DNA of 64,000 bases from Motilibacter rhizosphaerae. Lineage in GTDB: Bacteria > Actinomycetota > Actinomycetes > Motilibacterales > Motilibacteraceae. The position numbers and the translations under genes are program-made. The stretch is from positions 62,001 to 126,000 of the forward strand of contig NZ_SGXD01000002.1 in assembly GCF_004216915.1 (NCBI RefSeq), given 5' to 3'. This document shows, in pieces, positions 1 through 64,000 of the stretch. Numbering within the stretch: position 1 is the first letter of the stretch; the number at the start of each line of letters is the position of its first letter. Below the pieces are notes generated by a model. The model did not search any database. It saw only the letters and a list, made by a program, of their open reading frames with translations, and was not told the origin of the DNA.

Positions 1-1028
1 TGCACGGAGAAGGCCGGCACCTCGTCGCAGGAGAGCCCCTCGACCACGCCGTCGTTGAGGCCGACGTGGCTGACGCGCGCACGGCCGAAGGGCGTGTCGA
101 CCGCGGAGCCGTCGGTCGGCGCCTCGACCGCGAAGCCGTGGTTGTGCGCCGTCACCTCGACCTTGCCGGTCGCGAAGTCCTTGACGGGCTGGTTGATCCC
201 GCGGTGGCCGTAGCGCAGCTTGTAGGTCCCGAGACCGAGCGCGCGGCCGAGGATCTGGTTGCCGAAGCAGATGCCGAAGGTCGGCAGCTCGCGCTCCAGC
301 GCCGCGCGCACCAGCTCGACCGGGCCGTCGGTGGTCGCCGGGTCACCCGGGCCGTTGCTGACGAACAGCCCGTCCGGCGCGACGGCCAGGACGTCCTCGA
401 TGGTCGACGTGGCCGGCAGGACGTGGGTCTCGATGCCGCGACGCGCCATGCGCTGGGGCGTCGCGCGCTTGAGCCCGAGGTCGAGGCAGGCGACGCGCAG
501 CCGCGGCTCGCCGAGGGCCGGCACGACGTACGCCTCGGGCGTGGTGACCTCGTGCGCGAGGTCGGCGCCCACCATCTCCGGGCTCGCGAGGACCCGCTGC
601 AGCAGCGCGTCCGGGTCGCGCTCGACCGAGGAGACGCCGACGCGCATCGCGCCGCGCTCGCGCAGGTGCCGCGTCAGCGCGCGGGTGTCGATGCCGGCGA
701 TGCCGACGACGCCCTGCGCCGCGAGCTCCGCGTCGAGGGTGCGCCGCGAGCGCCAGTTCGACGGGCGCGGCGAGGGGTCGCGGACGACGTAGCCCGCGAC
801 CCAGATCCGCCCGGACTCGGGGTCCTCGTCGTTGACGCCGGTGTTGCCCACGTGCGGCGCGGTCATGACCACGACCTGCCGGTGGTACGACGGGTCGGTC
901 AGCGTCTCCTGGTAGCCGGTCATGCCGGTGGAGAAGACGGCCTCGCCGAACGTCTCGCCCTCCGCGCCGAACCCGACCCCGCGGAAGCTCCGGCCGTCCT
1001 CGAGGACGAGCAGCGCCGGCGGCCTCAT
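1..1028 (-). CDS. carA: Carbamoyl-phosphate synthase small subunit (partial, 3' end outside window)
   Basis: This is the glutaminase subunit of carbamoyl-phosphate synthase. It releases ammonia from glutamine for the large subunit CarB, feeding pyrimidine and arginine synthesis in the cytoplasm. The N-terminal small-subunit domain begins [12 protein letters not shown]. The class I amidotransferase region carries the nucleophile Cys in GICFGNQ (usually GICLGHQ, so two flanking residues differ), and FVSNGPGDP is present. The frame runs off the left edge just before the expected HPE catalytic triad segment. The ATG overlaps the upstream stop (ATGA), so it is translationally coupled as the last visible gene of the pyr operon; carB presumably follows outside the window. 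Confidence 0.96.
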
Positions 1029-1570
1029 CGCGCCGCTCCCGCGAGCGACTCCACCGCGGCCACGAGGGCGTCGCGGTCAGCAGCCGCACGGGGACGGAAC
1101 CCCGTGTCCAGCAAGCGGTCTCCGTGCTGCCACGTCACCACGACGAGGCCTCCTTCCTCCACGAACTTGCCGGCCATGCCGCGCTCGAGACGCGCACCGC
1201 GGAGCGCGGCGGCCGGGACGAAAAGGTCTGGTGCGCCGACGCGGCTGAACAGCACGCCGGACTCGTGCACGGCGAGGTGCGCGAGGCTGCGCTCCCCCAG
1301 GCCGTGCGCGACGATGCGGTCGAGCCAGTCGCCCGCGGTGGTCGTGACGACGTAGGTCCCCTCGGAGCGCGCACGCTGCGGCCCGCGGGCGACGGCCGGG
1401 GGCACCGCCGCCAGCTCGGGGACGTCGGACTGCCTGCGGGCACGGGCCTTCCAGCCCCGCCACATCAGGAGGTACGCGAGGGCGAGGAGCACGAGCACGA
1501 GCGCGGTCCAGCCGAGCCGCTCGCCGAGGTGCGTCGTGGGCGCCGAGTGCGGCGCGGCGAGCAGCGTCAC
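1025..1570 (-). CDS. PH-like domain membrane protein of the pyrimidine operon
   Basis: The protein has 181 residues and starts at GTG, overlapping the pyrC stop by GTGA. One membrane segment lies near residues 21-38 ([17 protein letters not shown]), followed by a basic stretch (KARARRQ). A soluble C-terminal domain of about 110 residues contains [21 protein letters not shown], then SGVLFSRVG and LFVPAAAL. Similar one-membrane-pass proteins with a PH-like domain sit between pyrC and carA in many actinobacteria, but their biochemical role is not known to me. Coupling on both sides suggests co-expression with pyrimidine synthesis. The topology (N-out or N-in) cannot be decided here. Confidence 0.8.
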
Positions 1571-2850
1571 GCGAGCGCCCCGTCGAGGACGGTCGCTCTG
1601 CCGCGCAGGAACGTCGCGACCACCCGCCCGGGGAGCTCGCGCCCGGCGTACGGCGTGTTGCGGCTCTTCGAGGCCAGTGCAGCGGGGTCGACGGTCCAGC
1701 GGGCGGCGGGGTCGACGAGCACGACGTTGGCGGGCTCCCCCACGGAGAGCGGGCGGCCTTGACCGGCGAGCCGGCCGATCCGGGCGGGTGCGACCGAGAG
1801 CCGCTCGGCGACGCCGGCCCAGTCGAGCAGGCCGGTGTCGACCAGAGCGAGCTGCGCGACGGACAGGGCGGTCTCGAGGCCGAGCATGCCGGGCAGCGCG
1901 TGCGCCCACTCGCCCTCCTTGTCCTCCCCCGCGTGCGGCGCGTGGTCGGTGGCGATCGCGTCGATGGTGCCGTCGGCGACGCCCTGCCGCAGCGCCTCGA
2001 CGTCGGCCTTGCTGCGCAGCGGGGGGTTCACCTTGTAGACCGCGTCGTAGGTCGCGGCGAGCTCCTCGTCGAGGAGCAGGTGGTGCGGCGTCACTTCAGC
2101 GGTGACAGCCAGCCCGCGCTCCTTGGCCAGCCGCAGGATCTCGACCGACCCGGCGGTGGAGACGTGGCAGACGTGCAGCCGGCTGCCGACGTGAGCGGTG
2201 AGCAGGATGTCGCGCGCGATCACCGACTCCTCCGCGACGCTCGGCCAGCCCTTGAGCCCGAGCACGCCGGACAGGGCGCCCTCGTTCATCTGCGCGCCCT
2301 CGGTGAGCCGCGGCTCCTGGGCGTGCTGCGCGATGACGCCGTCGAAGGCCTTGACGTACTCCAGCGCGCGGCGCATGAGGACCGCGTCCGAGACGCAGTG
2401 GCCGTCGTCGGAGAAGACGCGCACCCGCGCGGCGCTCTCCGCCATGGCGCCGAGCTCGGCGAGCCGCTCGCCGCGCAGGCCGACGGTCACGGCGCCGACC
2501 GGGGCGACGTCGCAGTGGCCGGCCTCGCGCCCGAGCCGCCAGACCTGCTCGACGACGCCCGCCGTGTCGGCGACGGGGTCGGTGTTGGCCATGGCGTGGA
2601 CCGCGGTGAAGCCGCCAAGCGCCGCCGCGCGGGTGCCGGTCTCGACGGTCTCGGCGTCCTCCCGGCCGGGCTCGCGCAGGTGGGTGTGCAGGTCGACGAG
2701 GCCCGGCAGCGCGACGAGGCCGTCGGCGTCGACGACGCTGCCGGAGCCGGTGCCGGCCGGGAGGACCTCGGCCACGACCCCGTCGCGGAGGACGAGGTCG
2801 ACGGGGTCCCCGCCGTAGGGGCGCGCGGCGCGCAGGACGGTGGCGGTCAC
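1567..2850 (-). CDS. pyrC: Dihydroorotase
   Basis: Catalyses the reversible cyclisation of carbamoyl aspartate to dihydroorotate, the third step of pyrimidine synthesis. The 427-residue length fits type I dihydroorotases. The amidohydrolase zinc motif HTHLREPG is at residues 55-62. FSDDGH and the metal-ligand region [14 protein letters not shown] follow later, as expected. It starts with GTG overlapping the pyrB stop (GTGA) and its own stop overlaps the next start, so translation of the operon is coupled throughout. Nothing in the sequence suggests a degenerate copy. Confidence 0.97.
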
Positions 2851-3785
2851 CGGGAGGTCCCTCCGATCGAGAGCGCTCCACCGAGGAGCAGGTAGAGCAC
2901 GGCCATGCGGACGCTGACGCCGTTGGCGACCTGCTCGACGATCGTCGAGCGCGGGCTGTCGGCGACCTCGCCGGCGATCTCGACGCCGCGGTTCATCGGC
3001 CCCGGGTGCATGACGATGGCGTGCTCGGGCAGCGCCGCCGCGCGAGTGGTGTCGAGGCCGAAGCGCCGGGAGTACTCCCTGACCGAGGGGAAGTACGCCT
3101 CGGTCATCCGCTCGCGCTGGACCCGCAGGGCCATGACGACGTCGGCCTTGGGCAGCACGGCGTCGAGGTCGTAGGTCACCGAGCAGGGCCAGGACTCCAC
3201 GCCCACGGGCAGCAGTGTCGGCGGTGCGGCGAGCGTGACCTCGGCGCCGAGCGTGGCCAGCAGCAGCACGTTGGAGCGGGCCACCCGGCTGTGCAGCACG
3301 TCGCCGACCACGACGACCCGCCGGCCCGCGAGCTCCCCCAGCCGCGTCCGCATGGTGTACGCGTCGAGCAGCGCCTGCGTCGGGTGCTCGTGGGTGCCGT
3401 CCCCGGCGTTGACGACGCTGCCGGTGAGCCAGCCGCTGGCCGCCAGCCGGTGCGCGGCCCCGCTCGCGCTGTGCCGCACGACGACGGCGTCGGCGCCCAT
3501 CGACTGCAGGGTCAGCGCGGTGTCCTTGAGGCTCTCGCCCTTGGAGACGCTCGACCCCTTGGCGGAGAAGTTGATGACGTCGGCCGACAGCCGCTTGGCC
3601 GCGGCCTCGAAGGAGATCCGGGTGCGGGTCGAGTCCTCGTAGAACAGGTTGACGACCGTCCGGCCGCGCAGCGTCGGGAGCTTCTTGATCTCGCGCTGCT
3701 GCAGGGCAGCCATCTCCGCCGCGGTGTCGAGGACGAGCACGGCCTCGTCGCGGGTGAGGTCGGCGGCGCTGACGAGGTGCCTCAC
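2847..3785 (-). CDS. pyrB: Aspartate carbamoyltransferase catalytic subunit
   Basis: Condenses carbamoyl phosphate with aspartate, the committed step of pyrimidine synthesis. The carbamoyl-phosphate site STRTR is at residues 52-56 within [14 protein letters not shown], and [12 protein letters not shown] follows near residue 133. The later [12 protein letters not shown] segment is typical of ATCase. At 312 residues it is the usual length. No pyrI regulatory subunit is present, as is normal for actinobacteria. The GTG start overlaps the pyrR stop, coupling it to PyrR production. Confidence 0.97.
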
Positions 3786-4372
3786 GCCGCCTCCTCCGTC
3801 GTGATGACGACCGCGTCGGTCCCGTCCGCGCCGTCGGGCCCGGCGAGCCGCACCAGCACGCGCTCGCGCAGCGAGGTGGGGAGGTTCTTGCCGACGTAGT
3901 CCGCCCGGATGGGCAGCTCGCGGTGGCCGCGGTCGACGAGGACGGCGAGCTGCACCGCGCGGGGCCGCCCGATGTCGTCGAGCGCCGTCAGCGCGGAGCG
4001 CACGGTACGGCCGGAGAAGAGCACGTCGTCGACGAGCAGGACCAGCCGCCCGTCGACGCCGCCGGCGGGGATGTCGGTGTGCTCGAGGCCGCGCGCCGGG
4101 CGCAGCCGCAGGTCGTCGCGGTACATCGTCACGTCGAGGCTTCCCACGGGCACCGCGCTGCCGCTGAAGGTCGCGATGCGCTCCGCCAGCCGGGCGGCCA
4201 GGGGCACGCCGCGGGTGGGGATGCCGAGCAGGACGAGGTCGTCGGCGCCGCGCGTGCGCTCGATCACCTCGTGGGCGATGCGCGAGAGGGCGCGGTCCAC
4301 GTCGGCGGCGTCGAGGACGACCCGCCCGGCTGCTGCCGGACCGCCGTCCGCACCGCTCGGGGCGTGCGTCAT
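3782..4372 (-). CDS. pyrR: Bifunctional pyr operon regulator / uracil phosphoribosyltransferase
   Basis: PyrR binds UMP/UTP and a conserved leader RNA, and also has uracil phosphoribosyltransferase activity. The PRPP-binding motif [10 protein letters not shown] is at residues 114-123, and the N-terminal [10 protein letters not shown] and YRDDL segments fit the family. I take the ATG at 4372 (196 residues) because a purine-rich site precedes it and the conserved protein begins soon after. The frame is open further upstream, but that part is low-complexity shadow. It is the first gene of the operon, and the RNA element just upstream suggests autogenous translational control. Confidence 0.96.
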
Positions 4373-4377
4373 GAGGG

Positions 4378-4407
4378 GACCCCCTTCCCCGCCTCGCTGG
4401 ACGGGTC
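4378..4407 (-). promoter_or_regulatory. PyrR-binding RNA stem-loop overlapping the pyrR ribosome site
   Basis: On the transcript the segment reads GACCC, GT, then CC AGCGAGGCGGGGAA GG, then GGGTC. The outer GACCC/GGGTC arms can pair, exposing a loop that resembles the PyrR recognition consensus (UCCAGAGAGGCU-like; here GTCCAGCGAGGCG). The AAGGGGG Shine-Dalgarno for the pyrR ATG lies inside the 3' side, 7 nt from the start codon. PyrR binding would therefore hide the ribosome site, the translational-repression mode described for Mycobacterium smegmatis. No separate attenuator terminator with a T-run is seen. Confidence 0.75.
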
Positions 4408-4499
4408 TTAAAGGACGTCGTGCGGGGCTGACGCTACCACCGCCCCTCCCGCGCCGGCGCGCGGCCCCAGCTCCTCCGTCGGGCCGGAAGGAGCGGGTG

Positions 4500-4555
4500 C
4501 CGCTCCGGGGAGCGGAGCGCTCCGCTCCGCCAGCGCGTACGGAGCGCTCCGCTCC
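4500..4555. repeat. Overlapping palindromes and 15-bp direct repeat upstream of pyrR
   Basis: CCGCTCC (4500-4506) pairs with GGAGCGG (4509-4515). The same GGAGCGG also begins a perfect 20-bp palindrome at 4509-4528, so the two hairpins are mutually exclusive. The 15-mer GGAGCGCTCCGCTCC occurs at 4514-4528 and again at 4541-4555. No T-run follows, so this is not a classical terminator. Role unknown. Confidence 0.7.
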
Positions 4556-4677
4556 CGGACGGGCACTACGGCGCCGCGCCAGCTCCCCCCGGTGGGACGG
4601 TCCCGGGACCCCCGCTGCCGGCCGGGGCAGGGTCGTACGCGCGGGAAGCAGCTCACGCACCGCGTACGGACCGGAGC

Positions 4678-4729
4678 CCCAGGACCTCCGGCGGCGAGTG
4701 CGGAGCGGAGTCGGGACGGAGGTCCTGGG
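4678..4729. repeat. 13-bp perfect inverted repeat with 26-nt loop
   Basis: CCCAGGACCTCCG at 4678-4690 is exactly complementary in reverse to CGGAGGTCCTGGG at 4717-4729. It lies between the bldD promoter and the pyr leader and lacks a T-tract. It could be an operator, a leader structure of the pyr transcript, or an insulating terminator. Confidence 0.65.
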
Positions 4730-4812
4730 CCTCCGGACGGGTGACGCATCGCGCGGTCCTCGCGGGTACCAGCATGGATTCCGCCGGATGAGGGTAAGGT
4801 CTGGACTTCCGC

Positions 4813-4841
4813 TTGACCGCCCTCCTCACGCTCCGTAACGT
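4813..4841 (+). promoter_or_regulatory. bldD promoter (-35 TTGACC, 17 bp, -10 TAACGT)
   Basis: TTGACC at 4813-4818 and TAACGT at 4836-4841 are separated by 17 bp, a good match to an actinobacterial housekeeping-sigma promoter. Transcription would start near 4848, giving a leader of about 48 nt before the bldD ATG. The GGGAGGG site at about 4880-4888 serves as ribosome site. Confidence 0.6.
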
Positions 4842-4855
4842 CACGGAAAGTGACG
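4839..4855. promoter_or_regulatory. Putative BldD operator (autoregulatory)
   Basis: CGTCAC at 4839-4844 and GTGACG at 4850-4855 form a perfect inverted repeat around GGAAA. The inner TCAC-N5-GTGA matches the outer half-sites of the Streptomyces BldD consensus (TNACNC(A/T)GNGTNA), with the centre deviating. It overlaps the end of the -10 element and the predicted start point of bldD, the expected place for repression. BldD autoregulation is established in Streptomyces; here it is inferred. Confidence 0.65.
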
Positions 4856-4895
4856 GGCGGGGGAGCTCCGTCGGAGTGGACGGGAGGGCCACCAC

Positions 4896-5390
4896 ATGGC
4901 GAGTGAGTACGGACGGGCACTGGGTGCCCGGCTGCGCGCGATCAGGACCCAGCAGGGGCTGTCGCTGCACGGCGTCGAGGAGAAGTCCGACGGCCGCTGG
5001 AAGGCGGTCGTGGTGGGATCCTACGAGCGAGGTGACCGGGCGGTCACCGTCCAGCGGCTCGCCGAGCTGGCGGACTTCTACGGCGTGCCCGTGGCCGAGC
5101 TGCTGCCGGAGGGGGCTCCCGGCGGCGCCGCCGAGCCGCCGCCGCGCCTGGTCCTCGACCTCGAGCGGCTGAGCACGGTCCCCGCGGAGAAGGCCGGTCC
5201 GCTGGCCCGCTACGCGGCGACGATCCAGAGCCAGCGCGGCGACTACAACGGGCGGATCCTCTCGATCCGGCAGGACGACCTGCGCACCCTCGCGGTGATC
5301 TACGACCAGTCGCCGAGCGTGCTCACCGAGCAGCTCATCGCCTGGGGCGTGCTCAACGCCGAGGCGCGCCGCGCGGTCTCCGACGACTGA
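4896..5390 (+). CDS. bldD: Developmental regulator BldD (c-di-GMP-responsive)
   Basis: BldD is an XRE-family repressor that dimerises through tetrameric c-di-GMP and controls morphological development in actinomycetes. Residues 9-70 form the helix-turn-helix domain (RAIRTQQGLSLHGVEEKS...GSYERGDRAVTV). The C-terminal domain carries RGD at 114-116 and RQDD at 125-128, the same spacing as the RGD-X8-RQDD c-di-GMP signature of Streptomyces BldD. At 164 residues it is close to family length. Its location next to nusB/efp and pyrR is conserved in actinobacteria. An EAL protein elsewhere in the window could lower the c-di-GMP that this protein senses. Confidence 0.96.
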   Translation: MASEYGRALGARLRAIRTQQGLSLHGVEEKSDGRWKAVVVGSYERGDRAVTVQRLAELADFYGVPVAELLPEGAPGGAAEPPPRLVLDLERLSTVPAEKAGPLARYAATIQSQRGDYNGRILSIRQDDLRTLAVIYDQSPSVLTEQLIAWGVLNAEARRAVSDD

Positions 5391-5410
5391 CGCCCTCCCC
5401 CGCACGACGC

Positions 5411-5440
5411 ACGGGCCCCCGGCAGCCGCCGGGGGCCCGT
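5411..5440. terminator. Bidirectional terminator between bldD and nusB
   Basis: ACGGGCCCCCGGC (5411-5423) and GCCGGGGGCCCGT (5428-5440) form a perfect 13-bp stem with a 4-nt loop, 20 nt after the bldD stop and 25 nt from the convergent nusB stop. No strong T-run is present, as is common at high-GC actinobacterial ends. Confidence 0.8.
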
Positions 5441-5465
5441 CCGTGCTGGTGGGGGGCTGCTCGGG

Positions 5466-5906
5466 CTACGAGTGCTGGGCCCCGGTGCGGACCGCGGCCA
5501 GCTTGGCCAGCAGGCCGTTGACGAACTGGGGCGACTCCTCGGTCGAGAGCTCCTCCGCCAGCCCGACGGCCTCGCTGAGCACCACGGCGTCGGGGACGTC
5601 GGCGTGCAGCAGCTCGTAGGCCCCGATGCGCAGGATCGCCCGGTCGACCGCGGGCATGCGGTCGAGCTCCCAGCCCACGGCGTACTGGGCGAGGAGGCCG
5701 TCGATCTGCTCCTGGTGCGCGACGACGCCCTCGACGATCTCGGCGGCGAACTCGCTCACGGGCGGGTCGGCCCGCTCGAGGCGTTCGGCCAGCGTCGTGC
5801 GCGGGTCGCGGCCGCGCGCGTCGGACTCGTAGAGCACCTCGACGGCGCGCCGCCGCGCCCGGTGGCGGGCCGGCGGTCGGGAGGCGTCCTGCTGGCTGTC
5901 GGGCAC
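5466..5906 (-). CDS. nusB: Transcription antitermination factor NusB
   Basis: NusB binds boxA RNA with NusE (S10) and supports rRNA transcription antitermination. The 146-residue protein has the typical N-terminal ARRRAVEVLYESDARG, the central ILRIGAYELLHADVPDAVVLSEAVGLAEEL, and the end FVNGLLAKLAA. It starts at GTG 5 nt downstream of the efp stop. The order efp-nusB is the standard actinobacterial one. A signature C-terminal hairpin follows at the convergent junction with bldD. Confidence 0.96.
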   Translation of the reverse strand: MPDSQQDASRPPARHRARRRAVEVLYESDARGRDPRTTLAERLERADPPVSEFAAEIVEGVVAHQEQIDGLLAQYAVGWELDRMPAVDRAILRIGAYELLHADVPDAVVLSEAVGLAEELSTEESPQFVNGLLAKLAAVRTGAQHS

Positions 5907-5911
5907 GGGAC

Positions 5912-6475
5912 TCAGGAGCTGACGCGGCCGAGGTAGGACCCGTCGCGGGTGTCCACCTTGACCTTCTCGCCCGTCGTGATGAACAGCGGCACCGCGATCT
6001 CGGCGCCGGTCTCGAGCCGCGCGGGCTTCGTGCCGCCGGTAGAGCGGTCGCCCTGGAGGCCGGGCTCGGTGTACTCGATGACGAGCTCGACCGAGGCCGG
6101 GAGCTCGATGTAGAGGGCGGCGCCCTCATGCGTGGCGACCATGGCCTCCTGGTTCTCCAGGAGGTAGTCCGCGTTGCTGCCGACGACCTGGCCGGGGATG
6201 TGCACCTGGTCGTAGGTGTCGGTGTCCATGAAGACGAAGTCGCTGCCGTCCTTGTAGAGGAACTGCATGTCGCGCTTGTCCACCGTCGCGGTCTCGACCT
6301 TGACGCCGGCGTTGAACGTGCGGTCCACGACCTTGCCCGACAGGACGTTCTTCAGCTTGCTGCGCACGAACGCGCCGCCCTTGCCGGGCTTCACGTGCTG
6401 GAACTCCACGACGGTCCAGAGCTGGCCGTCGATGTTGAGGACCAGGCCGTTCTTGAAGTCGTTCGTCGTCGCCAC
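5912..6475 (-). CDS. efp: Elongation factor P
   Basis: EF-P rescues ribosomes stalled on polyproline. The 187 residues contain the three beta-barrel domains. The modifiable loop reads PGKGGAF with Lys at residue 32, and ends with the domain III signature [21 protein letters not shown]. No EpmA/EarP-type modification gene is seen nearby. It starts at GTG, 45 bp after the pepQ stop, so it is probably in the same transcript as pepQ and nusB. Confidence 0.97.
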
Positions 6476-6520
6476 TGCGTCGCCTTCGCTCGTCGAGTGC
6501 TGCTCGTCCGGTGCCGGCGC

Positions 6521-7597
6521 TCAGCCGACGCGGCGGAGCTCCCGGCCGGTCCCGGTCAGCTCCACGCGCGAGGCGTCGTCCAGGAGGACGCACACGTCCT
6601 CGATCCGGACCCCGCCCGAGCCGGGGAGGTAGACCCCCGGCTCCACGGTCACCGGCACACGAGCGTCGATCCTACCGCTGCTGGAGGCCGCGAGCAGCGG
6701 CGCCTCGTGGACCTCGAGCCCGACGCCGTGGCCCAGGCCGTGCACGAACCGCTCCCCCCACCCCGCGCCCTCGACCACCGAGCGGGCCGCGGCGTCGACG
6801 TCGCGGGCGGCGGCCCCGGGGCGTACGGCGTCGAGGCCGGCCCGCTGCGCCGCGCGCACGACGTCGTGGACCTCCTGCTGCCAGCCCGCGGGGGCCGCAC
6901 CGACCACGACCGTGCGGGTGGTGTCGGCGCAGTAGCCCGCCCAGCGCGCCCCGCAGTCGACCTTGAGCAGGTCCCCTGCGGCGAGCGGACGGTCGGTCGG
7001 CTCGTGGTGCGGGACGGCGCTGTGCGGTCCGCCCGCGACGATGCTCGCGAAGGCCGCGCCGTCCGCGCCGAGCTCGCGGAAGCGGGTCTCCAGGCGCAGC
7101 GCGAGCGCGCGCTCGGTGTCGCCGACGTGGACGGAGTCCAGCAGGTCGGCGAGCGCCGCGTCGGTGACCTCGCAGGCGGTGCGCAGCAGGGCGAGCTCGG
7201 CGTCGTCCTTCACCCGGCGCAGCTCCTCGACCGCGGGCCCGAGCTCCACGAGCTCGACGCGGTCCTCCCCCGCCGCCACGAGGTCGGCGTGCAGCGCGAC
7301 CGTCACGTGCTGGGCCTGGTACGCGACGGTGCCCGCCGCCGCTGCCACCAGCGCCGCGGCCACCGCCCGTGCCGGCAGCACCTCGAGCCCCGGGCTCTGG
7401 CCAGCCGCCTGCTCGAGGTAGCGCCCGTCGGTGGCGAGCCGGTCCGTCCCGTCCGCGGCGACGAGCAGCGCGCCGTTGGAGCCGGTGAAGCCGCTGAGGT
7501 AGCGCACGTCGGCCGGCGCGGTCACCAGCGCGGCGTCGACGCCGCGCTCAGCGAGGACGGCCCGTAGGGCGTCGCGGCGGGTCTCGGGGCCGGGCAC
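6521..7597 (-). CDS. pepQ: Xaa-Pro aminopeptidase / dipeptidase, M24 family
   Basis: A cytoplasmic metallopeptidase cleaving X-Pro bonds. The 358-residue call starts at GTG 7597; the frame stays open further upstream through the antisense of the FN3 gene, but family homology begins at about this point. An N-terminal creatinase-like domain (VRYLSGFTGSNGALLV) is followed by the pita-bread domain with all metal ligands visible: DCGARWAGYCADTT (two Asp), GLGHGVGLEVHE (His), TVEPGVY (Glu) and GGVRIED (Glu). It heads the pepQ-efp-nusB order typical for actinobacteria. Confidence 0.93.
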   Translation of the reverse strand: MPGPETRRDALRAVLAERGVDAALVTAPADVRYLSGFTGSNGALLVAADGTDRLATDGRYLEQAAGQSPGLEVLPARAVAAALVAAAAGTVAYQAQHVTVALHADLVAAGEDRVELVELGPAVEELRRVKDDAELALLRTACEVTDAALADLLDSVHVGDTERALALRLETRFRELGADGAAFASIVAGGPHSAVPHHEPTDRPLAAGDLLKVDCGARWAGYCADTTRTVVVGAAPAGWQQEVHDVVRAAQRAGLDAVRPGAAARDVDAAARSVVEGAGWGERFVHGLGHGVGLEVHEAPLLAASSSGRIDARVPVTVEPGVYLPGSGGVRIEDVCVLLDDASRVELTGTGRELRRVG

Positions 7598-7674
7598 GCG
7601 GCGCAGTCTAGGTCGGACGGTCACCCGGACGGTGGCTGGGAACGGCGCGAGTCCGGCCGAAGGGGAGGCGATCA

Positions 7675-7689
7675 GGAGCCGAGGGCTCC
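7675..7689 (+). other. Small hairpin in the leader of the FN3 gene
   Basis: GGAGCC (7675-7680) and GGCTCC (7684-7689) pair around GAG, just before the GAGGGGAG ribosome site of the secreted protein. It could modulate translation or be chance in GC-rich DNA. Confidence 0.4.
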
Positions 7690-7705
7690 AGTGAGGGGAG
7701 ACCAC

Positions 7706-10135
7706 ATGACTGGCCAGGGGTCCGCCGTCAGCCGCCGCGGGAGCACAGCGGTGCTCGTCGCCCTGCTCACCCTCGTCGCCGGGCTGCTCTCGGTGCCGGG
7801 CTCGGCCTCGGCCGTGACGCTCGGGGTCCCCACCGGGCTGTCCCCCGACAGCTCCTCTGGCGCGCCCGCTGCGACGAAGGCCCAGACGGACCTCCTCCTC
7901 TCCTGGGCACCCGTCAGCGGCGCCACGGGCTACGAGGTCCAGGTCAGCGACGACGAGGGCTTCGATCCCGACGTGCTCGGCCAGACGACGACCACCACCT
8001 CCTGGGCGCTGCCCGCCACCGTCCCCGCCGGCGACTACGTGTGGCGGGTGCGCGCGACCGCCGCGGGCGCCGCGGGCGATTGGAGCACGACCGCGGCCTT
8101 CACGCGGAGCTGGGAGACTGCGCCGGGCGGCGTCCAAGTGCTCGGCAGCGAGGACGTGCCGACGGTCCGCTGGGACGCGCTGCCGGGAGCCTCCTTCTAC
8201 GAGGTGGAGTTCAGCAACTCGCCCTACACCGACGAGCCGGCGCAGCAGGGGCTCGAGGACACTGACCGCTACACCTGCTTCACGCAACACCCCTACCTGG
8301 CGCCGTACGGCGTCGCCACGGGCAAGGAAGCGCTGCCCGGGGACGAGCAGACCTGCGTCTTCGGCTCCGCCGCCCACGACCCGCGGCTCGACCAGCTCAC
8401 CAAGGACTTGGCCGCCTGCGACGCGACGTACCAGGCCGCCATCGGCGGGCTCACCAACCCCACGCAGTCCGCGCTCGACGGCGTGGCGAGCGCCCGCGCC
8501 ACCTGCTACGCCAAGGCGCAGGACACCTTCGCCAACACGAACCCCCTCACCAGCAAGCTCTTCTTCCCGCAGGTCGACTCCCAGGGGCAGCCAGTCGCGT
8601 GGTACGTCCGGGTCCGCGGGCGAAACGGCACGCCCTCCCAGGTCACGACCCCGTTCGCAGCGGCAGCTGTGACGTGCACCGGTGTCTGGCACACCGCTGA
8701 CGGCAAGCAGGACAGCACGGCGAACCCTCCGACGGTGACGGTGCCGATCCCGTCGACCGTCCCGACGTATGTGGCGGCGCCGGAGTGCAGCTCGTGGTCC
8801 ACGCCGGTCCCCTTCGGCATCACCGTCCACGCGGTGACCGCTGACATCACCACGGCCGTCACGGCAGCCACCGTCCAGCCGGCCGTCGCCGGCCGCGTCA
8901 GCAGCACCCCGCTGTTCACCTGGGCCGCAGTGCCGGGCGCCGCGAAGTACCGCGTGTACGTCGGCCGGACGCGCGACTTGCGCAGCTCCGACCACGTGTG
9001 GGAGACCGAGACCACCTCCCTCATGCCATACGGCACGCTGCCGGACTCGGCGCGGACCTACTGGGGCGTGCAGGCCTGCGGGTGGCGCAGCTGCGGCCCG
9101 ATCACCCCGCTCTCGTTCGTCAAGCGGGCTGCGACTCCCGTCGCCGCCCTCGCCAGTACCGTCACGGCCACTGACGCCGACGTCGTGTGGCGGACGCAGA
9201 GCGACGCGGCCCGCTCGGGGGCGGACCTCGTGCCCAGCACGGACTCCGACGCCCGGGCGTACCAGGTGCAGGTCGACGTCCAGGGCACCACGTGGGCCAA
9301 GCCCCCGGTGGACGTCACCGTCGACGCCGCGCGCCTGCCCGGGGACGGTCCGGAGGTGAGTCGGGCGACGCTCCCGCTCGCCGGCCTGGCCGACGGCACG
9401 TACCTCTGGCGCGTCCGGGCCGTCGACGAGTCGGGGTTCGCCTACCCCTGGTCCTACGGCACGCCGTTCCTGCGTGACGTCACCGCGCCGACCGCCAAGC
9501 TCCTCACGAGCACGGGCTTCCAGCAGGGCGCGCCGCTGCAGGTCGCCTTCTCGGAGCCGGTCAGCACCGGGACGCTGGCAGTCACCTCCGGGGGCGCGCC
9601 CGTCGCCGGCACCCTCAGTGGTCGCGGCACCGCCACGTGGTCGTTCACCCCGAAGGGCGGCTGGGTCACTGGCCAGGCGTACGCGGTCTCCGTCATGGGC
9701 GTCACCGACCCCGGCGGGAACAGCGCGGCTCCGCTGAGCGCGGTGCTTCGCGCCTCCACCGTGGCGGACGCCTCGCTGAGCGCGTCCGCGCCGACGACCC
9801 GCACCGGTCGCTGGACCGGACGCAGCGCGTCGGACGCCATAGGCCGGTCCTACCTCTGGACCACCACCACGGCCGGGCGGATCAGCACGCAGGTCTCCGG
9901 GTCCAGCGTGCGGGTCTACTTGTGCCGCAGCCCGCACTCGGGCACGGCCCGCATCAGCGTCGACCGCAAGATCGTCGCCGACCTCGACCTCTACCGCTCC
10001 TTCAGCGGGTGCGGGCTGGTGTGGCAGCGGAAGGTGGCGTCCGGGACGCACCAGGTCGCCGTGACCGCCACTGGCCGCAAGGACCCGCGCTCGCGCGGCA
10101 CCGTCGTCGGCGTCGACGCCATCGCGACGTCCTGA
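7706..10135 (+). CDS. Secreted fibronectin type III / Ig-like repeat protein
   Basis: A large predicted exported protein of 809 residues. I choose ATG 7706 because GAGGGGAG lies 6-7 nt upstream; an in-frame GTG at 7691 is the alternative. A Sec signal peptide spans residues 1-36 (hydrophobic VLVALLTLVAGLLSV, cleavage after SASA). FN3-like modules are seen near residues 45-140 and again at several later points (WAPVSGATGYEVQVS; WAAVPGAAKYRVYVG; YLWRVRAVDESG). An SbsA-type Ig domain follows (APTAKLL...LQVAFSEPV...VTDPGGNSA), and a C-terminal jelly-roll-like region ends in GVDAIATS. Several Cys occur in the middle part. No catalytic motif or sortase anchor is visible; an adhesive or wall-associated role is inference. 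Confidence 0.8.
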   Translation: MTGQGSAVSRRGSTAVLVALLTLVAGLLSVPGSASAVTLGVPTGLSPDSSSGAPAATKAQTDLLLSWAPVSGATGYEVQVSDDEGFDPDVLGQTTTTTSWALPATVPAGDYVWRVRATAAGAAGDWSTTAAFTRSWETAPGGVQVLGSEDVPTVRWDALPGASFYEVEFSNSPYTDEPAQQGLEDTDRYTCFTQHPYLAPYGVATGKEALPGDEQTCVFGSAAHDPRLDQLTKDLAACDATYQAAIGGLTNPTQSALDGVASARATCYAKAQDTFANTNPLTSKLFFPQVDSQGQPVAWYVRVRGRNGTPSQVTTPFAAAAVTCTGVWHTADGKQDSTANPPTVTVPIPSTVPTYVAAPECSSWSTPVPFGITVHAVTADITTAVTAATVQPAVAGRVSSTPLFTWAAVPGAAKYRVYVGRTRDLRSSDHVWETETTSLMPYGTLPDSARTYWGVQACGWRSCGPITPLSFVKRAATPVAALASTVTATDADVVWRTQSDAARSGADLVPSTDSDARAYQVQVDVQGTTWAKPPVDVTVDAARLPGDGPEVSRATLPLAGLADGTYLWRVRAVDESGFAYPWSYGTPFLRDVTAPTAKLLTSTGFQQGAPLQVAFSEPVSTGTLAVTSGGAPVAGTLSGRGTATWSFTPKGGWVTGQAYAVSVMGVTDPGGNSAAPLSAVLRASTVADASLSASAPTTRTGRWTGRSASDAIGRSYLWTTTTAGRISTQVSGSSVRVYLCRSPHSGTARISVDRKIVADLDLYRSFSGCGLVWQRKVASGTHQVAVTATGRKDPRSRGTVVGVDAIATS

Positions 10136-10148
10136 TCATGGCTCGACC

Positions 10149-10169
10149 CGCTCGCCCCGCGCCGACTCG

Positions 10170-10186
<17 letters not shown>
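10149..10186. terminator. Terminator between convergent FN3 gene and aroQ
   Basis: CGCTCGCCCCGCGC (10149-10162) pairs perfectly with GCGCGGGGCGAGCG (10173-10186) around a 10-nt loop. It starts 13 nt after the FN3 gene stop; the right arm overlaps the last aroQ codons. Confidence 0.75.
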
Positions 10187-13394
<3,208 letters not shown>

Positions 13395-13436
13395 GTGGCC
13401 GATCCTCCCACAGCGCCCGCGGTCACCCCGCGTCCA

Positions 13437-14159
13437 TCAGCCCAGAGTGGCGCTCTGCCCCTCGCACAGGTCGTCCCGCTGTGCCGCGTAGGCCACGGTC
13501 ACGCAGCTGCCGCCCTCCGCTCGGACGACGGAGACGCCGGAGAGGTCAGTACCGCCGACGGCGACCACCGTCGCCCGCGTGCCGACACGGACGCGGGCCG
13601 AGCTGTTGTCATCCGCCACGTCCAGCACCAGGACCACCACGGGCGCCGCCGACCGCGTGGCGGCCGGGGAGGCCGCAGGAGCAGTCGGCTGCGGCGACGG
13701 GGCCGACGGCGTCCCGGAGGCGCTCGGCGCAGGGGCGGGGATGGGCGTCGTCGACGGGCTGCTCGTGGCGACCGGGGCGGGACTGCCGGCCGGGGCCGCA
13801 GGCAGCCCGTTGGCGTCAGGAGCACCGGTGGACGACGCGCGCGCGGCATACGCCGCGGGGACCCCGAAGGGGTCGCGCGGGCCGTGGGTGGGTGGGGTGG
13901 AGGGGCTGTCCCCAGCCACCGGCTCGGCGCTCGTAGCCCCGGAGGATGCCGGCCGAGTCCCCGTGGGTCGTCCCGTCGGAGCGGGGGTGCGCGTGGAGGC
14001 CGGCGTGCTGGCAGCCGCGGGCTGCGCACCGCCGGACGGCCCGGCACCGAGGACGTGCGGGACGACGACCAGCCCGGTCACGGCGACCCCGAGCGCCGCT
14101 AGGACGGCTGCGACCGCCAGTCGCGGCTGGGACAGACCCTGGGCAGGGGTGAGGTTCAC
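13437..14159 (-). CDS. Single-pass membrane protein with Pro/Ala/Thr-rich linker, in PilP position
   Basis: The protein has 240 residues from a GTG, 10 nt after the pilO stop. The N-terminus is short and cytoplasmic, followed by a membrane segment at about residues 14-36 (LAVAAVLAALGVAVTGLVVVPHVL). A low-complexity Ala/Pro/Ser/Thr-rich linker of over 120 residues follows. The C-terminal 70 residues look folded (VVVLVLDVADDN...VRVGTRATVVAVGG...SCVTVAYAAQRDDLCEGQSA), with two Cys. Its place after pilM-N-O and its topology resemble PilP, although actinobacteria lack the outer-membrane secretin PilP contacts. Equivalence to PilP is an inference from position and layout only. Confidence 0.75.
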   Translation of the reverse strand: MNLTPAQGLSQPRLAVAAVLAALGVAVTGLVVVPHVLGAGPSGGAQPAAASTPASTRTPAPTGRPTGTRPASSGATSAEPVAGDSPSTPPTHGPRDPFGVPAAYAARASSTGAPDANGLPAAPAGSPAPVATSSPSTTPIPAPAPSASGTPSAPSPQPTAPAASPAATRSAAPVVVLVLDVADDNSSARVRVGTRATVVAVGGTDLSGVSVVRAEGGSCVTVAYAAQRDDLCEGQSATLG

Positions 14160-14169
14160 GACCGCTCCC

Positions 14170-14850
14170 TCAGTTCATCGTCGTCGTCGTGGGGTGGGCA
14201 CCGCCGGTCGCAGCCTCGGCTGCGGCCGCGCTACCTGCGGCAGCGGCGGCCGCACCGGCATCGGCGCCAGCAGTAGCGCCTCCCGCTGTGAACAGACGCA
14301 GGGAGACGTGACCGGAGACCTCGCCGCCGGCGGTGCCGCCCGTCTCGTTGCGCGCGAGCGCCACCGACACGATCCGGACGGCCCGCGGCAGGTCCTCGAT
14401 GCGGTGGAGGTAGGCCTGCACCTGGAAGTACGAGCCCGAGACGACGACGTCGACGGGGACCTGCTGCACTCCCGCGACAGTGGAGCTGGTGCCGCCCGTC
14501 GCGTCGGTCAACGCCGTCGGCGCACCCGGTGCCAGGCTCTGCACGGAGACGCCGGCCGCGGACGCCGACGTCGTCAGCTGGCGGACCACGACCGGAAGAC
14601 CGACCGTCGGCGGGATCTGGTCCGCGAGGACCTCCAGGCGGCGCTGCACGGCAGGGAGCTCGGCCGCCTGCTCCTGGAGCTTCGCCAGGTGGGCCTGCTG
14701 AGCGGCGTTCGCCTGCAGTGTCTGCGCGACGCTGCTCCGCAGGTGGCCGGTGTCCTCCTGCGCCGGATGGACCCCGAGCCAGTAGCCGCCCACTGCCAGG
14801 GCCAGGTTCCCCGCTGCGGCGAGGGCGTAGACGCGGTTCACCTCGATCAC
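14170..14850 (-). CDS. pilO: Type IV pilus inner-membrane alignment protein PilO
   Basis: PilO pairs with PilN in the T4P alignment subcomplex. The 226-residue protein has one membrane segment near residues 8-27 (YALAAAGNLALAVGGYWLG), a coiled-coil (SSVAQTLQANAAQQAHLAKLQEQAAELPAVQ region) and a ferredoxin-like C-terminal domain. It contains VVVSGSYFQVQAYLHRIEDLPRAVRI, the typical PilO motif region. The C-terminal tail is Ala/Gly-rich. The GTG start overlaps the pilN stop. Confidence 0.88.
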   Translation of the reverse strand: MIEVNRVYALAAAGNLALAVGGYWLGVHPAQEDTGHLRSSVAQTLQANAAQQAHLAKLQEQAAELPAVQRRLEVLADQIPPTVGLPVVVRQLTTSASAAGVSVQSLAPGAPTALTDATGGTSSTVAGVQQVPVDVVVSGSYFQVQAYLHRIEDLPRAVRIVSVALARNETGGTAGGEVSGHVSLRLFTAGGATAGADAGAAAAAAGSAAAAEAATGGAHPTTTTMN

Positions 14851-15551
14851 TTCCCCTTCGTGTCGAAGCGGTGCGACAGCGCCTCACCAGTGACGCTGAC
14901 CGACGAGGTGAACGTGTAGGTCGCCGGCGACCCCGATGCGTCTCCCGGCACCTCCGTGGCGCTGCTCAGCCCGACACCGGTGAAGCCCGGCTGTTCGGAC
15001 AGAGCGACCAACCAGCGCGAGATCGCGTCGTAGCTCACTGCTGTGCCGATGAACTGGATCGAGGCCACCGTCCCCACCGGGGTGGCGCTCGTCGCTCCAC
15101 CGGCCGCGGCGCCCTGCTGCGGCGAGACGGTGAGGCTCGTGAGCCAGACCCCGGAGGGCACTCGGCGGGTCAGCTGGTCCAGCACGGTGGACCAGCGCAC
15201 CTCGTCCGCCATGACGGCCGAGAGCCTCACCTCCGCGGCCCGCGCCTGCTGCAGGACGAGCGGGACCGCGGCGTACTCGTGCTGCCGCGAGACGACCTCG
15301 GCGCCCGCCGCCTGAGCGGCGGCGAGCCGACCCCGTTCCTGGTCGCGACCGTGGGCGGCTACCAGGTGGAGGCCGAGCAGCGCGAGCAGCGTGAGCACGG
15401 ACGTGGCGGCGAGCGCGAGCTGCACGCGCCGCCGGCGCTCGGCCGCGAGGACGTGCGGCGGCAGCAGGTCGACCCTGGGAAGGCTCCGGAAGGCTGCGGC
15501 ATCGAGAGCGCTGGAGCGCACCGACTCGATCGGGGAGAGGGTGGTCGGCAT
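14847..15551 (-). CDS. pilN: Type IV pilus assembly protein PilN
   Basis: PilN anchors PilM to the membrane and pairs with PilO. The 234-residue protein has a cytoplasmic N-terminus with LPRVDLLPPHVLAAERRRR, which resembles the PilM-binding INLLP-type motif, then a membrane segment at about residues 47-66 (LALAATSVLTLLALLGLHLV) and an extracellular coiled-coil plus ferredoxin-like domain. The ATG directly abuts the pilM stop (1 nt upstream of it), consistent with coupled translation. Confidence 0.88.
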   Translation of the reverse strand: MPTTLSPIESVRSSALDAAAFRSLPRVDLLPPHVLAAERRRRVQLALAATSVLTLLALLGLHLVAAHGRDQERGRLAAAQAAGAEVVSRQHEYAAVPLVLQQARAAEVRLSAVMADEVRWSTVLDQLTRRVPSGVWLTSLTVSPQQGAAAGGATSATPVGTVASIQFIGTAVSYDAISRWLVALSEQPGFTGVGLSSATEVPGDASGSPATYTFTSSVSVTGEALSHRFDTKGK

Positions 15552-16580
15552 CTAGATGCACCCCAGTGCGAGGCCGACGGGGATGGCCGTGGCGAAGGAC
15601 GGGACGGAGTCGTCCCCGGGCAGGGCGTGCGTCGGGGACGCCACCTCGACGGGCATGCCGTCCAGGACCAGTCGGGGCAGCAGCCCGGACAGCAGAGCAC
15701 CTCCACCCGAGAGCACGACGCGCTCGACGGGCGAGCTCCCGCCCGCGGTCGCTGCGTAGTAGCCCAAGGAGTTGCGGATCTCCAAGGCCACCTCGGCGGC
15801 GGACTCGTCGAGCAGGGCGCGCACGGCCTCGCCGGTCTCGACGTCCGGCGGCGCGAGGTCGCCGCGCTTGAGCGCTTCAGCAGTCGCGAAGTCGACGGCC
15901 AGGCGGGTGGCGATGGCCTCGGTCGCGGCGGCACCGCCGCGGAGCAGGCTGCGCACGAACAGCGGTCGGCCTGCCGAGTGCACGACCATGCTCGTGACGT
16001 CGGCGCCGATGTCGACGAGCGCCTCGACGGCGGGGGGCGCGTCCTGCGGTGCGCCGCTGTGCAGGGCGCGCAGCAGCGCGAACGGCAGGATGTCGATCGA
16101 GACGGGCGTCAGCCCGGCGGCCTGGACGGCGCCCACCGCGTCGTCGACAGCCTGCTTGGCGGCAGCGACCAGCAGACCGCGCACGACGCTCCCTCCGCCG
16201 GCATCCCGCTCCTCGACGGGCCAGAAGTCGAGCATGGCGGCGTCCGTCGGCATCGGGATGAGGTCACCGACGGCGAACGGCAGGCTCGCCCTCAGCTCGT
16301 CGACGGGCATGCTGGGCAGGTCGACCTGCCGGACGACGACGCGACGGCTGGCGAGCCCCAGGCCGACCCGCTTCGAGGACGGTCGCACCTCCGCCCACAG
16401 CTGTCGGATCGCGGCAGCGACCGCGGCGCTGTCGACGACCTCGCCCTCGCGGACCGCTCCGGGAGGCAGGGCGACCTCGCCCATGCGGGTCACCCGGAGG
16501 CGACCACGCCTCTCCGCGACCTGGACCACACGCACTGCGGTGGTGCCGATGTCGAGGCCGATGCCGGCACGACTCGCCAC
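15552..16580 (-). CDS. pilM: Type IV pilus assembly protein PilM (actin-like ATPase)
   Basis: A cytoplasmic actin-fold protein that binds the PilN N-terminus. I choose GTG 16580 (342 residues): AGGAGGACCT lies directly upstream and the phosphate-1 loop GLDIGTTAVRVVQV begins right after. An in-frame upstream start would add basic residues without homology. Later signatures include VDIGADVTSMVV (phosphate 2) and VVLSGGGALLSGLL (adenosine motif). It opens the pilM-N-O-(PilP-like) coupled run. Confidence 0.9.
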   Translation of the reverse strand: MASRAGIGLDIGTTAVRVVQVAERRGRLRVTRMGEVALPPGAVREGEVVDSAAVAAAIRQLWAEVRPSSKRVGLGLASRRVVVRQVDLPSMPVDELRASLPFAVGDLIPMPTDAAMLDFWPVEERDAGGGSVVRGLLVAAAKQAVDDAVGAVQAAGLTPVSIDILPFALLRALHSGAPQDAPPAVEALVDIGADVTSMVVHSAGRPLFVRSLLRGGAAATEAIATRLAVDFATAEALKRGDLAPPDVETGEAVRALLDESAAEVALEIRNSLGYYAATAGGSSPVERVVLSGGGALLSGLLPRLVLDGMPVEVASPTHALPGDDSVPSFATAIPVGLALGCI

Positions 16581-16667
16581 AGGTCCTCCTCGAGACTCAG
16601 CCCTCTGCTGCCCCCTCCCTCTTCGGCTCCTGCGGTGCGCAGTTGAGGGAAGCAAGCAGAGGCGTGA

Positions 16668-17450
16668 TCAGCCGAGGACGAAGGAGGCGTACGCATGCCC
16701 CACGGGCTGGCCCGCGACGACCGCGATCATCGCCCCCGCGACCATGAAGGGCCCGAAGGGGATCGCGCTGCGTCGGCCGGCGCGACGCAGCGCCATGAGC
16801 ACGAGGCCCACAGCGCCGCCCAGCAGGAACGGCAGGAACCCGCCCACCACGGTGCTGTCCCACCCGACCCACCCGAGGTAGCAGCCCAGCAGGCCGGCGA
16901 GCTTCACGTCTCCGAACCCCATCCCTCCCGGCTTGACGAGAGCGATACCGAGGAAGACCAGGAACAGCGCCACCCCGCAGACCAGGGCGCGCAGCAGCGC
17001 GGACAGCGGCGCCGGGCCCGCGACGGCGAGCGCGAGCAGGACGATCGCGACGGGGTACGACGGGAGCACCAGCGCGTTCGGCAGGCGCTTGCAGTCGAGG
17101 TCGATCAGGGCGAGCGCGAGCCCCACCGCCGCCAGGTAGAGGAAGGCCGGCAGCTCGGGCGCGGCACCGAAGTGCGCTGCCAGCCCGGCGAACAACGCCC
17201 CCGTCCCGACTTCCACGAGCGGGTAGCGCGGCGAGATGCGGCACCTGCAGGTCCGGCACTTGCCCCGCAGCAGCAGCCAGCTGAGCACCGGGACGTTGTC
17301 GAGCGGCCGGATCCGGGTCTCGCAGCCGGGGCAGCGGGACGGCGGCGACACCACGCTCTCGCCGAGCGGGACGCGGTGCACCACCACGTTGAGGAAGCTG
17401 CCGACGGCGAGCCCGAGGATCGCTGCGAAGGTGACGAGGATGCCGGTCAC
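16668..17450 (-). CDS. pilD: Prepilin peptidase / N-methyltransferase
   Basis: A polytopic membrane aspartic peptidase that cleaves and N-methylates prepilins. The 260-residue protein starts at GTG overlapping the upstream stop. The four-Cys zinc site is intact (RCPGCE and CRTCRC), so the methylase domain is present. Both catalytic Asp are visible in ALIDLDCKRLPN and GMGFGDVKLAG. About seven to eight membrane segments are predicted. A peptidase gene at this aroE-aroC location is conserved even in actinobacteria lacking the other pil genes; here its substrates are encoded next door. Confidence 0.94.
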   Translation of the reverse strand: MTGILVTFAAILGLAVGSFLNVVVHRVPLGESVVSPPSRCPGCETRIRPLDNVPVLSWLLLRGKCRTCRCRISPRYPLVEVGTGALFAGLAAHFGAAPELPAFLYLAAVGLALALIDLDCKRLPNALVLPSYPVAIVLLALAVAGPAPLSALLRALVCGVALFLVFLGIALVKPGGMGFGDVKLAGLLGCYLGWVGWDSTVVGGFLPFLLGGAVGLVLMALRRAGRRSAIPFGPFMVAGAMIAVVAGQPVGHAYASFVLG

Positions 17451-19234
17451 GGGTTGGCCTGCTCGGCCACCGCCTGGACCTGCCACCGTGCGCTGGTGGG
17501 GTCGAGGAAGAACGGCGGCGGCTGGGTGACGAGCCGCGAGTCGTACCTGTAGTCCTTGACGAACCCGCTCACGGTCGAGCCGCTCGAGGTCGACGCGACC
17601 GGCCCACGGAACTTCTGCGCGAGCGCCCCGACGAGCCGCAGGGTGCCGAGCGCCGGACCCTTGTTGTAGTTCTGCACGGTGATGGATCCCTGGACCGAGA
17701 GCAGGGCGGCGTCCACCTCGATACCAGCGCCGCCGCTGGGGAGGCTGTAGGTGACGTCGTTGGTGTAGACGCCGTCGCCGTCGCTGTCGGTCACCGGGTG
17801 GTACACCTGCACGAAGCCGTTGCCGATGAGCCCCAACGAGTCCGTGCTCGAGCTGCTCGTCCCGCCGGCGTACGTGGTGTTGCCCACGATGTCGACGTCC
17901 TTCTGCGCGCCCACGGTGAAGTGGCCGGACACGCTCCCGGAGACGAAGGCGTTGCCGTCCAGACAGGACTCCGCGGCCGTGAGAGTGTAGCCGAGCTGGG
18001 TGGACGAGCAGCCGCCGGAGGTGATCCCCCGCACGTAGATGACGCCGTTGGCCGGGCGCGCCGTCGCCGTGCCTCCCGAGGCCAGAGCGGACGCACTCCC
18101 GCAGCCGCTGTTGAGCACGCTCGCGTCGCTGCTGCCCGGGCTGGTCACGCTGACGCTGCCGTCGGCGTTGAAGGCGAGCTTGGTCGGACCGGTGTAGAGG
18201 CAGCCCTCCCCTCCCTGGCTCTTGTCCGCATAGCTGACCAGAGCGGCATTGCTGGGCGGGAGAGAGATCGTGTCCTCCCGCTGGGGTGTCATGCAGCCGG
18301 TGCAGGTCATCACCGGGTCCCCGGGGCCGTAGTAGACCTTGTTCGGGTTGCTGGGCTGGATCGATGCCGTCTCCGGCCAGTTGCTGCCGACGACGTCACC
18401 TGCGCGGAGCGACTGGAAGGTGATGCCACCGGCGCCGATGCTCATCGCGTCCTCCGAGTGCACGTGCCCCGTGAGCTTGTCACCGCCGCCGAAGGAGATG
18501 GTGTCGCAGGTGGGCGTCTCGGACTGGGGACCTCCCGAGTTGGTCCACTGACCCGAGTTGCTGTTGTACGTCTGGGCGTAGTAGGTCCGGGACCCGAGGC
18601 GGACGTTGTTCCGCCCGTTGTAGTAGAACTTCTCGCAGGCGGCGGCGGTCGATGCAGAGATGGCGCTCTGGTACTGGAAGCGGTGCGTGCTGTCGCTTCC
18701 AGGGACGATCTGGCCAGCCGGGTGGACGTAGGGGTAGAGCGCAGGAGCGAGCGTCTCGTAGGTCGTGTAGTAGATGAGGTTGAGCAGTCGTTCCTTGCGC
18801 AGGTCTGCGGTCAGCGTGCGGCGGACGCCGTTCACCCTGCCCGTGACGCGGATGCGCAGCAGGCCGCTCGAGGGCCGGGTCAGGACGGAGTACTGGTAGA
18901 ACGACGCGATGGCGACACCGGAGGTGTCGGGGACCCGCGCCCACGTGGTCGGGGCGGCCGAGGCCGTGACGAGCGCCGCGTTGCTGCCGGCGGGCGCTCC
19001 ACAGGCGTCCAGCCAGTAGGTGTCGCAGGCGTTGAGCCGGGACACGTAGTCGTCGAGACCGGCTTGAGCGGCGGCGAGCGCGGCTTGGTAGTCCTGCGTC
19101 CTGCGGTCAGGCGCGGCCTGGCGCGTCACCGCGAACAGAGAGGCGGACACGACGAGCGTCAGCACGAGCGCCATGCCCATGACGACGACCATGGCGAAGC
19201 CCTGCTCATCGCGGCCAGCTGCGCGCATCCTCAT
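17447..19234 (-). CDS. PilX-like pilus-associated protein, very large
   Basis: The protein has 595 residues and starts at ATG 19234, overlapping the preceding stop (ATGA). The N-terminus reads RDEQGFAMVVVMGMALVLTLVVSASLFAV: a class III-like leader with possible cleavage after Gly12, but without the Glu5 of pilins (Val instead), as in PilX-type minor components. After about 100 residues the long C-terminal part is rich in Ser, Thr, Gly and Asn, with repeated beta-like stretches and several Cys, e.g. TCTGCMTPQ. A pilus tip or adhesive function is plausible but not shown. Confidence 0.75.
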   Translation of the reverse strand: MRMRAAGRDEQGFAMVVVMGMALVLTLVVSASLFAVTRQAAPDRRTQDYQAALAAAQAGLDDYVSRLNACDTYWLDACGAPAGSNAALVTASAAPTTWARVPDTSGVAIASFYQYSVLTRPSSGLLRIRVTGRVNGVRRTLTADLRKERLLNLIYYTTYETLAPALYPYVHPAGQIVPGSDSTHRFQYQSAISASTAAACEKFYYNGRNNVRLGSRTYYAQTYNSNSGQWTNSGGPQSETPTCDTISFGGGDKLTGHVHSEDAMSIGAGGITFQSLRAGDVVGSNWPETASIQPSNPNKVYYGPGDPVMTCTGCMTPQREDTISLPPSNAALVSYADKSQGGEGCLYTGPTKLAFNADGSVSVTSPGSSDASVLNSGCGSASALASGGTATARPANGVIYVRGITSGGCSSTQLGYTLTAAESCLDGNAFVSGSVSGHFTVGAQKDVDIVGNTTYAGGTSSSSTDSLGLIGNGFVQVYHPVTDSDGDGVYTNDVTYSLPSGGAGIEVDAALLSVQGSITVQNYNKGPALGTLRLVGALAQKFRGPVASTSSGSTVSGFVKDYRYDSRLVTQPPPFFLDPTSARWQVQAVAEQANP

Positions 19235-19986
19235 GACAGGTCTCCCGGGACGGTGGCGGCGTGCGACGTTCCGACCAGCGTCACCCGTCCGCTCGCCGTC
19301 GCCGTGGGCAGCGAGACGCCGTACGCGTCCGCCGGCGTGATGGTGATGCTGACGGCCCGCACCTTCGACAGGTCTGCCGGCGCGAGGCCAGTGCTCCCCA
19401 CGGGCAGCGGCGCAGCCGTGGCAGAGGACGCGCTCCCGTTGAAGCTGAACAGCGTCGCCGACGGCGACAGGCCGTGCAGGAGCACGCGGCTGGTCGTGGT
19501 CCCGGACGCGCGCCAGGCGTACGTGCCACCGGCTCCCGACGACCAGGACGTGCTCGTCAGCCTCTCGACCAGGCACTGCTCCGTCGCCTTGCAGGCGGTC
19601 CCCGTCGCTCCCGGCACGGCGACGTACTCGACCTTCGTGGGCCCGGACACCGAGGTGCTGGCGTTGGCGGCGCTCAGGTTGACCGTACGCAGGTTCGCGA
19701 AGAACACCGCGTCGTTGCCGGAGGCGGTGAGGAAGGGTGTCGTGTCCCCGTCGTTGAGGACCACGGCAACGCGCATCACGGACGCGACGCGCTCGTAGGC
19801 CGCCCTCACGTCGGCCACCTGCTGTGCCGACAGGTCCGCGCTCCGGCTCGTGCGCTGCACGGCCACGGACAACGTCACGAGGAGCGTTCCCAGGACGGCC
19901 ATGAGGCCGATGGAGACCAGGAGTTCGGCGAGCGTCACTCCTTCGTCACCGCGGGGACGTCGGCGCTGCAGTCGCAGGGTCCTCAT
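19231..19986 (-). CDS. Minor pilin, PilW/PulJ-like
   Basis: The protein has 251 residues from ATG 19986, overlapping the upstream stop. The prepilin leader RPRGDEG is followed by VTLAELLVSIGLMAVLGTLLVTLSV. Cleavage is predicted after Gly16, and Glu at mature position 5 (residue 21) is present. The soluble part contains two Cys in TACKATEQCLVE, a likely disulfide. Coupling to the genes on both sides suggests stoichiometric production of minor pilins, which in other T4P systems form the pilus tip and prime assembly. Confidence 0.82.
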   Translation of the reverse strand: MRTLRLQRRRPRGDEGVTLAELLVSIGLMAVLGTLLVTLSVAVQRTSRSADLSAQQVADVRAAYERVASVMRVAVVLNDGDTTPFLTASGNDAVFFANLRTVNLSAANASTSVSGPTKVEYVAVPGATGTACKATEQCLVERLTSTSWSSGAGGTYAWRASGTTTSRVLLHGLSPSATLFSFNGSASSATAAPLPVGSTGLAPADLSKVRAVSITITPADAYGVSLPTATASGRVTLVGTSHAATVPGDLS

Positions 19987-21281
19987 GCGTTCACCGTCGC
20001 AGTCTTGACCGTGGCGTCGACCGTGACGTCCGCGGAGCCGAGGACGGTGAGGAGCGAGTCCAGTGCCTGGATAGTCCACCGCCCGTAGGGGAGTGCCACC
20101 GGGGCAGCGCCACCGCTCCCGCTGACTCCGAGGGGCACCGTTGTGACGAGGGAGCACCCCGCGCTGACCTGGTGCACCGCTCGGAGCGTGACACCGGCGG
20201 TTCCGACCCCCGCGCGCCTCACCGTCACCGCGACCCCTCCCAACGGGACGGAGACCGCGGTGCTGCCCGCCGGAGCCAGGGTGGCCGCGACCGGAGTCGG
20301 CAGCGCGTTGTCCGCGCAGTCACCGGCGTAGGTCAGGTAGGACCCGCTGGTACCCGTGGGGAAGAGCCCGTTGCGGCTGGGGTCGCTGTTGGAGACGGAC
20401 CCCACCAGGCGCGGCGCCTGGCCCGTCGAGGCGCAGAAGCTCGCCGTGGCCTGCGGCGTGCCACAGGCGTAGAAGGTCCGTGCCGGGTAGGACGAGGAGG
20501 TTCCTGCGACGGTCAGCGGCAGGGAGCCAGGGATGGCGTAGCCGGCCGGCGCGGCGTAGCCCACGGTGAGCATCCCAGCGGCGGCGTACGAGACGGGCGA
20601 GGCCACGGTGAGGGCTGCGGCCGTGACGCTGGTGCTGGTCGACGTCGCACTCAGGTTGCCGAGCGTGTCCACGTAGCCCGCCTTGCTCACGGTACCGGTG
20701 TAGGTCCCCGGGGTGAGCCCCGTGAACAGCGCGCACCCGTCGGCACCCGTGACCACGCTGGCGCCGCCCGTGATGGTGACCGTCGCACCGGCGACGGGAG
20801 CGCTGGTCGCATCCTGCACGGGGATGCCCAGGGTGCCCTTGGTGGGGTCGAGGCCGGTGATCGGCAGCGCCACCAGGGTGTCCGACCGGACGGGTGCTGT
20901 CGTGCCCATGCCCGACCAGGTCACGGTCTCGGTGACCCTGACGTAGGTCAGCTTGCCCCCGGTCGCCATGCATGCGCTGCCGGTGGCGTTGAAGGGGACG
21001 AGTGCGGCGTCCTGTTGGACCGAGAACCCGGCCGGCACGGGCAGGCCGGGCGTCGACGTCCCCAGCGGGATCTTCACCGCGGAAGTGCCGCGCGCCAGCT
21101 CGATCGCCGAGCTCGCCAACTGCGCGGCGACGACGCGGGCACTGTTGGTCCGCTGCGTCCGCACGATCGTGACCAGTGCCCCGAGGATGCCGGTGGCGAA
21201 CAGGGCGAAGACCACCATCGAGACGACGATCTCGATGAGCGTGAAGCCCTCGTCGCCGCGATCGGCGCGCAGTCGGTGCAC
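19983..21281 (-). CDS. Large minor pilin (PilV-like) with carboxypeptidase-regulatory-like domain
   Basis: The protein has 432 residues; GTG 21281 is preceded by CAGGGGGAG. The prepilin leader ADRGDEG precedes FTLIEIVVSMVVFALFATG, cleaved after Gly12, with Glu17 as mature Glu5. Unlike usual small PilV proteins, it carries an Ig-like insert near residues 150-205 (GIPVQDATSAPVAGATVTITGG...GCALFTGLTPGTYTGTVSKAGY), the pattern of CarboxypepD_reg/Cna-B-like domains. More beta-rich Ser/Thr/Ala sequence and several Cys follow. A host- or surface-binding tip pilin is the likely role, by inference. Confidence 0.8.
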   Translation of the reverse strand: MHRLRADRGDEGFTLIEIVVSMVVFALFATGILGALVTIVRTQRTNSARVVAAQLASSAIELARGTSAVKIPLGTSTPGLPVPAGFSVQQDAALVPFNATGSACMATGGKLTYVRVTETVTWSGMGTTAPVRSDTLVALPITGLDPTKGTLGIPVQDATSAPVAGATVTITGGASVVTGADGCALFTGLTPGTYTGTVSKAGYVDTLGNLSATSTSTSVTAAALTVASPVSYAAAGMLTVGYAAPAGYAIPGSLPLTVAGTSSSYPARTFYACGTPQATASFCASTGQAPRLVGSVSNSDPSRNGLFPTGTSGSYLTYAGDCADNALPTPVAATLAPAGSTAVSVPLGGVAVTVRRAGVGTAGVTLRAVHQVSAGCSLVTTVPLGVSGSGGAAPVALPYGRWTIQALDSLLTVLGSADVTVDATVKTATVNA

Positions 21282-21323
21282 GTCTCCCCCTGGTAGGTCG
21301 CGCCTTCTGGATCGGCCACCCGG

Positions 21324-21343
21324 GCCGGCACTTGAGTGCCGGC
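21324..21343. terminator. Second hairpin between pilA and the minor pilin genes
   Basis: GCCGGCAC (21324-21331) and GTGCCGGC (21336-21343) pair perfectly around TTGA. It follows the stronger pilA hairpin in the minus-strand direction and may help lower downstream minor-pilin expression. Confidence 0.55.
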
Positions 21344-21355
21344 AGGGACGAGCCA

Positions 21356-21387
21356 GGGCCCGGGACGGAGGAATCCGTCCCGGGCCC
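21356..21387 (-). terminator. pilA terminator
   Basis: GGGCCCGGGACGGA (21356-21369) and TCCGTCCCGGGCCC (21374-21387) form a perfect 14-bp stem with a GGAA loop, 20 nt after the pilA stop. It would make pilA a largely separate abundant transcript, with read-through feeding the minor pilins. Confidence 0.8.
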
Positions 21388-21406
21388 GGCCCCGCTCAGT
21401 CCGCTA

Positions 21407-21865
21407 TCAGCACTTGGCAGCGGTACCGACGGCCTGGAGGCCGCCCTTCGAGCTGTCCCAGGTGTAGTAGTTGCCCGACTTGCTCTTCACGTCGATGCAG
21501 TACCCGTTCACCGCGTTCGCAGCGGTGGTGGTGATCGCGCCCGTCGAGTCGTAGCCCTTGATCGTGACAGTGGCGATCGTGGACGAGGGGTTGTAGTCGC
21601 TCAGCACGCCGTGGGCCGCGGCGCCGGTGCTACCCGCCGCGACGAGCGCGTAGGCGTTGTTGTCCGTGAAGTAGGTCTCCTCGATCGTGGAGAGGTTCTT
21701 CGCGTCGGACTGGGCCTGCGCGTCCCAGCCCTTCTTCCGCTGGTTGAGGAAGACGGGAACGGCGACAGCCGCGAGGATGCCGATGATGATGATGACGACG
21801 AGGAGCTCGATCAGGGTGAAGCCCTGCTCCTCCTCCTGCATGGCCTTGCGGAACCGAGCGAGCAT
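21407..21865 (-). CDS. pilA: Major type IV pilin
   Basis: The main pilus subunit. The 152-residue prepilin starts at ATG 21865 with CGGAGGAC upstream. The leader MLARFRKAMQEEEQG is cleaved after Gly15, then FTLIELLVVIIIIGILAAVAVPVFL, with Glu20 as the mature Glu5 needed for polymerisation. The C-terminal head ends in Cys and has one more Cys (NGYCIDV), probably a disulfide. Isolated between two strong hairpins, it is likely the most highly expressed gene of the cluster. Confidence 0.93.
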   Translation of the reverse strand: MLARFRKAMQEEEQGFTLIELLVVIIIIGILAAVAVPVFLNQRKKGWDAQAQSDAKNLSTIEETYFTDNNAYALVAAGSTGAAAHGVLSDYNPSSTIATVTIKGYDSTGAITTTAANAVNGYCIDVKSKSGNYYTWDSSKGGLQAVGTAAKC

Positions 21866-22173
21866 GATGTCCTCCGGGGACCGATGACGTGTGCTGCCCC
21901 GCCGGTCCTCCCGCGGCGCCGAGGCGCCGGCCGAGGCCAGCCGATTCCTCCGGAGGCTCCGGAGGCTCCGACCGTCGACCGCGCCCTGGGCGGGTCCGTC
22001 TCTGGCCGGTGCAGCTCTTGCTGACACCAAGCAGATCGGTCCACCACAGTCCGACTTGAGAGCCGCTCGTGCTCCGAACGGGTGGTGCTTCCAGGCCGTG
22101 CCGCCCCTGCTCGTGCAGACGAGGACGGCCCGGCAGTCCCTTGTGGACTGCCGGGCCGGTGGAGCAGGAAGCG
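21866..22173. other. 308-bp pilC-pilA intergenic region
   Basis: Contains the pilC terminator and must contain the pilA promoter on the minus strand. I could find no TANNNT -10 hexamer in it (TA dinucleotides are nearly absent), no sigma-54 site and no c-di-GMP riboswitch core. A tandem CTCCGGAGG element occurs at about 21948-21970. No gene is supported. Confidence 0.6.
22127..22157 (-). terminator. pilC terminator
   Basis: GGCCCGGCAGTCC (22127-22139) and GGACTGCCGGGCC (22145-22157) form a perfect 13-bp stem with a 5-nt loop, 17 nt beyond the pilC stop. It separates pilTC from pilA. Confidence 0.8.
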
Positions 22174-23394
22174 CTACTTGATCAGGTCCGAGACCTTGAA
22201 GATCGGCATGTAGAGCGCGAGGATCATCGCGCCGACAGTAGCGCCGAGGAACGCGATCATGATCGGCTCGATGAGGGCAGTCAGCTGCTCGGTCGTCTGC
22301 TCGACTTCCTGGTCGTAGAACTCCGCGATCTTCTCGAGCATGAGGTCCAGAGCGCCGGTGTCCTCGCCCACGGTCAGCATCTGCACGACCATGGGAGGGA
22401 AGACCGGGTGCCGCTCGAGCGGGCGAGTGACGGACTCTCCCGAGCGCACGCTGTTCTGGATCTCGCGAACCGCCTGGGCGATGACGGTGTTGCCTGCAGT
22501 GCTGCCGACGATGTCGAGGCTCTGCAGGATGGGAACACCTGCGCGCAGCATCGCCCCCAGGTTCCGGGTGAACCTGCTGATCGCGATCTTCTGCACGAGC
22601 GGACCGAAGATCGGCACCTTGAGGAAGAGCGGGTCGAGCACGTTCCGCACCCGTGGGTCGTGCTTCAGCCGCGGCCAGGCGAAGGCGAGAGCGACGACCG
22701 TGACGAGACCGATCGGGCCGCCGAACTTCATGAAGTGGCTCAGCTGAAGGAGGATCCGGGTCGGCAGGGGCAGCGTGCCCCCCAGCGTCTTGAACATGCC
22801 GGCGAAGGTCGGCACGATGAAGACGAGCATGCCCGTGCACATGAGGATGGCCATGACGAAGACCACGACCGGATAGGTCATCGCCGACTTCACCTTGCCG
22901 CGGAGCTTCACCTCGGCCTCGAAGTTCTCGGCGACCCGCAGCAGCGTGGTGTCGAGGAAGCCGCCGACCTCGCCCGCCTTCACCATGTTCACCATCAGCG
23001 GCGGGAACGCCTTGCCGTGGCGCGCCATCGCTACCGACAGCGAGACCCCGGTCTCGACGTCCGACCGCACCGTCGTGAGTGCTCTCGCCAGGAAGGCATT
23101 CTCCGTCTGCTGCTCGAGGATGGTGAGCGCTCGGAGCAGCGAAAGGCCCGAGTTGATCATCGTCGCGAACTGGCGGGAGAAGACCGCCAGGTCCTTGAGC
23201 TTGACCTTGGCTCCGAACGTCGGCAGGGCCAGCTCCCGATTGAGGCCGCTGCCACCCGCTTCCTTCAGTGACAGCGGCGCCACTCCTTGACTGCGCAGCC
23301 GCGTGAGAGCGGACCCACTGGAGTCCGCCTGGAGCTTGCCCTTGACCGACTTCCCCGCGGAGTCGCGTCCGGTGTACTCGAAGGTGAGGCTCAC
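22174..23394 (-). CDS. pilC: Type IV pilus inner-membrane platform protein PilC
   Basis: A GspF-family platform protein that couples the pilus motor ATPases to pilin assembly. At 406 residues it is full length, with two GspF domains (about residues 70-195 and 270-395) and three or four membrane segments (YPVVVFVMAILMCTGMLVFIVPTFAGMF; IGLVTVVALAFAW; IMIAFLGATVGAMILALYMPIF). The N-terminus FEYTGRDSAGKSVKGKLQADS is typical of the family. The GTG start is 4 nt from the pilT stop. Confidence 0.95.
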   Translation of the reverse strand: MSLTFEYTGRDSAGKSVKGKLQADSSGSALTRLRSQGVAPLSLKEAGGSGLNRELALPTFGAKVKLKDLAVFSRQFATMINSGLSLLRALTILEQQTENAFLARALTTVRSDVETGVSLSVAMARHGKAFPPLMVNMVKAGEVGGFLDTTLLRVAENFEAEVKLRGKVKSAMTYPVVVFVMAILMCTGMLVFIVPTFAGMFKTLGGTLPLPTRILLQLSHFMKFGGPIGLVTVVALAFAWPRLKHDPRVRNVLDPLFLKVPIFGPLVQKIAISRFTRNLGAMLRAGVPILQSLDIVGSTAGNTVIAQAVREIQNSVRSGESVTRPLERHPVFPPMVVQMLTVGEDTGALDLMLEKIAEFYDQEVEQTTEQLTALIEPIMIAFLGATVGAMILALYMPIFKVSDLIK

Positions 23395-23398
23395 GCTG

Positions 23399-24586
23399 TC
23401 ACATCCGTCCGCTCAGTCGGCGGAACTCGTCGATGTGGTGCGCCTTGGTCAGGGCCTCGTCGAAGTCCACCACGCCCTGGCGCACGAGCTGTGCCAGGTG
23501 CTGGTCCATGGTCTGCATCCCGTGCGCGGCACCCGACTGCATCATGGAGCCGATCTGGTGCGTCTTGCCGTCACGCACGAGGTTCCTGATGGCGGGCGTC
23601 ATGGTGAGGACCTCGCACGCCACCGCCCGGCCGGTGCCGTCCGCCCGCTTCACCAGTGTCTGGGAGACCACACCCTGGAGCGTGCCGGCGAGCTGCACCC
23701 GCACCTGCGCCTGCTGCTCCGGAGGGAAGACGTCGATGACACGATCGATCGTCTGTGCCGCGTCCTGGGTGTGCAGGGTCGCGAAGACGAGGTGGCCGGT
23801 CTCGGCGGCGGTCAGCGCGACGCTGATCGTCTCGAGGTCGCGGAGCTCGCCGACGAGGATGATGTCCGGGTCCTGGCGCAGCGCGTGCTTGAGCGCCTCG
23901 TTGAACGACAGCGTGTCCTCGCCCACCTCGCGCTGGTTGACGATGCAGCGCTGGTGGCGGTGCAGGAACTCCAGCGGGTCCTCGACCGTGAGGATGTGGT
24001 CGTCGCGGGTGCGGTTCGCGAGGTCGATGAGGCTCGCGAGCGTCGTCGACTTGCCCGAGCCCGTGGGACCGGTCACGAGCACGAAGCCGCGCGGCAGGTC
24101 GGCGAACCCCGCGACGGCAGCGGGCACGCCGAGCTCCTCGAGCGGCTTGATCTCGAAGGGGATGACGCGGAAGGCCGCGCCCAGCGCGTCGCGCTGGCGG
24201 TAGACGTTGACGCGGAAGCGCGCGCGCCCCGGCAGGCTGTACGACAGGTCGAGCTCGAGCGCGTGCTCGAACCGCTCGCGCTGGCGCTGCGTCAGCATGC
24301 CGTAGATCGCGCCCTGGAGGTCCGTGGGCGTGAGCCGCGGCACGTCGGTCATCTGCGTCAGCCGGCCGTGCACGCGGAAGGCCGGAGCCGCGCCGGCGGT
24401 GAGGTGCAGGTCCGAGGCGCGCAGCTCCAGCATCCGCTCGAGCAGCGCGTGCAGGTCCAGCGGCGCGGACGGGGCGTCGCCCTGCTCGGGCGTACGGGCC
24501 GCCGGGAGCGCAGCGACGGCGGGCGCTGCGACCGGGCTCGGCTCCAGGCCGTACGTCGCCGCCGGCTTGGACCAACTGGGCTCCAC
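23399..24586 (-). CDS. pilT: Type IV pilus retraction ATPase PilT
   Basis: A hexameric AAA-like motor that depolymerises pili. The 395-residue protein begins at GTG with GCAGGAGGCG upstream. It has an Ala/Pro-rich N-terminal extension of about 40 residues, then LRASDLHLTAGAAPAFRVHG. Walker A GPTGSGKST is at 173-181; the Asp box LTVEDPLEF, the Walker B region DPDIILVGELRDLE, the His box ETGHLVFATLHT, and the PilT-specific AIRNLVRDGKTHQ near residue 337 are present. These assign it to PilT rather than the extension ATPase PilB, which is absent from this locus. Confidence 0.95.
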   Translation of the reverse strand: MEPSWSKPAATYGLEPSPVAAPAVAALPAARTPEQGDAPSAPLDLHALLERMLELRASDLHLTAGAAPAFRVHGRLTQMTDVPRLTPTDLQGAIYGMLTQRQRERFEHALELDLSYSLPGRARFRVNVYRQRDALGAAFRVIPFEIKPLEELGVPAAVAGFADLPRGFVLVTGPTGSGKSTTLASLIDLANRTRDDHILTVEDPLEFLHRHQRCIVNQREVGEDTLSFNEALKHALRQDPDIILVGELRDLETISVALTAAETGHLVFATLHTQDAAQTIDRVIDVFPPEQQAQVRVQLAGTLQGVVSQTLVKRADGTGRAVACEVLTMTPAIRNLVRDGKTHQIGSMMQSGAAHGMQTMDQHLAQLVRQGVVDFDEALTKAHHIDEFRRLSGRM

Positions 24587-24672
24587 GTGCGCCTCCTGCC
24601 ACCTCGGGCGGCTCCGGACGCCACCCTCCGGCTAGCGCATCGGCAGGCGGACCGCCGGGTTGAGCAGGACGA

Positions 24673-25506
24673 TCACGCGGCCGCGAGCGCCGCCTCGCCC
24701 GCAGCGCGCATCGGGGCGACGAGCTCCGCGGCCGGCGTGGCCGTGCCCGTCATGAGGACGACCTGCAGCGCCGCCTGGTGCACGAGGAGGTCGAGACCGC
24801 CCAGGACGTCCTCCCCGTGCTGCAGCCACGACACGGCGAGCGGCGTGGGCCAGGGGGCGTAGACGACGTCGAACAGCACACCGGACACCAGCGGCGGCAG
24901 CGCGTCGACCAGACCGTCGGTCGCCCCGGCCGGGGCGGTGGACACGACCAGGTCGGCGGCCGCCATCGCCACGGCCGCCCGCTCGGGCTCCCACGGCACC
25001 ACGCTGGTCGTGACGCCGGCAGCGCGCGCGACGGCGGACAGCTCGTCGGCGGCCTGCGGCCTGCGGACGACGAGCGTCACCTGCCGAGCCCCGAGCCGCC
25101 CGAGCGCGACCAGCGCGGACGCCGCCGTCGCTCCCCCGCCGAGGACGAGCGGACGCTCGGTCCGGCGTACTCCCCGCTCGGCGAGCGCGGCCACGAGGCC
25201 GGGGACGTCGGTGTTCGCCCCCACCCGGCGCCCGTCGCGCAGCACGAGCGTGTTCGCGGCGCCGGTCGCGTCGACGACCTCGTCGCGCGCGTCGAGCAGC
25301 GGCAGGACCGCCCGCTTCAGCGGCATCGTGAGCGAGAGCCCCACCCACTCCGGACCGAGTCCTCCGACCAGATCCGCCAGCCCCTCCTCCCCCACCTCGA
25401 CCGCGTCGTAGCTCCAGTCCGCGAGCCCCAGCACGGCGTACGCGGCGCGGTGCAGGACCGGGGAGAGCGAGTGGGCGACGGGCCGGCCGAGGACCGCCGC
25501 GCGCAT
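24673..25506 (-). CDS. aroE: Shikimate dehydrogenase
   Basis: NADP-dependent reduction of 3-dehydroshikimate. The 277-residue protein has VLGRPVAHSLSPVLHRAAYAVLG (shikimate site), LTMPLKRAVLP (catalytic Lys), NTLVLRDGRRVGANTDVPGL and the nucleotide-binding VLGGGATAASALVALGRLG. It starts at ATG, with TGATG overlap with the mltG stop. It forms the left border of the pil insertion relative to aroC, with 86 bp to the pilT start. Confidence 0.94.
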   Translation of the reverse strand: MRAAVLGRPVAHSLSPVLHRAAYAVLGLADWSYDAVEVGEEGLADLVGGLGPEWVGLSLTMPLKRAVLPLLDARDEVVDATGAANTLVLRDGRRVGANTDVPGLVAALAERGVRRTERPLVLGGGATAASALVALGRLGARQVTLVVRRPQAADELSAVARAAGVTTSVVPWEPERAAVAMAAADLVVSTAPAGATDGLVDALPPLVSGVLFDVVYAPWPTPLAVSWLQHGEDVLGGLDLLVHQAALQVVLMTGTATPAAELVAPMRAAGEAALAAA

Positions 25507-26630
25507 CAGTAGTCGATCCCGTACTTCGCCTTGGCGGCCACGAACTCGCTGTTGGTCTTGAAGAACAGCGTCGTGCCCTTCTTCATGTCGATGGTGAGGA
25601 AGTAGAGCCAGTCGCCGGGCGTCGGGTCCATGGCGGCGGCGAGCGTCGCCGCGCCCGGGTTGCTGATCGGCGTCGGCGGCAGGCCGGGCCGGCGGCGCAG
25701 GTTGTACGGGTTGTCCCGCTCCTTGCCGTCGATGATCTCCGTCGTCAGCGGGACGTCCTGGCCCAAGGAGTAGTGCAGCGCGGAGTCGAAGCCGAGGGCC
25801 TGGTGCGAGTCGAGGCGGTTGTACGCGACCCGCGCGGCCTTGCCGTAGTCCTCCTGGCTGTTGACCTCCTTCTCCAGCATGCTCGCGACGCGCAGCACGT
25901 CGTACGGCGCGCGGTTCGCCCCTCCGTCGCCGGACGCGGGGGCGCCGCTGGCGTCGGTGATGCCGAGCTTCACGAACTGCCGGCGCGCCTGCGCGACCAT
26001 CTGCTGGACCATCGCGAGCGGCTTGTCGCCCGGCTCGAAGGCGTACGTCGCCGGGAACAGGAAGCCCTCGGCCTTCCCGCCCGCCCAGCTCGGCAGCCCG
26101 AGCCGCGGGTTGGTCAGCGCCGCCTCGAACTGCGCCTGCGGCAGCTTCGTCTTCTTCGCCAGCAGGGCGACGATCTCCTCGGCGGTCATGCCCTCGGGCA
26201 CGACGACCTTGATGGAGACCCGGGCGGTCGGGTCGAGCAGGAGGTCGAGGGCGTCCTTCGCCCCCATGTGCTTGCGCAGGCGGTAGGTCCCGGGCTGGAT
26301 CTTGGCGGAGCGGTCGTCCGCGCGCGCGGCGTCGACGAACGCCTGCACCGTGCGCACGACTCCGAGCGCCTTCATCCGCCGGCCGATGACGGCCGCGGTG
26401 TCACCCTTCTCGACGGTCACCGGCTGCGCCGCCGTGCCCTCGCCGGACCAGTCGTCGGTCGTGCTGACCTTCCCGAACGCCTTGTGCACGGCGTAGTACG
26501 CGCCGCCGCCCAGCCCGCCGAGCATCGCGAGGGCGATGAGCACGGCGATGGCGCTCTTGACGCGCTCGGCGCCGCGCCCGGGGCGCGGCGGCCGAGGGCT
26601 GCGCTGCGGGGTCTCCTGCGTCGTCGTCAT
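25506..26630 (-). CDS. mltG: Endolytic murein transglycosylase MltG
   Basis: MltG (YceG family) cuts nascent peptidoglycan strands at the membrane and sets glycan length. The 374 residues include a Pro/Arg-rich cytoplasmic start, a membrane anchor at about residues 28-50 (IAVLIALAMLGGLGGGAYYAV), a LysM-like part, then FLFPATYAF and LRVASMLEKEVNS containing the catalytic Glu region, and LPPTPISNPG near the C-terminus. The ATG overlaps the ruvX stop (ATGA). The alaS-ruvX-mltG-aroE order is conserved. Confidence 0.94.
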   Translation of the reverse strand: MTTTQETPQRSPRPPRPGRGAERVKSAIAVLIALAMLGGLGGGAYYAVHKAFGKVSTTDDWSGEGTAAQPVTVEKGDTAAVIGRRMKALGVVRTVQAFVDAARADDRSAKIQPGTYRLRKHMGAKDALDLLLDPTARVSIKVVVPEGMTAEEIVALLAKKTKLPQAQFEAALTNPRLGLPSWAGGKAEGFLFPATYAFEPGDKPLAMVQQMVAQARRQFVKLGITDASGAPASGDGGANRAPYDVLRVASMLEKEVNSQEDYGKAARVAYNRLDSHQALGFDSALHYSLGQDVPLTTEIIDGKERDNPYNLRRRPGLPPTPISNPGAATLAAAMDPTPGDWLYFLTIDMKKGTTLFFKTNSEFVAAKAKYGIDY

Positions 26631-27118
26631 CGCTCCACCTGCGGGTCGTCGTACGTGTCGGGTGCGTGCTGGTCGTGCTGCTGCGCCGCCCGGTCGGCGT
26701 CGAGGGCGCTCTGCAGGAGCACCGCCGCGGCGGACGCATCCACTCTGCCACGGGACTCGCGGCTCCCGAGCCCCGCGGAGCGCAGGTCCCGGGTCGCGCT
26801 CACCGTGGAGAGCCGCTCGTCCACGAAGCGCACCGGGATCCGCCCGAGCCGGCCCTCGAGCCGGCGGGCGAACAGCCGCGCGGCCTCCGCGGCCGCCCCC
26901 TCCTCGCCGCGCAGCGTCAGCGGCAGGCCGACGACGACCTCGACGGCGGCGTAGTCCGCCACGAGCTGGGCGATCCGATCCACGTCCGTACGCGACCGCC
27001 CGGTCGCCCGCGGCACCGTCTCGAGCGGCACCGCGAGCGTCCCGCGCGGGTCGCTCACCGCCACGCCGACGCGGACGCTGCCCACGTCGACGCCCAGGCG
27101 CACGCCGCTCGCCGTCAC
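26627..27118 (-). CDS. ruvX: Holliday junction resolvase-like RNase, YqgF/RuvX family
   Basis: An RNase H-fold nuclease linked to 16S rRNA maturation and possibly recombination. The 163-residue protein begins VTASGVRLGVDVGSVRVGVAVSD, the family signature. VVVGLPLTLRGEEG, VRFVDERLST and VDASAAAVLLQSALD follow. GTG 27118 is chosen; GTG 27127 two nt after the alaS stop is equally possible and adds three residues. The C-terminus is extended with Asp/Gln/His-rich residues. Confidence 0.9.
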   Translation of the reverse strand: MTASGVRLGVDVGSVRVGVAVSDPRGTLAVPLETVPRATGRSRTDVDRIAQLVADYAAVEVVVGLPLTLRGEEGAAAEAARLFARRLEGRLGRIPVRFVDERLSTVSATRDLRSAGLGSRESRGRVDASAAAVLLQSALDADRAAQQHDQHAPDTYDDPQVER

Positions 27119-27129
27119 GGGCGGCACGC

Positions 27130-29808
27130 TCAGCCGGTCACCGTCGCGCCGACGGTGTGCTCCACCGCCGCGAGCGCGTCGCCGATCCGCGAGGCGTCCG
27201 CGCCGCCGCCCTGCGCGACGTCGTCCTTGCCGCCGCCGCCGCCGCCGAGGACCTGGGCGGCGACCTTGACGAGCGCGCCGGCCTTGAGCCCCCACTCGCG
27301 GCCCTTGTCGTTGACCGCGATGACGACCACCGGGCGCTCGCCGGCCTTCGCCGCGACCGCGACGACGCTCGGGCGCTCCTGGCCGAGGCGGCCGCGCAGG
27401 TCGAGGACGAGCTTGCGCAGGTCGTCCGCGCTCGTGCCGTCCGGCGCGGCGTGCGTGACGACGGCGACGCCGAACACGTCGGTGGGCGAGGACGCGAGGC
27501 TGCCGGCCGCGGCCAGCACCTGCGCCGAGCGCACCCGCTCGAGCTCCTTCTCCGCGTCGCGCAGCCGGCTGACGAGCCCGGAGATGCGCTCCGGCAGCTC
27601 CTCGGGGCGCGCCTTGAGCGCCTCGGAGACCTGGGCGAGCAGCACGTGCTCCCGCGCCAGGAACTCGTACGCGTCGGCCGCGACGAGCGCCTCGATGCGG
27701 CGCACGCCGGCGCCGATGGAGGACTCGCCGAGCAGCTTGACGACGCCGAGCTGGCCGGAGCGCTGCGCGTGGGTGCCGCCGCAGAGCTCCCGCGCCCAGT
27801 CGCCGACCGACACGACGCGGACGGTGTCGCCGTACTTCTCGCCGAACAGCGCCATGGCGCCGCTCGACACCGCCTGCTGCTGGCTCATGAGCTCGGCCTG
27901 CACCGGCAGGTCCTCGAGCAGCAGCGCGTTGACCCGCGCCTCGACGTCGTGCAGCACGCTGAGGGGCACGGCGCCGGTCGCGCTGAAGTCGAAGCGGAAG
28001 CGGCCGGGAGCGTTCTCCGAACCGGCCTGCGTCGCGGTCTCGCCCAGCGCCTCGCGGATGGCCTTGTGGACCATGTGCGTCGCGGTGTGCGCGCGGCTGA
28101 TCGCGCGCCGGCGCTCGACGTCGACCTGGCCCTGCGCCGCGAGGTCGAGGACGGCCTCGCCGGCCATGACCTTGCCCCGGTGGACGATGACACCGGGGAC
28201 GGGCTGCTGGACGTCGTAGACCTCGACCTGGGCGCCGTTCGCCAGCTGCAGGTAGCCGGCGTCGGCGAGCTGACCGCCGCCCTCGGCGTAGAACGGCGTG
28301 CGGTCGAGGACGACCTCGACGACCTCGCCCTCCCCCGCGGCGCGTACGGGCACGCCGTCGCGCAGCAGCCCGGAGACCACGCCCTCGTCGACGACGGTGT
28401 CGTAGCCGGTGAAGGTCACGGCGCGGCCGAGCCGGTCGGCGATCTCGCGGTAAGCGCTGACGTCGGCGTGGCCGGTCTTCTTCGCGCGCGCGTCGGCCTT
28501 CGCGCGGTCGCGCTGCTCCTGCATGAGCCGGCGGAAGCCCTCGGTGTCGACCGAGAGGCCCTGCTCCTCGGCCATCTCCAGGGTCAGGTCGATGGGGAAG
28601 CCGTAGGTGTCGTGGAGCCGGAAGGCCTCCTCGCCGGGCACCTGGGCCGTGCCGCTGCCCTTGAGCTCGCCGACGGCGAGCTCGAAGCGCGACGTGCCAG
28701 AGCGCAGCGTCGAGTTGAAGCTCGTCTCCTCCGCCACCGCGACCGTGGTGATGCGGGTGCGGTCGCGCTCGAGCTCGGGGTACTGCGGCGCCATCGCCGT
28801 GATCGACGCGTCGACGAGCTCGGCCATCGTGTGCTCGGGGCCGCCGAGCAGCCGCATGTTGCGGATCGTGCGGCGCATCATGCGGCGCAGGACGTAGCCG
28901 CGGCCCTCGTTGCCGGGCGCGACGCCGTCGCCGATGAGCATCGCGGCGGTCCGCGCGTGGTCCGCGACCACGCGGAGCGCGACGTCGGTGCGGGTGTCCG
29001 AGCCGTAGCGGCGCCCGGTCAGCGTCGACGCGCGGTCGAGCACCTGCCAGGTCGTGTCGATCTCGTAGAGGTTGTCGACGCCCTGGAGCAGCGTGGCCAT
29101 CCGCTCGAGGCCCATGCCGGTGTCGACGTTCTTCGCCGGCAGCTCGCCCGCGACGTCGAAGTCCTCCTTGGAGCGCACGGCGGAGAGCTCGTACTGCATG
29201 AAGACGAGGTTCCAGACCTCGAGGTAGCGCTCCTCGTCGGCCTCGGGACCGCCGTCGCGCCCGTGCTCGGGGCCGCGGTCGAAGTAGATCTCGGAGCAGG
29301 GGCCGCCCGGACCCGGGACGCCCATGTTCCAGTAGTTGTCCTTGAGGCCGCGGCGCTGGATGCGCTCGTGGGGCACGCCGACCACGCGGTGCCAGAGGTC
29401 GGCGGACTCGTCGTCGTCGTGGAGGACCGTGACCCAGAGCCGCTCCTCGGGGAAGCCGTAGCCGCCGTCGGACTGCGAGCGGGTCAGCAGCTCCCAGGCG
29501 AGCGGGATCGCCCGCTCCTTGAAGTAGTCGCCGAAGGAGAAGTTGCCGCACATCTGGAAGAACGACGCGTGCCGCGTCGTCTTGCCGACCTCGTCGATGT
29601 CGAGGGTGCGCACGCACTTCTGGATGCTCGTGGCACGGGGGTACGGCGGGGCCTGCTCCCCGAGGAAGAACGGCTTGAACGGCACCATGCCTGCGTTGAC
29701 GAGCAGCAGCGTGGGGTCGTCGGCGATGAGCGAGGCGGAGGGGACCACCGTGTGGCCACGCTCCCCGAAGAAGCTCAGCCAGCGCCGCGCGATCTCAGCG
29801 GACTCCAC
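27130..29808 (-). CDS. alaS: Alanyl-tRNA synthetase
   Basis: Charges tRNA-Ala and edits mischarged Ser/Gly. The 892-residue protein has the class II core ([40 protein letters not shown]), the tRNA-recognition region, an editing domain with [10 protein letters not shown] and the metal ligand [10 protein letters not shown], and a C-Ala domain containing [15 protein letters not shown]. It starts at GTG with GCAGGAGGAA upstream. Full length and intact. Confidence 0.97.
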
Positions 29809-29861
29809 GGTTCCTCCTGCTCGACTGCCCGCGGCGCTGCCGCTGCCGCTGGGTGGGAACC

Positions 29862-31223
29862 CTACCCGCTCGACCCCTCGTCACCGGCGCTGGAGGCGTC
29901 GCCGGGGGTCCCGCGGACGACCCGCCGCAGCCGCTGGACGCGCTCGGCGAGACTGCGCTCGGCGCCGTTGTCGCCCGGCAGGTAGTAGTCGCGCCCGACG
30001 AGCGCGTCGGGCGGGTACTGCTGCTCGACGACGCCGTGCGGGGAGTCGTGCGCGTAGCGGTAGCCCACCCCGTGCTCGAGCCGCTTCGCGCCGGCGTAGT
30101 GGGCGTCGCGCAGGTGGGCGGGTACGGGTCCGGCCAGCCCGCGGCGGACGTCCGCCAGCGCACCGTCGATGCCGCGGACGACGGCGTTCGACTTGGGCGC
30201 CGTGGCCACCGCGATGACCGCCTGGGCGAGCGGGATCCGCGCTTCGGGCAGCCCGATGAGCTGGACGGCCTGGGCGGCGGCGACCGCGGTCTGCAGCACG
30301 GTCGGGTCGGCCATGCCGACGTCCTCGGCCGCGTGGACGACGACCCGGCGGGCGATGAAGCGGGGGTCCTCCCCGGCCTCGATCATCCGGGCGAGGTAGT
30401 GCAGCGCGGCGTCGACGTCCGAGCCGCGCATGGACTTGATGAACGCGCTGGCGACGTCGTAGTGCTGGTCGCCGGTCTTGTCGTAGCGCACGAGCGCCCG
30501 GTCGACGGCCCGGGACAGGGTCGCGGCGTCCACGGTGCCGCCCTCGGGGACCGCGGCGGCGGCCGCCTCGAGCGAGGTCAGCGCGCGCCGGGCGTCTCCA
30601 CCGGCGATGCGCAGCAGCTGCTCCTCGGCCTCCGGCTCGAGGACGACGCGTCCGCCCAGCCCGCGCTCCTCCGCGAGCGCGCGGCGCACGAGGGTGCGGA
30701 CGTCCTCGTCGTCGAGCGGCTGCAGCGTCAGCAGCAGCGAGCGGGAGAGCAGCGGGCTGACCACCGAGAACGACGGGTTCTCCGTCGTGGCCGCGACGAG
30801 GACGACCCACCGGTTCTCCACGCTCGGCAGCAGGGCGTCCTGCTGGGTGCGCGAGAAGCGGTGGACCTCGTCGACGAAGAGCACGGTCTCCTGCCCGGTG
30901 CTGCCGAGCCGGCGCCGCGCGTCCTCGACGACGGCGCGGACCTCCTTGACGCCCGCCATCACCGCGGAGAGCTCGACGAAGTGGCGCTCGCCCGCGTGCG
31001 CCACCAACGTCGCGAGCGTGGTCTTCCCCGTGCCCGGCGGGCCCCAGAGGATCAGCGAGCTCGGTGCGCGGCCACCCTCGGCGAGCCGGCGGAGCGGGGT
31101 GCCGGGTCCGACGAGCGCCGCCTGCCCCACCACCTCGTCGAGCGTGCGCGGGCGCATCCGCACGGCCAGCGGGGCGCGCTCGCGCGCGACGTCCTCGCCG
31201 GCGCTCGTGAACAGGTCGCTCAT
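29862..31223 (-). CDS. rarA: Replication-associated recombination protein A (RarA/MgsA)
   Basis: A clamp-loader-like AAA+ ATPase acting at stalled forks. The 453-residue protein has [11 protein letters not shown], Walker [11 protein letters not shown], Walker [22 protein letters not shown], sensor TTENPSFSV, and the C-terminal tetramerisation region [30 protein letters not shown] and [24 protein letters not shown]. The C-terminal tail is charged. Adjacent to alaS as in other actinobacteria. The ATG is preceded by a weak AGGCGAG site. Confidence 0.96.
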
Positions 31224-31264
31224 CTCGCCTGCAGGCTACGGCGCGGCACCGACGCCGGTGTCGT

Positions 31265-32932
31265 TCAGGTGCCGTACGTCGGTGCGTAGCCCACGGTGTC
31301 CGGCAGCTGCACGACCAGCGCGTCCGGCGCGGGGCGCGGGCGGGCGAGCAGGTAGCCCTGCCCCAGGCGCACGCCGAGCCCGCGCAGCACCTCGAGCTCG
31401 GCGGCGGTCTCGATGCCCTCGGCGACGACCGAGGCGCCGATGCTGGAGGTGAAGCCGAGCAGCGAGGCGACGAGCGCGCGGCGCACCGGGTCGGTGTCGA
31501 TGCCGGCGATGAGGCTCATGTCCAGCTTGACGATGTCGGGCCGCAGGCGGACCACGTGCCGGAAGCTCGAGAAGCCGGCTCCCGCGTCGTCCACCGCGAT
31601 GCGGACACCGGTCTCGCGCAGCCGGCCGAGCGCGTCGACCAGCAGGTCGTACTCCGCGACCTCGGCGTGCTCCGTGAGCTCGAGCACGAGCCGACGGCGG
31701 GGCGCGTTGCGCAGCAGCGCGGCGAGCTGGGGGCTCGAGGCCGTCTCCGGGGAGACGTTGACGGCGAGCCACGCCCGCGCCGGGACGGCCGAGAGCAGCC
31801 CGAGCGCCCGCTCGACCGCGAGCAGCTCGACCTCGCGCAGCACCCCGAGGTCCGCCGCCGCGGCGAAGAGCTCCGCAGGCTGCAGCGGAGGCTCGCCGGA
31901 CACCCGCGAGAGCGCTTCGACGCCCACCACACCGCCGGTACGCAGGTCGACGACGGCCTGGAGCACGATCCGGAGGTCGCGGCCCGCCAGGAGCCGCTCC
32001 ACCGCTCCGCCCTCCTGGTCGGCAGCGAAGGCGCCCTGGAGCCGGAGCGGCGCCGACGGGTCGAGCTCGGCGCCTGCGCGCCGAACCTCGGCGTCCAGCC
32101 CGCCGGCGAGGTCCTCGGTGAAGCCCTCCAGCTTGCGCAGCAGGGAGGCGGACCCGAGTACGAGCCCGACCATCGTGACGACGCCGATCCCCGCCTGCAG
32201 CACGACCGCGGTCCACCACTCCTCGTCGTACACCCGGGGGGACGCCGCCCTCAGGACCAGCGCGCTCTCCGCCGACAGCAGGGCGACGACGGGCCAGCGG
32301 ACCGCCCAGTCCGTCATGCTGTGGGCCGAGACGCTGCGCCACAGCCGGGCGAGGGCTCCCGCCTCCAGCACAGCGGCGGCGCACCAGGCCGCGCGCGCCC
32401 ACCCGACGAGGTGGCCATCCCGGTCGAACGGGTCCGGCAGGAGCTCGGCGAGCAGCACGACCGCGGCGCCGGCCAGCACGGCGCAGGCGACGAGGAACCA
32501 GCGCCGGGCGGGCCGGTGGACGGGAGCGCCGCCGGCGTACCACGTCAGCGCGAGCAGGGAGTACGCCGTCGCGAAGGACCCCCACCCCATCCCGGACGAC
32601 GGGGGCACCCCTCCCGTGACGGACAGTCCCGCGGCGCGGAGCACGAGGAGCAGCGTCTGGACCTCGAACAGCGCCGCCAAGGACCCCAGCCGCCCGCTGC
32701 GCGTGGAGGAGGCGCGCAGCTCGAGGACCGTCCCGCTGACGCCGGTGCCCACGATCGTGAGGGTGAGCAGGACCGCGGCGGCGGTCGCGTCGTACCCCGA
32801 CGCGGAGACGGCGCGGCACACCGCCCAGACGACGACCGTCAGCAGCGCGCCGGTGACGACGGCCGCCAGCCCCAGGCGGAGCCGGGTGTCACCGCGCGCG
32901 GGACGGACGAGACGACCCTGCGGGCGATCCAT
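31265..32932 (-). CDS. Membrane-anchored EAL-domain c-di-GMP phosphodiesterase
   Basis: The protein has 555 residues with GGAGGTCGGC before the ATG. Residues 1-265 form about eight hydrophobic segments, a possible ligand-sensing membrane domain that I cannot assign to a named family. A short linker follows, then an EAL domain at about 310-545. Catalytic residues are seen: EALSR (339-343), NVSPET, LELTEH, VDDAGAGFSSF, DIVKLDMSLI, VVAEGIET and LGQGYLLARP. No GGDEF domain is fused. It should hydrolyse c-di-GMP to pGpG, which could affect BldD and pilus activity; the link is inference. Substrate specificity was not tested. Confidence 0.9.
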   Translation of the reverse strand: MDRPQGRLVRPARGDTRLRLGLAAVVTGALLTVVVWAVCRAVSASGYDATAAAVLLTLTIVGTGVSGTVLELRASSTRSGRLGSLAALFEVQTLLLVLRAAGLSVTGGVPPSSGMGWGSFATAYSLLALTWYAGGAPVHRPARRWFLVACAVLAGAAVVLLAELLPDPFDRDGHLVGWARAAWCAAAVLEAGALARLWRSVSAHSMTDWAVRWPVVALLSAESALVLRAASPRVYDEEWWTAVVLQAGIGVVTMVGLVLGSASLLRKLEGFTEDLAGGLDAEVRRAGAELDPSAPLRLQGAFAADQEGGAVERLLAGRDLRIVLQAVVDLRTGGVVGVEALSRVSGEPPLQPAELFAAAADLGVLREVELLAVERALGLLSAVPARAWLAVNVSPETASSPQLAALLRNAPRRRLVLELTEHAEVAEYDLLVDALGRLRETGVRIAVDDAGAGFSSFRHVVRLRPDIVKLDMSLIAGIDTDPVRRALVASLLGFTSSIGASVVAEGIETAAELEVLRGLGVRLGQGYLLARPRPAPDALVVQLPDTVGYAPTYGT

Positions 32933-33035
32933 GCCGACCTCCGGACGGATGCGGCAGCCCCCTCGCTGCCGCGCGGGTCCCGTACCCCGTGCTCAGCGCG
33001 GCACTCACGCCCGCGCCGCACGTCGTCCGGGTGGC

Positions 33036-34796
33036 TCAGCCGCCGCTGGGCGCCGCGGCCGGCTTCGCGTCGACGCCGGCCTCCTTGCGCTGCTGCGGCG
33101 TGATCGGCGTGGGAGCGCCGGTCAGCGGGTCGAAGCCGGCGCCCGTCTTCGGGAAGGCGATGACGTCGCGCAGGGAGTCCGCCCCGGCCAGCAGCATGCA
33201 GACGCGGTCCCAGCCGAAGGCGATGCCCGCGTGGGGCGGCGGCCCGTACTGGAAGGCCTCGAGCAGGAAGCCGAACTTCGCCTCGGCCTGCTCGGCGGTG
33301 ATGCCGAGCAGCTCGAACACCCGGCGCTGCACCTCGCCCCGGTGGATACGGACCGACCCGCCGCCGATCTCGTTGCCGTTGCAGACGATGTCGTACGCGT
33401 AGGCGAGCGCCTGGTCCGGCGCCTCCTCGAACCGGTCCTGCCACTCCGCCTTGGGCGAGGTGAAGGGGTGGTGGACCGCGGTCCAGCCCCCCTCGTCCGT
33501 GCGCTCGAACATGGGGGCGTCGACGATCCACACGAAGCGCCACTCCTGCTGCTCGGGCGGCAGGGTGTCGTCGACGAGACCGCCCCGCTTGGCGATCTCG
33601 AGCCGGGCCGCGCCGAGCAGCGCGAGCGCGTCACCGCGGGCACCCGCGCCGAAGAAGACGCAGTCGCCGGGCTGCGCGCCGGTGGCGGCCTGGAGGCCCG
33701 CGCGCTCGGACTCGGAGAGGTTCTTCGCGACCGGGCCGCCGAGCTCGCCGTCCTCGCTGAAGGTGACGTACGCGAGACCGCGGGCGCCGCGCTGCTTGGC
33801 CCACTCCTGCCACGCGTCGAAGGTCTTGCGCGGCTGCGAGCCGCCACCCGGCATGACGACGGCGCCGACGTGCTCGGCCTGGAAGACGCGGAACGGCGTC
33901 TCCCGGAAGTACTCCGTGAGGTCGACGAGCTCGAGCCCGAACCGCAGGTCGGGCTTGTCGGAGCCGTAGCGCGTCATGGCGTCGGCGTACGTCATCCGCG
34001 GGATGTCGCCGACCTCGACGCCGATCGTGCCCTTCCAGATGGCGCGCACGAGCGCCTCGCCGAGCTCGATGACGTCGTCCTGCTCGACGAAGGACATCTC
34101 GATGTCGAGCTGGGTGAACTCCGGCTGGCGGTCCTTGCGGAAGTCCTCGTCGCGGTAGCAGCGGGCGATCTGGTAGTAGCGCTCGAGCCCGGCGACCATG
34201 AGCAGCTGCTTGAACAGCTGCGGGGACTGGGGAAGGGCGTACCAGCTGCCGGGCTGGAGCCGTGCGGGCACGAGGAAGTCGCGCGCCCCCTCCGGCGTCG
34301 ACGCGGTGAGCGTCGGGGTCTCCACCTCGACGAAGTGCCTGCCGGACAGCAGCTCCCGCGCGATGCGGCTGACCTCGCTGCGCATCCGCAGGGCGTGCGC
34401 CTGGCGCGGGCGGCGCAGGTCGAGGTAGCGGTAGTGCAGCCGCGTCTCCTCGTTGACGTTGAGCTGGTCCTCGAGCTGGAACGGCAGCGGCGCGGCGGCC
34501 GAGAGCACGTCGAGCGCGCTGACGACGACCTCGACCTCGCCGGTGGGCAGGTCGGGGTTCTCGTTGCCCTCCGGGCGGCGGCGCACCTCGCCGGTCACCT
34601 TGACGCAGTACTCGGCGCGCAGGTCGTGAGCGACGTCGGACTCGCGCACGACCACCTGCACCACGCCGCTGGCGTCGCGCAGGTCGAGGAACGCCACACC
34701 ACCGTGGTCGCGCCGGCGGGCGACCCAACCGGCCAGGGTCACGGTCTCGCCGGCGTGCTCGGCACGCAGGGTGCCTGCCTCGTGGGTACGGATCAC
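33036..34796 (-). CDS. aspS: Aspartyl-tRNA(Asp/Asn) synthetase
   Basis: A bacterial-type AspRS of 586 residues. N-terminal OB-fold anticodon domain ([24 protein letters not shown]), class II motif 2 [30 protein letters not shown] insertion, and motif 3 [17 protein letters not shown]. No AsnRS is seen in the window, so it may be non-discriminating; that cannot be settled here. The GTG at 34796 overlaps the hisS stop. The much longer open frame upstream is a shadow of hisS. Confidence 0.96.
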
Positions 34797-36067
34797 TGCG
34801 CTGTCTCCCTGATCGTCGTCATGACCCGATCGGTCACGTCGTCCAGCGGCACGGCGTGCTGCTCGCCGCTGGACAGGTCCTTCACCTGCGCCACGCCCGC
34901 CTCGAGGTCGCGCTCGCCGAGGACGACGGCGAGGCGCGCGCCGCTGCGGTCGGCGCCCTTCATCGCGCCCTTGAGCCCGCGGTCGCCGTACGCGATGTCG
35001 GTGCGCACGTCGGCAGCGCGCAGCTGCGCGGCGAGCACGACCGCGCGGCGCTTGGCCTCCGCGCCCAGTGGGACGAGGTACGCGTCGACCCGCCGCCGCT
35101 GCACCGGGTCGATCCCCTCGACGCCGCAGGCGAGCAGCGCCCGGTCCACGCCGAGCCCGAAGCCGATGCCGGAGAGCGGCTGCCCGCCGAGCTGCTCCAT
35201 GAGCCCGTCGTAGCGGCCGCCGCCTCCGATCCCCGACTGGGCACCGAGCCCGTCGTGGACGAACTCGAAGGTCGTGCGCGTGTAGTAGTCGAGCCCGCGG
35301 ACCATGCGCGGGTTGACCGTGTAGGCCACGCCGAGCGCCTCGAGCAGCCCGCGCACCGTGGCGAAGTGCTCCGCGCAGGCGTCGCAGAGCGAGTCCAGCA
35401 TGAGCGGAGCGTCGGCGGTGAGGGCGCGGACGTCGGCCCGCTTGTCGTCGAGCACCCGCAGCGGGTTGATCTCGGCGCGCGCCCGGGTCGCCTCGTCGAG
35501 GGGCAGCGCGCGCAGGAAGCCCAGCAGCTGCTCGCGGTACGCCGGCCGGCACGTCGCGTCGCCGAGGCTCGTCAGCTCGAGCCGGTAGCCCGTGAGCCCC
35601 AGCCCGCGGAACGCCTCGTCGCCGATCGCGACGACCTCGGCGTCGAGCGCGGGGTCGTCGGTGCCGACGGCCTCGACGCCCACCTGGGAGAACTGGCGGT
35701 AGCGCCCGGCCTGCGGGCGCTCGGCGCGGAAGAAGGGCCCGGCGTAGCGCAGCTTCACCGGCAGCTGGCCCCGGTCGAGCCGGTGCTCGATGACGGCGCG
35801 GATGACGCCCGCGGTGCCCTCGGGGCGCAGCGTGATGGAGCGGCCGCCGCGGTCGTCGAAGGTGTACATCTCCTTGCTGACGACGTCGGTCGACTCGCCC
35901 ACGCCGCGGACGAACAGCGTCGTGTCCTCGAAGACCGGCAGCTCGGCGTAGCCGTAGCCCGCGCGCTCCGCCGGCAGCTCGAGCGCGGAGCGCACGGCGA
36001 GCCACGCCTCGGAGTCGGGCGGGACGTACTCGGCGACGCCCTTCGGCGCCTGCAGGGAGCTGCTCAT
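34793..36067 (-). CDS. hisS: Histidyl-tRNA synthetase
   Basis: Class II HisRS of 424 residues. Motifs: [37 protein letters not shown] (motif 2), and the His-specific [21 protein letters not shown] and [15 protein letters not shown], with [14 protein letters not shown] as motif 3. The C-terminal anticodon-binding domain is complete. ATG with GGAAGG upstream. Coupled to aspS and downstream of the MBL hydrolase as in related genomes. Confidence 0.97.
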
Positions 36068-36088
36068 GCTGCCTTCCGGTCTCCGGCC

Positions 36089-36763
36089 TCAGCCGGCGAG
36101 GAGGATCTCGCGGAGGTACGGGTTGGTGGCGCGCTCGGCGCCGATGGTCGTCGTCTCCCCGTGCCCGGGCAGGACGACCGTCTCGTCGGGCAGGGGCAGG
36201 ACCCGGTCGCGCAGGCTGGCGACCATCTGGCCCCAGCTGCCCCCGGGCAGGTCCGTACGCCCCACGGCGCCCTTGAAGAGGACGTCGCCGGAGAGCGTCA
36301 GCGGCTCCCCCTGCTCCGTCGCCGTCGAGAGCAGCACCGAGCCCGGCGTGTGTCCCGGTGCGTGCGCGACGGTGAGCGGGACGCCGGCGAGCTCGACGGT
36401 CGCGCCGTCGTGCAGCGGACGCACGTCGTCCGGCTCCTGCCACTCGAGGCCCTGCGCCCACGCCATCTCACGGAACTCCGGGGACAGCCCCGCCCACGGG
36501 TCGGCGATCATCCAGTCGTCGCCCGGGCCGACGTAGGCGGGGAGCTCGCTGCCGCAGACCGGGCGCACGGAGAACGTGTGGTCGAGGTGCCCGTGGGTGA
36601 GCACGACGGCCGCCGGCTGCAGGCGGTGCTCGCGGAGCAGGTCGCGCAGCCCGGGCACGATCCCGATGCCGGGGTCGACGACGACGCACTGGGCACCAGC
36701 GGCGGGAGCGAGCACCCAGCAGTTGGTCCCCGTGGACGCTGCAGGGAGGCCGGCCACGAACAT
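36089..36763 (-). CDS. MBL-fold metallo-hydrolase (glyoxalase II-like)
   Basis: The 224-residue protein has the metallo-beta-lactamase motif [11 protein letters not shown] (THXHXDH), then [30 protein letters not shown] and [12 protein letters not shown], supplying the dinuclear zinc ligands. Length and motifs fit the hydroxyacylglutathione-hydrolase-like group, but actinobacteria use mycothiol, so the substrate is open. The gene sits between the divergent cyclophilin gene and hisS, an order conserved in actinobacteria. Confidence 0.88.
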
Positions 36764-36862
36764 GGTGCGCCCAGCCTAGCGGGGCGGCGGCGTGGGGCCC
36801 GCGGTGATCGCTGCTCGCCGGTCCCCCGGCGGGCCACGCGGCCGTCGGGCGTGGGGGCTGCC

Positions 36863-36868
36863 TAGACT
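36863..36868 (+). promoter_or_regulatory. Candidate -10 element for the cyclophilin gene
   Basis: TAGACT fits the actinobacterial TANNNT consensus, about 50 nt before the TTG start. No good -35 hexamer is visible at the usual spacing. Confidence 0.4.
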
Positions 36869-36919
36869 GTCCGGCGGAAATCGTAGTCGACCGATGACAT
36901 GCGGCGAGGAGGCCGACCC

Positions 36920-37756
36920 TTGGCCGGCAGCAGCAAGCGGGAGCGGCAGCTCGCGCGGGAGAAGTACCAGCGCCAGCAGGCCCGTCGGGCTGCCCAGCGG
37001 GCGAGGGCGAGGCAGCGGCGGCAGGTCGTCGCCGCCGCGGGCTCGGTCGTCGCCGTCATCGCCCTCGTCGCGGTGGTCGCGTTCCTCGTCAAGCCCGGTG
37101 GCTCGGGCAAGGGAGCGGACGCCGGCGCGTCCCCGAGCGCCTCGGCCTCGTCCTCCGCCCAGGCCGCCGTGCCCGTGCAGGGGTGCGACGACGAGACGGC
37201 GAAGCCGACCACGAAGCCGACGTACCCCGCGCCCAGCGGCTCGGTCGCGGCGGCGGACTACACGATGACGATGGTGACCGACTGCGGCACGGTCGTCGCC
37301 ACCCTCGACGGCGCCAAGGCACCGGAGACCGTGAAGTCGTTCGCGTTCCTGTCCGGCAAGGGCTTCTTCGACGGCACCGGGTGCCACCGCCTCACGACCA
37401 GCGGCATCTACGTCCTGCAGTGCGGCGACCCGACCCTCAAGGGCACGGGCGGCCCGGGCTACACGATCCCCGACGAGAACCTCCCCACCAAGGCGACCGG
37501 CGTCACCTACCCCGCGGGCACCCTGGCGATGGCCAACACGGGCCAGCCGCACACGGGCGGGAGCCAGTTCTTCATCGTCTACAAGGACACCTCCCTGCCG
37601 GCGAGCTACACCGTGTTCGGCAAGGTGACCGACGGCCTCGACATCCTGCAGCGCATCGCGAGCGCGGGCTCGGACAACAGCAACGCCGAGGGCGACGGCA
37701 AGCCCAACCAGCCGGTGGTCTTCGAGAAGGTCACCGTCGAGAAGGCAGGGAGCTGA
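36920..37756 (+). CDS. Membrane-anchored peptidyl-prolyl cis-trans isomerase (cyclophilin type)
   Basis: Catalyses proline isomerisation during folding of exported proteins. I choose TTG 36920 because AGGAGG ends 7 nt upstream and the conserved basic helix AGSSKRERQLAREKYQRQQARR starts there; the in-frame ATG 36899 would precede the ribosome site. A membrane segment follows at about residues 37-58 (VVAAAGSVVAVIALVAVVAFLV). After a Ser/Ala linker comes the cyclophilin domain, with KSFAFLSGKGFFDGTGCHRL, GTLAMANTG and HTGGSQFFIVY. 278 residues. The neighbour to the right follows in 2 nt. Confidence 0.92.
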   Translation: MAGSSKRERQLAREKYQRQQARRAAQRARARQRRQVVAAAGSVVAVIALVAVVAFLVKPGGSGKGADAGASPSASASSSAQAAVPVQGCDDETAKPTTKPTYPAPSGSVAAADYTMTMVTDCGTVVATLDGAKAPETVKSFAFLSGKGFFDGTGCHRLTTSGIYVLQCGDPTLKGTGGPGYTIPDENLPTKATGVTYPAGTLAMANTGQPHTGGSQFFIVYKDTSLPASYTVFGKVTDGLDILQRIASAGSDNSNAEGDGKPNQPVVFEKVTVEKAGS

Positions 37757-37758
37757 CC

Positions 37759-38988
37759 ATGGCCAGCAGCGAGTTCGGCCGCGTCGCCGAGGACGGCACC
37801 GTCTACGTGACCGTCGGTGACGTCGAGCGGCCCGTCGGCTCCTACCCCGGGGCGACGCCGGAGGAGGCGCTGGCCTACTTCGCGCGCAAGTACGACGCGC
37901 TCGACGCCGAGGTGACCCTGCTGGAGCAGCGGGTCGCCAAGTCCGAGGTGGCGCTCAAGGACGTCGACGCCTCGGTCGAGCGGCTGCGCATCGCGGTCGC
38001 GACCGCCAACGCCGTGGGTGACCTCGCCGGTCTCTCGACGCGGCTCGACTCCCTCGCGGAGCGGGCGGCCGCCCGCCGCGTCGAGGCCGACGCCGCTCGG
38101 GCACAGGCACGCGAGAAGGCGCGCGAGGACAAGGAGCGGATCGTCACCGAGGCGGAGGGCCTCGCCACCGCGACGTCCTGGAAGGCGAGCGGCGACCGCT
38201 TCCGCGAGCTGCTCGACGAGTGGAAGAAGGCGCCGCGCCTCGACCGCCGCGCAGACGACGAGCTGTGGAAGCGCTTCAGCGCAGCGCGTTCGACGTTCGA
38301 CAAGTCGCGGCGGGCCCACTTCGCGTCGCTCGACGCCGAGCGCGCGGAGATCAAGGCGCGCAAGGAAGCGCTGGTGCGCAAGGCCGAGGAGCTCTCTACC
38401 TCCACCGAGTGGGGCGAGACCGCCGCCGCCTACCGCGACCTCATGCAGCAGTGGAAGACGTCGGGCCGCGCCGGCCGCGACGACGAAGAGGCGCTGTGGC
38501 AGCGCTTCCGCACCGCGCAGGACGTGTTCTTCGCCGCGCGCAACGCGACCTTCGACGTCCGCGACCAGGAGTTCCGCGGCAACCTCGAGCAGAAGGAGGC
38601 CCTGGTCGTCGAGGCCGAGGGCCTGCTCCCCATCACCGACCACCGCACCGCACGGCGCGCCCTGCGCTCCATCGGCGAGCGCTGGGAGGCCATCGGCCAC
38701 GTGCCGCGCGGCGACCGCGACCGCATCGAGGGCCGGCTGCGCCGCGTCGAGGACGCCGTCCGCGACGCCGAGCAGGCGGAGTGGCGGCGGACGAACCCCG
38801 AGGCGCGCGCCCGCGCCGAGGCCACCGTGAACCAGCTGCAGCAGTCGATCGCGCAGCTGGAGACGAAGGCGGAGAAGGCGCGCACGGCCGGCAAGGCGAA
38901 GGACGTCGCCGACGCCGAGGCCGCCATCGAGGCCCGCCGCTCCTGGCTGACGGAGGCCGAGAAGGCGCTGGCGGAGTTCACCGCCTGA
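37759..38988 (+). CDS. DUF349 domain protein
   Basis: A cytoplasmic, strongly helical and charged protein of 409 residues, 2 nt after the cyclophilin gene. An N-terminal coiled-coil (about residues 35-130, rich in Ala, Arg, Glu) precedes three DUF349 repeats at about 135-195, 210-270 and 285-345, each with a WK/WE turn (RFRELLDEWKKA, AYRDLMQQWKTSG, ALRSIGERWEAIG). A final coiled-coil follows. Molecular function of the family is not known to me. Its neighbourhood next to relA is conserved in actinobacteria. Confidence 0.88.
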   Translation: MASSEFGRVAEDGTVYVTVGDVERPVGSYPGATPEEALAYFARKYDALDAEVTLLEQRVAKSEVALKDVDASVERLRIAVATANAVGDLAGLSTRLDSLAERAAARRVEADAARAQAREKAREDKERIVTEAEGLATATSWKASGDRFRELLDEWKKAPRLDRRADDELWKRFSAARSTFDKSRRAHFASLDAERAEIKARKEALVRKAEELSTSTEWGETAAAYRDLMQQWKTSGRAGRDDEEALWQRFRTAQDVFFAARNATFDVRDQEFRGNLEQKEALVVEAEGLLPITDHRTARRALRSIGERWEAIGHVPRGDRDRIEGRLRRVEDAVRDAEQAEWRRTNPEARARAEATVNQLQQSIAQLETKAEKARTAGKAKDVADAEAAIEARRSWLTEAEKALAEFTA

Positions 38989-39000
38989 CCCCCACCCCCT

Positions 39001-39124
39001 CGTGATCATGCAGATCCTGGGCACCCCTCCCCCGTGATCATGCACGTCCTGGGCACAACCCCTTCTCGTGATCATGCACATCGTGGGCTCCAACCCCTGC
39101 CCGTGATCATGCACGTGTCGGGGC
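39001..39124 (+). repeat. Repeat block A: four direct copies of a 23-bp CGTGATCATGCA element
   Basis: Copies start at 39001, 39033, 39067 and 39102, each CGTGATCATGCA followed by a more variable RTCCTGGGC-like half. Spacing is 32-35 bp with 9-12 bp C-rich gaps. The block starts 12 nt after the DUF349 stop and ends about 96 bp before the DUF559-like gene. TGATCA is a palindromic core; in copies 2 and 4 CGTG/CACG can pair. The element recurs inverted in block B and in block C. Confidence 0.9.
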
Positions 39125-39220
39125 GGTCCACAGGGCTGCCCTGCGTCGGACAGCCTGAGTCGTCCACAACTCACGGCCACGGGAGCGCAGCACCGCCGTC
39201 TTCGGTCGACCCTGCTCGTC

Positions 39221-40108
39221 GTGCGCCCCTTCACCACCGCTCAGTTCCTGCAGCACGGCTCCTACGAGGAGCTGCGCCGGCGCGTACGCGACGGGGACGT
39301 CCGCCGTGTCACCAAGGGCGTCTACCTCCCCGCCGGAGCCCCCGACGACATCGTCACGCGCCTGCAGGTCGCCGCACTGGTCCTGCCCGAGGGCGGGGTG
39401 CTCGCCCGTCGGGGTGCGGCGTGGGCGTACGGCATCGACGCCCGGCCGCCAGGCACCGAGCGGGAGGCCCTCGTCCTCGAGGTCGCGGTGCCGCGGGGCG
39501 TGCAGCCGGTACGCCGGGCGGGCCTGCGCTGCTTCGTCGAGGACCTGGCAGCCGGCGACGTCCACCGGCTCGACGGTGTCCCCGTCACCACGCCGCTGCG
39601 CACGGCGGCAGATCTTGCTCGCTGGCTGCCGCGCCCTGACGCCCTCGCTGCGCTGGACGCCCTGAGCCGCAGCGGCGCACTGGACCGTACGGGCCTCGCC
39701 AGAGAGCTCGACCGGTGGACGGGCTACGCGCATGTGCGGCAGGCGCGGGAGTTGGCCGCCCTGGTGGAGCCGCGCAGCGAGTCCTGGGGCGAGTCGACGA
39801 CCCGCCTCCGGCTGCACGACGCCGGGTTCCCGGCGCCCGCCGCGCAGGTGGAGGTCATCGTCGGGCGCCGCAGGTTCCGGCTCGACCTCGCGTGGACCCG
39901 GCTGCGCAAGGCCCTCGAGTACGACGGGCAGGAGTGGCACTCGAGCGCGAAGCAGCGGCGCCGCGACGAGGAGCGCCGGCGCCTGCTGGGGTCGGTCGGG
40001 TGGGAGGTCGCCGTCGTGACGAAGGAGCACGTGCTCGGCCGGGGACGGCACTTCGAGGAGGTCGTGGCCCGGCTGCTCGGAGTAGTGCCCGAGCGGCTCG
40101 CCAGCTGA
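39221..40108 (+). CDS. AbiEi-like N-terminus / DUF559 endonuclease-fold protein
   Basis: The protein has 295 residues with a GTG start and no clear ribosome site. Residues 1-75 resemble the winged-helix start of AbiEi-type antitoxins (EELRRRVRDGDVRRVTKGVYLPAG). Residues 185-285 resemble a DUF559/Vsr-like PD-(D/E)XK nuclease: Glu191 in SWGESTTR, Asp222 in RFRLDLAW, and EYDG (233-236). Proteins of this build are common and variable in actinobacteria. No AbiEii toxin partner lies next to it. It is bracketed by oppositely oriented repeat blocks A and B. Function unknown; a nuclease or defence role is inference. Confidence 0.78.
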   Translation: MRPFTTAQFLQHGSYEELRRRVRDGDVRRVTKGVYLPAGAPDDIVTRLQVAALVLPEGGVLARRGAAWAYGIDARPPGTEREALVLEVAVPRGVQPVRRAGLRCFVEDLAAGDVHRLDGVPVTTPLRTAADLARWLPRPDALAALDALSRSGALDRTGLARELDRWTGYAHVRQARELAALVEPRSESWGESTTRLRLHDAGFPAPAAQVEVIVGRRRFRLDLAWTRLRKALEYDGQEWHSSAKQRRRDEERRRLLGSVGWEVAVVTKEHVLGRGRHFEEVVARLLGVVPERLAS

Positions 40109-40109
40109 T

Positions 40110-40230
40110 CGACCAGGACGTGCATGATCACGGGGAAGGAGATGCTGTAACGCCCCCCACGAAGTGCATGATCACGGAGAGGTGGGCGCGCACCGGCCCA
40201 CCCCAGCCCTCCAGGATCTGCATGATCACG
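40110..40230 (-). repeat. Repeat block B: three copies of the same element, inverted
   Basis: Copies read TGCATGATCACG, ending at 40132, 40176 and 40230; copies 1 and 3 keep the CCAGGA part, copy 2 only the core. They lie between the convergent DUF559-like gene and relA, in the opposite orientation to block A. No other gene is supported here. Confidence 0.88.
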
Positions 40231-40259
40231 GGGGGAAGGGTGGCCCAGCCGACCCGGGG

Positions 40260-42620
40260 TCAGGCGAGCGCGGGGGCGGTGCTCGTCACGCGGTAGACGT
40301 CGTAGACGCCCTCGACACCGCGTACGGCGCGGAGCACGTGCCCGAGGTGTGTGGGGTCGCCCATCTCGAAGGTGAAGCGGGAGACCGCGACGCGGTCGCG
40401 GGTCGTCGTCACCGATGCGGAGAGGATGTTGACGTGCTGGTCGGACAGCGCACGGGTGACGTCCGACAGCAGCCGCGAGCGGTCGAGCGCCTCGACCTGG
40501 ATCGCGACGAGGAAGACCGAGTTTGAGGTCGGAGCCCACTCGACGTCGACCATGCGGTCGGGGTCGAGCGCCTCGCCGACGACGTTGACGCAGTCGCCGC
40601 GGTGCACGGAGACGCCGTTGCCGCGCGTCACGAAGCCGACGATCGGGTCGCCCGGCACGGGCGTGCAGCAGCGGGCCAGCTTGATCCAGACGTCCGGCGC
40701 ACCAGAGACGATGACGCCGGGGTCACCGGCCGGCCGGGCCCGCCCGCGGGCGACGCGGGGCGAGGTCGGGACCGTCGCCTCGGCGATGTCCTCCTCGGCG
40801 CCCTCCTCGCCGCCGAACAGCACGACGAGCTTGCTGACGACGGACTGGGCGGAGACGTGGTTCTCGCCGATCGCGGCGTAGAGCGAGGAGATGTCCGGGT
40901 AGCGCAGCTCGGCGGCCAGCCCGGTCAGCGCCTCGCTGGAGAGCAGCCGCTGGATCGGGAGGTTCTGCTTGCGTAGGGCGCGCGCGAGCTGGTCCTTGCC
41001 CTGCTCGATCGCCTCCTCGCGGCGCTCCTTGGAGAACCAGTGGCGGATCTTGTTGCGGGCACGCGGCGAGGCGACGAAGCCCAGCCAGTCCCTCGACGGT
41101 CCGGCACCAGCGGCCTTCGAGGTGAAGATCTCGACCGCGTCGCCGTTCTCCAGCGTCGACTCGAGCGGCACGAGCCGCCCGTTCACGCGGGCGCCGATGC
41201 AGCGGTGCCCGACCTCGGTGTGCACGGCGTACGCGAAGTCCACCGGCGTCGAGCCCGCGGGCAGGGCGATGACGTCGCCCTTGGGCGTGAAGACGAAGAC
41301 CTCGGAGGTCTGCAGGTCGAAGCGCAGCGAGTCGAGGAACTCCCCCGGGTCCTCGGTCTCGCGCTGCCAGTCGAGCAGCTGGCGCAGCCACGGCATGTCG
41401 TTGCTGCCGCTCTCCGCGGCGCCGCTGGGGCGCGCCTCCTCCTTGTACTTCCAGTGGGCGGCGACGCCGTACTCCGCGCGGCGGTGCATCGCGTGCGTGC
41501 GGATCTGCAGCTCGACGGGCTTGCCGTCCGGCCCGATCACCGTCGTGTGCAGCGACTGGTAGAGGTTGAACTTGGGCATCGCGATGTAGTCCTTGAACCG
41601 CCCGGGCACGGGGTTCCACCGCGCGTGCACCGAGCCGAGGACCGCGTAGCAGTCGCGGACGCTGTCGACGAGGATGCGCACGCCGACGAGGTCGTAGATG
41701 TCGGCGAAGTCGCGGCCGCGCACGATCATCTTCTGGTAGACGGAGTAGTAGTGCTTCGGCCGGCCCGTCACCACGCACTTGATCTTCGAGTCGCGCAGGT
41801 CGCTGGTGACGAGGTCGATGACGCGGGCGAGGTACTCGTCACGGCTGGGCGCGCGGTCGGCGACGAGGCGGACGATCTCGTCGTACATCTTCGGGTAGAG
41901 CGTCGCGAACGAGAGGTCCTCGAGCTCCCACTTGATGGTGTTCATGCCGAGCCGGTGCGCCAGCGGCGCGTAGATCTCGAGGGTCTCGCGCGCCTTGCGC
42001 TCCGCCTTCTCCGCCGGGATGTAGCGCCAGGTGCGGGCGTTGTGCAGCCGGTCGGCCAGCTTGATGACGAGCACGCGGATGTCGCGCGACATCGCGACGA
42101 CCATCTTGCGGACGGTCTCGGCCTGGGCGGCCTCGCCGTACTTCACCTTGTCGAGCTTGGTGACGCCGTCGACGAGCGCGGCGATCTCGTCGCCGAAGTC
42201 GCCGCGCAGCTGGACGAGGGTGTACTCGGTGTCCTCGACGGTGTCGTGCAGCAGCGCCGCGCACAGCGTCGGCACCGTCATGCCGAGCTCGGCGAGGATG
42301 GTGGCGACCGCGAGCGGGTGCGTGATGTACGGGTCGCCGCTGCGCCGCCGCTGGCCGCGGTGGCACCGCTCGGCGATGTCGTAGGCCCGCTCGAGGTCGC
42401 GCAGGTCGGCCTTGGGGTGCGTCGCGCGAACGGTCCGGAACAGCGGCTCGAGGACCGGGTTGGTGCTGCGCTGCGCACCGAGGCGGGCGAGCCGCTTGCG
42501 GACGCGCGCGGCGCTGACGGAGCCGTCGGCCGCGGGCTTGGGGGCGCTCGCCGGGGCGTCAGCGGGCGTGCCGTCCTCCGCTCGGTCGGACTCGACCGTC
42601 GCGACACGCTCGTCCGCCAC
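40260..42620 (-). CDS. relA: Bifunctional (p)ppGpp synthetase/hydrolase
   Basis: An RSH enzyme controlling the stringent response. The 786-residue protein starts at GTG with GCGAGGAGC upstream. The HD hydrolase domain has LLHDTVEDT and [11 protein letters not shown]. The synthetase domain has [24 protein letters not shown] and [13 protein letters not shown] ([27 protein letters not shown]), helical and ACT ([17 protein letters not shown]) domains follow. Both activities are expected because the HD residues are intact. It follows apt, as is typical. Confidence 0.97.
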
Positions 42621-42719
42621 TCGCAGCTCCTCGCAGCCCGGGCGTCCGAGTCTACGCCGGACCGGGCGCGCCGCGTCGCCGCCCGCCAGAGGCAGGCGTC
42701 GCAGACGGGTGGGCGGGGG

Positions 42720-43244
42720 CTAGACCGTGAGCAGCGCGGTCAGCGGGAAGCCGCCGAGCCGGTCGCGGCCGCCGAGGGGCCCGATCTCGAGCAGCACGGC
42801 GGCCCGCTCGACCGCGGCCCCGCACCGCTCGAGCAGCTGCGCGCCGGCGACGAGCGTCCCGCCGGTCGCGAGGACGTCGTCCACGAGGAGGACCCGGGCG
42901 CCCTGCGGCACGGTCTCGGCGCGGGCCTCGATCTCCGCCGTGGCGTACTCCAGCTGGTAGGACACGCTCACGGTCGGCCCGGGCAGCTTGCCGGCCTTGC
43001 GCAGCGGCACGAAGCCGACGCCGAGCGCGTAGGCCACGGGCGCGCCGAGGACGAACCCGCGCGCCTCGATGCCGGCGACGAGGTCGACGCCCTCCCCCGC
43101 CTCGGCGAGTGCGTCGACCACGGTCCGGAAGCCCCGCGGGTCGGCGAGCAACGGCGAGACGTCCTTGAACAGCACGCCCGGCTTCGGGAAGTCGGGGACG
43201 TCGCGGACCAGGCTCGCGAGGTACGCCGCGCGCTCGTCGCTCAC
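42720..43244 (-). CDS. apt: Adenine phosphoribosyltransferase
   Basis: Salvages adenine with PRPP to AMP. The 174-residue protein contains PDFPKPGVLFKDVSPLL, IEARGFVLGAPVA and the PRPP motif [14 protein letters not shown]. The GTG at 43244 overlaps the secF stop (GTGA); the longer open frame upstream is secF antisense shadow. Position between secF and relA matches other actinobacteria. Confidence 0.96.
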   Translation of the reverse strand: MSDERAAYLASLVRDVPDFPKPGVLFKDVSPLLADPRGFRTVVDALAEAGEGVDLVAGIEARGFVLGAPVAYALGVGFVPLRKAGKLPGPTVSVSYQLEYATAEIEARAETVPQGARVLLVDDVLATGGTLVAGAQLLERCGAAVERAAVLLEIGPLGGRDRLGGFPLTALLTV

Positions 43245-44401
43245 CGCTTGCGGCCGCCGCGACGCTGCTGCGGGCGCTGGCCCCCGGGTCGGCGCTGCGC
43301 CTGGGTGCGCGGGCGCGGCGCGACTGCGGAGGACTCCTCGTCGGCGGGCTCGTCCTCGAGCACCAGCGCGGTAGAGCCCCCGACGGGAGCTGCGGCGGCA
43401 GCGGCCGCGGGCACCGGCGCGGGGGCGGCCTTGCGGGCAGCCACCCGCTTGCGCAGGGCCCGCATCGCGGGCTCGCGCTCCTTGAGGTCGGCGAGCAGCG
43501 GCGTGGCGATGAAGATCGAGGAGTACGTGCCGGCCGCGATGCCGACGAACAGCGCGAGCGCGATGTCCTTCAGCGCACCCGCGCCGAGCAGACCGGCGCC
43601 GACGAACAGGATGCCCGCGACCGGGAGCAGCGCGATGAGGCTCGTGTTGACCGAGCGGACGAGCGTCTGGTTGACCGCCAGGTTGGCCGCGTCGCTGTAG
43701 CTGTAGCGGTTGCCGGCGGTGATGCCGGCGGTGTTCTCGCGCACCTTGTCGAAGACGACGACGGTGTCGTAGAGCGAGTAGCCGAGGATGGTGAGCAGGC
43801 CGGTGACGGTCGCCGGCGTGACTTCGAAGCCCGACAGCGCGTAGACGCCCGCGGTGATGACGAGGTCGTGGGCCAGCGCGACCAGCGCGGCCGCGGACAT
43901 CTTCCACTCGCGGAACGCGATCGCCATGTAGACCGCGACCAGGACGAGGAAGATGATCAGGCCCTGCAGGGCCTTCTTCGAGATGTCCCGGCCCCACGAG
44001 CCGCTGATCGACTGCGTGTTGACGTCGTCGGCCTTGACCCCGCAGGTCTTCGCGAGGGCGTTCTGGATCGCCACCCGCTGGTCGGGCTTGATCGTCTCGG
44101 TCTGGATGCGCAGGGTGCGGTTGCCGCCGGCGCCGATCTCCGTCGCGACGACCTCGGTCCCCGTGATGGACGAGACCGTGCTGCGCGCGTCGGGCAGCGA
44201 GCAGGAGGTCGCTCCCGGGACGCGGAACTCCGCGCCGCCCTTGAACTCGATGCCGAGCTGCAGGGGGCGGAGGAACAGCGCCGCGATGGTCACGACGAGG
44301 ATCACCCCGCTGATGGCGTACCAGCGCTTCTGGTTGCCGACGAAGTCGTACGAGACGTCACCGCGGTAGAGGCGGCCGCCGACGTCACCGAGCCGGGACA
44401 T
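43241..44401 (-). CDS. secF: Protein translocase subunit SecF
   Basis: A membrane part of the SecDF complex that uses proton motive force to aid export. The 386 residues have six membrane segments, with GIEFKGGAEF in the first periplasmic-side domain and the YSLYDTVVVFDKVREN signature. A Pro/Ala/Arg-rich cytoplasmic tail of about 75 residues ends QRRGGRKR. ATG 2 nt after the secD stop. Confidence 0.96.
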   Translation of the reverse strand: MSRLGDVGGRLYRGDVSYDFVGNQKRWYAISGVILVVTIAALFLRPLQLGIEFKGGAEFRVPGATSCSLPDARSTVSSITGTEVVATEIGAGGNRTLRIQTETIKPDQRVAIQNALAKTCGVKADDVNTQSISGSWGRDISKKALQGLIIFLVLVAVYMAIAFREWKMSAAALVALAHDLVITAGVYALSGFEVTPATVTGLLTILGYSLYDTVVVFDKVRENTAGITAGNRYSYSDAANLAVNQTLVRSVNTSLIALLPVAGILFVGAGLLGAGALKDIALALFVGIAAGTYSSIFIATPLLADLKEREPAMRALRKRVAARKAAPAPVPAAAAAAAPVGGSTALVLEDEPADEESSAVAPRPRTQAQRRPGGQRPQQRRGGRKR

Positions 44402-44403
44402 GC

Positions 44404-46278
44404 TCAGGCCTCCTTCGAGAGCGAGGGACGGGTGGGCCGCGCGGGGGCTGCGACCGCGGCGCGCGGCTTCGCCCCGAGGCGCCTCGGGTCGAGGCCGGAC
44501 CAGGGGTGCCCGCCGGTGAAGAAGTCGTGCCGGGCGGCCAGGGTCACGAGCGGCTTGGTGAACAGGAAGACGATGACCACGTCGACGATCGTCGTCAGCC
44601 CGAGGGTGAACGCGAAGCCCTTCACGCTGCCGACCGAGATGACGTAGAGGACCGCGGCCGCGAGGAACGAGACGAAGTCGGCGGTGAGGATCGTGCGGCG
44701 CGCGCGGCTCCAGCCGGTCTCGACCGCGACCCGGAGGGTACGGCCCTCCCGCACCTCGTCGCGCAGGCGCTCGAAGTAGACGATGAACGAGTCGGCGGTG
44801 ATGCCGATCGCGACGATGAGACCGGCGATGCCCGGCAGGCTCAGCCGGTAGCCCATCTGGTTCGACAGGAAGGCCACCAGGCCGTACGTCGTCACGGCGG
44901 ACACCACGAGGCTCGCGACGCTGATGAGGCCGAGGCCGCGGTAGTAGAGCAGCGAGTAGAGGACGACGAGCAGCAGGCCGATGCCGCCGGCGATGAGCCC
45001 GCCGCGCAGCTGGTCGGAGCCGAGCGAGGCCGAGACCGTCTGGACGTCGCTCTGCGTGAACGACAGCGGCAGCGCACCGAACTTGATCTGCCGGCCCAGC
45101 TGCTGCGCCTGCGACACCGAGAAGTTGCCGGTGATGCGCGAGTCGCCGCCGAGCCGCTGGGTGACGGTCGCGTTGGAGATGATCTTGCCGTCGAGCTCGA
45201 CCGAGATGTAGTTGAGCTGCGCGTTCTGCAGGGCCTGCGACGAGACGCGCTCGGTCAGGTTGCCCCACTTCGTCGCGCCGGCGCCGGTGAACTTCAGCGT
45301 GACCTGCCACGTGTTGGTGGCGTTGCCGCGGGAGTCGGGCTCGGGCTCACCGTAGGCGTCGGACACGTCCTTGCCGACGAGGTCGGCCTTGGCGAGGAGG
45401 AACTTGCCGCCCGCGTAGCAGGTGATGACGGGGGAGTTCGCGTCGTCCTGGTCGTAGGGCACCTGGTCGCCGGGCGGGCACTGCGCGCCGGCGAGCGCGG
45501 CCGTGACGTCCTGCCCGGCGGCCGCCTGCGCGGCGAGCTGCTTGGCGAGGGCGGGCAGGTCGGAGGCCGGGGTGACCGGGACCGCGGCGGCGCTGGAGGC
45601 CGGCGCACTGGCCGCCGCGCTCGCGGCGACCGTCGTCTCCGTGGGCGACGCAGCCGGGGTGGCGGTGGCAGCCGTGGCGGTGATGGCCGCACCGCTCGCC
45701 GACGGGGTCGCGGCGGCGAGCGCAGCGGACGGCGCCCGGCCCTGGCCGCTGGTGGAGGGGCTCGGGCTCGCGCTCGCCGAGGCACTGGCGGTCGCGCTGG
45801 CGCTGCCCGTCGCCGACCCCGCGGAGGAGGAGGCGCTCGGCGAGGCCGTCGCGGCGGCGGAGGGGTCGCTCGCGGTCGCGAGGACCTGGCGGATGCGCAG
45901 CTGGGCGGTCTGCGAGGCGGCCTTGAGCAGTGCGTTGTCCTGCTTGCCGGGGACCGAGACGACGATGCTGCGCCCGGTGCCCGTGCCCTGCGCGGTCACC
46001 TCGCTCTCGCCGACACCCGCCGCGTCGATGCGCTGGCGGATGATGCTGATCGCCTCGTTGATGCTCTCGCCGGTGACCTTGCTGCCCTGGGTCGCCTGCG
46101 GGGTCAGCGTGATCGTGCTGCCGCCCTCGAGGTCGAGGCCGAGCTTCGGGGCCCAGCTCGCGTCCTTGCCGAAGGCGACGCCCAGCCCGATGCCGCCGAA
46201 GAGCACGGCGAGCACGAGCACCATGAGCCCCAGGGCCTTGCCGGGCCTGGTGCTCCGCGACTGCTGGCTCCTGGCCAC
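44404..46278 (-). CDS. secD: Protein translocase subunit SecD with long low-complexity insert
   Basis: SecD partners SecF. GTG 46278 with AAGGAGA upstream gives 624 residues; the frame runs on upstream but without homology. TM1 is at about 14-34, then GLDLEGGSTITLTP (D1 domain start) and INEAISIIRQRIDAAGVGESEV. Residues about 135-237 are an Ala/Ser/Thr/Pro-rich stretch splitting the first extracytoplasmic domain; such inserts vary widely among actinobacteria. The C-terminal half has five membrane segments, with GIAGLIVAIGITADSFIVYFERLRDE. No yajC lies upstream. Confidence 0.95.
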   Translation of the reverse strand: MARSQQSRSTRPGKALGLMVLVLAVLFGGIGLGVAFGKDASWAPKLGLDLEGGSTITLTPQATQGSKVTGESINEAISIIRQRIDAAGVGESEVTAQGTGTGRSIVVSVPGKQDNALLKAASQTAQLRIRQVLATASDPSAAATASPSASSSAGSATGSASATASASASASPSPSTSGQGRAPSAALAAATPSASGAAITATAATATPAASPTETTVAASAAASAPASSAAAVPVTPASDLPALAKQLAAQAAAGQDVTAALAGAQCPPGDQVPYDQDDANSPVITCYAGGKFLLAKADLVGKDVSDAYGEPEPDSRGNATNTWQVTLKFTGAGATKWGNLTERVSSQALQNAQLNYISVELDGKIISNATVTQRLGGDSRITGNFSVSQAQQLGRQIKFGALPLSFTQSDVQTVSASLGSDQLRGGLIAGGIGLLLVVLYSLLYYRGLGLISVASLVVSAVTTYGLVAFLSNQMGYRLSLPGIAGLIVAIGITADSFIVYFERLRDEVREGRTLRVAVETGWSRARRTILTADFVSFLAAAVLYVISVGSVKGFAFTLGLTTIVDVVIVFLFTKPLVTLAARHDFFTGGHPWSGLDPRRLGAKPRAAVAAPARPTRPSLSKEA

Positions 46279-46560
46279 GCGTCGTCTCCTTGCAGGGTCG
46301 TTGCGGGAGCCCCCCGGGGCCGGGGGGCGGGCGGCGGACGCCACCGGTGCCGTGCCCGGAGCGGCTGCCCCGGGGCGCGGCCGACCCGGCGCGCAGCGCC
46401 GGCACCGGCCACGGGCGGACCGGACTCCCGACACGGGCCGCCCTGTCCACCTCGACAACGCGCTCCGGTCACCTGAGGTGCCCGCAGCGCACTCGGGAGT
46501 GTAGGTCCTCGGGCGTGGCGGGGGTGTGAGGAGGCACCGTCGGCGCCGTCAGGAGTGCTG
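46279..46560. other. ruvB-secD intergenic region; no yajC
   Basis: The region between ruvB and secD, where yajC commonly lies, holds no frame with a YajC-like membrane segment and is too short for one of usual length. A GC hairpin lies at 46310-46327. Nothing else is recognised. Confidence 0.65.
46310..46327. terminator. GC hairpin between ruvB and secD
   Basis: CCCCCCG (46310-46316) and CGGGGGG (46321-46327) pair around GGGC. It lies just upstream of the secD start and is a weak candidate for ending ruvCAB transcription. Confidence 0.45.
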
Positions 46561-47634
46561 TCAGGCGCCGTCGTCGGCGGCGTCGAGCGGCAGGGGCACG
46601 TCCTGGCGCGCCAGCGCCACGGCGACTGGCGCGGGCGCCGGGGGCACGAGCCCCAGGTGGTGCCACGCGGCCGGCGTGGCGATCCGCCCCCGTGGCGTAC
46701 GGGCCAGCAGCCCCGCGCGCACGAGGAACGGCTCGGCGACGACCTCGACCGTCTCGGGCTCCTCGCCGACCGCGACGGCCAGCGTGGACAGGCCGACCGG
46801 ACCACCGCCGAACAGCTTGACGAGCGCGGTGAGCACGCCGCGGTCGAGCCGGTCGAGGCCCAGCTCGTCGACCTCGTAGATCTCGAGGGCCGCGCTGGCG
46901 ACGGGGCCGGTGACGACGCCGGTGCCGCGGACCTCCGCGAAGTCGCGTACGCGGCGGAGCAGCCGGTTGGCGATGCGGGGGGTGCCCCGCGAGCGGCGGG
47001 CGACGGTCGAGGCACCGTCCGGGCGCAGGTCGACCTTGAGCAGGCCGGCGCTGCGGCGCAGGACCAGCTCGAGCTCGGCCGGCTCGTAGAGGTCCATGTG
47101 CGCGGTGAAGCCGAAGCGGTCGCGCAGCGGCGCGGGCAGCAGACCCGCGCGGGTCGTCGCGCCCACGAGCGTGAACGGCGGCAGCTCGAGCGGGATCGCC
47201 GTCGCGCCGGGTCCCTTGCCGACGACGACGTCGACGCGGAAGTCCTCCATCGCCATGTAGAGCATCTCCTCCGCCGGGCGTGCCAGGCGGTGGATCTCGT
47301 CGAGGAAGAGGACCTCGCCCTCGTTGAGGCTGGAGAGGATCGCGGCGAGGTCGCCTGCGTGCGTGATCGCCGGGCCGCTGGTGAGCCTCAGCGGCGCGCC
47401 CATCTCCCCTGCGATGATCATGGCCAGCGTCGTCTTGCCGAGCCCCGGTCCGCCGGAGAGCAGCACGTGGTCCGCGGTCTTCCCGCGCGCCCGTGCGGCG
47501 TCGAGGACGAGCCCGAGCTGGTCGCGGACGCGGTCCTGCCCGATGAACTCGTCGAGGCTGGTGGGGCGCAGCGCCGCCTCGACGGCGCGCTCCTCGTCGT
47601 CGGCGGCGCCGCCGACCAGGCGGTCGGTGCTCAT
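46561..47634 (-). CDS. ruvB: Holliday junction branch migration ATPase RuvB
   Basis: The motor of RuvAB. The 357-residue protein has [12 protein letters not shown], Walker [12 protein letters not shown], Walker [24 protein letters not shown], and the sensor/arginine-finger region [20 protein letters not shown]-terminal winged helix ([18 protein letters not shown]) is intact. It is the last gene of ruvC-ruvA-ruvB and shares the LexA-controlled promoter upstream of ruvC. Confidence 0.97.
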
Positions 47635-47644
47635 GTGGCGGCGC

Positions 47645-48244
47645 TCACGCCCGGCTCAGCCCGCGCAGCGCCGCCCGCAGCAGCGCTCCGACATCGGCGC
47701 CGTCCTCGGCCAGCGGGGCGACGGACTCGAGCGCCGACTCCGCGTCCTTCGCGCTGTAGCCGAGGCCGGTCAGCGCCTCGGCGACCTGGTCGCGCCACGG
47801 CTCACCGCCCCCGCTCGCCTGCTGGGGCAGCTCCGGGCCGCTCGGCGCGCCGAGCTTGTCCTTGAGCTCGAGGACGAGGCGCTGCGCGCCCTTCTTCCCG
47901 ATGCCGGGCACGCGCATCAGCGCGGTGAGGTCCTCGTCGGCGACGGCCCGGCGCAGGGCGTCCGGGGTGAGCACGGCGAGCAGCGCCTGGGCGATCCGCG
48001 GGCCGATGCCGCTGACGGTCTGCACGGTCTCGAAGGTGCCGCGCTCGTCGTCGTCGGCGAAGCCGTAGAGCGTGAGGTCGTCCTCGCGGACGATGAGCGT
48101 CGTCGACAGCCGTCCGGTCTCCCCCACGCGCAGCCCCGCGAGGGTCCCCGGGGTGCAGCGGACGGCGAGCCCCACGCCGCCGACCTCGACGACGGCGGTG
48201 TCCAGGGTGAGCGCGGCGACCCGGCCCGCGACGTACGCGATCAC
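47645..48244 (-). CDS. ruvA: Holliday junction branch migration protein RuvA
   Basis: Binds four-way junctions as a tetramer. The 199-residue protein starts at a GTG overlapping the ruvC stop and begins [24 protein letters not shown]. Two helix-hairpin-helix motifs are seen: [13 protein letters not shown] and [22 protein letters not shown] RuvB-binding domain III ends the protein ([30 protein letters not shown]). Confidence 0.96.
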
Positions 48245-48759
48245 CGGTGCGCCGCCAGCGCGCTCGCCAGCCGCTGCTGGGCGGCGCCGCGCCAGACGTG
48301 GCAGACCGCCAGCGCCAGCGCGTCGCTGGCGTCGGCGGGCTTGGGCGCCGCGTCGAGGCGCAGCACGCGCACGACCATGGCCGCCACCTGCGCCTTGTCG
48401 GCCCGTCCGGAGCCGGTGATCGCGGCCTTCACCTCGCTCGGGGTGTGGAGGGCGACGGGCAGTCCGCGCCGTGCCGCGCAGGTGATGGCGACGGCGCTGG
48501 CCTGGGCCGTGCCCATGACCGTGCGCACGTTGTGCTGGCTGAAGACCCGCTCCACCGCGACGGCCTCCGGCTGCGCGCGGTCCAGCCACTCCTCGATGCC
48601 GCGCTCGAGCAGCACCAGGCGCAGCCCGATCGCTGCGTCGGCCGGTGTGCGGATCACCCCGACGTCGACGAGCGCAGGCGGGCGGCCCGGCACCCCCTCG
48701 ACGACCCCGATGCCGCACCGGGTCAGCCCGGGGTCGACTCCCAGCACGCGCACGCGCAT
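48241..48759 (-). CDS. ruvC: Holliday junction resolvase RuvC
   Basis: Cuts Holliday junctions. The 172-residue protein starts at ATG 48759 with GGCGGAGGG upstream. Catalytic acids lie in [25 protein letters not shown], and the C-terminal [12 protein letters not shown]. The SOS box lies directly before the ribosome site, so ruvCAB is probably induced by DNA damage through LexA/RecA. RuvC, RuvA and RuvB are coupled or close. Confidence 0.97.
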
Positions 48760-48766
48760 CCCTCCG

Positions 48767-48782
48767 CCGAACGTACGTTCGA
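48767..48782 (-). promoter_or_regulatory. LexA-binding SOS box of ruvCAB
   Basis: Read on the minus strand: TCGAAC GTAC GTTCGG. This matches the mycobacterial/actinobacterial SOS consensus TCGAAC-N4-GTTCGA at 11 of 12 informative bases; the core CGAACGTACGTTCG is a perfect palindrome. It ends 7 nt from the ruvC start codon and touches the ribosome site, so LexA would block initiation. Confidence 0.85.
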
Positions 48783-48851
48783 GGACCACGCTAGCGGGCG
48801 CTGCCGGGGCTGCCGGGGAGGCGGGGGCGCCGCGTGTCGCGGCGGAGCGGA

Positions 48852-48984
48852 CCAGTTGATCGGGGTGCCCGATCGACTGGGGCCGCGGACCGCACCAGGT
48901 GTGCGGCCCGTCCAGCAAGGGGGCCCGTCCCGAGCAGATCCGCTCGGGACGGGCCCCGGTTGATCGGGGACCCCGATCAACTGG
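48852..48984. repeat. Symmetrical hairpin cluster between yebC and ruvC
   Basis: Two near-identical inverted repeats, CCAGTTGATCGGG/CCCGATCGACTGG (48852-48880) and GTTGATCGGGG/CCCCGATCAAC (48959-48981), flank a small hairpin (48890-48906) and a 16-bp stem. A shared GTTGATCGGG palindrome on both outer sides gives the block mirror symmetry. Part may terminate yebC; the outer pair has no known role. Confidence 0.75.
48920..48957 (-). terminator. Strong terminator after yebC
   Basis: GGGGCCCGTCCCGAGC (48920-48935) and GCTCGGGACGGGCCCC (48942-48957) form a perfect 16-bp stem with a 6-nt loop, 45 nt past the yebC stop. It should isolate ruvCAB from the pdx-yebC transcript. Confidence 0.85.
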
Positions 48985-49002
48985 GGCCGGGCGCGCCGCG
49001 TG

Positions 49003-49755
49003 TCAGCCGACGGCCTCGAGCACCTCGTCCGAGACGTCGTAGTTGGCGTAGATCTCCTGCACGTCGTCGCTGTCCTCGAGGGCGTCGATGAGCTTGAAGA
49101 CCTTGCGCGCGCCCTCCTCGTCGAGCTCGACCTTGACGCTGGGGAGGAACGACGCGTCGGCCGAGTCGTAGTCGATGCCCGCGTCCTGCAGCGCCGTACG
49201 GACCGCCACGAGGTCGGTCGCCTCGCAGACGACCTCGAACTGCTCGCCGTCGTCGTTGACCTCGTCGGCGCCGGCCTCGAGCACGGCGGTGAGGACGTCG
49301 TCCTCGGTCAGCCCGTCGGCCTTCGGGACGATGATGAGGCCCTTGCGGTTGAACATGTACGACACGGAGCCCGGGTCGGCCATCGAGCCGCCGTTGCGGG
49401 TGAAGGCGATGCGCACGTCGGCCGCGGCGCGGTTGCGGTTGTCCGTCAGGCACTCGACGAGCACGGCCACGCCTCCGGCGGCGTAGCCCTCGTACATGAT
49501 CGTCTGGTAGTCCGCGCCGCCCGCCTCGGCACCGGAGCCGCGCTTGACCGCGCGGTCGATGTTGTCGTTGGGGACCGAGGACTTCTTCGCCTTCTGGATG
49601 GCGTCGTAGAGCGTCGGGTTGCCCGCGGGGTCGCCACCGCCGGTGCGGGCCGCGACCTCGATGTTCTTGATCAGCTTCGCGAAGAGCTTGCCGCGCTTCG
49701 CGTCGATGACGGCCTTCTTGTGCTTCGTGGTCGCCCACTTGGAGTGGCCGCTCAT
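49003..49755 (-). CDS. yebC: YebC/PmpR family DNA-binding regulatory protein
   Basis: The 250-residue protein has [64 protein letters not shown] and [39 protein letters not shown], all family landmarks. Members act as transcriptional regulators; recent work also ties some to easing ribosome stalling. The ATG shares TGATG with the pdxT stop. The yebC-ruvC order is conserved. Confidence 0.96.
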
Positions 49756-50399
49756 CAGCGGTTCACCGGCCCTTCGGCTCGATCGCTGGCGGAGTCCCGC
49801 ACGAGGTCCACGAACAGCGCGTGGACGCGCAGGTCCCCGGTCAGCTCGGGGTGGAACGAGGTGGCGAGCAGGGCCCCGGTGGGTCCGCCGCGGACGGCGA
49901 CGATCCTACCGTCGGCCTCGCCACCGCGGACGCGGGCGAGGGGCTGGGCCCCGGGCCCGGTCTCCTCCACCCAGGGCGCCCGGATGAAGACGGCGTGCAC
50001 GTCCGGGCCCTCGACGCCGGTGAAGTCCACGTCGGCCTCGAACGAGTCCACCTGGCGGCCGAACGCGTTGCGGCGCACGGTCACGTCGAGCCCGCCGACC
50101 GTCTCCTGGCCCTCGACCCCGTCCAGGATGCGGTCGGCCAGCAGGATCATCCCGGCGCAGGAGCCGTACGCCGGCATCCCCCCGGCGATGCGCGCGCGCA
50201 GCGGCTCCAGCACGTCGAAGGTCCGGGCGAGGCGGACGATCGTCGTCGACTCCCCGCCCGGGAGGACGATGGCGTCGACCGCCTCGACCTCGCTCGGGCG
50301 GCGCACGAGCACCGGGCGCGCACCGGCCGCCTCGAGGGCGTGGACGTGCTCGCGCACGTCGCCCTGCAGGGCGAGCACGCCGATCTCCGGCTGGGTCAC
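49755..50399 (-). CDS. pdxT: PLP synthase glutaminase subunit PdxT
   Basis: Supplies ammonia from glutamine to PdxS for pyridoxal phosphate synthesis. The 214 residues have [27 protein letters not shown], the nucleophile region [26 protein letters not shown], and the His-Glu pair [12 protein letters not shown] start with GAGGAGGACC directly upstream. Confidence 0.97.
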
Positions 50400-50431
50400 G
50401 GTCCTCCTCGTCGACGTGGGCGCAGCGCGCG

Positions 50432-50463
50432 CGACCGGGCAGCGCGGTGGCGCTACCCGGTCG
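50432..50463. terminator. Hairpin between pdxS and pdxT
   Basis: CGACCGGG-C-AGCG (50432-50444) and CGCT-A-CCCGGTCG (50451-50463) pair with one mismatch and a 6-nt loop. Placed 24 nt after the pdxS stop, it may attenuate so that PdxS exceeds PdxT, or act as an mRNA stabiliser. Confidence 0.65.
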
Positions 50464-50487
50464 TGGGTGGTCGGCTCGCCGCTGCGG

Positions 50488-51408
50488 CTACCAGCCGCGC
50501 GCGGCGAAGCGCTGGTCCGCGGGCAGCTCGGAGATGCCGATGCCGACCATCGGCTCGCCGAGGCCGCGCGAGACCTTCGCGATGACGTCGGGGTCGTCGT
50601 GGAACGTCGTGGCCTTGACGATCGCCTCGGCGCGCTTGGCCGGGTCGCCGGACTTGAAGATCCCGGAGCCCACGAAGACGCCCTCGGCGCCGAGCTGCAT
50701 CATCATCGCCGCGTCGGCGGGGGTGGCGATGCCGCCGGCGGTGAAGAGCACGACAGGCAGCTTGCCCAGGCGGGCGACCTCGGCGACCAGCTCGTACGGC
50801 GCCCGCAGCTCCTTGGCCGCGACGAACAGCTCGGTCTCGTCGAGCGTGGTGAGCCGGCGGATGTCGGAGCGGATCTGCCGCATGTGGCGCGTGGCCTCGA
50901 CGACGTTGCCCGTCCCGGCCTCGCCCTTGCTGCGGATCATGGCTGCGCCCTCGGCGATGCGGCGCAGCGCCTCGCCCAGGCCGGTCGCCCCGCAGACGAA
51001 GGGGACCGTGAAGGCCCACTTGTCGATGTGGTGCGCCTCGTCGGCGGGCGTGAGCACCTCGGACTCGTCGACGTAGTCGACGCCGAGCGACTGCAGCACC
51101 TGCGCCTCGACGAAGTGGCCGATGCGGGCCTTGGCCATGACGGGGATGGAGACGGCGCCGACGATGCCCTCGATCATGTCGGGGTCGCTCATGCGGGCGA
51201 TGCCGCCCTGCGCGCGGATGTCGGCGGGGACCCGCTCGAGCGCCATGACCGCGACCGCGCCGGCGTCCTCGGCGATCTTCGCCTGCTCGGCGTCGATCAC
51301 GTCCATGATGACGCCGCCCTTGAGCATCTCGGCCATTCCGCGCTTCACGCGCGCGGTGCCGACGCCGTTCTCCACGGGCTGCTGCTGGGCGGTGCTCTGC
51401 TCGGTCAC
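50488..51408 (-). CDS. pdxS: PLP synthase subunit PdxS
   Basis: Builds PLP from ribose 5-phosphate, glyceraldehyde 3-phosphate and ammonia. 306 residues from GTG 51408, preceded by GGAAGG at 7 nt. An upstream ATG at 51444 is unlikely because it overlaps a -10 motif. Landmarks: [91 protein letters not shown], and [21 protein letters not shown]. Intact. Confidence 0.97.
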
Positions 51409-51442
51409 GATCGCGCCTTCCGGACGGGTCCTGTCGCCCTCC

Positions 51443-51448
51443 ATCGTA
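51443..51448 (-). promoter_or_regulatory. Candidate extended -10 element of pdxS
   Basis: Minus strand CGACTACGATGG contains TACGAT (TANNNT), 35 nt before the GTG. The same CGACTACGAT decamer stands 37 nt before the pgsA start, which supports it as a real promoter motif. No clear -35 is seen. Confidence 0.5.
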
Positions 51449-51490
51449 GTCGCGGTGGCCGTCCTCGCTCCTCGTCCGCCCCGATGACCA

Positions 51491-52033
51491 CTAGCCCTGC
51501 GGCGCCAGCGCGGGCGGCACCTCGTCGTCGATCTCGAACGATCCCGGCGCTCCTGCGTGCCCGGCCAGGCGCGCCCAGCGCACGACGCGCTTGCGGCGCA
51601 GGACGGTCGCGGAGCGTACGGCGTCGTTGTGCAGGCGGCGCGCCAGCGCCACCCGGCGGCAGGCGTCCGCCAGGTCGACCAGCGCCTCCTCGCCGACCGG
51701 CTCCTCCCGCAGGATCGCGACGGCCTCCTCGTCGAGCACGGCGCGCAGCGCGACCGAGAGCTGGGACTCGGCGAGCTCGCGCTCCGGCTCCCCCGCCGTG
51801 CGCGCGGCGTGCGCGGTGTCGGCCAGGATCACGCTCGTCGCCGGGTCGAGCAGGCCGGACCCGGCGAGCTCGAGGACCGCGGTGGCCCGGCGCAGGAGCG
51901 CCGCGTCCAGCGCGGCTCGGGCGCCCTCGACGCGGCCGTGCAGCCGGTCGAGCCGTCCCGCGGTCCAGGTGAGCTGCCAGGTGACGAGCGCGAGCAGGAC
52001 CACGAGGAGCACGACGTCGAGCACGGGCGGCAT
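51491..52033 (-). CDS. LemA-like single-pass membrane protein
   Basis: The 180-residue protein has an N-terminal membrane segment ([20 protein letters not shown], about residues 4-23), followed by an Arg/Ala-rich helical domain: [31 protein letters not shown], reminiscent of the LemA helical bundle start. The C-terminus ends in an acidic tail ([13 protein letters not shown]). TGATG overlap with pimA. A membrane protein at this place is common in actinobacteria near pimA/pdxS. Function unknown. Confidence 0.75.
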
Positions 52034-53205
52034 CAGGACCTCCGTGCCCAGAGCCGGCCGAGCCGGCCCGGACCGTCCTCCTCGACGGCGCGCACGTGCT
52101 CCGCGCCCTGGGCGACCGTCTCGTAGACCGCGAGGACGTCGGCTGCGACGACCGACCAGTCGTAGCGGCGCACTGCGACCGCCGCCTCGGACTGGACCGA
52201 GCGGCGCAGCTCGCCGTCGCGCAGCACGGCGACGAGCGCGGCCGCCAGCGACGCGGGGTCCTCGACGGGGACGAGCACCCCGGCCCGCCCGCCCTCGAGG
52301 ACCCGGGTGAACGCCGGCAGGTCGCTCGCCACGACCGCCGCGCCCGCGGCCATCGCCTCGGCGAGCACGATCCCGAAGCTCTCGCCGCCCGTGTTGGGTG
52401 CGGCGTAGACGTCCGCCGTGCGCAGCATCGCGGCCTTGTCGGCGTCATCGAGCTGGCCGAGGAAGCGCACCGAGCCCTGGGTGCCAGCCGGCAGCAGCGC
52501 CGACGCGGCGTCCAGGTCCCCGCGCCCGCCCACGAGCAGCCGCGCGTGCGGCAGCTCGGCCAGCACGGCGGGCCAGGCCGCGAGCAGCGTCGGCAGCCCC
52601 TTGCGCGGCTCGTCCAGTCGCCCGAGGAACGCGACGGTCCCGTCCGCACCGCGCCACTCCTCGCGGGGTGCGGCGCGCGCGAACGCGTCGACGACGACGC
52701 CGTTCGGGATGACGACCGCGTCGCCGCCGATGTGCTCGACGACGGTGCGCCGGGCGTCCTCGCTCACCGCGATGCGGGCCGAGAGCTTCTCCAGCGCCGG
52801 GTAGAGCACCGGGTAGAACGCCGAGTACGCCCGCGAGCGCAGGCTCGCCGTGTGGAAGGTCCCGACGAGCGGGCCGTCCGCCGCCCAGCAGGTGAGCAGC
52901 GACAGGCTGGGCGTCGCCGGCTCGTGGATGTGGACGACGTCGAACTCCCCCGTCGCCAGCCACCGGCGTACGCGCGCCGCGGACAGCGGGCCGAAGACCA
53001 GCCGGGCGACCGAGCCGTTGTACGGCACGGGCACGGCCCGGCCCGCGGGGACGACGTAGTCAGGCAGCGGCAGCTCGTCGTCGGCGGGAGCGAGCACGCT
53101 GACCTCGTGGCCGAGCTCGAGGAGCCGCTCGGCCAGGTCGCGGACGTGGAACTGGACGCCGCCGGGGACGTCCCAGGCGTAGGGGCAGACGAGCCCCACC
53201 CTCAC
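52033..53205 (-). CDS. pimA: Phosphatidyl-myo-inositol mannosyltransferase
   Basis: GT-B fold glycosyltransferase (GT4) that transfers mannose from GDP-mannose to phosphatidylinositol on the inner membrane leaflet. The 390-residue protein begins VRVGLVCPYAWDVPGGVQFHV, with DVVHIHEPATPSLS, IPNGVVVDAFA, GRLDEPRKGLPTLL, and EX7E-type APNTGGESFGIVLAEAMAAGA. The GTG overlaps the patA stop. The pgsA-patA-pimA order identifies it as PimA rather than PimB. Confidence 0.95.
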   Translation of the reverse strand: MRVGLVCPYAWDVPGGVQFHVRDLAERLLELGHEVSVLAPADDELPLPDYVVPAGRAVPVPYNGSVARLVFGPLSAARVRRWLATGEFDVVHIHEPATPSLSLLTCWAADGPLVGTFHTASLRSRAYSAFYPVLYPALEKLSARIAVSEDARRTVVEHIGGDAVVIPNGVVVDAFARAAPREEWRGADGTVAFLGRLDEPRKGLPTLLAAWPAVLAELPHARLLVGGRGDLDAASALLPAGTQGSVRFLGQLDDADKAAMLRTADVYAAPNTGGESFGIVLAEAMAAGAAVVASDLPAFTRVLEGGRAGVLVPVEDPASLAAALVAVLRDGELRRSVQSEAAVAVRRYDWSVVAADVLAVYETVAQGAEHVRAVEEDGPGRLGRLWARRS

Positions 53206-54068
53206 CGGTGTGCCTCGAGGTCCGCGACGAAGACCCGCTGGAGCATGTGCCAGTCCTCCGGGTGCTCGCGCAGCGCGGCGCTGAACGCGTCGGCGACCCC
53301 CTGCATCATGATCCCCACCCTCTCGCGGGTGGTGCCGGCCTCCGGCACCGGCACCCGCGCGTGGAAGGTGACGCGCAGCCGCTCCCCCGCGTACGCCGTG
53401 GTGACCGGGTGCAGCGGCGCGCCGGTCTGCAGCGCCAGCAGCGCCGGCCCGGGCGCCATCCGGGCCCGGTGCCCGAGCAGCTCCACCTCGACGCCGGAGG
53501 CCGTGAGGTCGCGGTCGCAGAGCAGGCAGACGATCTGGTCCTCGCGCACGGCCTCGCGCAGGCCGGCCAGCACACCCGGGCTGCCGAGCGCGAGCACCTC
53601 GATCCCGACCGCGCGCCGGTACGCGACGAAGCGGTCGTAGAGCTCCTCCGGGCGCAGCCGCTCGGCGACGGTGACGACGGGAGCGTGCACCGCCGCCGCC
53701 CACGCCCCGGCGTGGTCCCAGTTGCCGGTGTGCGGCAGCGCGGCGACGAACCCCGTTCCCGCGGCCAGCGCCTCGGCGAGCACGGCGTCACCGACGGGCT
53801 CGACCGACCCGACCACGCGCTCGCGGCTCCAGCCGGCCATGCGGAACGCGTCGCACCAGTAGCGCAGGTAGGAGCGCATGCCGTCCCGGGCGCGGTCCTC
53901 AGCACCCGCCCGCGCGAGGTTCGCGCGCAGCCGCTGGACGCCGTGCCCGCCCCGCAGGTAGGCGACGTCGGCCAGCAGCCGGAAGACGGCGTACGCGGCG
54001 CGCTCGGGGAGCAGCCGCACGGCCCGCCACCCGAGGGCGTACGCCGCGAGGACCAGCCGGTCGTTCAC
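53202..54068 (-). CDS. patA: Phosphatidylinositol mannoside acyltransferase
   Basis: An LpxL/HtrB-fold acyltransferase that acylates the mannose of PIM1/PIM2. The 288 residues contain the HX4D active site in LPHTGNWDHAG, RPEELYDRFVAYRRAVGIEVLAL, and DRDLTASGVEVELLGHRARMAPGPALLALQTGAPL. The GTG at 54068 overlaps the pgsA stop, so it is coupled. Length matches mycobacterial PatA. A short hydrophobic segment near residues 25-40 likely docks to the membrane. Confidence 0.93.
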   Translation of the reverse strand: MNDRLVLAAYALGWRAVRLLPERAAYAVFRLLADVAYLRGGHGVQRLRANLARAGAEDRARDGMRSYLRYWCDAFRMAGWSRERVVGSVEPVGDAVLAEALAAGTGFVAALPHTGNWDHAGAWAAAVHAPVVTVAERLRPEELYDRFVAYRRAVGIEVLALGSPGVLAGLREAVREDQIVCLLCDRDLTASGVEVELLGHRARMAPGPALLALQTGAPLHPVTTAYAGERLRVTFHARVPVPEAGTTRERVGIMMQGVADAFSAALREHPEDWHMLQRVFVADLEAHR

Positions 54069-54688
54069 CCCTCGGGCGTCAGGCGCGCGGCGAGGGCCTG
54101 GCGCCGGACGAGCAGGGTCCGCTGCACGACGGTGAACGCGGCGCCGATGGCGACGATCCACAGCGCCAGGGCCTGGACGTACGGCACGCCCAGCCCGGAG
54201 AAGCCGGTGCCCAGCAGGATCGTCACCAGCCGGTCGGAGCGCTCCATGACGCCGACGTCGGCGCGCATGCCGAGCCCCTCCGCGCGCGCCTTGACGTAGG
54301 ACACCAGCGACCCGATGACGAGGCCGGCGAGCGCGAGGCCGCCGAGCAGGTCGTCGTGGCCGCCGTGGAACCACCACCAGGCGATGCCCACGAAGATCGC
54401 CGCGTCGCCAGCGCGGTCGGTGCTCGAGTCCAGCCACGCGCCCCACTGCGAGGACCGGCCTGACTGCCGCGCCATGTTGCCGTCGAGCATGTCGCTGAAG
54501 ACGAAGCAGGTGATGACGATGGTGCCCCAGAAGAACTCGCCCCTGGGGAAGAACGCGAGTGCGCCTGCGCAGACCCCGACGGTGCCGAGCAGCGTGACGA
54601 CGTCGGGGCTCACCCCGAGGCGCAGCAGCAGCCGCGCGACGGGGGTCATCACGCGCGCGAAGAACGCCCGCGCGTACCTGTTGAGCAT
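54065..54688 (-). CDS. pgsA: CDP-diacylglycerol-inositol phosphotransferase (PI/PIP synthase)
   Basis: Makes phosphatidylinositol phosphate for PIM synthesis. The 207-residue polytopic protein has the CDP-alcohol signature DG-X2-AR-X8-G-X3-D-X3-D in MLDGNMARQSGRSSQWGAWLDSSTDRAGD. About six membrane segments are seen. ATG 54688 with GGGGAGAG upstream. First gene of pgsA-patA-pimA; in related genomes the HIT gene and thrS lie directly upstream, but here they are separated by about 8 kb. Confidence 0.94.
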   Translation of the reverse strand: MLNRYARAFFARVMTPVARLLLRLGVSPDVVTLLGTVGVCAGALAFFPRGEFFWGTIVITCFVFSDMLDGNMARQSGRSSQWGAWLDSSTDRAGDAAIFVGIAWWWFHGGHDDLLGGLALAGLVIGSLVSYVKARAEGLGMRADVGVMERSDRLVTILLGTGFSGLGVPYVQALALWIVAIGAAFTVVQRTLLVRRQALAARLTPEG

Positions 54689-54724
54689 CTCTCCCCGTCG
54701 GGTCCGGCTGCACCAGCGCCTGGC

Positions 54725-54730
54725 ATCGTA
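54725..54730 (-). promoter_or_regulatory. Candidate extended -10 element of pgsA
   Basis: Minus strand CGACTACGATGCC holds TACGAT, 37 nt before the pgsA ATG, identical over ten bases to the pdxS site. No recognisable -35. Confidence 0.5.
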
Positions 54731-54843
54731 GTCGCGCGTGGGCCCGGCCCTCCCGTGCGCGTGGCACCCTTGCACCCCGCCTCCCGCCGGGAGCACGCTG
54801 GGCGGACCCCTCACCAGCAGCGACGGACCCCAGGGAGCAGGGC

Positions 54844-56910
54844 ATGAGCAAGGGCGCTGATACGGCCCCGGCACCCGTGGTGGCCGACCCCGCACGCATC
54901 CGCAACGTCGTGCTCGTCGGTCACAGCGGTGCCGGGAAGACCACCCTCGTGGAGGCGCTGGCGCGCACGGCCGGCGTCCCCGCCCCCGAGGCGGACGAGC
55001 ACGCCCTCACGCTGCTCGCCCTGCTGCACCGCGACACCAAGCTCAACCTGCTCGACGCGCCCGGCTACGCGGACTTCGTGGGCGAGCTGCGCGCCGGCCT
55101 GCGGGCTGCGGACGCCGCGCTCTTCGTCGTGTCCGCGGTCGACGGCCTGGACCCAGCGACCCAGCTGCTCTGGGAGGAGTGCGCGGCGGTGGGCATGCCC
55201 CGCGCGGTCGTCGTGACCAAGCTCGACAAGGAGCGCGCCGACTTCGACGAGGCCGTGGCCATCTGCCAGCGCGTCTTCGGCGACGGAGTGCTTCCGCTGC
55301 ACGTGCCGCTGCTGTCCGACGAGGGCGACGTCGCGGGCCTCTACGAGCTGCTCGCGCAGCAGGTCGTGGACTACTCCTCCGGCCGTGCGGTCCGCCCGGC
55401 GGAGCACGAGCACGTCGACGCGACAGTGGACGCGCGGGGAGCACTGCTCGAGGGGATCATCGCGGAGTCCGAGGACGAGACCCTCATGGACCGCTACCTC
55501 GCCGGTGAGGAGATCGACCTCGCGCTGCTGACCGAGGACCTCGAGAAGGCCGTGGCGCGCGGGGCGTTCTACCCCGTCCTCGCGGCCTCCCCCACGGCCG
55601 GTGTCGGCCTGGTGGAGCTGCTCGACCTCGTGGTCGCGGCCTTCCCGACGCCCGCCGAGCACCCCATGCCGGCGGTCTGGACACCGGTGGGAGCACCGAA
55701 GGACCCGCTCGTCTGCGACCCCGCCGGCCCGTTGGTGGCCGAGGTCGTCAAGACCGTGAGCGACCCGTACGTCGGGCGCACGTCCCTGGTGCGCGTGTTC
55801 TCGGGGACCCTGCTGCCGGACACGCCGGTGCACGTCTCGGGGCACGCGGCCACCTTCTTCGGCGCGAACGCGGGCCATGCCGACCACGACGTCGACGAGC
55901 GGGTGGGGGCGCTGTCGGTGCCGTCCGGCAAGCAGCAGCGACCGGTCCCCTCCGCGGTCGCCGGCGACATCGTCGCGGTCTCCAAGCTCAGCCGCGCCGA
56001 GACCGGGGACACCCTGTCCAGCAAGGAGGATCCCGCCCTCGTCGAGCCCTGGACGATGCCGGAGCCGATGCTCCCGGTCGCGATCTCGGCCCGTGCGCGC
56101 GCCGACGAGGACAAGCTCGCGGCCGCCCTCGGCCGGCTCGTCGCCGAGGACCCGACGCTGCGGCTCGAGCAGACCGCGCAGACGGTGCTCTGGTGCATGG
56201 GCGAGGCGCACCGGGATGCCGTGCTGGGCAAGCTCTCGGGCCGCTACGGCGTGAGCGTCGACACCGAGCCCGTCCGCGTCTCCCTGCGGGAGACCTTCGC
56301 CTCCACGTCAAAGGGCCACGGCCGGCACGTCAAGCAGTCCGGTGGCCACGGGCAGTTCGCTGTGTGCGACATCGAGGTCGAGCCGCTGCCGTCGGGCGCG
56401 GGACTCGAGTTCGTCGACAAGGTCGTCGGTGGCGCGGTGCCCCGCCAGTTCATCCCCTCGGTCGAGAAGGGCGTCCGCGCCGCGATGGAGCGCGGGCTCG
56501 TCTCGGGCTACCCGGTCGTCGACATCCGGGTCACGCTCGTCGACGGCAAGGCGCACGCGGTGGACTCCTCCGACGCGGCGTTCCAGATCGCGGGCTCGCT
56601 TGCGCTGAAGGACGCCGCCACCAACGGGAGCATGGCGCTGCTCGAGCCCGTCGACCTCGTCACCGTGACCGTGCCGGACGAGTACGTCGGCCCCGTCATG
56701 TCCGACCTGTCGGGTCGCCGCGGCCGGGTGCTCGGGCAGTCGCCCGTCGACGGCGGCCGCACGGAGATCAGCGCGGAGGTCCCCGCGCAGGAGGTCACGG
56801 CGTACGCCGTCGACCTGCGCTCGCTGTCCCACGGCGGCGGGACGTTCACGCGGGAGTACGCGCGGCACGAGCCGATGCCGGGTCAGCTGGCGGCGAAGCT
56901 GCTGGGGTAG
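54844..56910 (+). CDS. EF-G-like GTPase (EF-G2 type) with shortened switch I
   Basis: The 688-residue protein has the P-loop GHSGAGKT (26-33), G3 DAPGYADF (71-78, Ala where Thr is usual), and G4 TKLDKE. EF-G domains II-V follow, with GGHGQFAVCDIEVEPL, VVGGAVPRQFIPSVEKGV and MSDLSGRRGRVLG. Actinobacterial EF-G2 homologues have about 20 more residues between P-loop and G3, covering switch I; here only about 38 residues separate them. EF-G2 proteins are reported not to replace EF-G; the role is unclear. ATG with CCAGGGAGCAGG upstream. Confidence 0.85.
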   Translation: MSKGADTAPAPVVADPARIRNVVLVGHSGAGKTTLVEALARTAGVPAPEADEHALTLLALLHRDTKLNLLDAPGYADFVGELRAGLRAADAALFVVSAVDGLDPATQLLWEECAAVGMPRAVVVTKLDKERADFDEAVAICQRVFGDGVLPLHVPLLSDEGDVAGLYELLAQQVVDYSSGRAVRPAEHEHVDATVDARGALLEGIIAESEDETLMDRYLAGEEIDLALLTEDLEKAVARGAFYPVLAASPTAGVGLVELLDLVVAAFPTPAEHPMPAVWTPVGAPKDPLVCDPAGPLVAEVVKTVSDPYVGRTSLVRVFSGTLLPDTPVHVSGHAATFFGANAGHADHDVDERVGALSVPSGKQQRPVPSAVAGDIVAVSKLSRAETGDTLSSKEDPALVEPWTMPEPMLPVAISARARADEDKLAAALGRLVAEDPTLRLEQTAQTVLWCMGEAHRDAVLGKLSGRYGVSVDTEPVRVSLRETFASTSKGHGRHVKQSGGHGQFAVCDIEVEPLPSGAGLEFVDKVVGGAVPRQFIPSVEKGVRAAMERGLVSGYPVVDIRVTLVDGKAHAVDSSDAAFQIAGSLALKDAATNGSMALLEPVDLVTVTVPDEYVGPVMSDLSGRRGRVLGQSPVDGGRTEISAEVPAQEVTAYAVDLRSLSHGGGTFTREYARHEPMPGQLAAKLLG

Positions 56911-56936
56911 CGGTGGGACTCGCGGGGCTCACCCCG

Positions 56937-56942
56937 TAGCGT
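56937..56942 (+). promoter_or_regulatory. Candidate -10 for leaderless transcription of the AIM24 gene
   Basis: TAGCGT fits TANNNT and ends 6 nt before the ATG at 56949, so the mRNA would start at or next to the start codon. No Shine-Dalgarno is present, in agreement. Confidence 0.5.
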
Positions 56943-56948
56943 TCGGGC

Positions 56949-57767
56949 ATGGCTCTCGACGTCAACCTGCTGGGCACCACCACCAAGGTCGCCATCGTGA
57001 CCCTGCGCCCGGGGCAGGTGGTCTACAGCGAGGCGGGCAAGTTCCTCTTCTGCTCCGACGACGTCGTCATGGAGACGAAGCTGAGCGCCCCCACCGCGGG
57101 CGGACAGGCCCAGCAGCAGCAGCCGCAGGCGGGCGGGTTCGGCGGCCTGCTGCGGACGGCGGTCGACGCAGGCAAGCGCATGGCAGCCGGAGAGTCCCTG
57201 GCGTTCCAGCATTTCCACACCAACGGCGGCGACGGGCTGCTCGGCCTCGCCGGGGTGATCCCGGGCGAGATGCGCGCGATCGAGCTCGACGGGCGTACGA
57301 CGTGGTTCGCCGAGAAGGACGCCTTCGTCGCCGCCGAGGCCGGGGTGAACTTCGACATCGCGTTCTCCGGCCTGCGTCAGGGGTTCTCCGGCGGCGAGGG
57401 GTTCGTGCTCGAGAAGTTCACCGGCACCGGCACGCTGCTCATCGGCGGTGCCGGCGACTTCATCGACATCAATCCCGCCGACTACGGCGGCAAGATCCGC
57501 GTGGACACCGGCTGCATCGTCGCGTGGGACCACGGGATCCGGTACGGCGTGCAGCGCATCGGCGGGCTGTCCCGGCAGGGGCTGATGACCGCCGTCCTCG
57601 GTGGCGAGGGCATGTCGGTGGCCACGCTCGAGGGCAACGGCCAGGTGATCCTCCAGTCGGTCACCATCGACGGACTGGCGAAGGCGCTGCAGAAGAACAC
57701 CGGCGCCGGCGACAAGAAGACGGGCGTCGGGGGGATGGGCGGGATCTTCTCCGGCAGCCAGGACTGA
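56949..57767 (+). CDS. AIM24/TIGR00266 family protein
   Basis: The 272-residue protein has a double-psi-like beta structure typical of the family: LRPGQVVYSEAGKFLFCSDDVVMET, a Gln/Gly-rich loop at about 52-64, then FQHFHTNGGDGLLGLAGVIPGEMRAIEL, EKFTGTGTLLIGGAGDFIDI, and GCIVAWDHGIRYGVQRIGG. A C-terminal Gly-rich tail follows. The family is widespread with no assigned enzymatic function in bacteria known to me. No ribosome site; likely leaderless. Confidence 0.85.
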   Translation: MALDVNLLGTTTKVAIVTLRPGQVVYSEAGKFLFCSDDVVMETKLSAPTAGGQAQQQQPQAGGFGGLLRTAVDAGKRMAAGESLAFQHFHTNGGDGLLGLAGVIPGEMRAIELDGRTTWFAEKDAFVAAEAGVNFDIAFSGLRQGFSGGEGFVLEKFTGTGTLLIGGAGDFIDINPADYGGKIRVDTGCIVAWDHGIRYGVQRIGGLSRQGLMTAVLGGEGMSVATLEGNGQVILQSVTIDGLAKALQKNTGAGDKKTGVGGMGGIFSGSQD

Positions 57768-57778
57768 CCGCCTTTGCC

Positions 57779-57897
57779 CGTGATCATGCAGATCCTGTGG
57801 GCGGCACCCGCACCTTCCCCGCGACCCCTCCCCCGTGATCATGCAGATCCTGTGGGCGGCACCCGCACCTTCCCCGTGATCATGCAGGTCTTGGGCG
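57779..57897 (+). repeat. Repeat block C: three direct copies of the CGTGATCATGCA element
   Basis: Copies start at 57779, 57834 and 57875. Copies 1 and 2 are identical over about 45 bp, including a GTGGGCGGCACCCGC extension, so they look like a recent tandem duplication. Copy 3 has GGTCTTGGGCG. The block fills the gap between the convergent AIM24 and SDR genes. Confidence 0.9.
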
Positions 57898-57905
57898 GGT
57901 GGACC

Positions 57906-58646
57906 TCAGACGATCCCGCCGTTGACCCGGAGCACCTGGCCGTTGACCCAGTGACCGGCCGGTGAAGCGAGGAACGCGATGGTCTCGGCGATGTCCTCGG
58001 GCGCGCCGAGCCGCTCCAGGGGCGCCTGCTTCGCCATCCGGTCGATCGTCTGCTCGTCCTTCCCGTCGAGGAAGAGGTCTGTCGCTGTCGGTCCGGGGGC
58101 GACGGTGTTGGTGGTGATGTCCCTGCCACGCAATTCGTTCGCCAGGATCCGCGTCAACGCCTCGACCGCTCCCTTGCTGGCCGCGTACGCGCCGTAGCCC
58201 GGCAGCGCGAGCCCGACCACGGACGTCGAGAACGTGATGAGGGCGCCACCGGCCCGCAGGCGACGGAGGGCCTGCTTCGCGACGACGAACGTGCCGCGGA
58301 CGTTGGTGCGGTGCAGCGCGTCGAACTCCGCGAGGTCGAGCTCGGCCACCGGCGACAGGGCGAGCTTGCCCGCCGCGTGGACCACGACGTCGACTCCGCC
58401 GAACTCCCGCTCGGCCCGCTCGAACAGCTCGATGATCTGGTCCTCGTCGGCCACGTCGGCCTGCACGCTGATCGCGCGACCTCCCGCCGCGAGGACCGCG
58501 CCGGCGACCTCCTCGGCGGCGTCCTTGCGGCCGGCGTACCCGACTACGACGGCGTAGCCCTCGCGCGCCAGGCGCTCGACGACAGCCCGGCCGATGCCCC
58601 GCGACCCTCCGGTGACGACGGCGACGCGGATCGTGCTCTCGCTCAT
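57906..58646 (-). CDS. Short-chain dehydrogenase/reductase, FabG-like
   Basis: The 246-residue classical SDR has VVTGGSRGIGRAV (TGX3GXG cofactor loop), VVHAAGKLAL in place of NNAG, the catalytic Ser in ITFSTSVVG, YAAYGAY-type YGAYAASKGAVE with Tyr and Lys, and VAPGPTATDLF. GYAGRKDAAE after beta2 suggests NADP preference. Substrate not predictable. Divergent from the HNH gene; a 19-bp palindrome lies in its upstream region. Confidence 0.9.
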   Translation of the reverse strand: MSESTIRVAVVTGGSRGIGRAVVERLAREGYAVVVGYAGRKDAAEEVAGAVLAAGGRAISVQADVADEDQIIELFERAEREFGGVDVVVHAAGKLALSPVAELDLAEFDALHRTNVRGTFVVAKQALRRLRAGGALITFSTSVVGLALPGYGAYAASKGAVEALTRILANELRGRDITTNTVAPGPTATDLFLDGKDEQTIDRMAKQAPLERLGAPEDIAETIAFLASPAGHWVNGQVLRVNGGIV

Positions 58647-58717
58647 GCTCTTCCTCTCTCCGGTTGGACGGCTCCAGCCTGCGGGCGGGGCTGGGCCACA
58701 ACCAGTGGCCCTTCACC

Positions 58718-58736
58718 CAGGGGTCGTCGACCCCTG
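58718..58736. promoter_or_regulatory. 19-bp perfect palindrome between SDR and HNH genes
   Basis: CAGGGGTCG-T-CGACCCCTG lies 72 nt upstream of the SDR start and 112 nt before the HNH start. In a divergent promoter region this is an operator-like site for an unknown dimeric regulator; no regulator gene is adjacent. Confidence 0.5.
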
Positions 58737-58763
58737 CACCGGGTGGGGGGGCGGCGATGCTTT

Positions 58764-58786
58764 CGCGATCATGCGCGTCTTGGAGG
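58764..58786 (+). repeat. Degenerate solitary copy of the GATCATG element
   Basis: CGCGATCATGCGCGTCTTGGAGG matches the block A-C consensus at most positions (GATCATGC core and RTCTTGG half). It lies upstream of the DUF222-HNH gene. Confidence 0.55.
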
Positions 58787-58835
58787 ATCCACTGCGCCGC
58801 AGCGGTTTCTGCTTCCGCTACCGCCGCACATGCAG

Positions 58836-58841
58836 TATGAT
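58836..58841 (+). promoter_or_regulatory. -10 element of the DUF222-HNH gene (leaderless)
   Basis: TATGAT is a near-perfect -10, ending 6 nt before the ATG at 58848, so transcription should begin at the start codon. A weak TTCCGC lies 17 bp upstream. Confidence 0.65.
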
Positions 58842-58857
58842 TCGAACATGTGTTCGA
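58842..58857. promoter_or_regulatory. LexA-binding SOS box overlapping the start codon of the DUF222-HNH gene
   Basis: TCGAAC-ATGT-GTTCGA is a perfect match to the TCGAAC-N4-GTTCGA consensus. The ATG of the gene forms part of the spacer, and the box abuts the TATGAT hexamer. LexA bound here would block transcription completely; release after DNA damage would give a leaderless mRNA. Confidence 0.9.
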
Positions 58858-60125
58858 GCCGCGGTCAGCTGGTGGAGCAGGCGCAAGCCTGCCTCGCCGA
58901 GCTCGCCGCGCTCGACCTGTCCGAAGTGGCTGCAGCCGAACTGGGGCCGCTGCTGAAGGAGCTGCACGCGACCCGCGCTGTGCTCGACGCGGCGGACGCG
59001 AAGGTGCTGGAGGCGTTCGACGCGCGGCAGGCGTACCAGGCGGACTTCGCGGTGACGGCGGCGTCGTGGCTGCGGCACCACACCCACGTCGGAGAGGCGG
59101 ACGCGAGGTCCCGGGTACGCGTCGCGCGCGCCCTGCGCTCCCTGCCGCTAGCGGCGGACGCGCTGGCCGAGGGCTGGGTGTCCTGGCAGCACGTCCGCCG
59201 CCTCGCGCCGGTCGTCGGCTACCTCGCCGACACCCCGGACGAGCTGCCGCGGCTGGAGAAGACGCTCGTGGACTTCGCCCGCGACAACACCGCGGACGAC
59301 CTGACCCGCCTGGTCCAGGCCGCGGCCGAAGCGGCCGGGGTGGGGGAGTCCGCGGCGGAGCGGGAGCAGCGCCGCCTCGCCCAGCGCTCCTTCACCACCA
59401 CGACTGCGCTGGACGGGTGGCGGCACGTGACCGGCCTGCTCTCCCCCGAGCTCGGGGACCTGCTCGAGCAGGTCCTCACCGGGCTCGCCGCACCAGTCCC
59501 CGGGATCGACGGTGGCCCGGACGCGCGGTCCGCGGCGCAGCGCCGGCACGACGCTCTCGCCGACGCGATCGGCCTCGTCGCCGACCTCGACACCGTGCCC
59601 GAGGTCAACGGCTCCCGCCCGCGGCTCACCCTCGTCGCTGACGTGGCGACCCTCCGCGCCGACGACCCGGCGTGGGGAGCCCGCTCCCCGCTCGCCTCGG
59701 TCCTCACCCGCTCGCTCGGCCCAGCGGCGCTGGAGCTGCTCACCTGCGACGCGGTCATCACCCCGCTGCTCACCACCGGGCTCGGCGTCCCCCTCGCCGA
59801 GGGCCGCGCCAAGCGGTTCGCCACCAGCGCTCAACTGAAAGCGCTCAAAGCGCGGGACGGCGGGTGCATCGTCCCCGGCTGCGACCGGGTCCGCCTTGAA
59901 GCCCACCACACCATCCCGTGGTCGAAGGGCGGGCTGTCCGACCTGAGCAGCTACGTGCTGTTCTGCAAGAGACACCACCACATCGCCCACGAGGACGGCT
60001 GGACTGTCGAACCCGACCCCGACCGGCCCGGCCTCTTCCAGCTCAGACCACCCGACGCAAGACCACCCATCAAGGCGTGCCACATCATCGACCGCGACCC
60101 CGGCAGCACCACCCCGATCTGGTGA
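58848..60125 (+). CDS. DUF222 / HNH-type endonuclease-like protein (13E12 family), SOS-controlled
   Basis: The 425-residue protein has a helical DUF222 domain (about residues 10-310: LLKELHATRAVLDAADAKVLEAF, HVGEADARSRVRVARAL) followed by an HNH module CIVPGCDRVRLEAHHTIPW...LFCKRHH with zinc-type Cys pairs. Relatives usually have TDLDN before the LC; here it is SDLSS, so the usual Asn is Ser. ATG 58848 is chosen for the leaderless promoter; the frame is open upstream but unrelated. Family members occur in many near-copies in actinobacteria and may be mobile. Function unknown. Confidence 0.88.
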   Translation: MCSSRGQLVEQAQACLAELAALDLSEVAAAELGPLLKELHATRAVLDAADAKVLEAFDARQAYQADFAVTAASWLRHHTHVGEADARSRVRVARALRSLPLAADALAEGWVSWQHVRRLAPVVGYLADTPDELPRLEKTLVDFARDNTADDLTRLVQAAAEAAGVGESAAEREQRRLAQRSFTTTTALDGWRHVTGLLSPELGDLLEQVLTGLAAPVPGIDGGPDARSAAQRRHDALADAIGLVADLDTVPEVNGSRPRLTLVADVATLRADDPAWGARSPLASVLTRSLGPAALELLTCDAVITPLLTTGLGVPLAEGRAKRFATSAQLKALKARDGGCIVPGCDRVRLEAHHTIPWSKGGLSDLSSYVLFCKRHHHIAHEDGWTVEPDPDRPGLFQLRPPDARPPIKACHIIDRDPGSTTPIW

Positions 60126-60156
60126 ACGGGTGTCGACGTGCGCCTGCGCGAGCGGT

Positions 60157-60175
60157 GCGCGCGAGGGTCGCGCGC
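60157..60175 (+). terminator. Hairpin after the DUF222-HNH gene
   Basis: GCGCGCGA (60157-60164) and TCGCGCGC (60168-60175) pair perfectly around GGG, 31 nt past the stop. The remaining space to 60300 shows nothing recognisable. Confidence 0.6.
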
Positions 60176-60300
60176 AGGAGCTTCGATGCTCGCCGGGGGT
60201 CGGCTCCGGGAACGAGGTGCCCACCGGAACAGGCCGGACCACGACCCCTGTGGCACCACAACGCCTGGTGATGACGGCGAACATCAGCGTGGTGCCGCCG

Positions 60301-60510
60301 CTACCCGCGCCCCCGACGCAGCACGCCCGTGATCCCCGACACCACCAGCAGGACCCCCGCCACCGGCAGCGCCGCGACCCCGCCGAGCACCGCCCCCTCC
60401 CCCACGGCGTACGCAGCGGTGGGCACGTGCGTCCGCAGCCCCAGGACGAGCCCTACCGCGCCGCCGAGCACGACCCCGGCAGCGAGCACCAGCCCCGCCC
60501 ACCTGGTCAC
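60301..60510 (-). CDS. Small membrane protein, two predicted segments
   Basis: Sixty-nine residues starting at a GTG that overlaps the stop of the glucoamylase-like gene (GTGA). Two hydrophobic segments are seen at about 4-24 (WAGLVLAAGVVLGGAVGLVLG) and 42-62 (GGVAALPVAGVLLVVSGITGV), with a short loop between and a basic tail RRGRG. No named family recognised. Coupling makes it a likely real gene; an anchor or accessory of the upstream wall-polysaccharide gene is inference. Confidence 0.6.
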   Translation of the reverse strand: MTRWAGLVLAAGVVLGGAVGLVLGLRTHVPTAAYAVGEGAVLGGVAALPVAGVLLVVSGITGVLRRGRG

Positions 60511-61805
60511 GGCGGTGTCGGCAGCCCGCGGTCCAGGGCGACCAGCGCCAGCAGGACCTCCGCGTCCGTCCACGCGAGGGGCGCGACGGAGGCAGGCTCG
60601 CCTGTGGCGCTGACCTTCTCGGGCAGCGACCCCAGCGGCGTACGCACCCCCTCCAGCCAGCGCAGCCAGCCCTCCGCGCGGTCGCGGGAGCCGGAGGCGG
60701 CCCAGGCGAGGGCGAAGGCGGCCGTCTCGGGAGTCCAGGACACGTGGGCGGCGGTGAAGCGCGAGCCCGGGCGCAGTCCGCCCGCGGGCGCCGTGAGCCG
60801 GCGCTGCGCGACGCGCAGGCGCGAGGCCAGCGACGAGGGCGCGGGCCGGAACGGCGCACCGAGCCAGGCGACGGCGGCGTCGCTGCCGCCCTCGCCGTGC
60901 TGGTAGCGCGAGGTCCCCGGCCAGTCCAGGGCGAGGCGGCGGTCGAGCCGGCGGGCGAGCCCGGCGGCGGGGGCGACGCCGAGCGCTGCGGCGGCGTGCA
61001 TGCCCGCCGACAGCGCGGCTGCGGTGCCGAGGGTGGGGCCGAGGACGCGGTCCTCCCAGTAGTCCTGGCTGGCCGCCGGCACGCCCCTGCTGTCGACCTG
61101 GGCCTCGGCGGCGGCGACCGCGCGGCGTACGGCGGGGAGCAGGTGCCGCTCGAGGTCGTCGGCCGCGGCCGTGTCGCCGTCGCGCCGGGCGCTGGCGACC
61201 GCGGACCACACGGCCCAGGGGAACCAGCCGGTGGCGTCGAGCTGGTCCGGGCGGCCGTCGGGCACGTCGCCGTCCGGCCGTACGCGCGCCGCCCACGTCC
61301 CGTCCGGGCGCTGCTGCGCCGCGACGAAGCCGAGCACCCGGGCGGCGTCGTCGACGTGGCCGGTCGCGGCGTACGCGGCGGCGGCGAAGGACGCGTCACG
61401 CGGCCAGACGTACGCCCATGCGCCCTCGGGCCCGGCGAGCAGAGCACCGTCAGGGCGCGTGAGCAGCCGCAGGTCGAGCAGCGCGCGCTCGGCCGTCGAG
61501 CGGTCGGCGGGGGTCGCGCCCGGCACGACACCGCTGGCGAGCCAGGCTCGGGCGGCGTCGACGTCGGCGATGGTCCCACCGACGAGCCCACCGGCGGGCG
61601 TCCGCAGGACGCTGCTGCCGGGGACCCACTGGGCGCCGTCGGGGACATCCTCACCGAGGACCACCACGGAGCCAGGGCTGCCGGCGACGCCGGAGCTGCG
61701 CAGGTGCACGGGCGCCGCCATGCCCCGGGGCTCCGCGGCGTACGCCGTGGTCAGCGCCAGGGCGGCGGCAGCGAGGGCTCCCACCAGCCGTGCTCGACGC
61801 TCCAC
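60507..61805 (-). CDS. Secreted glycoside hydrolase of glucoamylase (GH15-like) fold
   Basis: The 432-residue protein starts at GTG with a Sec signal (residues 1-24, LVGALAAAALALTTAYA). The alpha/alpha-barrel motifs AYVWPRDASFAAAAYAATGH, QRPDGTWAARVRPDG, DQLDATGWFPWAVW, YWEDRV, and SLPEKVSATGEPASVAPLAWTDAEVLLAL resemble GH15 glucoamylases, with Asp and Glu acids in the usual places. Substrate (starch, trehalose or a wall glycan) cannot be decided. Short compared with full GH15 enzymes. The next gene overlaps by 4 nt. Confidence 0.8.
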   Translation of the reverse strand: MERRARLVGALAAAALALTTAYAAEPRGMAAPVHLRSSGVAGSPGSVVVLGEDVPDGAQWVPGSSVLRTPAGGLVGGTIADVDAARAWLASGVVPGATPADRSTAERALLDLRLLTRPDGALLAGPEGAWAYVWPRDASFAAAAYAATGHVDDAARVLGFVAAQQRPDGTWAARVRPDGDVPDGRPDQLDATGWFPWAVWSAVASARRDGDTAAADDLERHLLPAVRRAVAAAEAQVDSRGVPAASQDYWEDRVLGPTLGTAAALSAGMHAAAALGVAPAAGLARRLDRRLALDWPGTSRYQHGEGGSDAAVAWLGAPFRPAPSSLASRLRVAQRRLTAPAGGLRPGSRFTAAHVSWTPETAAFALAWAASGSRDRAEGWLRWLEGVRTPLGSLPEKVSATGEPASVAPLAWTDAEVLLALVALDRGLPTPP

Positions 61806-61814
61806 CGACGAAGG

Positions 61815-62672
61815 CTAACCGCTGCTCGCGCCGCGCTGCCGCGGAACCCGGGGAAGCTCGACCGCCAGCAGCTCGCTGACGGTGACCGCACGCAGCCCGC
61901 GCGCCGTCAGCCCGGAGAGGATCTGGGGCAGCACGCGGATCTCGACCTCGCGGCGCGCGACCAGGCCTCGCGCGAGGCTGGAGTGCGGGGCGAAGGTGCC
62001 CCGGCCGATGCCGTCGTGGAACGCGATGACGTCCCCGCGGCGGACGTCGTGCAGGACGTGGTCAGCGACCTGCGACCCGGTGCCAGGACCGTCGCCGGGG
62101 CCGCGCGCCACCGACCAGAGCAGCACGTCGTAGCCGAGCTCCGCAGCCAGGTGCAGGGCCGCGCCGTTGATGTCACCGCGCGGCGGCCGCAGGAAGCGCA
62201 GCGGCACCTGGGTGACCTGCTCGATGGCGTCCTTGCCCCGCAGCATCTGCTCGCGCGTGGCCTCCAGGTCGGTGAAGGCGAAGTCCTCGTGGGTCCACGT
62301 GTGGTTGCCGATCTCGTGGCCCGCCGCGACCGTCTGGCGCAGCAGCTCGGGGTAGCGCAGCGCCGCCCAGCCCATGACGTTGAAGGTCGCCCGCATGCCG
62401 GCGTCGGCGAGCGCCTGGAGCACACGCGGAGTGAAGCTCGGGTGCGGCCCGTCGTCGAACGTCAGCGCCACGACGTCCTGCTCGGTCGGGACCGACCAGA
62501 TGAGCCGCGCGGTGCCGAGGTGCGCGGTGCTCTCGAACGCCGCCTGGGAGGCCAGGTCGCGCGCGTGGCGCACCGCGGGGTCGTAGCGCTCCCCCTCGTA
62601 GCCGCCGACCGCGCCCGCGGCGACGCCCGCCCCGGAGGAGCCGAGGCCGACGAGGAAGTCGCGCCGGTTCAC
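61815..62672 (-). CDS. Secreted polysaccharide deacetylase, NodB homology
   Basis: The 285-residue protein starts at GTG overlapping the HIT stop. The N-terminus NRRDFLVGLGSSGAGVAAGAVGG has a twin-arginine motif and hydrophobic stretch, so Tat export is likely. NodB motifs are complete: LTFDDGPHPS, HEIGNHTWTHED, RPPRGDIN, DVLLWSV and IAFHDGIG. It should remove N-acetyl groups from wall or surface polysaccharide (peptidoglycan or other). Substrate unknown. Lies between wall-polysaccharide genes and the HIT gene. Confidence 0.9.
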   Translation of the reverse strand: MNRRDFLVGLGSSGAGVAAGAVGGYEGERYDPAVRHARDLASQAAFESTAHLGTARLIWSVPTEQDVVALTFDDGPHPSFTPRVLQALADAGMRATFNVMGWAALRYPELLRQTVAAGHEIGNHTWTHEDFAFTDLEATREQMLRGKDAIEQVTQVPLRFLRPPRGDINGAALHLAAELGYDVLLWSVARGPGDGPGTGSQVADHVLHDVRRGDVIAFHDGIGRGTFAPHSSLARGLVARREVEIRVLPQILSGLTARGLRAVTVSELLAVELPRVPRQRGASSG

Positions 62673-63190
62673 GCGCCCCACGCCTCCGCGAGCAGGGCGC
62701 GCGTGTCCGCCAGCAGCTGCGGCAGCACCCGAGTCCGCGCGACCACGGGCATGAAGTTGGTGTCGCCGCCCCAGCGCGGCACCACGTGCTGGTGCAGGTG
62801 CGCCGCGATCCCGGCACCGGCGACGGAGCCCTGGTTCATGCCGACGTTGAAGCCGTGGGCGGCGCTGACGGCGCGCACCGTCGTCATGCAGCGCTTGGTG
62901 AACGCCGAGAACTCCGCGGTCTCCGCGCCCTCGAGCAGCTCGGTGTAGTCGGCGATGTGGCGGTACGGCACCACCAGCAGGTGCCCCGCGTTGTAGGGGT
63001 AGAGGTTGAGCACCGCGTAGACGTGCTCGCCGCGCGCGACGACCAGGCCGTCCTCGTCGGACTGGCCGGGGATGCGGCAGAACGGGCACGCCTCGTCCTC
63101 GCCCGAGCCGGACGGCTTCCCCTCCCCGCGGATGTACGCCATCCGGTGCGGGGTCCAGAGGCGCTCGAAGGCGTCCGGCTCGAGCGCCAC
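62669..63190 (-). CDS. HIT-domain hydrolase (Ap4A phosphorylase-like)
   Basis: The 173-residue protein starts at GTG, 2 nt past the thrS stop. It has a Cys pair ACPFCRIPG, YPYNAGHLLVVPYRHIADYTEL, and the HIT motif AHLHQHVVPRWGGDTNFMP. Mycobacterial orthologues next to thrS (Rv2613c type) are Ap4A phosphorylases, so nucleotide Ap4A clearance is likely, by family. Usually followed by pgsA; here the polysaccharide deacetylase follows instead. Confidence 0.93.
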   Translation of the reverse strand: MALEPDAFERLWTPHRMAYIRGEGKPSGSGEDEACPFCRIPGQSDEDGLVVARGEHVYAVLNLYPYNAGHLLVVPYRHIADYTELLEGAETAEFSAFTKRCMTTVRAVSAAHGFNVGMNQGSVAGAGIAAHLHQHVVPRWGGDTNFMPVVARTRVLPQLLADTRALLAEAWGA

Positions 63191-63192
63191 GG

Positions 63193-64000
63193 TCAGCGCC
63201 GCTCGGCGATCGCGGCGACGATCTCGGCGACCGCGTCGTCGACGGGGACGCCGTTGTTCTGCTCGCCGCTGCGGTAGCGGAACGACACGGCACCCTTGGC
63301 CACGTCGTCGTCGCCGGCGATGAGCATGTACGGCACCTTCTGCTTCTGCGCGGTCCGGATCTTCTTCTGCATCCGGTCATCGGACGCGTCGACGTCGACG
63401 CGTACGCCCTGGGACCTGAGCTTCGCGGCCACGTCCTGCAGGTAGCCCACGTGCGCGTCGCTGATCGGGATGCCGACGACCTGCACGGGCGCGAGCCACG
63501 CGGGGAACGCACCCGCGTAGTGCTCGAGCAGCACGGCGAAGAACCGCTCGACGGAGCCGAAGAGCGCGCGGTGGATCATCACCGGGCGCTGCCGGGTGCC
63601 GTCGGCCGCCTGGTACTCCAGGTCGAAGCGCTCGGGCAGGTTGAGGTCGACCTGGATGGTCGACATCTGCCAGGTGCGGCCGATGGCGTCCCTGGCCTGC
63701 ACGGAGATCTTCGGTCCGTAGAACGCGGCGCCGCCCTCGTCGAGGACGAGCTCCAGGCCCTGCTTCTCGGCGGCGACGCGCAGGGCGTCGGTGGCCTCGG
63801 CCCAGACCTCGTCGGTGCCGATGGACTTCTCCGGGTCGCGCGTGGACAGCTCGAGGTAGAAGTCGTCGAGGCCGTAGTCGCGCAGCAGGTCCAGCACGAA
63901 GCTCAGCAGCGAGTCGAGCTCGTCGGGGACCTGCTCGAGGGTGCAGTAGATGTGCGCGTCGTCCTGGGTGAAGCCGCGGGCGCGGGTGAGGCCCTGCACG
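63193..64000 (-). CDS. thrS: Threonyl-tRNA synthetase (partial, 5' end outside window)
   Basis: The C-terminal 269 residues are present. Class II core parts visible: [16 protein letters not shown] (motif 2), [47 protein letters not shown], and [34 protein letters not shown] (motif 3). The anticodon-binding domain is complete. The N-terminal TGS and editing domains are cut off by the window end. Confidence 0.97.

Follow-up and report, generated by a model that had tools for sequence, protein, structure and literature searches.

A dodecamer repeat dispersed between genes and the AbiEi-Vsr/EDxHD-fold nuclease gene that it frames: a probable REPtron-like system in Actinobacteria

In a window of 64,000 nucleotides (the whole stretch of DNA analyzed here), the gene at 39221-40108 and the dodecamer repeats around it on balance probably form one REPtron-like system, made up of a cognate nuclease, a repeat frame around its gene, a genome-wide repeat population, and a proposed way of spreading. 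The repeat is dispersed over the genome and placed between genes, relatives of the gene are framed in many lineages, paralogs have repeats of their own, the type of repeat is associated with the clade on a tree of the relatives, and acidic residues of the nuclease domain are invariant. From this, we infer that the enzyme would drive the dispersal or conversion of the repeats. The dodecamer repeat appears to belong to the framed nuclease gene, and framed nucleases with their own repeats look like a new kind of selfish repeat system.

The original prediction for this region had offered a non-autonomous mobile element, a protein-binding array, and a transcription end signal. Since the inverted frame described there around the DUF559/AbiEi-like gene was confirmed and is seen again at related genes of other families, a mobile-element-like system has the best support, with the framed gene as its likely cognate enzyme. 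The RNA end signal is the weaker reading, and the link from the gene to a genome-wide repeat was no part of that prediction.

Occurrence of the dodecamer in the window and across genomes

The features of the window are as follows.

39001..39113, + strand: left block of four direct dodecamer copies (39001, 39033, 39067, 39102), exact matches, each followed by a tail near SRTCYTGGG
39127-39132 and 39163-39168, no strand assigned: two TCCACA motifs in the interval between the left block and the gene, read in the sequence
39221..40108, + strand: framed nuclease gene, 295 aa, from gene prediction, Pfam, and predicted structure
40121..40230, - strand: right block of three inverted dodecamer copies (40121, 40165, 40219), exact matches
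48856..48980, no strand assigned: two copies of a second dispersed repeat family, TTGATCGGGGNNCCCGATC, from a pattern search
57779..57886, + strand: second cluster of three direct dodecamer copies (57779, 57834, 57875), between convergent genes and without a nuclease gene

The dodecamer CGTGATCATGCA has ten exact copies in the window, compared with a mean of 0.15 and a maximum of 1 in shuffled sequence, and a search allowing up to one mismatch still returned 10 matches, every one of them exact. As had been predicted, four direct copies lie to the left of the gene and three inverted copies to its right. The pitch of the left block, given as 32-35 bp, was measured as 32, 34, and 35. The stated gaps of 9-12 bp hold only if the longer unit of dodecamer and tail is counted; between the dodecamers, the gaps are 20, 22, and 23 nt. 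Alignment of 40 copies from the source genome (G000) gave a repeat unit of a C-rich lead, the 12-mer, and a tail near SRTCYTGGG, with CYCCCGTGATCATGCASRTCYTGGG as the consensus.

Other origins of the repeat were considered and rejected. The blocks had been described as array-like yet not CRISPR, and we came to the same view because the gaps are too short (CRISPR spacers have about 25-40 nt); they are largely filled by the shared tail and the C-rich lead. A coding origin of the tail, whose variable positions coincide with third codon positions in one reverse-strand frame, was set aside because the copies lie between genes. The dodecamer is part of one predicted ArgR site of Streptomyces coelicolor (available excerpt of PMC5839063), and the idea of an ArgR box was dropped as this is a single predicted site. 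An Rfam search of 38800-40400 gave no match up to E 1.

Neither of the two outcomes named beforehand as fatal, a random genome-wide frequency and a lack of intergenic preference, was found: the 4.3-Mb source genome holds 287 copies of CGTGATCATGCA and none of the reversed pattern, and 74 of the 76 sampled copies lie between predicted genes. The sample covers 260 kb, in which the stretches other than the window were chosen because they hold copies and the genes come from a purpose-written gene finder; it contains 76 exact and 10 one-mismatch copies (both reversed controls 0). Of the spacers in the sampled loci, 24 are convergent and 15 of these hold the core; the numbers are 13 of 75 for tandem spacers and 1 of 29 for divergent ones. 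The orientation of the copies relative to the genes is true by construction in convergent and divergent spacers, and tandem spacers alone are informative. There, the ratio of same to opposite orientation was 24:6 in G000, 8:1 in G033, 11:10 in G157 and G256 together, and 49:46 in the named loci, a set picked for inverted pairs. Counted by cluster, the tandem spacers of G000 gave seven same, three opposite, and three mixed orientations. Orientation is not used as support for our explanation.

If the 12-mer were a DNA uptake sequence, that is, an import signal accumulated through transformation, an invariant 12-nt core, hundreds of copies, and inverted pairs would be expected as well. DNA uptake sequences are common inside genes; however, only 2 of the 76 sampled copies lie within predicted genes. 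The tails are genome-specific, the framed gene encodes a nuclease, and other nucleases of the family come with other repeats. We regard an uptake signal as barely credible.

RNA 3′-end or terminator elements, between which the nuclease gene would be framed by chance as it lies between convergent genes, agree with the position of the copies at gene ends and with two solo inverted pairs that form strong hairpins (z -7.2 and -6.5 vs. shuffles). However, folding of the direct arrays on either side of the window gene is not stronger than that of shuffles (z -0.74 and 0.08), and a search for a T-tailed terminator in 38950-40300 found none. As an account of the whole, we consider this very unlikely. 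Single copies could have an RNA end-signal role because they favor convergent and tandem spacers, but such a role leaves the repeats specific to each nuclease gene unexplained. Simple insertion does not account for the regular direct arrays.

Across the class, at least 20 copies are present in 7 of 393 genomes (G033 288, G000 287, G256 100, G003 35, G157 29, G075 22, and G140 20), and the remaining 386 hold 0-8. The same-genus genome G001 has 0 copies; G002 and G004 have 0 and 2 exact copies, respectively. A scan of named genomes found inverted pairs in at least Planotetraspora, Kineosporia, Bailinhaonella, Actinomadura, and several draft genomes. The 12-mer is constant across actinobacterial orders, and the approximately 10 nt after it are genome-specific: near ATCCCGCCACCC in G033, CGCCAGCGCA in G256, CGTTCGCCCC in G157, CTTTCGA in draft MAG-70, and GTTTTGAGCACA in Bailinhaonella.

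In aligned spacers of G256 and G157, the core is absent from G157 at three sites, one of which holds the repeat of another nuclease, and two sites have the core in both genomes, each with its own genome's tail. As far as these alignments go, the differences fit turnover and homogenization inside a genome; hot-spot insertion may be an alternative. No target-site duplication was seen in these spacers, which are too diverged for a clean call.

The framed nuclease and its relatives

The 295-aa product scored above the Pfam cut-offs for AbiEi_4 and AbiEi_1 and below the cut-off for MTES_1575 (34 vs. 38.2 bits). Matches were confined to AbiEi and MTES_1575 families, with no transposase family among them, and the protein has no strand-transfer domain. 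In the predicted structure (pLDDT 93.6), residues 1-183 resemble the AbiEi antitoxin 6y8q (Z 10.4), and residues 188-288 match the catalytic domain of I-Bth0305I (3r3p; Z 12.1, rmsd 2.7 over 93 residues). Vsr is a further structural match of the nuclease domain (Z 9.4). Judged by this model, the product is a fusion of an AbiEi-like DNA-binding region and a Vsr/EDxHD-fold nuclease domain of the DUF559/MTES_1575 type. All 31 relatives compared carry E191, D222, and D249, and 21 of the 31 have His at H240; these four positions are candidate counterparts of the E, D, H, and D catalytic residues of EDxHD enzymes.

The window gene is adjacent to a DUF349-like gene and relA, both named by eye from the sequence, and neither an AbiEii gene nor a defense gene is found beside it. 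Nucleases of the window family are 46-56% identical, and the adjoining RelA is 80-85% identical in G002, G003, and G004. At the locus common to G157 and G256, the nucleases are 53% identical compared with 80-85% for the three nearest neighbors, and the repeats differ between the two genes. Fast evolution at this one shared locus is consistent with a defense or conflict module, in which the nuclease would guard against foreign DNA and the repeats would serve to mark, titrate, or restrain it. Domains of the AbiEi and Vsr types occur widely in conflict systems. However, the neighbors of the window gene include no defense genes, and neither genome-specific tails nor solo hairpins are predicted by such a module, which we hold to be decidedly unlikely.

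In all seven high-copy genomes, the gene's closest relative is bracketed by inverted copies, either of the core or of a variant. The frames consist of exact cores in G000, G256, and G157, of an exact core on the right and GGTGATCATGCA on the left in G033, of variants in G003 and G140, and of hairpin copies in G075. G002 and G004 have the gene at the same relA-side locus with a single imperfect repeat at each end; the frame in G004 is one 48-nt arm pair with 83% complementarity. In G001, there is no close relative (best 50 bits) and the DNA beside relA differs. The relatives that a profile search found in G001 group with paralogs of G000.

In a set of 864 kb that comprises the window and 400 kb each of G256 and G157, with the framing loci of the latter two left out, 1 of 762 genes, the window gene, has core copies oriented as a frame within 400 nt to its left and to its right. 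At repeat-rich places, non-nuclease genes also lie between + and - copies, for example, at L082, L090, L096, L097, and L032. The first frames in other genomes were picked from the copy list for + and then - copies about 1 kb apart, and two of them (L081 and L085) contain a DUF559 gene.

Of at least 21 named organisms, 18 were tested (Planotetraspora mira, Actinomadura litoris, and A. rubrisoli were left out). In 7 of these 18 named repeat-bearing genomes, core copies flank a relative on both sides; in the other 11, they do not. The frames are clean in five named genomes (K. mesophila, three Planotetraspora, and draft BWSM_131), and Actinomadura alba and Actinomadura sp. HBU206391 (L246, L247) have hairpin copies of mixed orientation with a frame score below 40. 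The relative in Bailinhaonella has a single core copy on one side only, and those in four Actinomadura (L248-L251) are unframed. Planotetraspora sp. A-T 1434 and two Kineosporiaceae drafts have relatives with other repeats; P. phitsanulokensis and RYN_225 gave weak hits only. In RYN_229, which has 14 or more hairpin loci, no relative was found at E 0.001; among the genomes whose only relatives have other repeats, MAG-70 has 25 or more such loci.

Some observations on these loci are added here. The core hairpins in the drafts MAG-70 and RYN_229 (L102-L180) are very regular, and no cognate framed nuclease was found with them; one explanation is that the drafts lack the gene, the other that the repeats persist in its absence. 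The Planotetraspora frames (L242-L244) contain arrays of 53-nt pitch, compared with 32-35 nt in the window. In several genera (L212, L242, L243, L244), the element is in the same spacer between P450-like and sugar-nucleotide-enzyme-like genes, and in two families (L208, L314), it adjoins a clpX-like gene (all named by eye). Such recurrent positions are either old shared loci or preferred sites.

Repeats of other DUF559-type genes

A DUF559-type gene is present in 121 of 148 class genomes at E 1e-10. An inverted-repeat frame (score of at least 40, a cut fixed after the scores of earlier relatives were known) was found around 23 of 36 class-sampled DUF559 genes and around 5 of 283 control genes of similar size. 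Two of the five framed controls are DUF559 relatives, one is beside core hairpins, and two are neither. Twenty class loci were hand-picked, one per genome, from the listed high-scoring matches; hence, the class sample stands for high-scoring relatives. The 36 genes exclude the contig-end loci (L322, L324, L335, L338, L339, L342, L354) and the loci from already-tested genomes (L310-L313, L315, L317, L337).

The frame sequences differ among the DUF559 genes, and several begin TTGATCATG-like. The second family of G000, TTGATCGGGGNNCCCGATC, frames the DUF559 paralog at G000:C3:379012-379740; its near-palindromic pattern has 29 matches at 20 sites (reversed control 0). A repeat derived from the flanks of a G033 paralog has 93 matches in its own genome, and one derived from the flanks of a DUF559 gene in draft G406 has 33, with 0 for both in the reversed control and in the two other genomes searched. 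The exact repeat patterns of the other G256 and G157 nuclease genes gave 0 matches in 400 kb of each genome, so dispersal is not established for every frame repeat; a variant of one of these repeats was recognized by eye at a site in G157. In one draft genome, three paralogs (L240, L257, L266) have three different repeats.

Mapped on the tree of 85 relatives, core-type framing shows 8 changes, compared with a mean of 16.5 and a minimum of 12 for shuffled states. Having any inverted repeat is unclustered on the same tree, with 17 changes (shuffled mean 20.8, minimum 15). The set comprises 18 core-framed, 43 otherwise framed, and 24 unframed genes, after the removal of 19 loci by name, as fragments, duplicates, or truncated loci, and of two by score or length.

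Convergent neighbors flank 16 of the 18 core-framed genes, 30 of the 42 with another frame, and 8 of the 22 without a frame, as well as 47 of 287 controls. The first of these values is in line with terminator elements that frame the gene by chance. Yet controls also have convergent neighbors, in the proportion just given, and inverted-repeat frames occur in only 5 of 283; moreover, paralogs differ in their repeats, and those repeats are the dispersed ones.

Within 300 nt upstream, TCCACA or TGTGGA is found at 76 of the 85 DUF559 genes and at 18 of the 286 controls; the downstream counts are 3 and 8, respectively. Upstream of some DUF559 genes (L205-L359), the motif is part of a DnaA-box-like TGTGGATAAC. 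Such a conserved upstream motif suggests gene regulation, and AbiEi autoregulates. An operator network without mobility would have the AbiEi-like domain bind repeats at its own gene and at hundreds of gene ends, with the nuclease doing something else and the repeats spreading by selected regulation. The wing-helix-type AbiEi domain of the product and the invariance of the 12-mer, of which near misses are very few (76 exact, 10 one-mismatch), are consistent with this. However, divergent spacers are avoided (1/29) and convergent ones favored (15/24), where promoters are unexpected. The gene is framed on its two sides, congeneric spacers differ in whether copies are present, and the invariant acidic pair (31/31) suggests that the nuclease matters. 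Such a network is rather unlikely, and a REPtron-like system is preferred.

In the open-licence literature, with no claim as to all print, we found no paper on the combination of DUF559 and inverted repeat. The same literature gave no paper for REP-associated, RAYT, and Actinobacteria together, and the inner letters of the dodecamer led to subjects that, judged by their titles, are unrelated.

Proposed mechanism and comparison with known systems

In the preferred REPtron-like system, the AbiEi-like part would probably bind the repeat through the core and the genome-specific tail, and the Vsr/EDxHD-fold domain would probably nick or cut at or beside it. Repair of the break or recombination would copy repeat sequence between sites. 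Such copying would disperse the repeats, hold the core constant, and homogenize the tail within each genome, with the repeat population retained in intergenic positions, chiefly at the ends of convergent and tandem genes.

A wider proposal, which we hold with equal belief and doubt, is that, in Actinomycetes, many AbiEi-Vsr/EDxHD nucleases of the DUF559 type each have a private repeat that frames the gene and is spread and homogenized by cutting and repair-copying. They would form a large, RAYT-independent class of selfish repeat systems with protein-repeat co-evolution and, in some genomes, several pairs. Position, specificity, and the tree link a widespread protein family, unrelated to RAYT, with repeats of its own, and on three occasions this link predicted a dispersed repeat family from the flanks of a gene. 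If dispersal is driven by the enzyme, intergenic repeat populations arose at least twice with unrelated enzymes, a little-studied nuclease family gains a function that can be tested, and a set of nucleases with their cognate sites is open to study.

Insertion sequences and MITEs also have one gene between inverted repeats and gene-less hairpin copies elsewhere. The system here differs in that no transposase domain was recognized in Pfam, no target-site duplication was found in the diverged spacers aligned, and the ends are often arrays. The AbiE type IV toxin-antitoxin system is similar in that residues 1-183 resemble AbiEi 6y8q (Z 10.4); in contrast, the AbiEi-like part is fused to a nuclease domain, and no AbiEii neighbor occurs at the window gene.

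The EDxHD homing endonuclease I-Bth0305I and Vsr share the nuclease fold (Z 12.1 and 9.4) and have a DNA-binding part attached. By analogy with EDxHD homing endonucleases (EDxHD enzymes are described in the available excerpt of PMC3943268), selfish behavior is plausible. Here, however, the binding part is AbiEi-like and hundreds of short repeats are dispersed, and the framed nuclease showed no association with an intron or intein and no sign of homing into an intact allele.

REPtrons combine REP/REPIN sequences with RAYT (TnpA-REP), and TIRtrons are also described (excerpts of PMC3733652, PMC8266576, and PMC3116915). A search of 10 genomes for the Y1/HUH tyrosine transposase (PF01797) found it in one, G140, and not in the other nine, which include G000, G003, G033, G157, G256, and G075; 5 of 14 control genomes were positive. 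This domain search rules out RAYT as the driver for 9 of the 10 genomes. G140 (L360-L362) is the sole genome of the ten with IS200/RAYT-type domains.

Compared with REPtrons as described in these excerpts, the enzyme here is an AbiEi and Vsr/EDxHD-fold protein, whereas theirs is an HUH tyrosine transposase. The dodecamer is without the GTAG or CGTC tag at a fixed end and instead has an invariant 12-mer, a genome-specific tail, and regular direct arrays. Hence, with no tyrosine transposase in 9 of 10 genomes and no GTAG/CGTC tag, the system would work like REP/RAYT without being a member. According to the same excerpts, the two have in common short repeats in hundreds of copies between genes, often in inverted pairs and mostly at convergent and tandem gene ends. 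In both, the gene is framed by the repeat and the type of repeat tracks the enzyme clade, the distribution is sporadic, and several pairs may coexist per genome.
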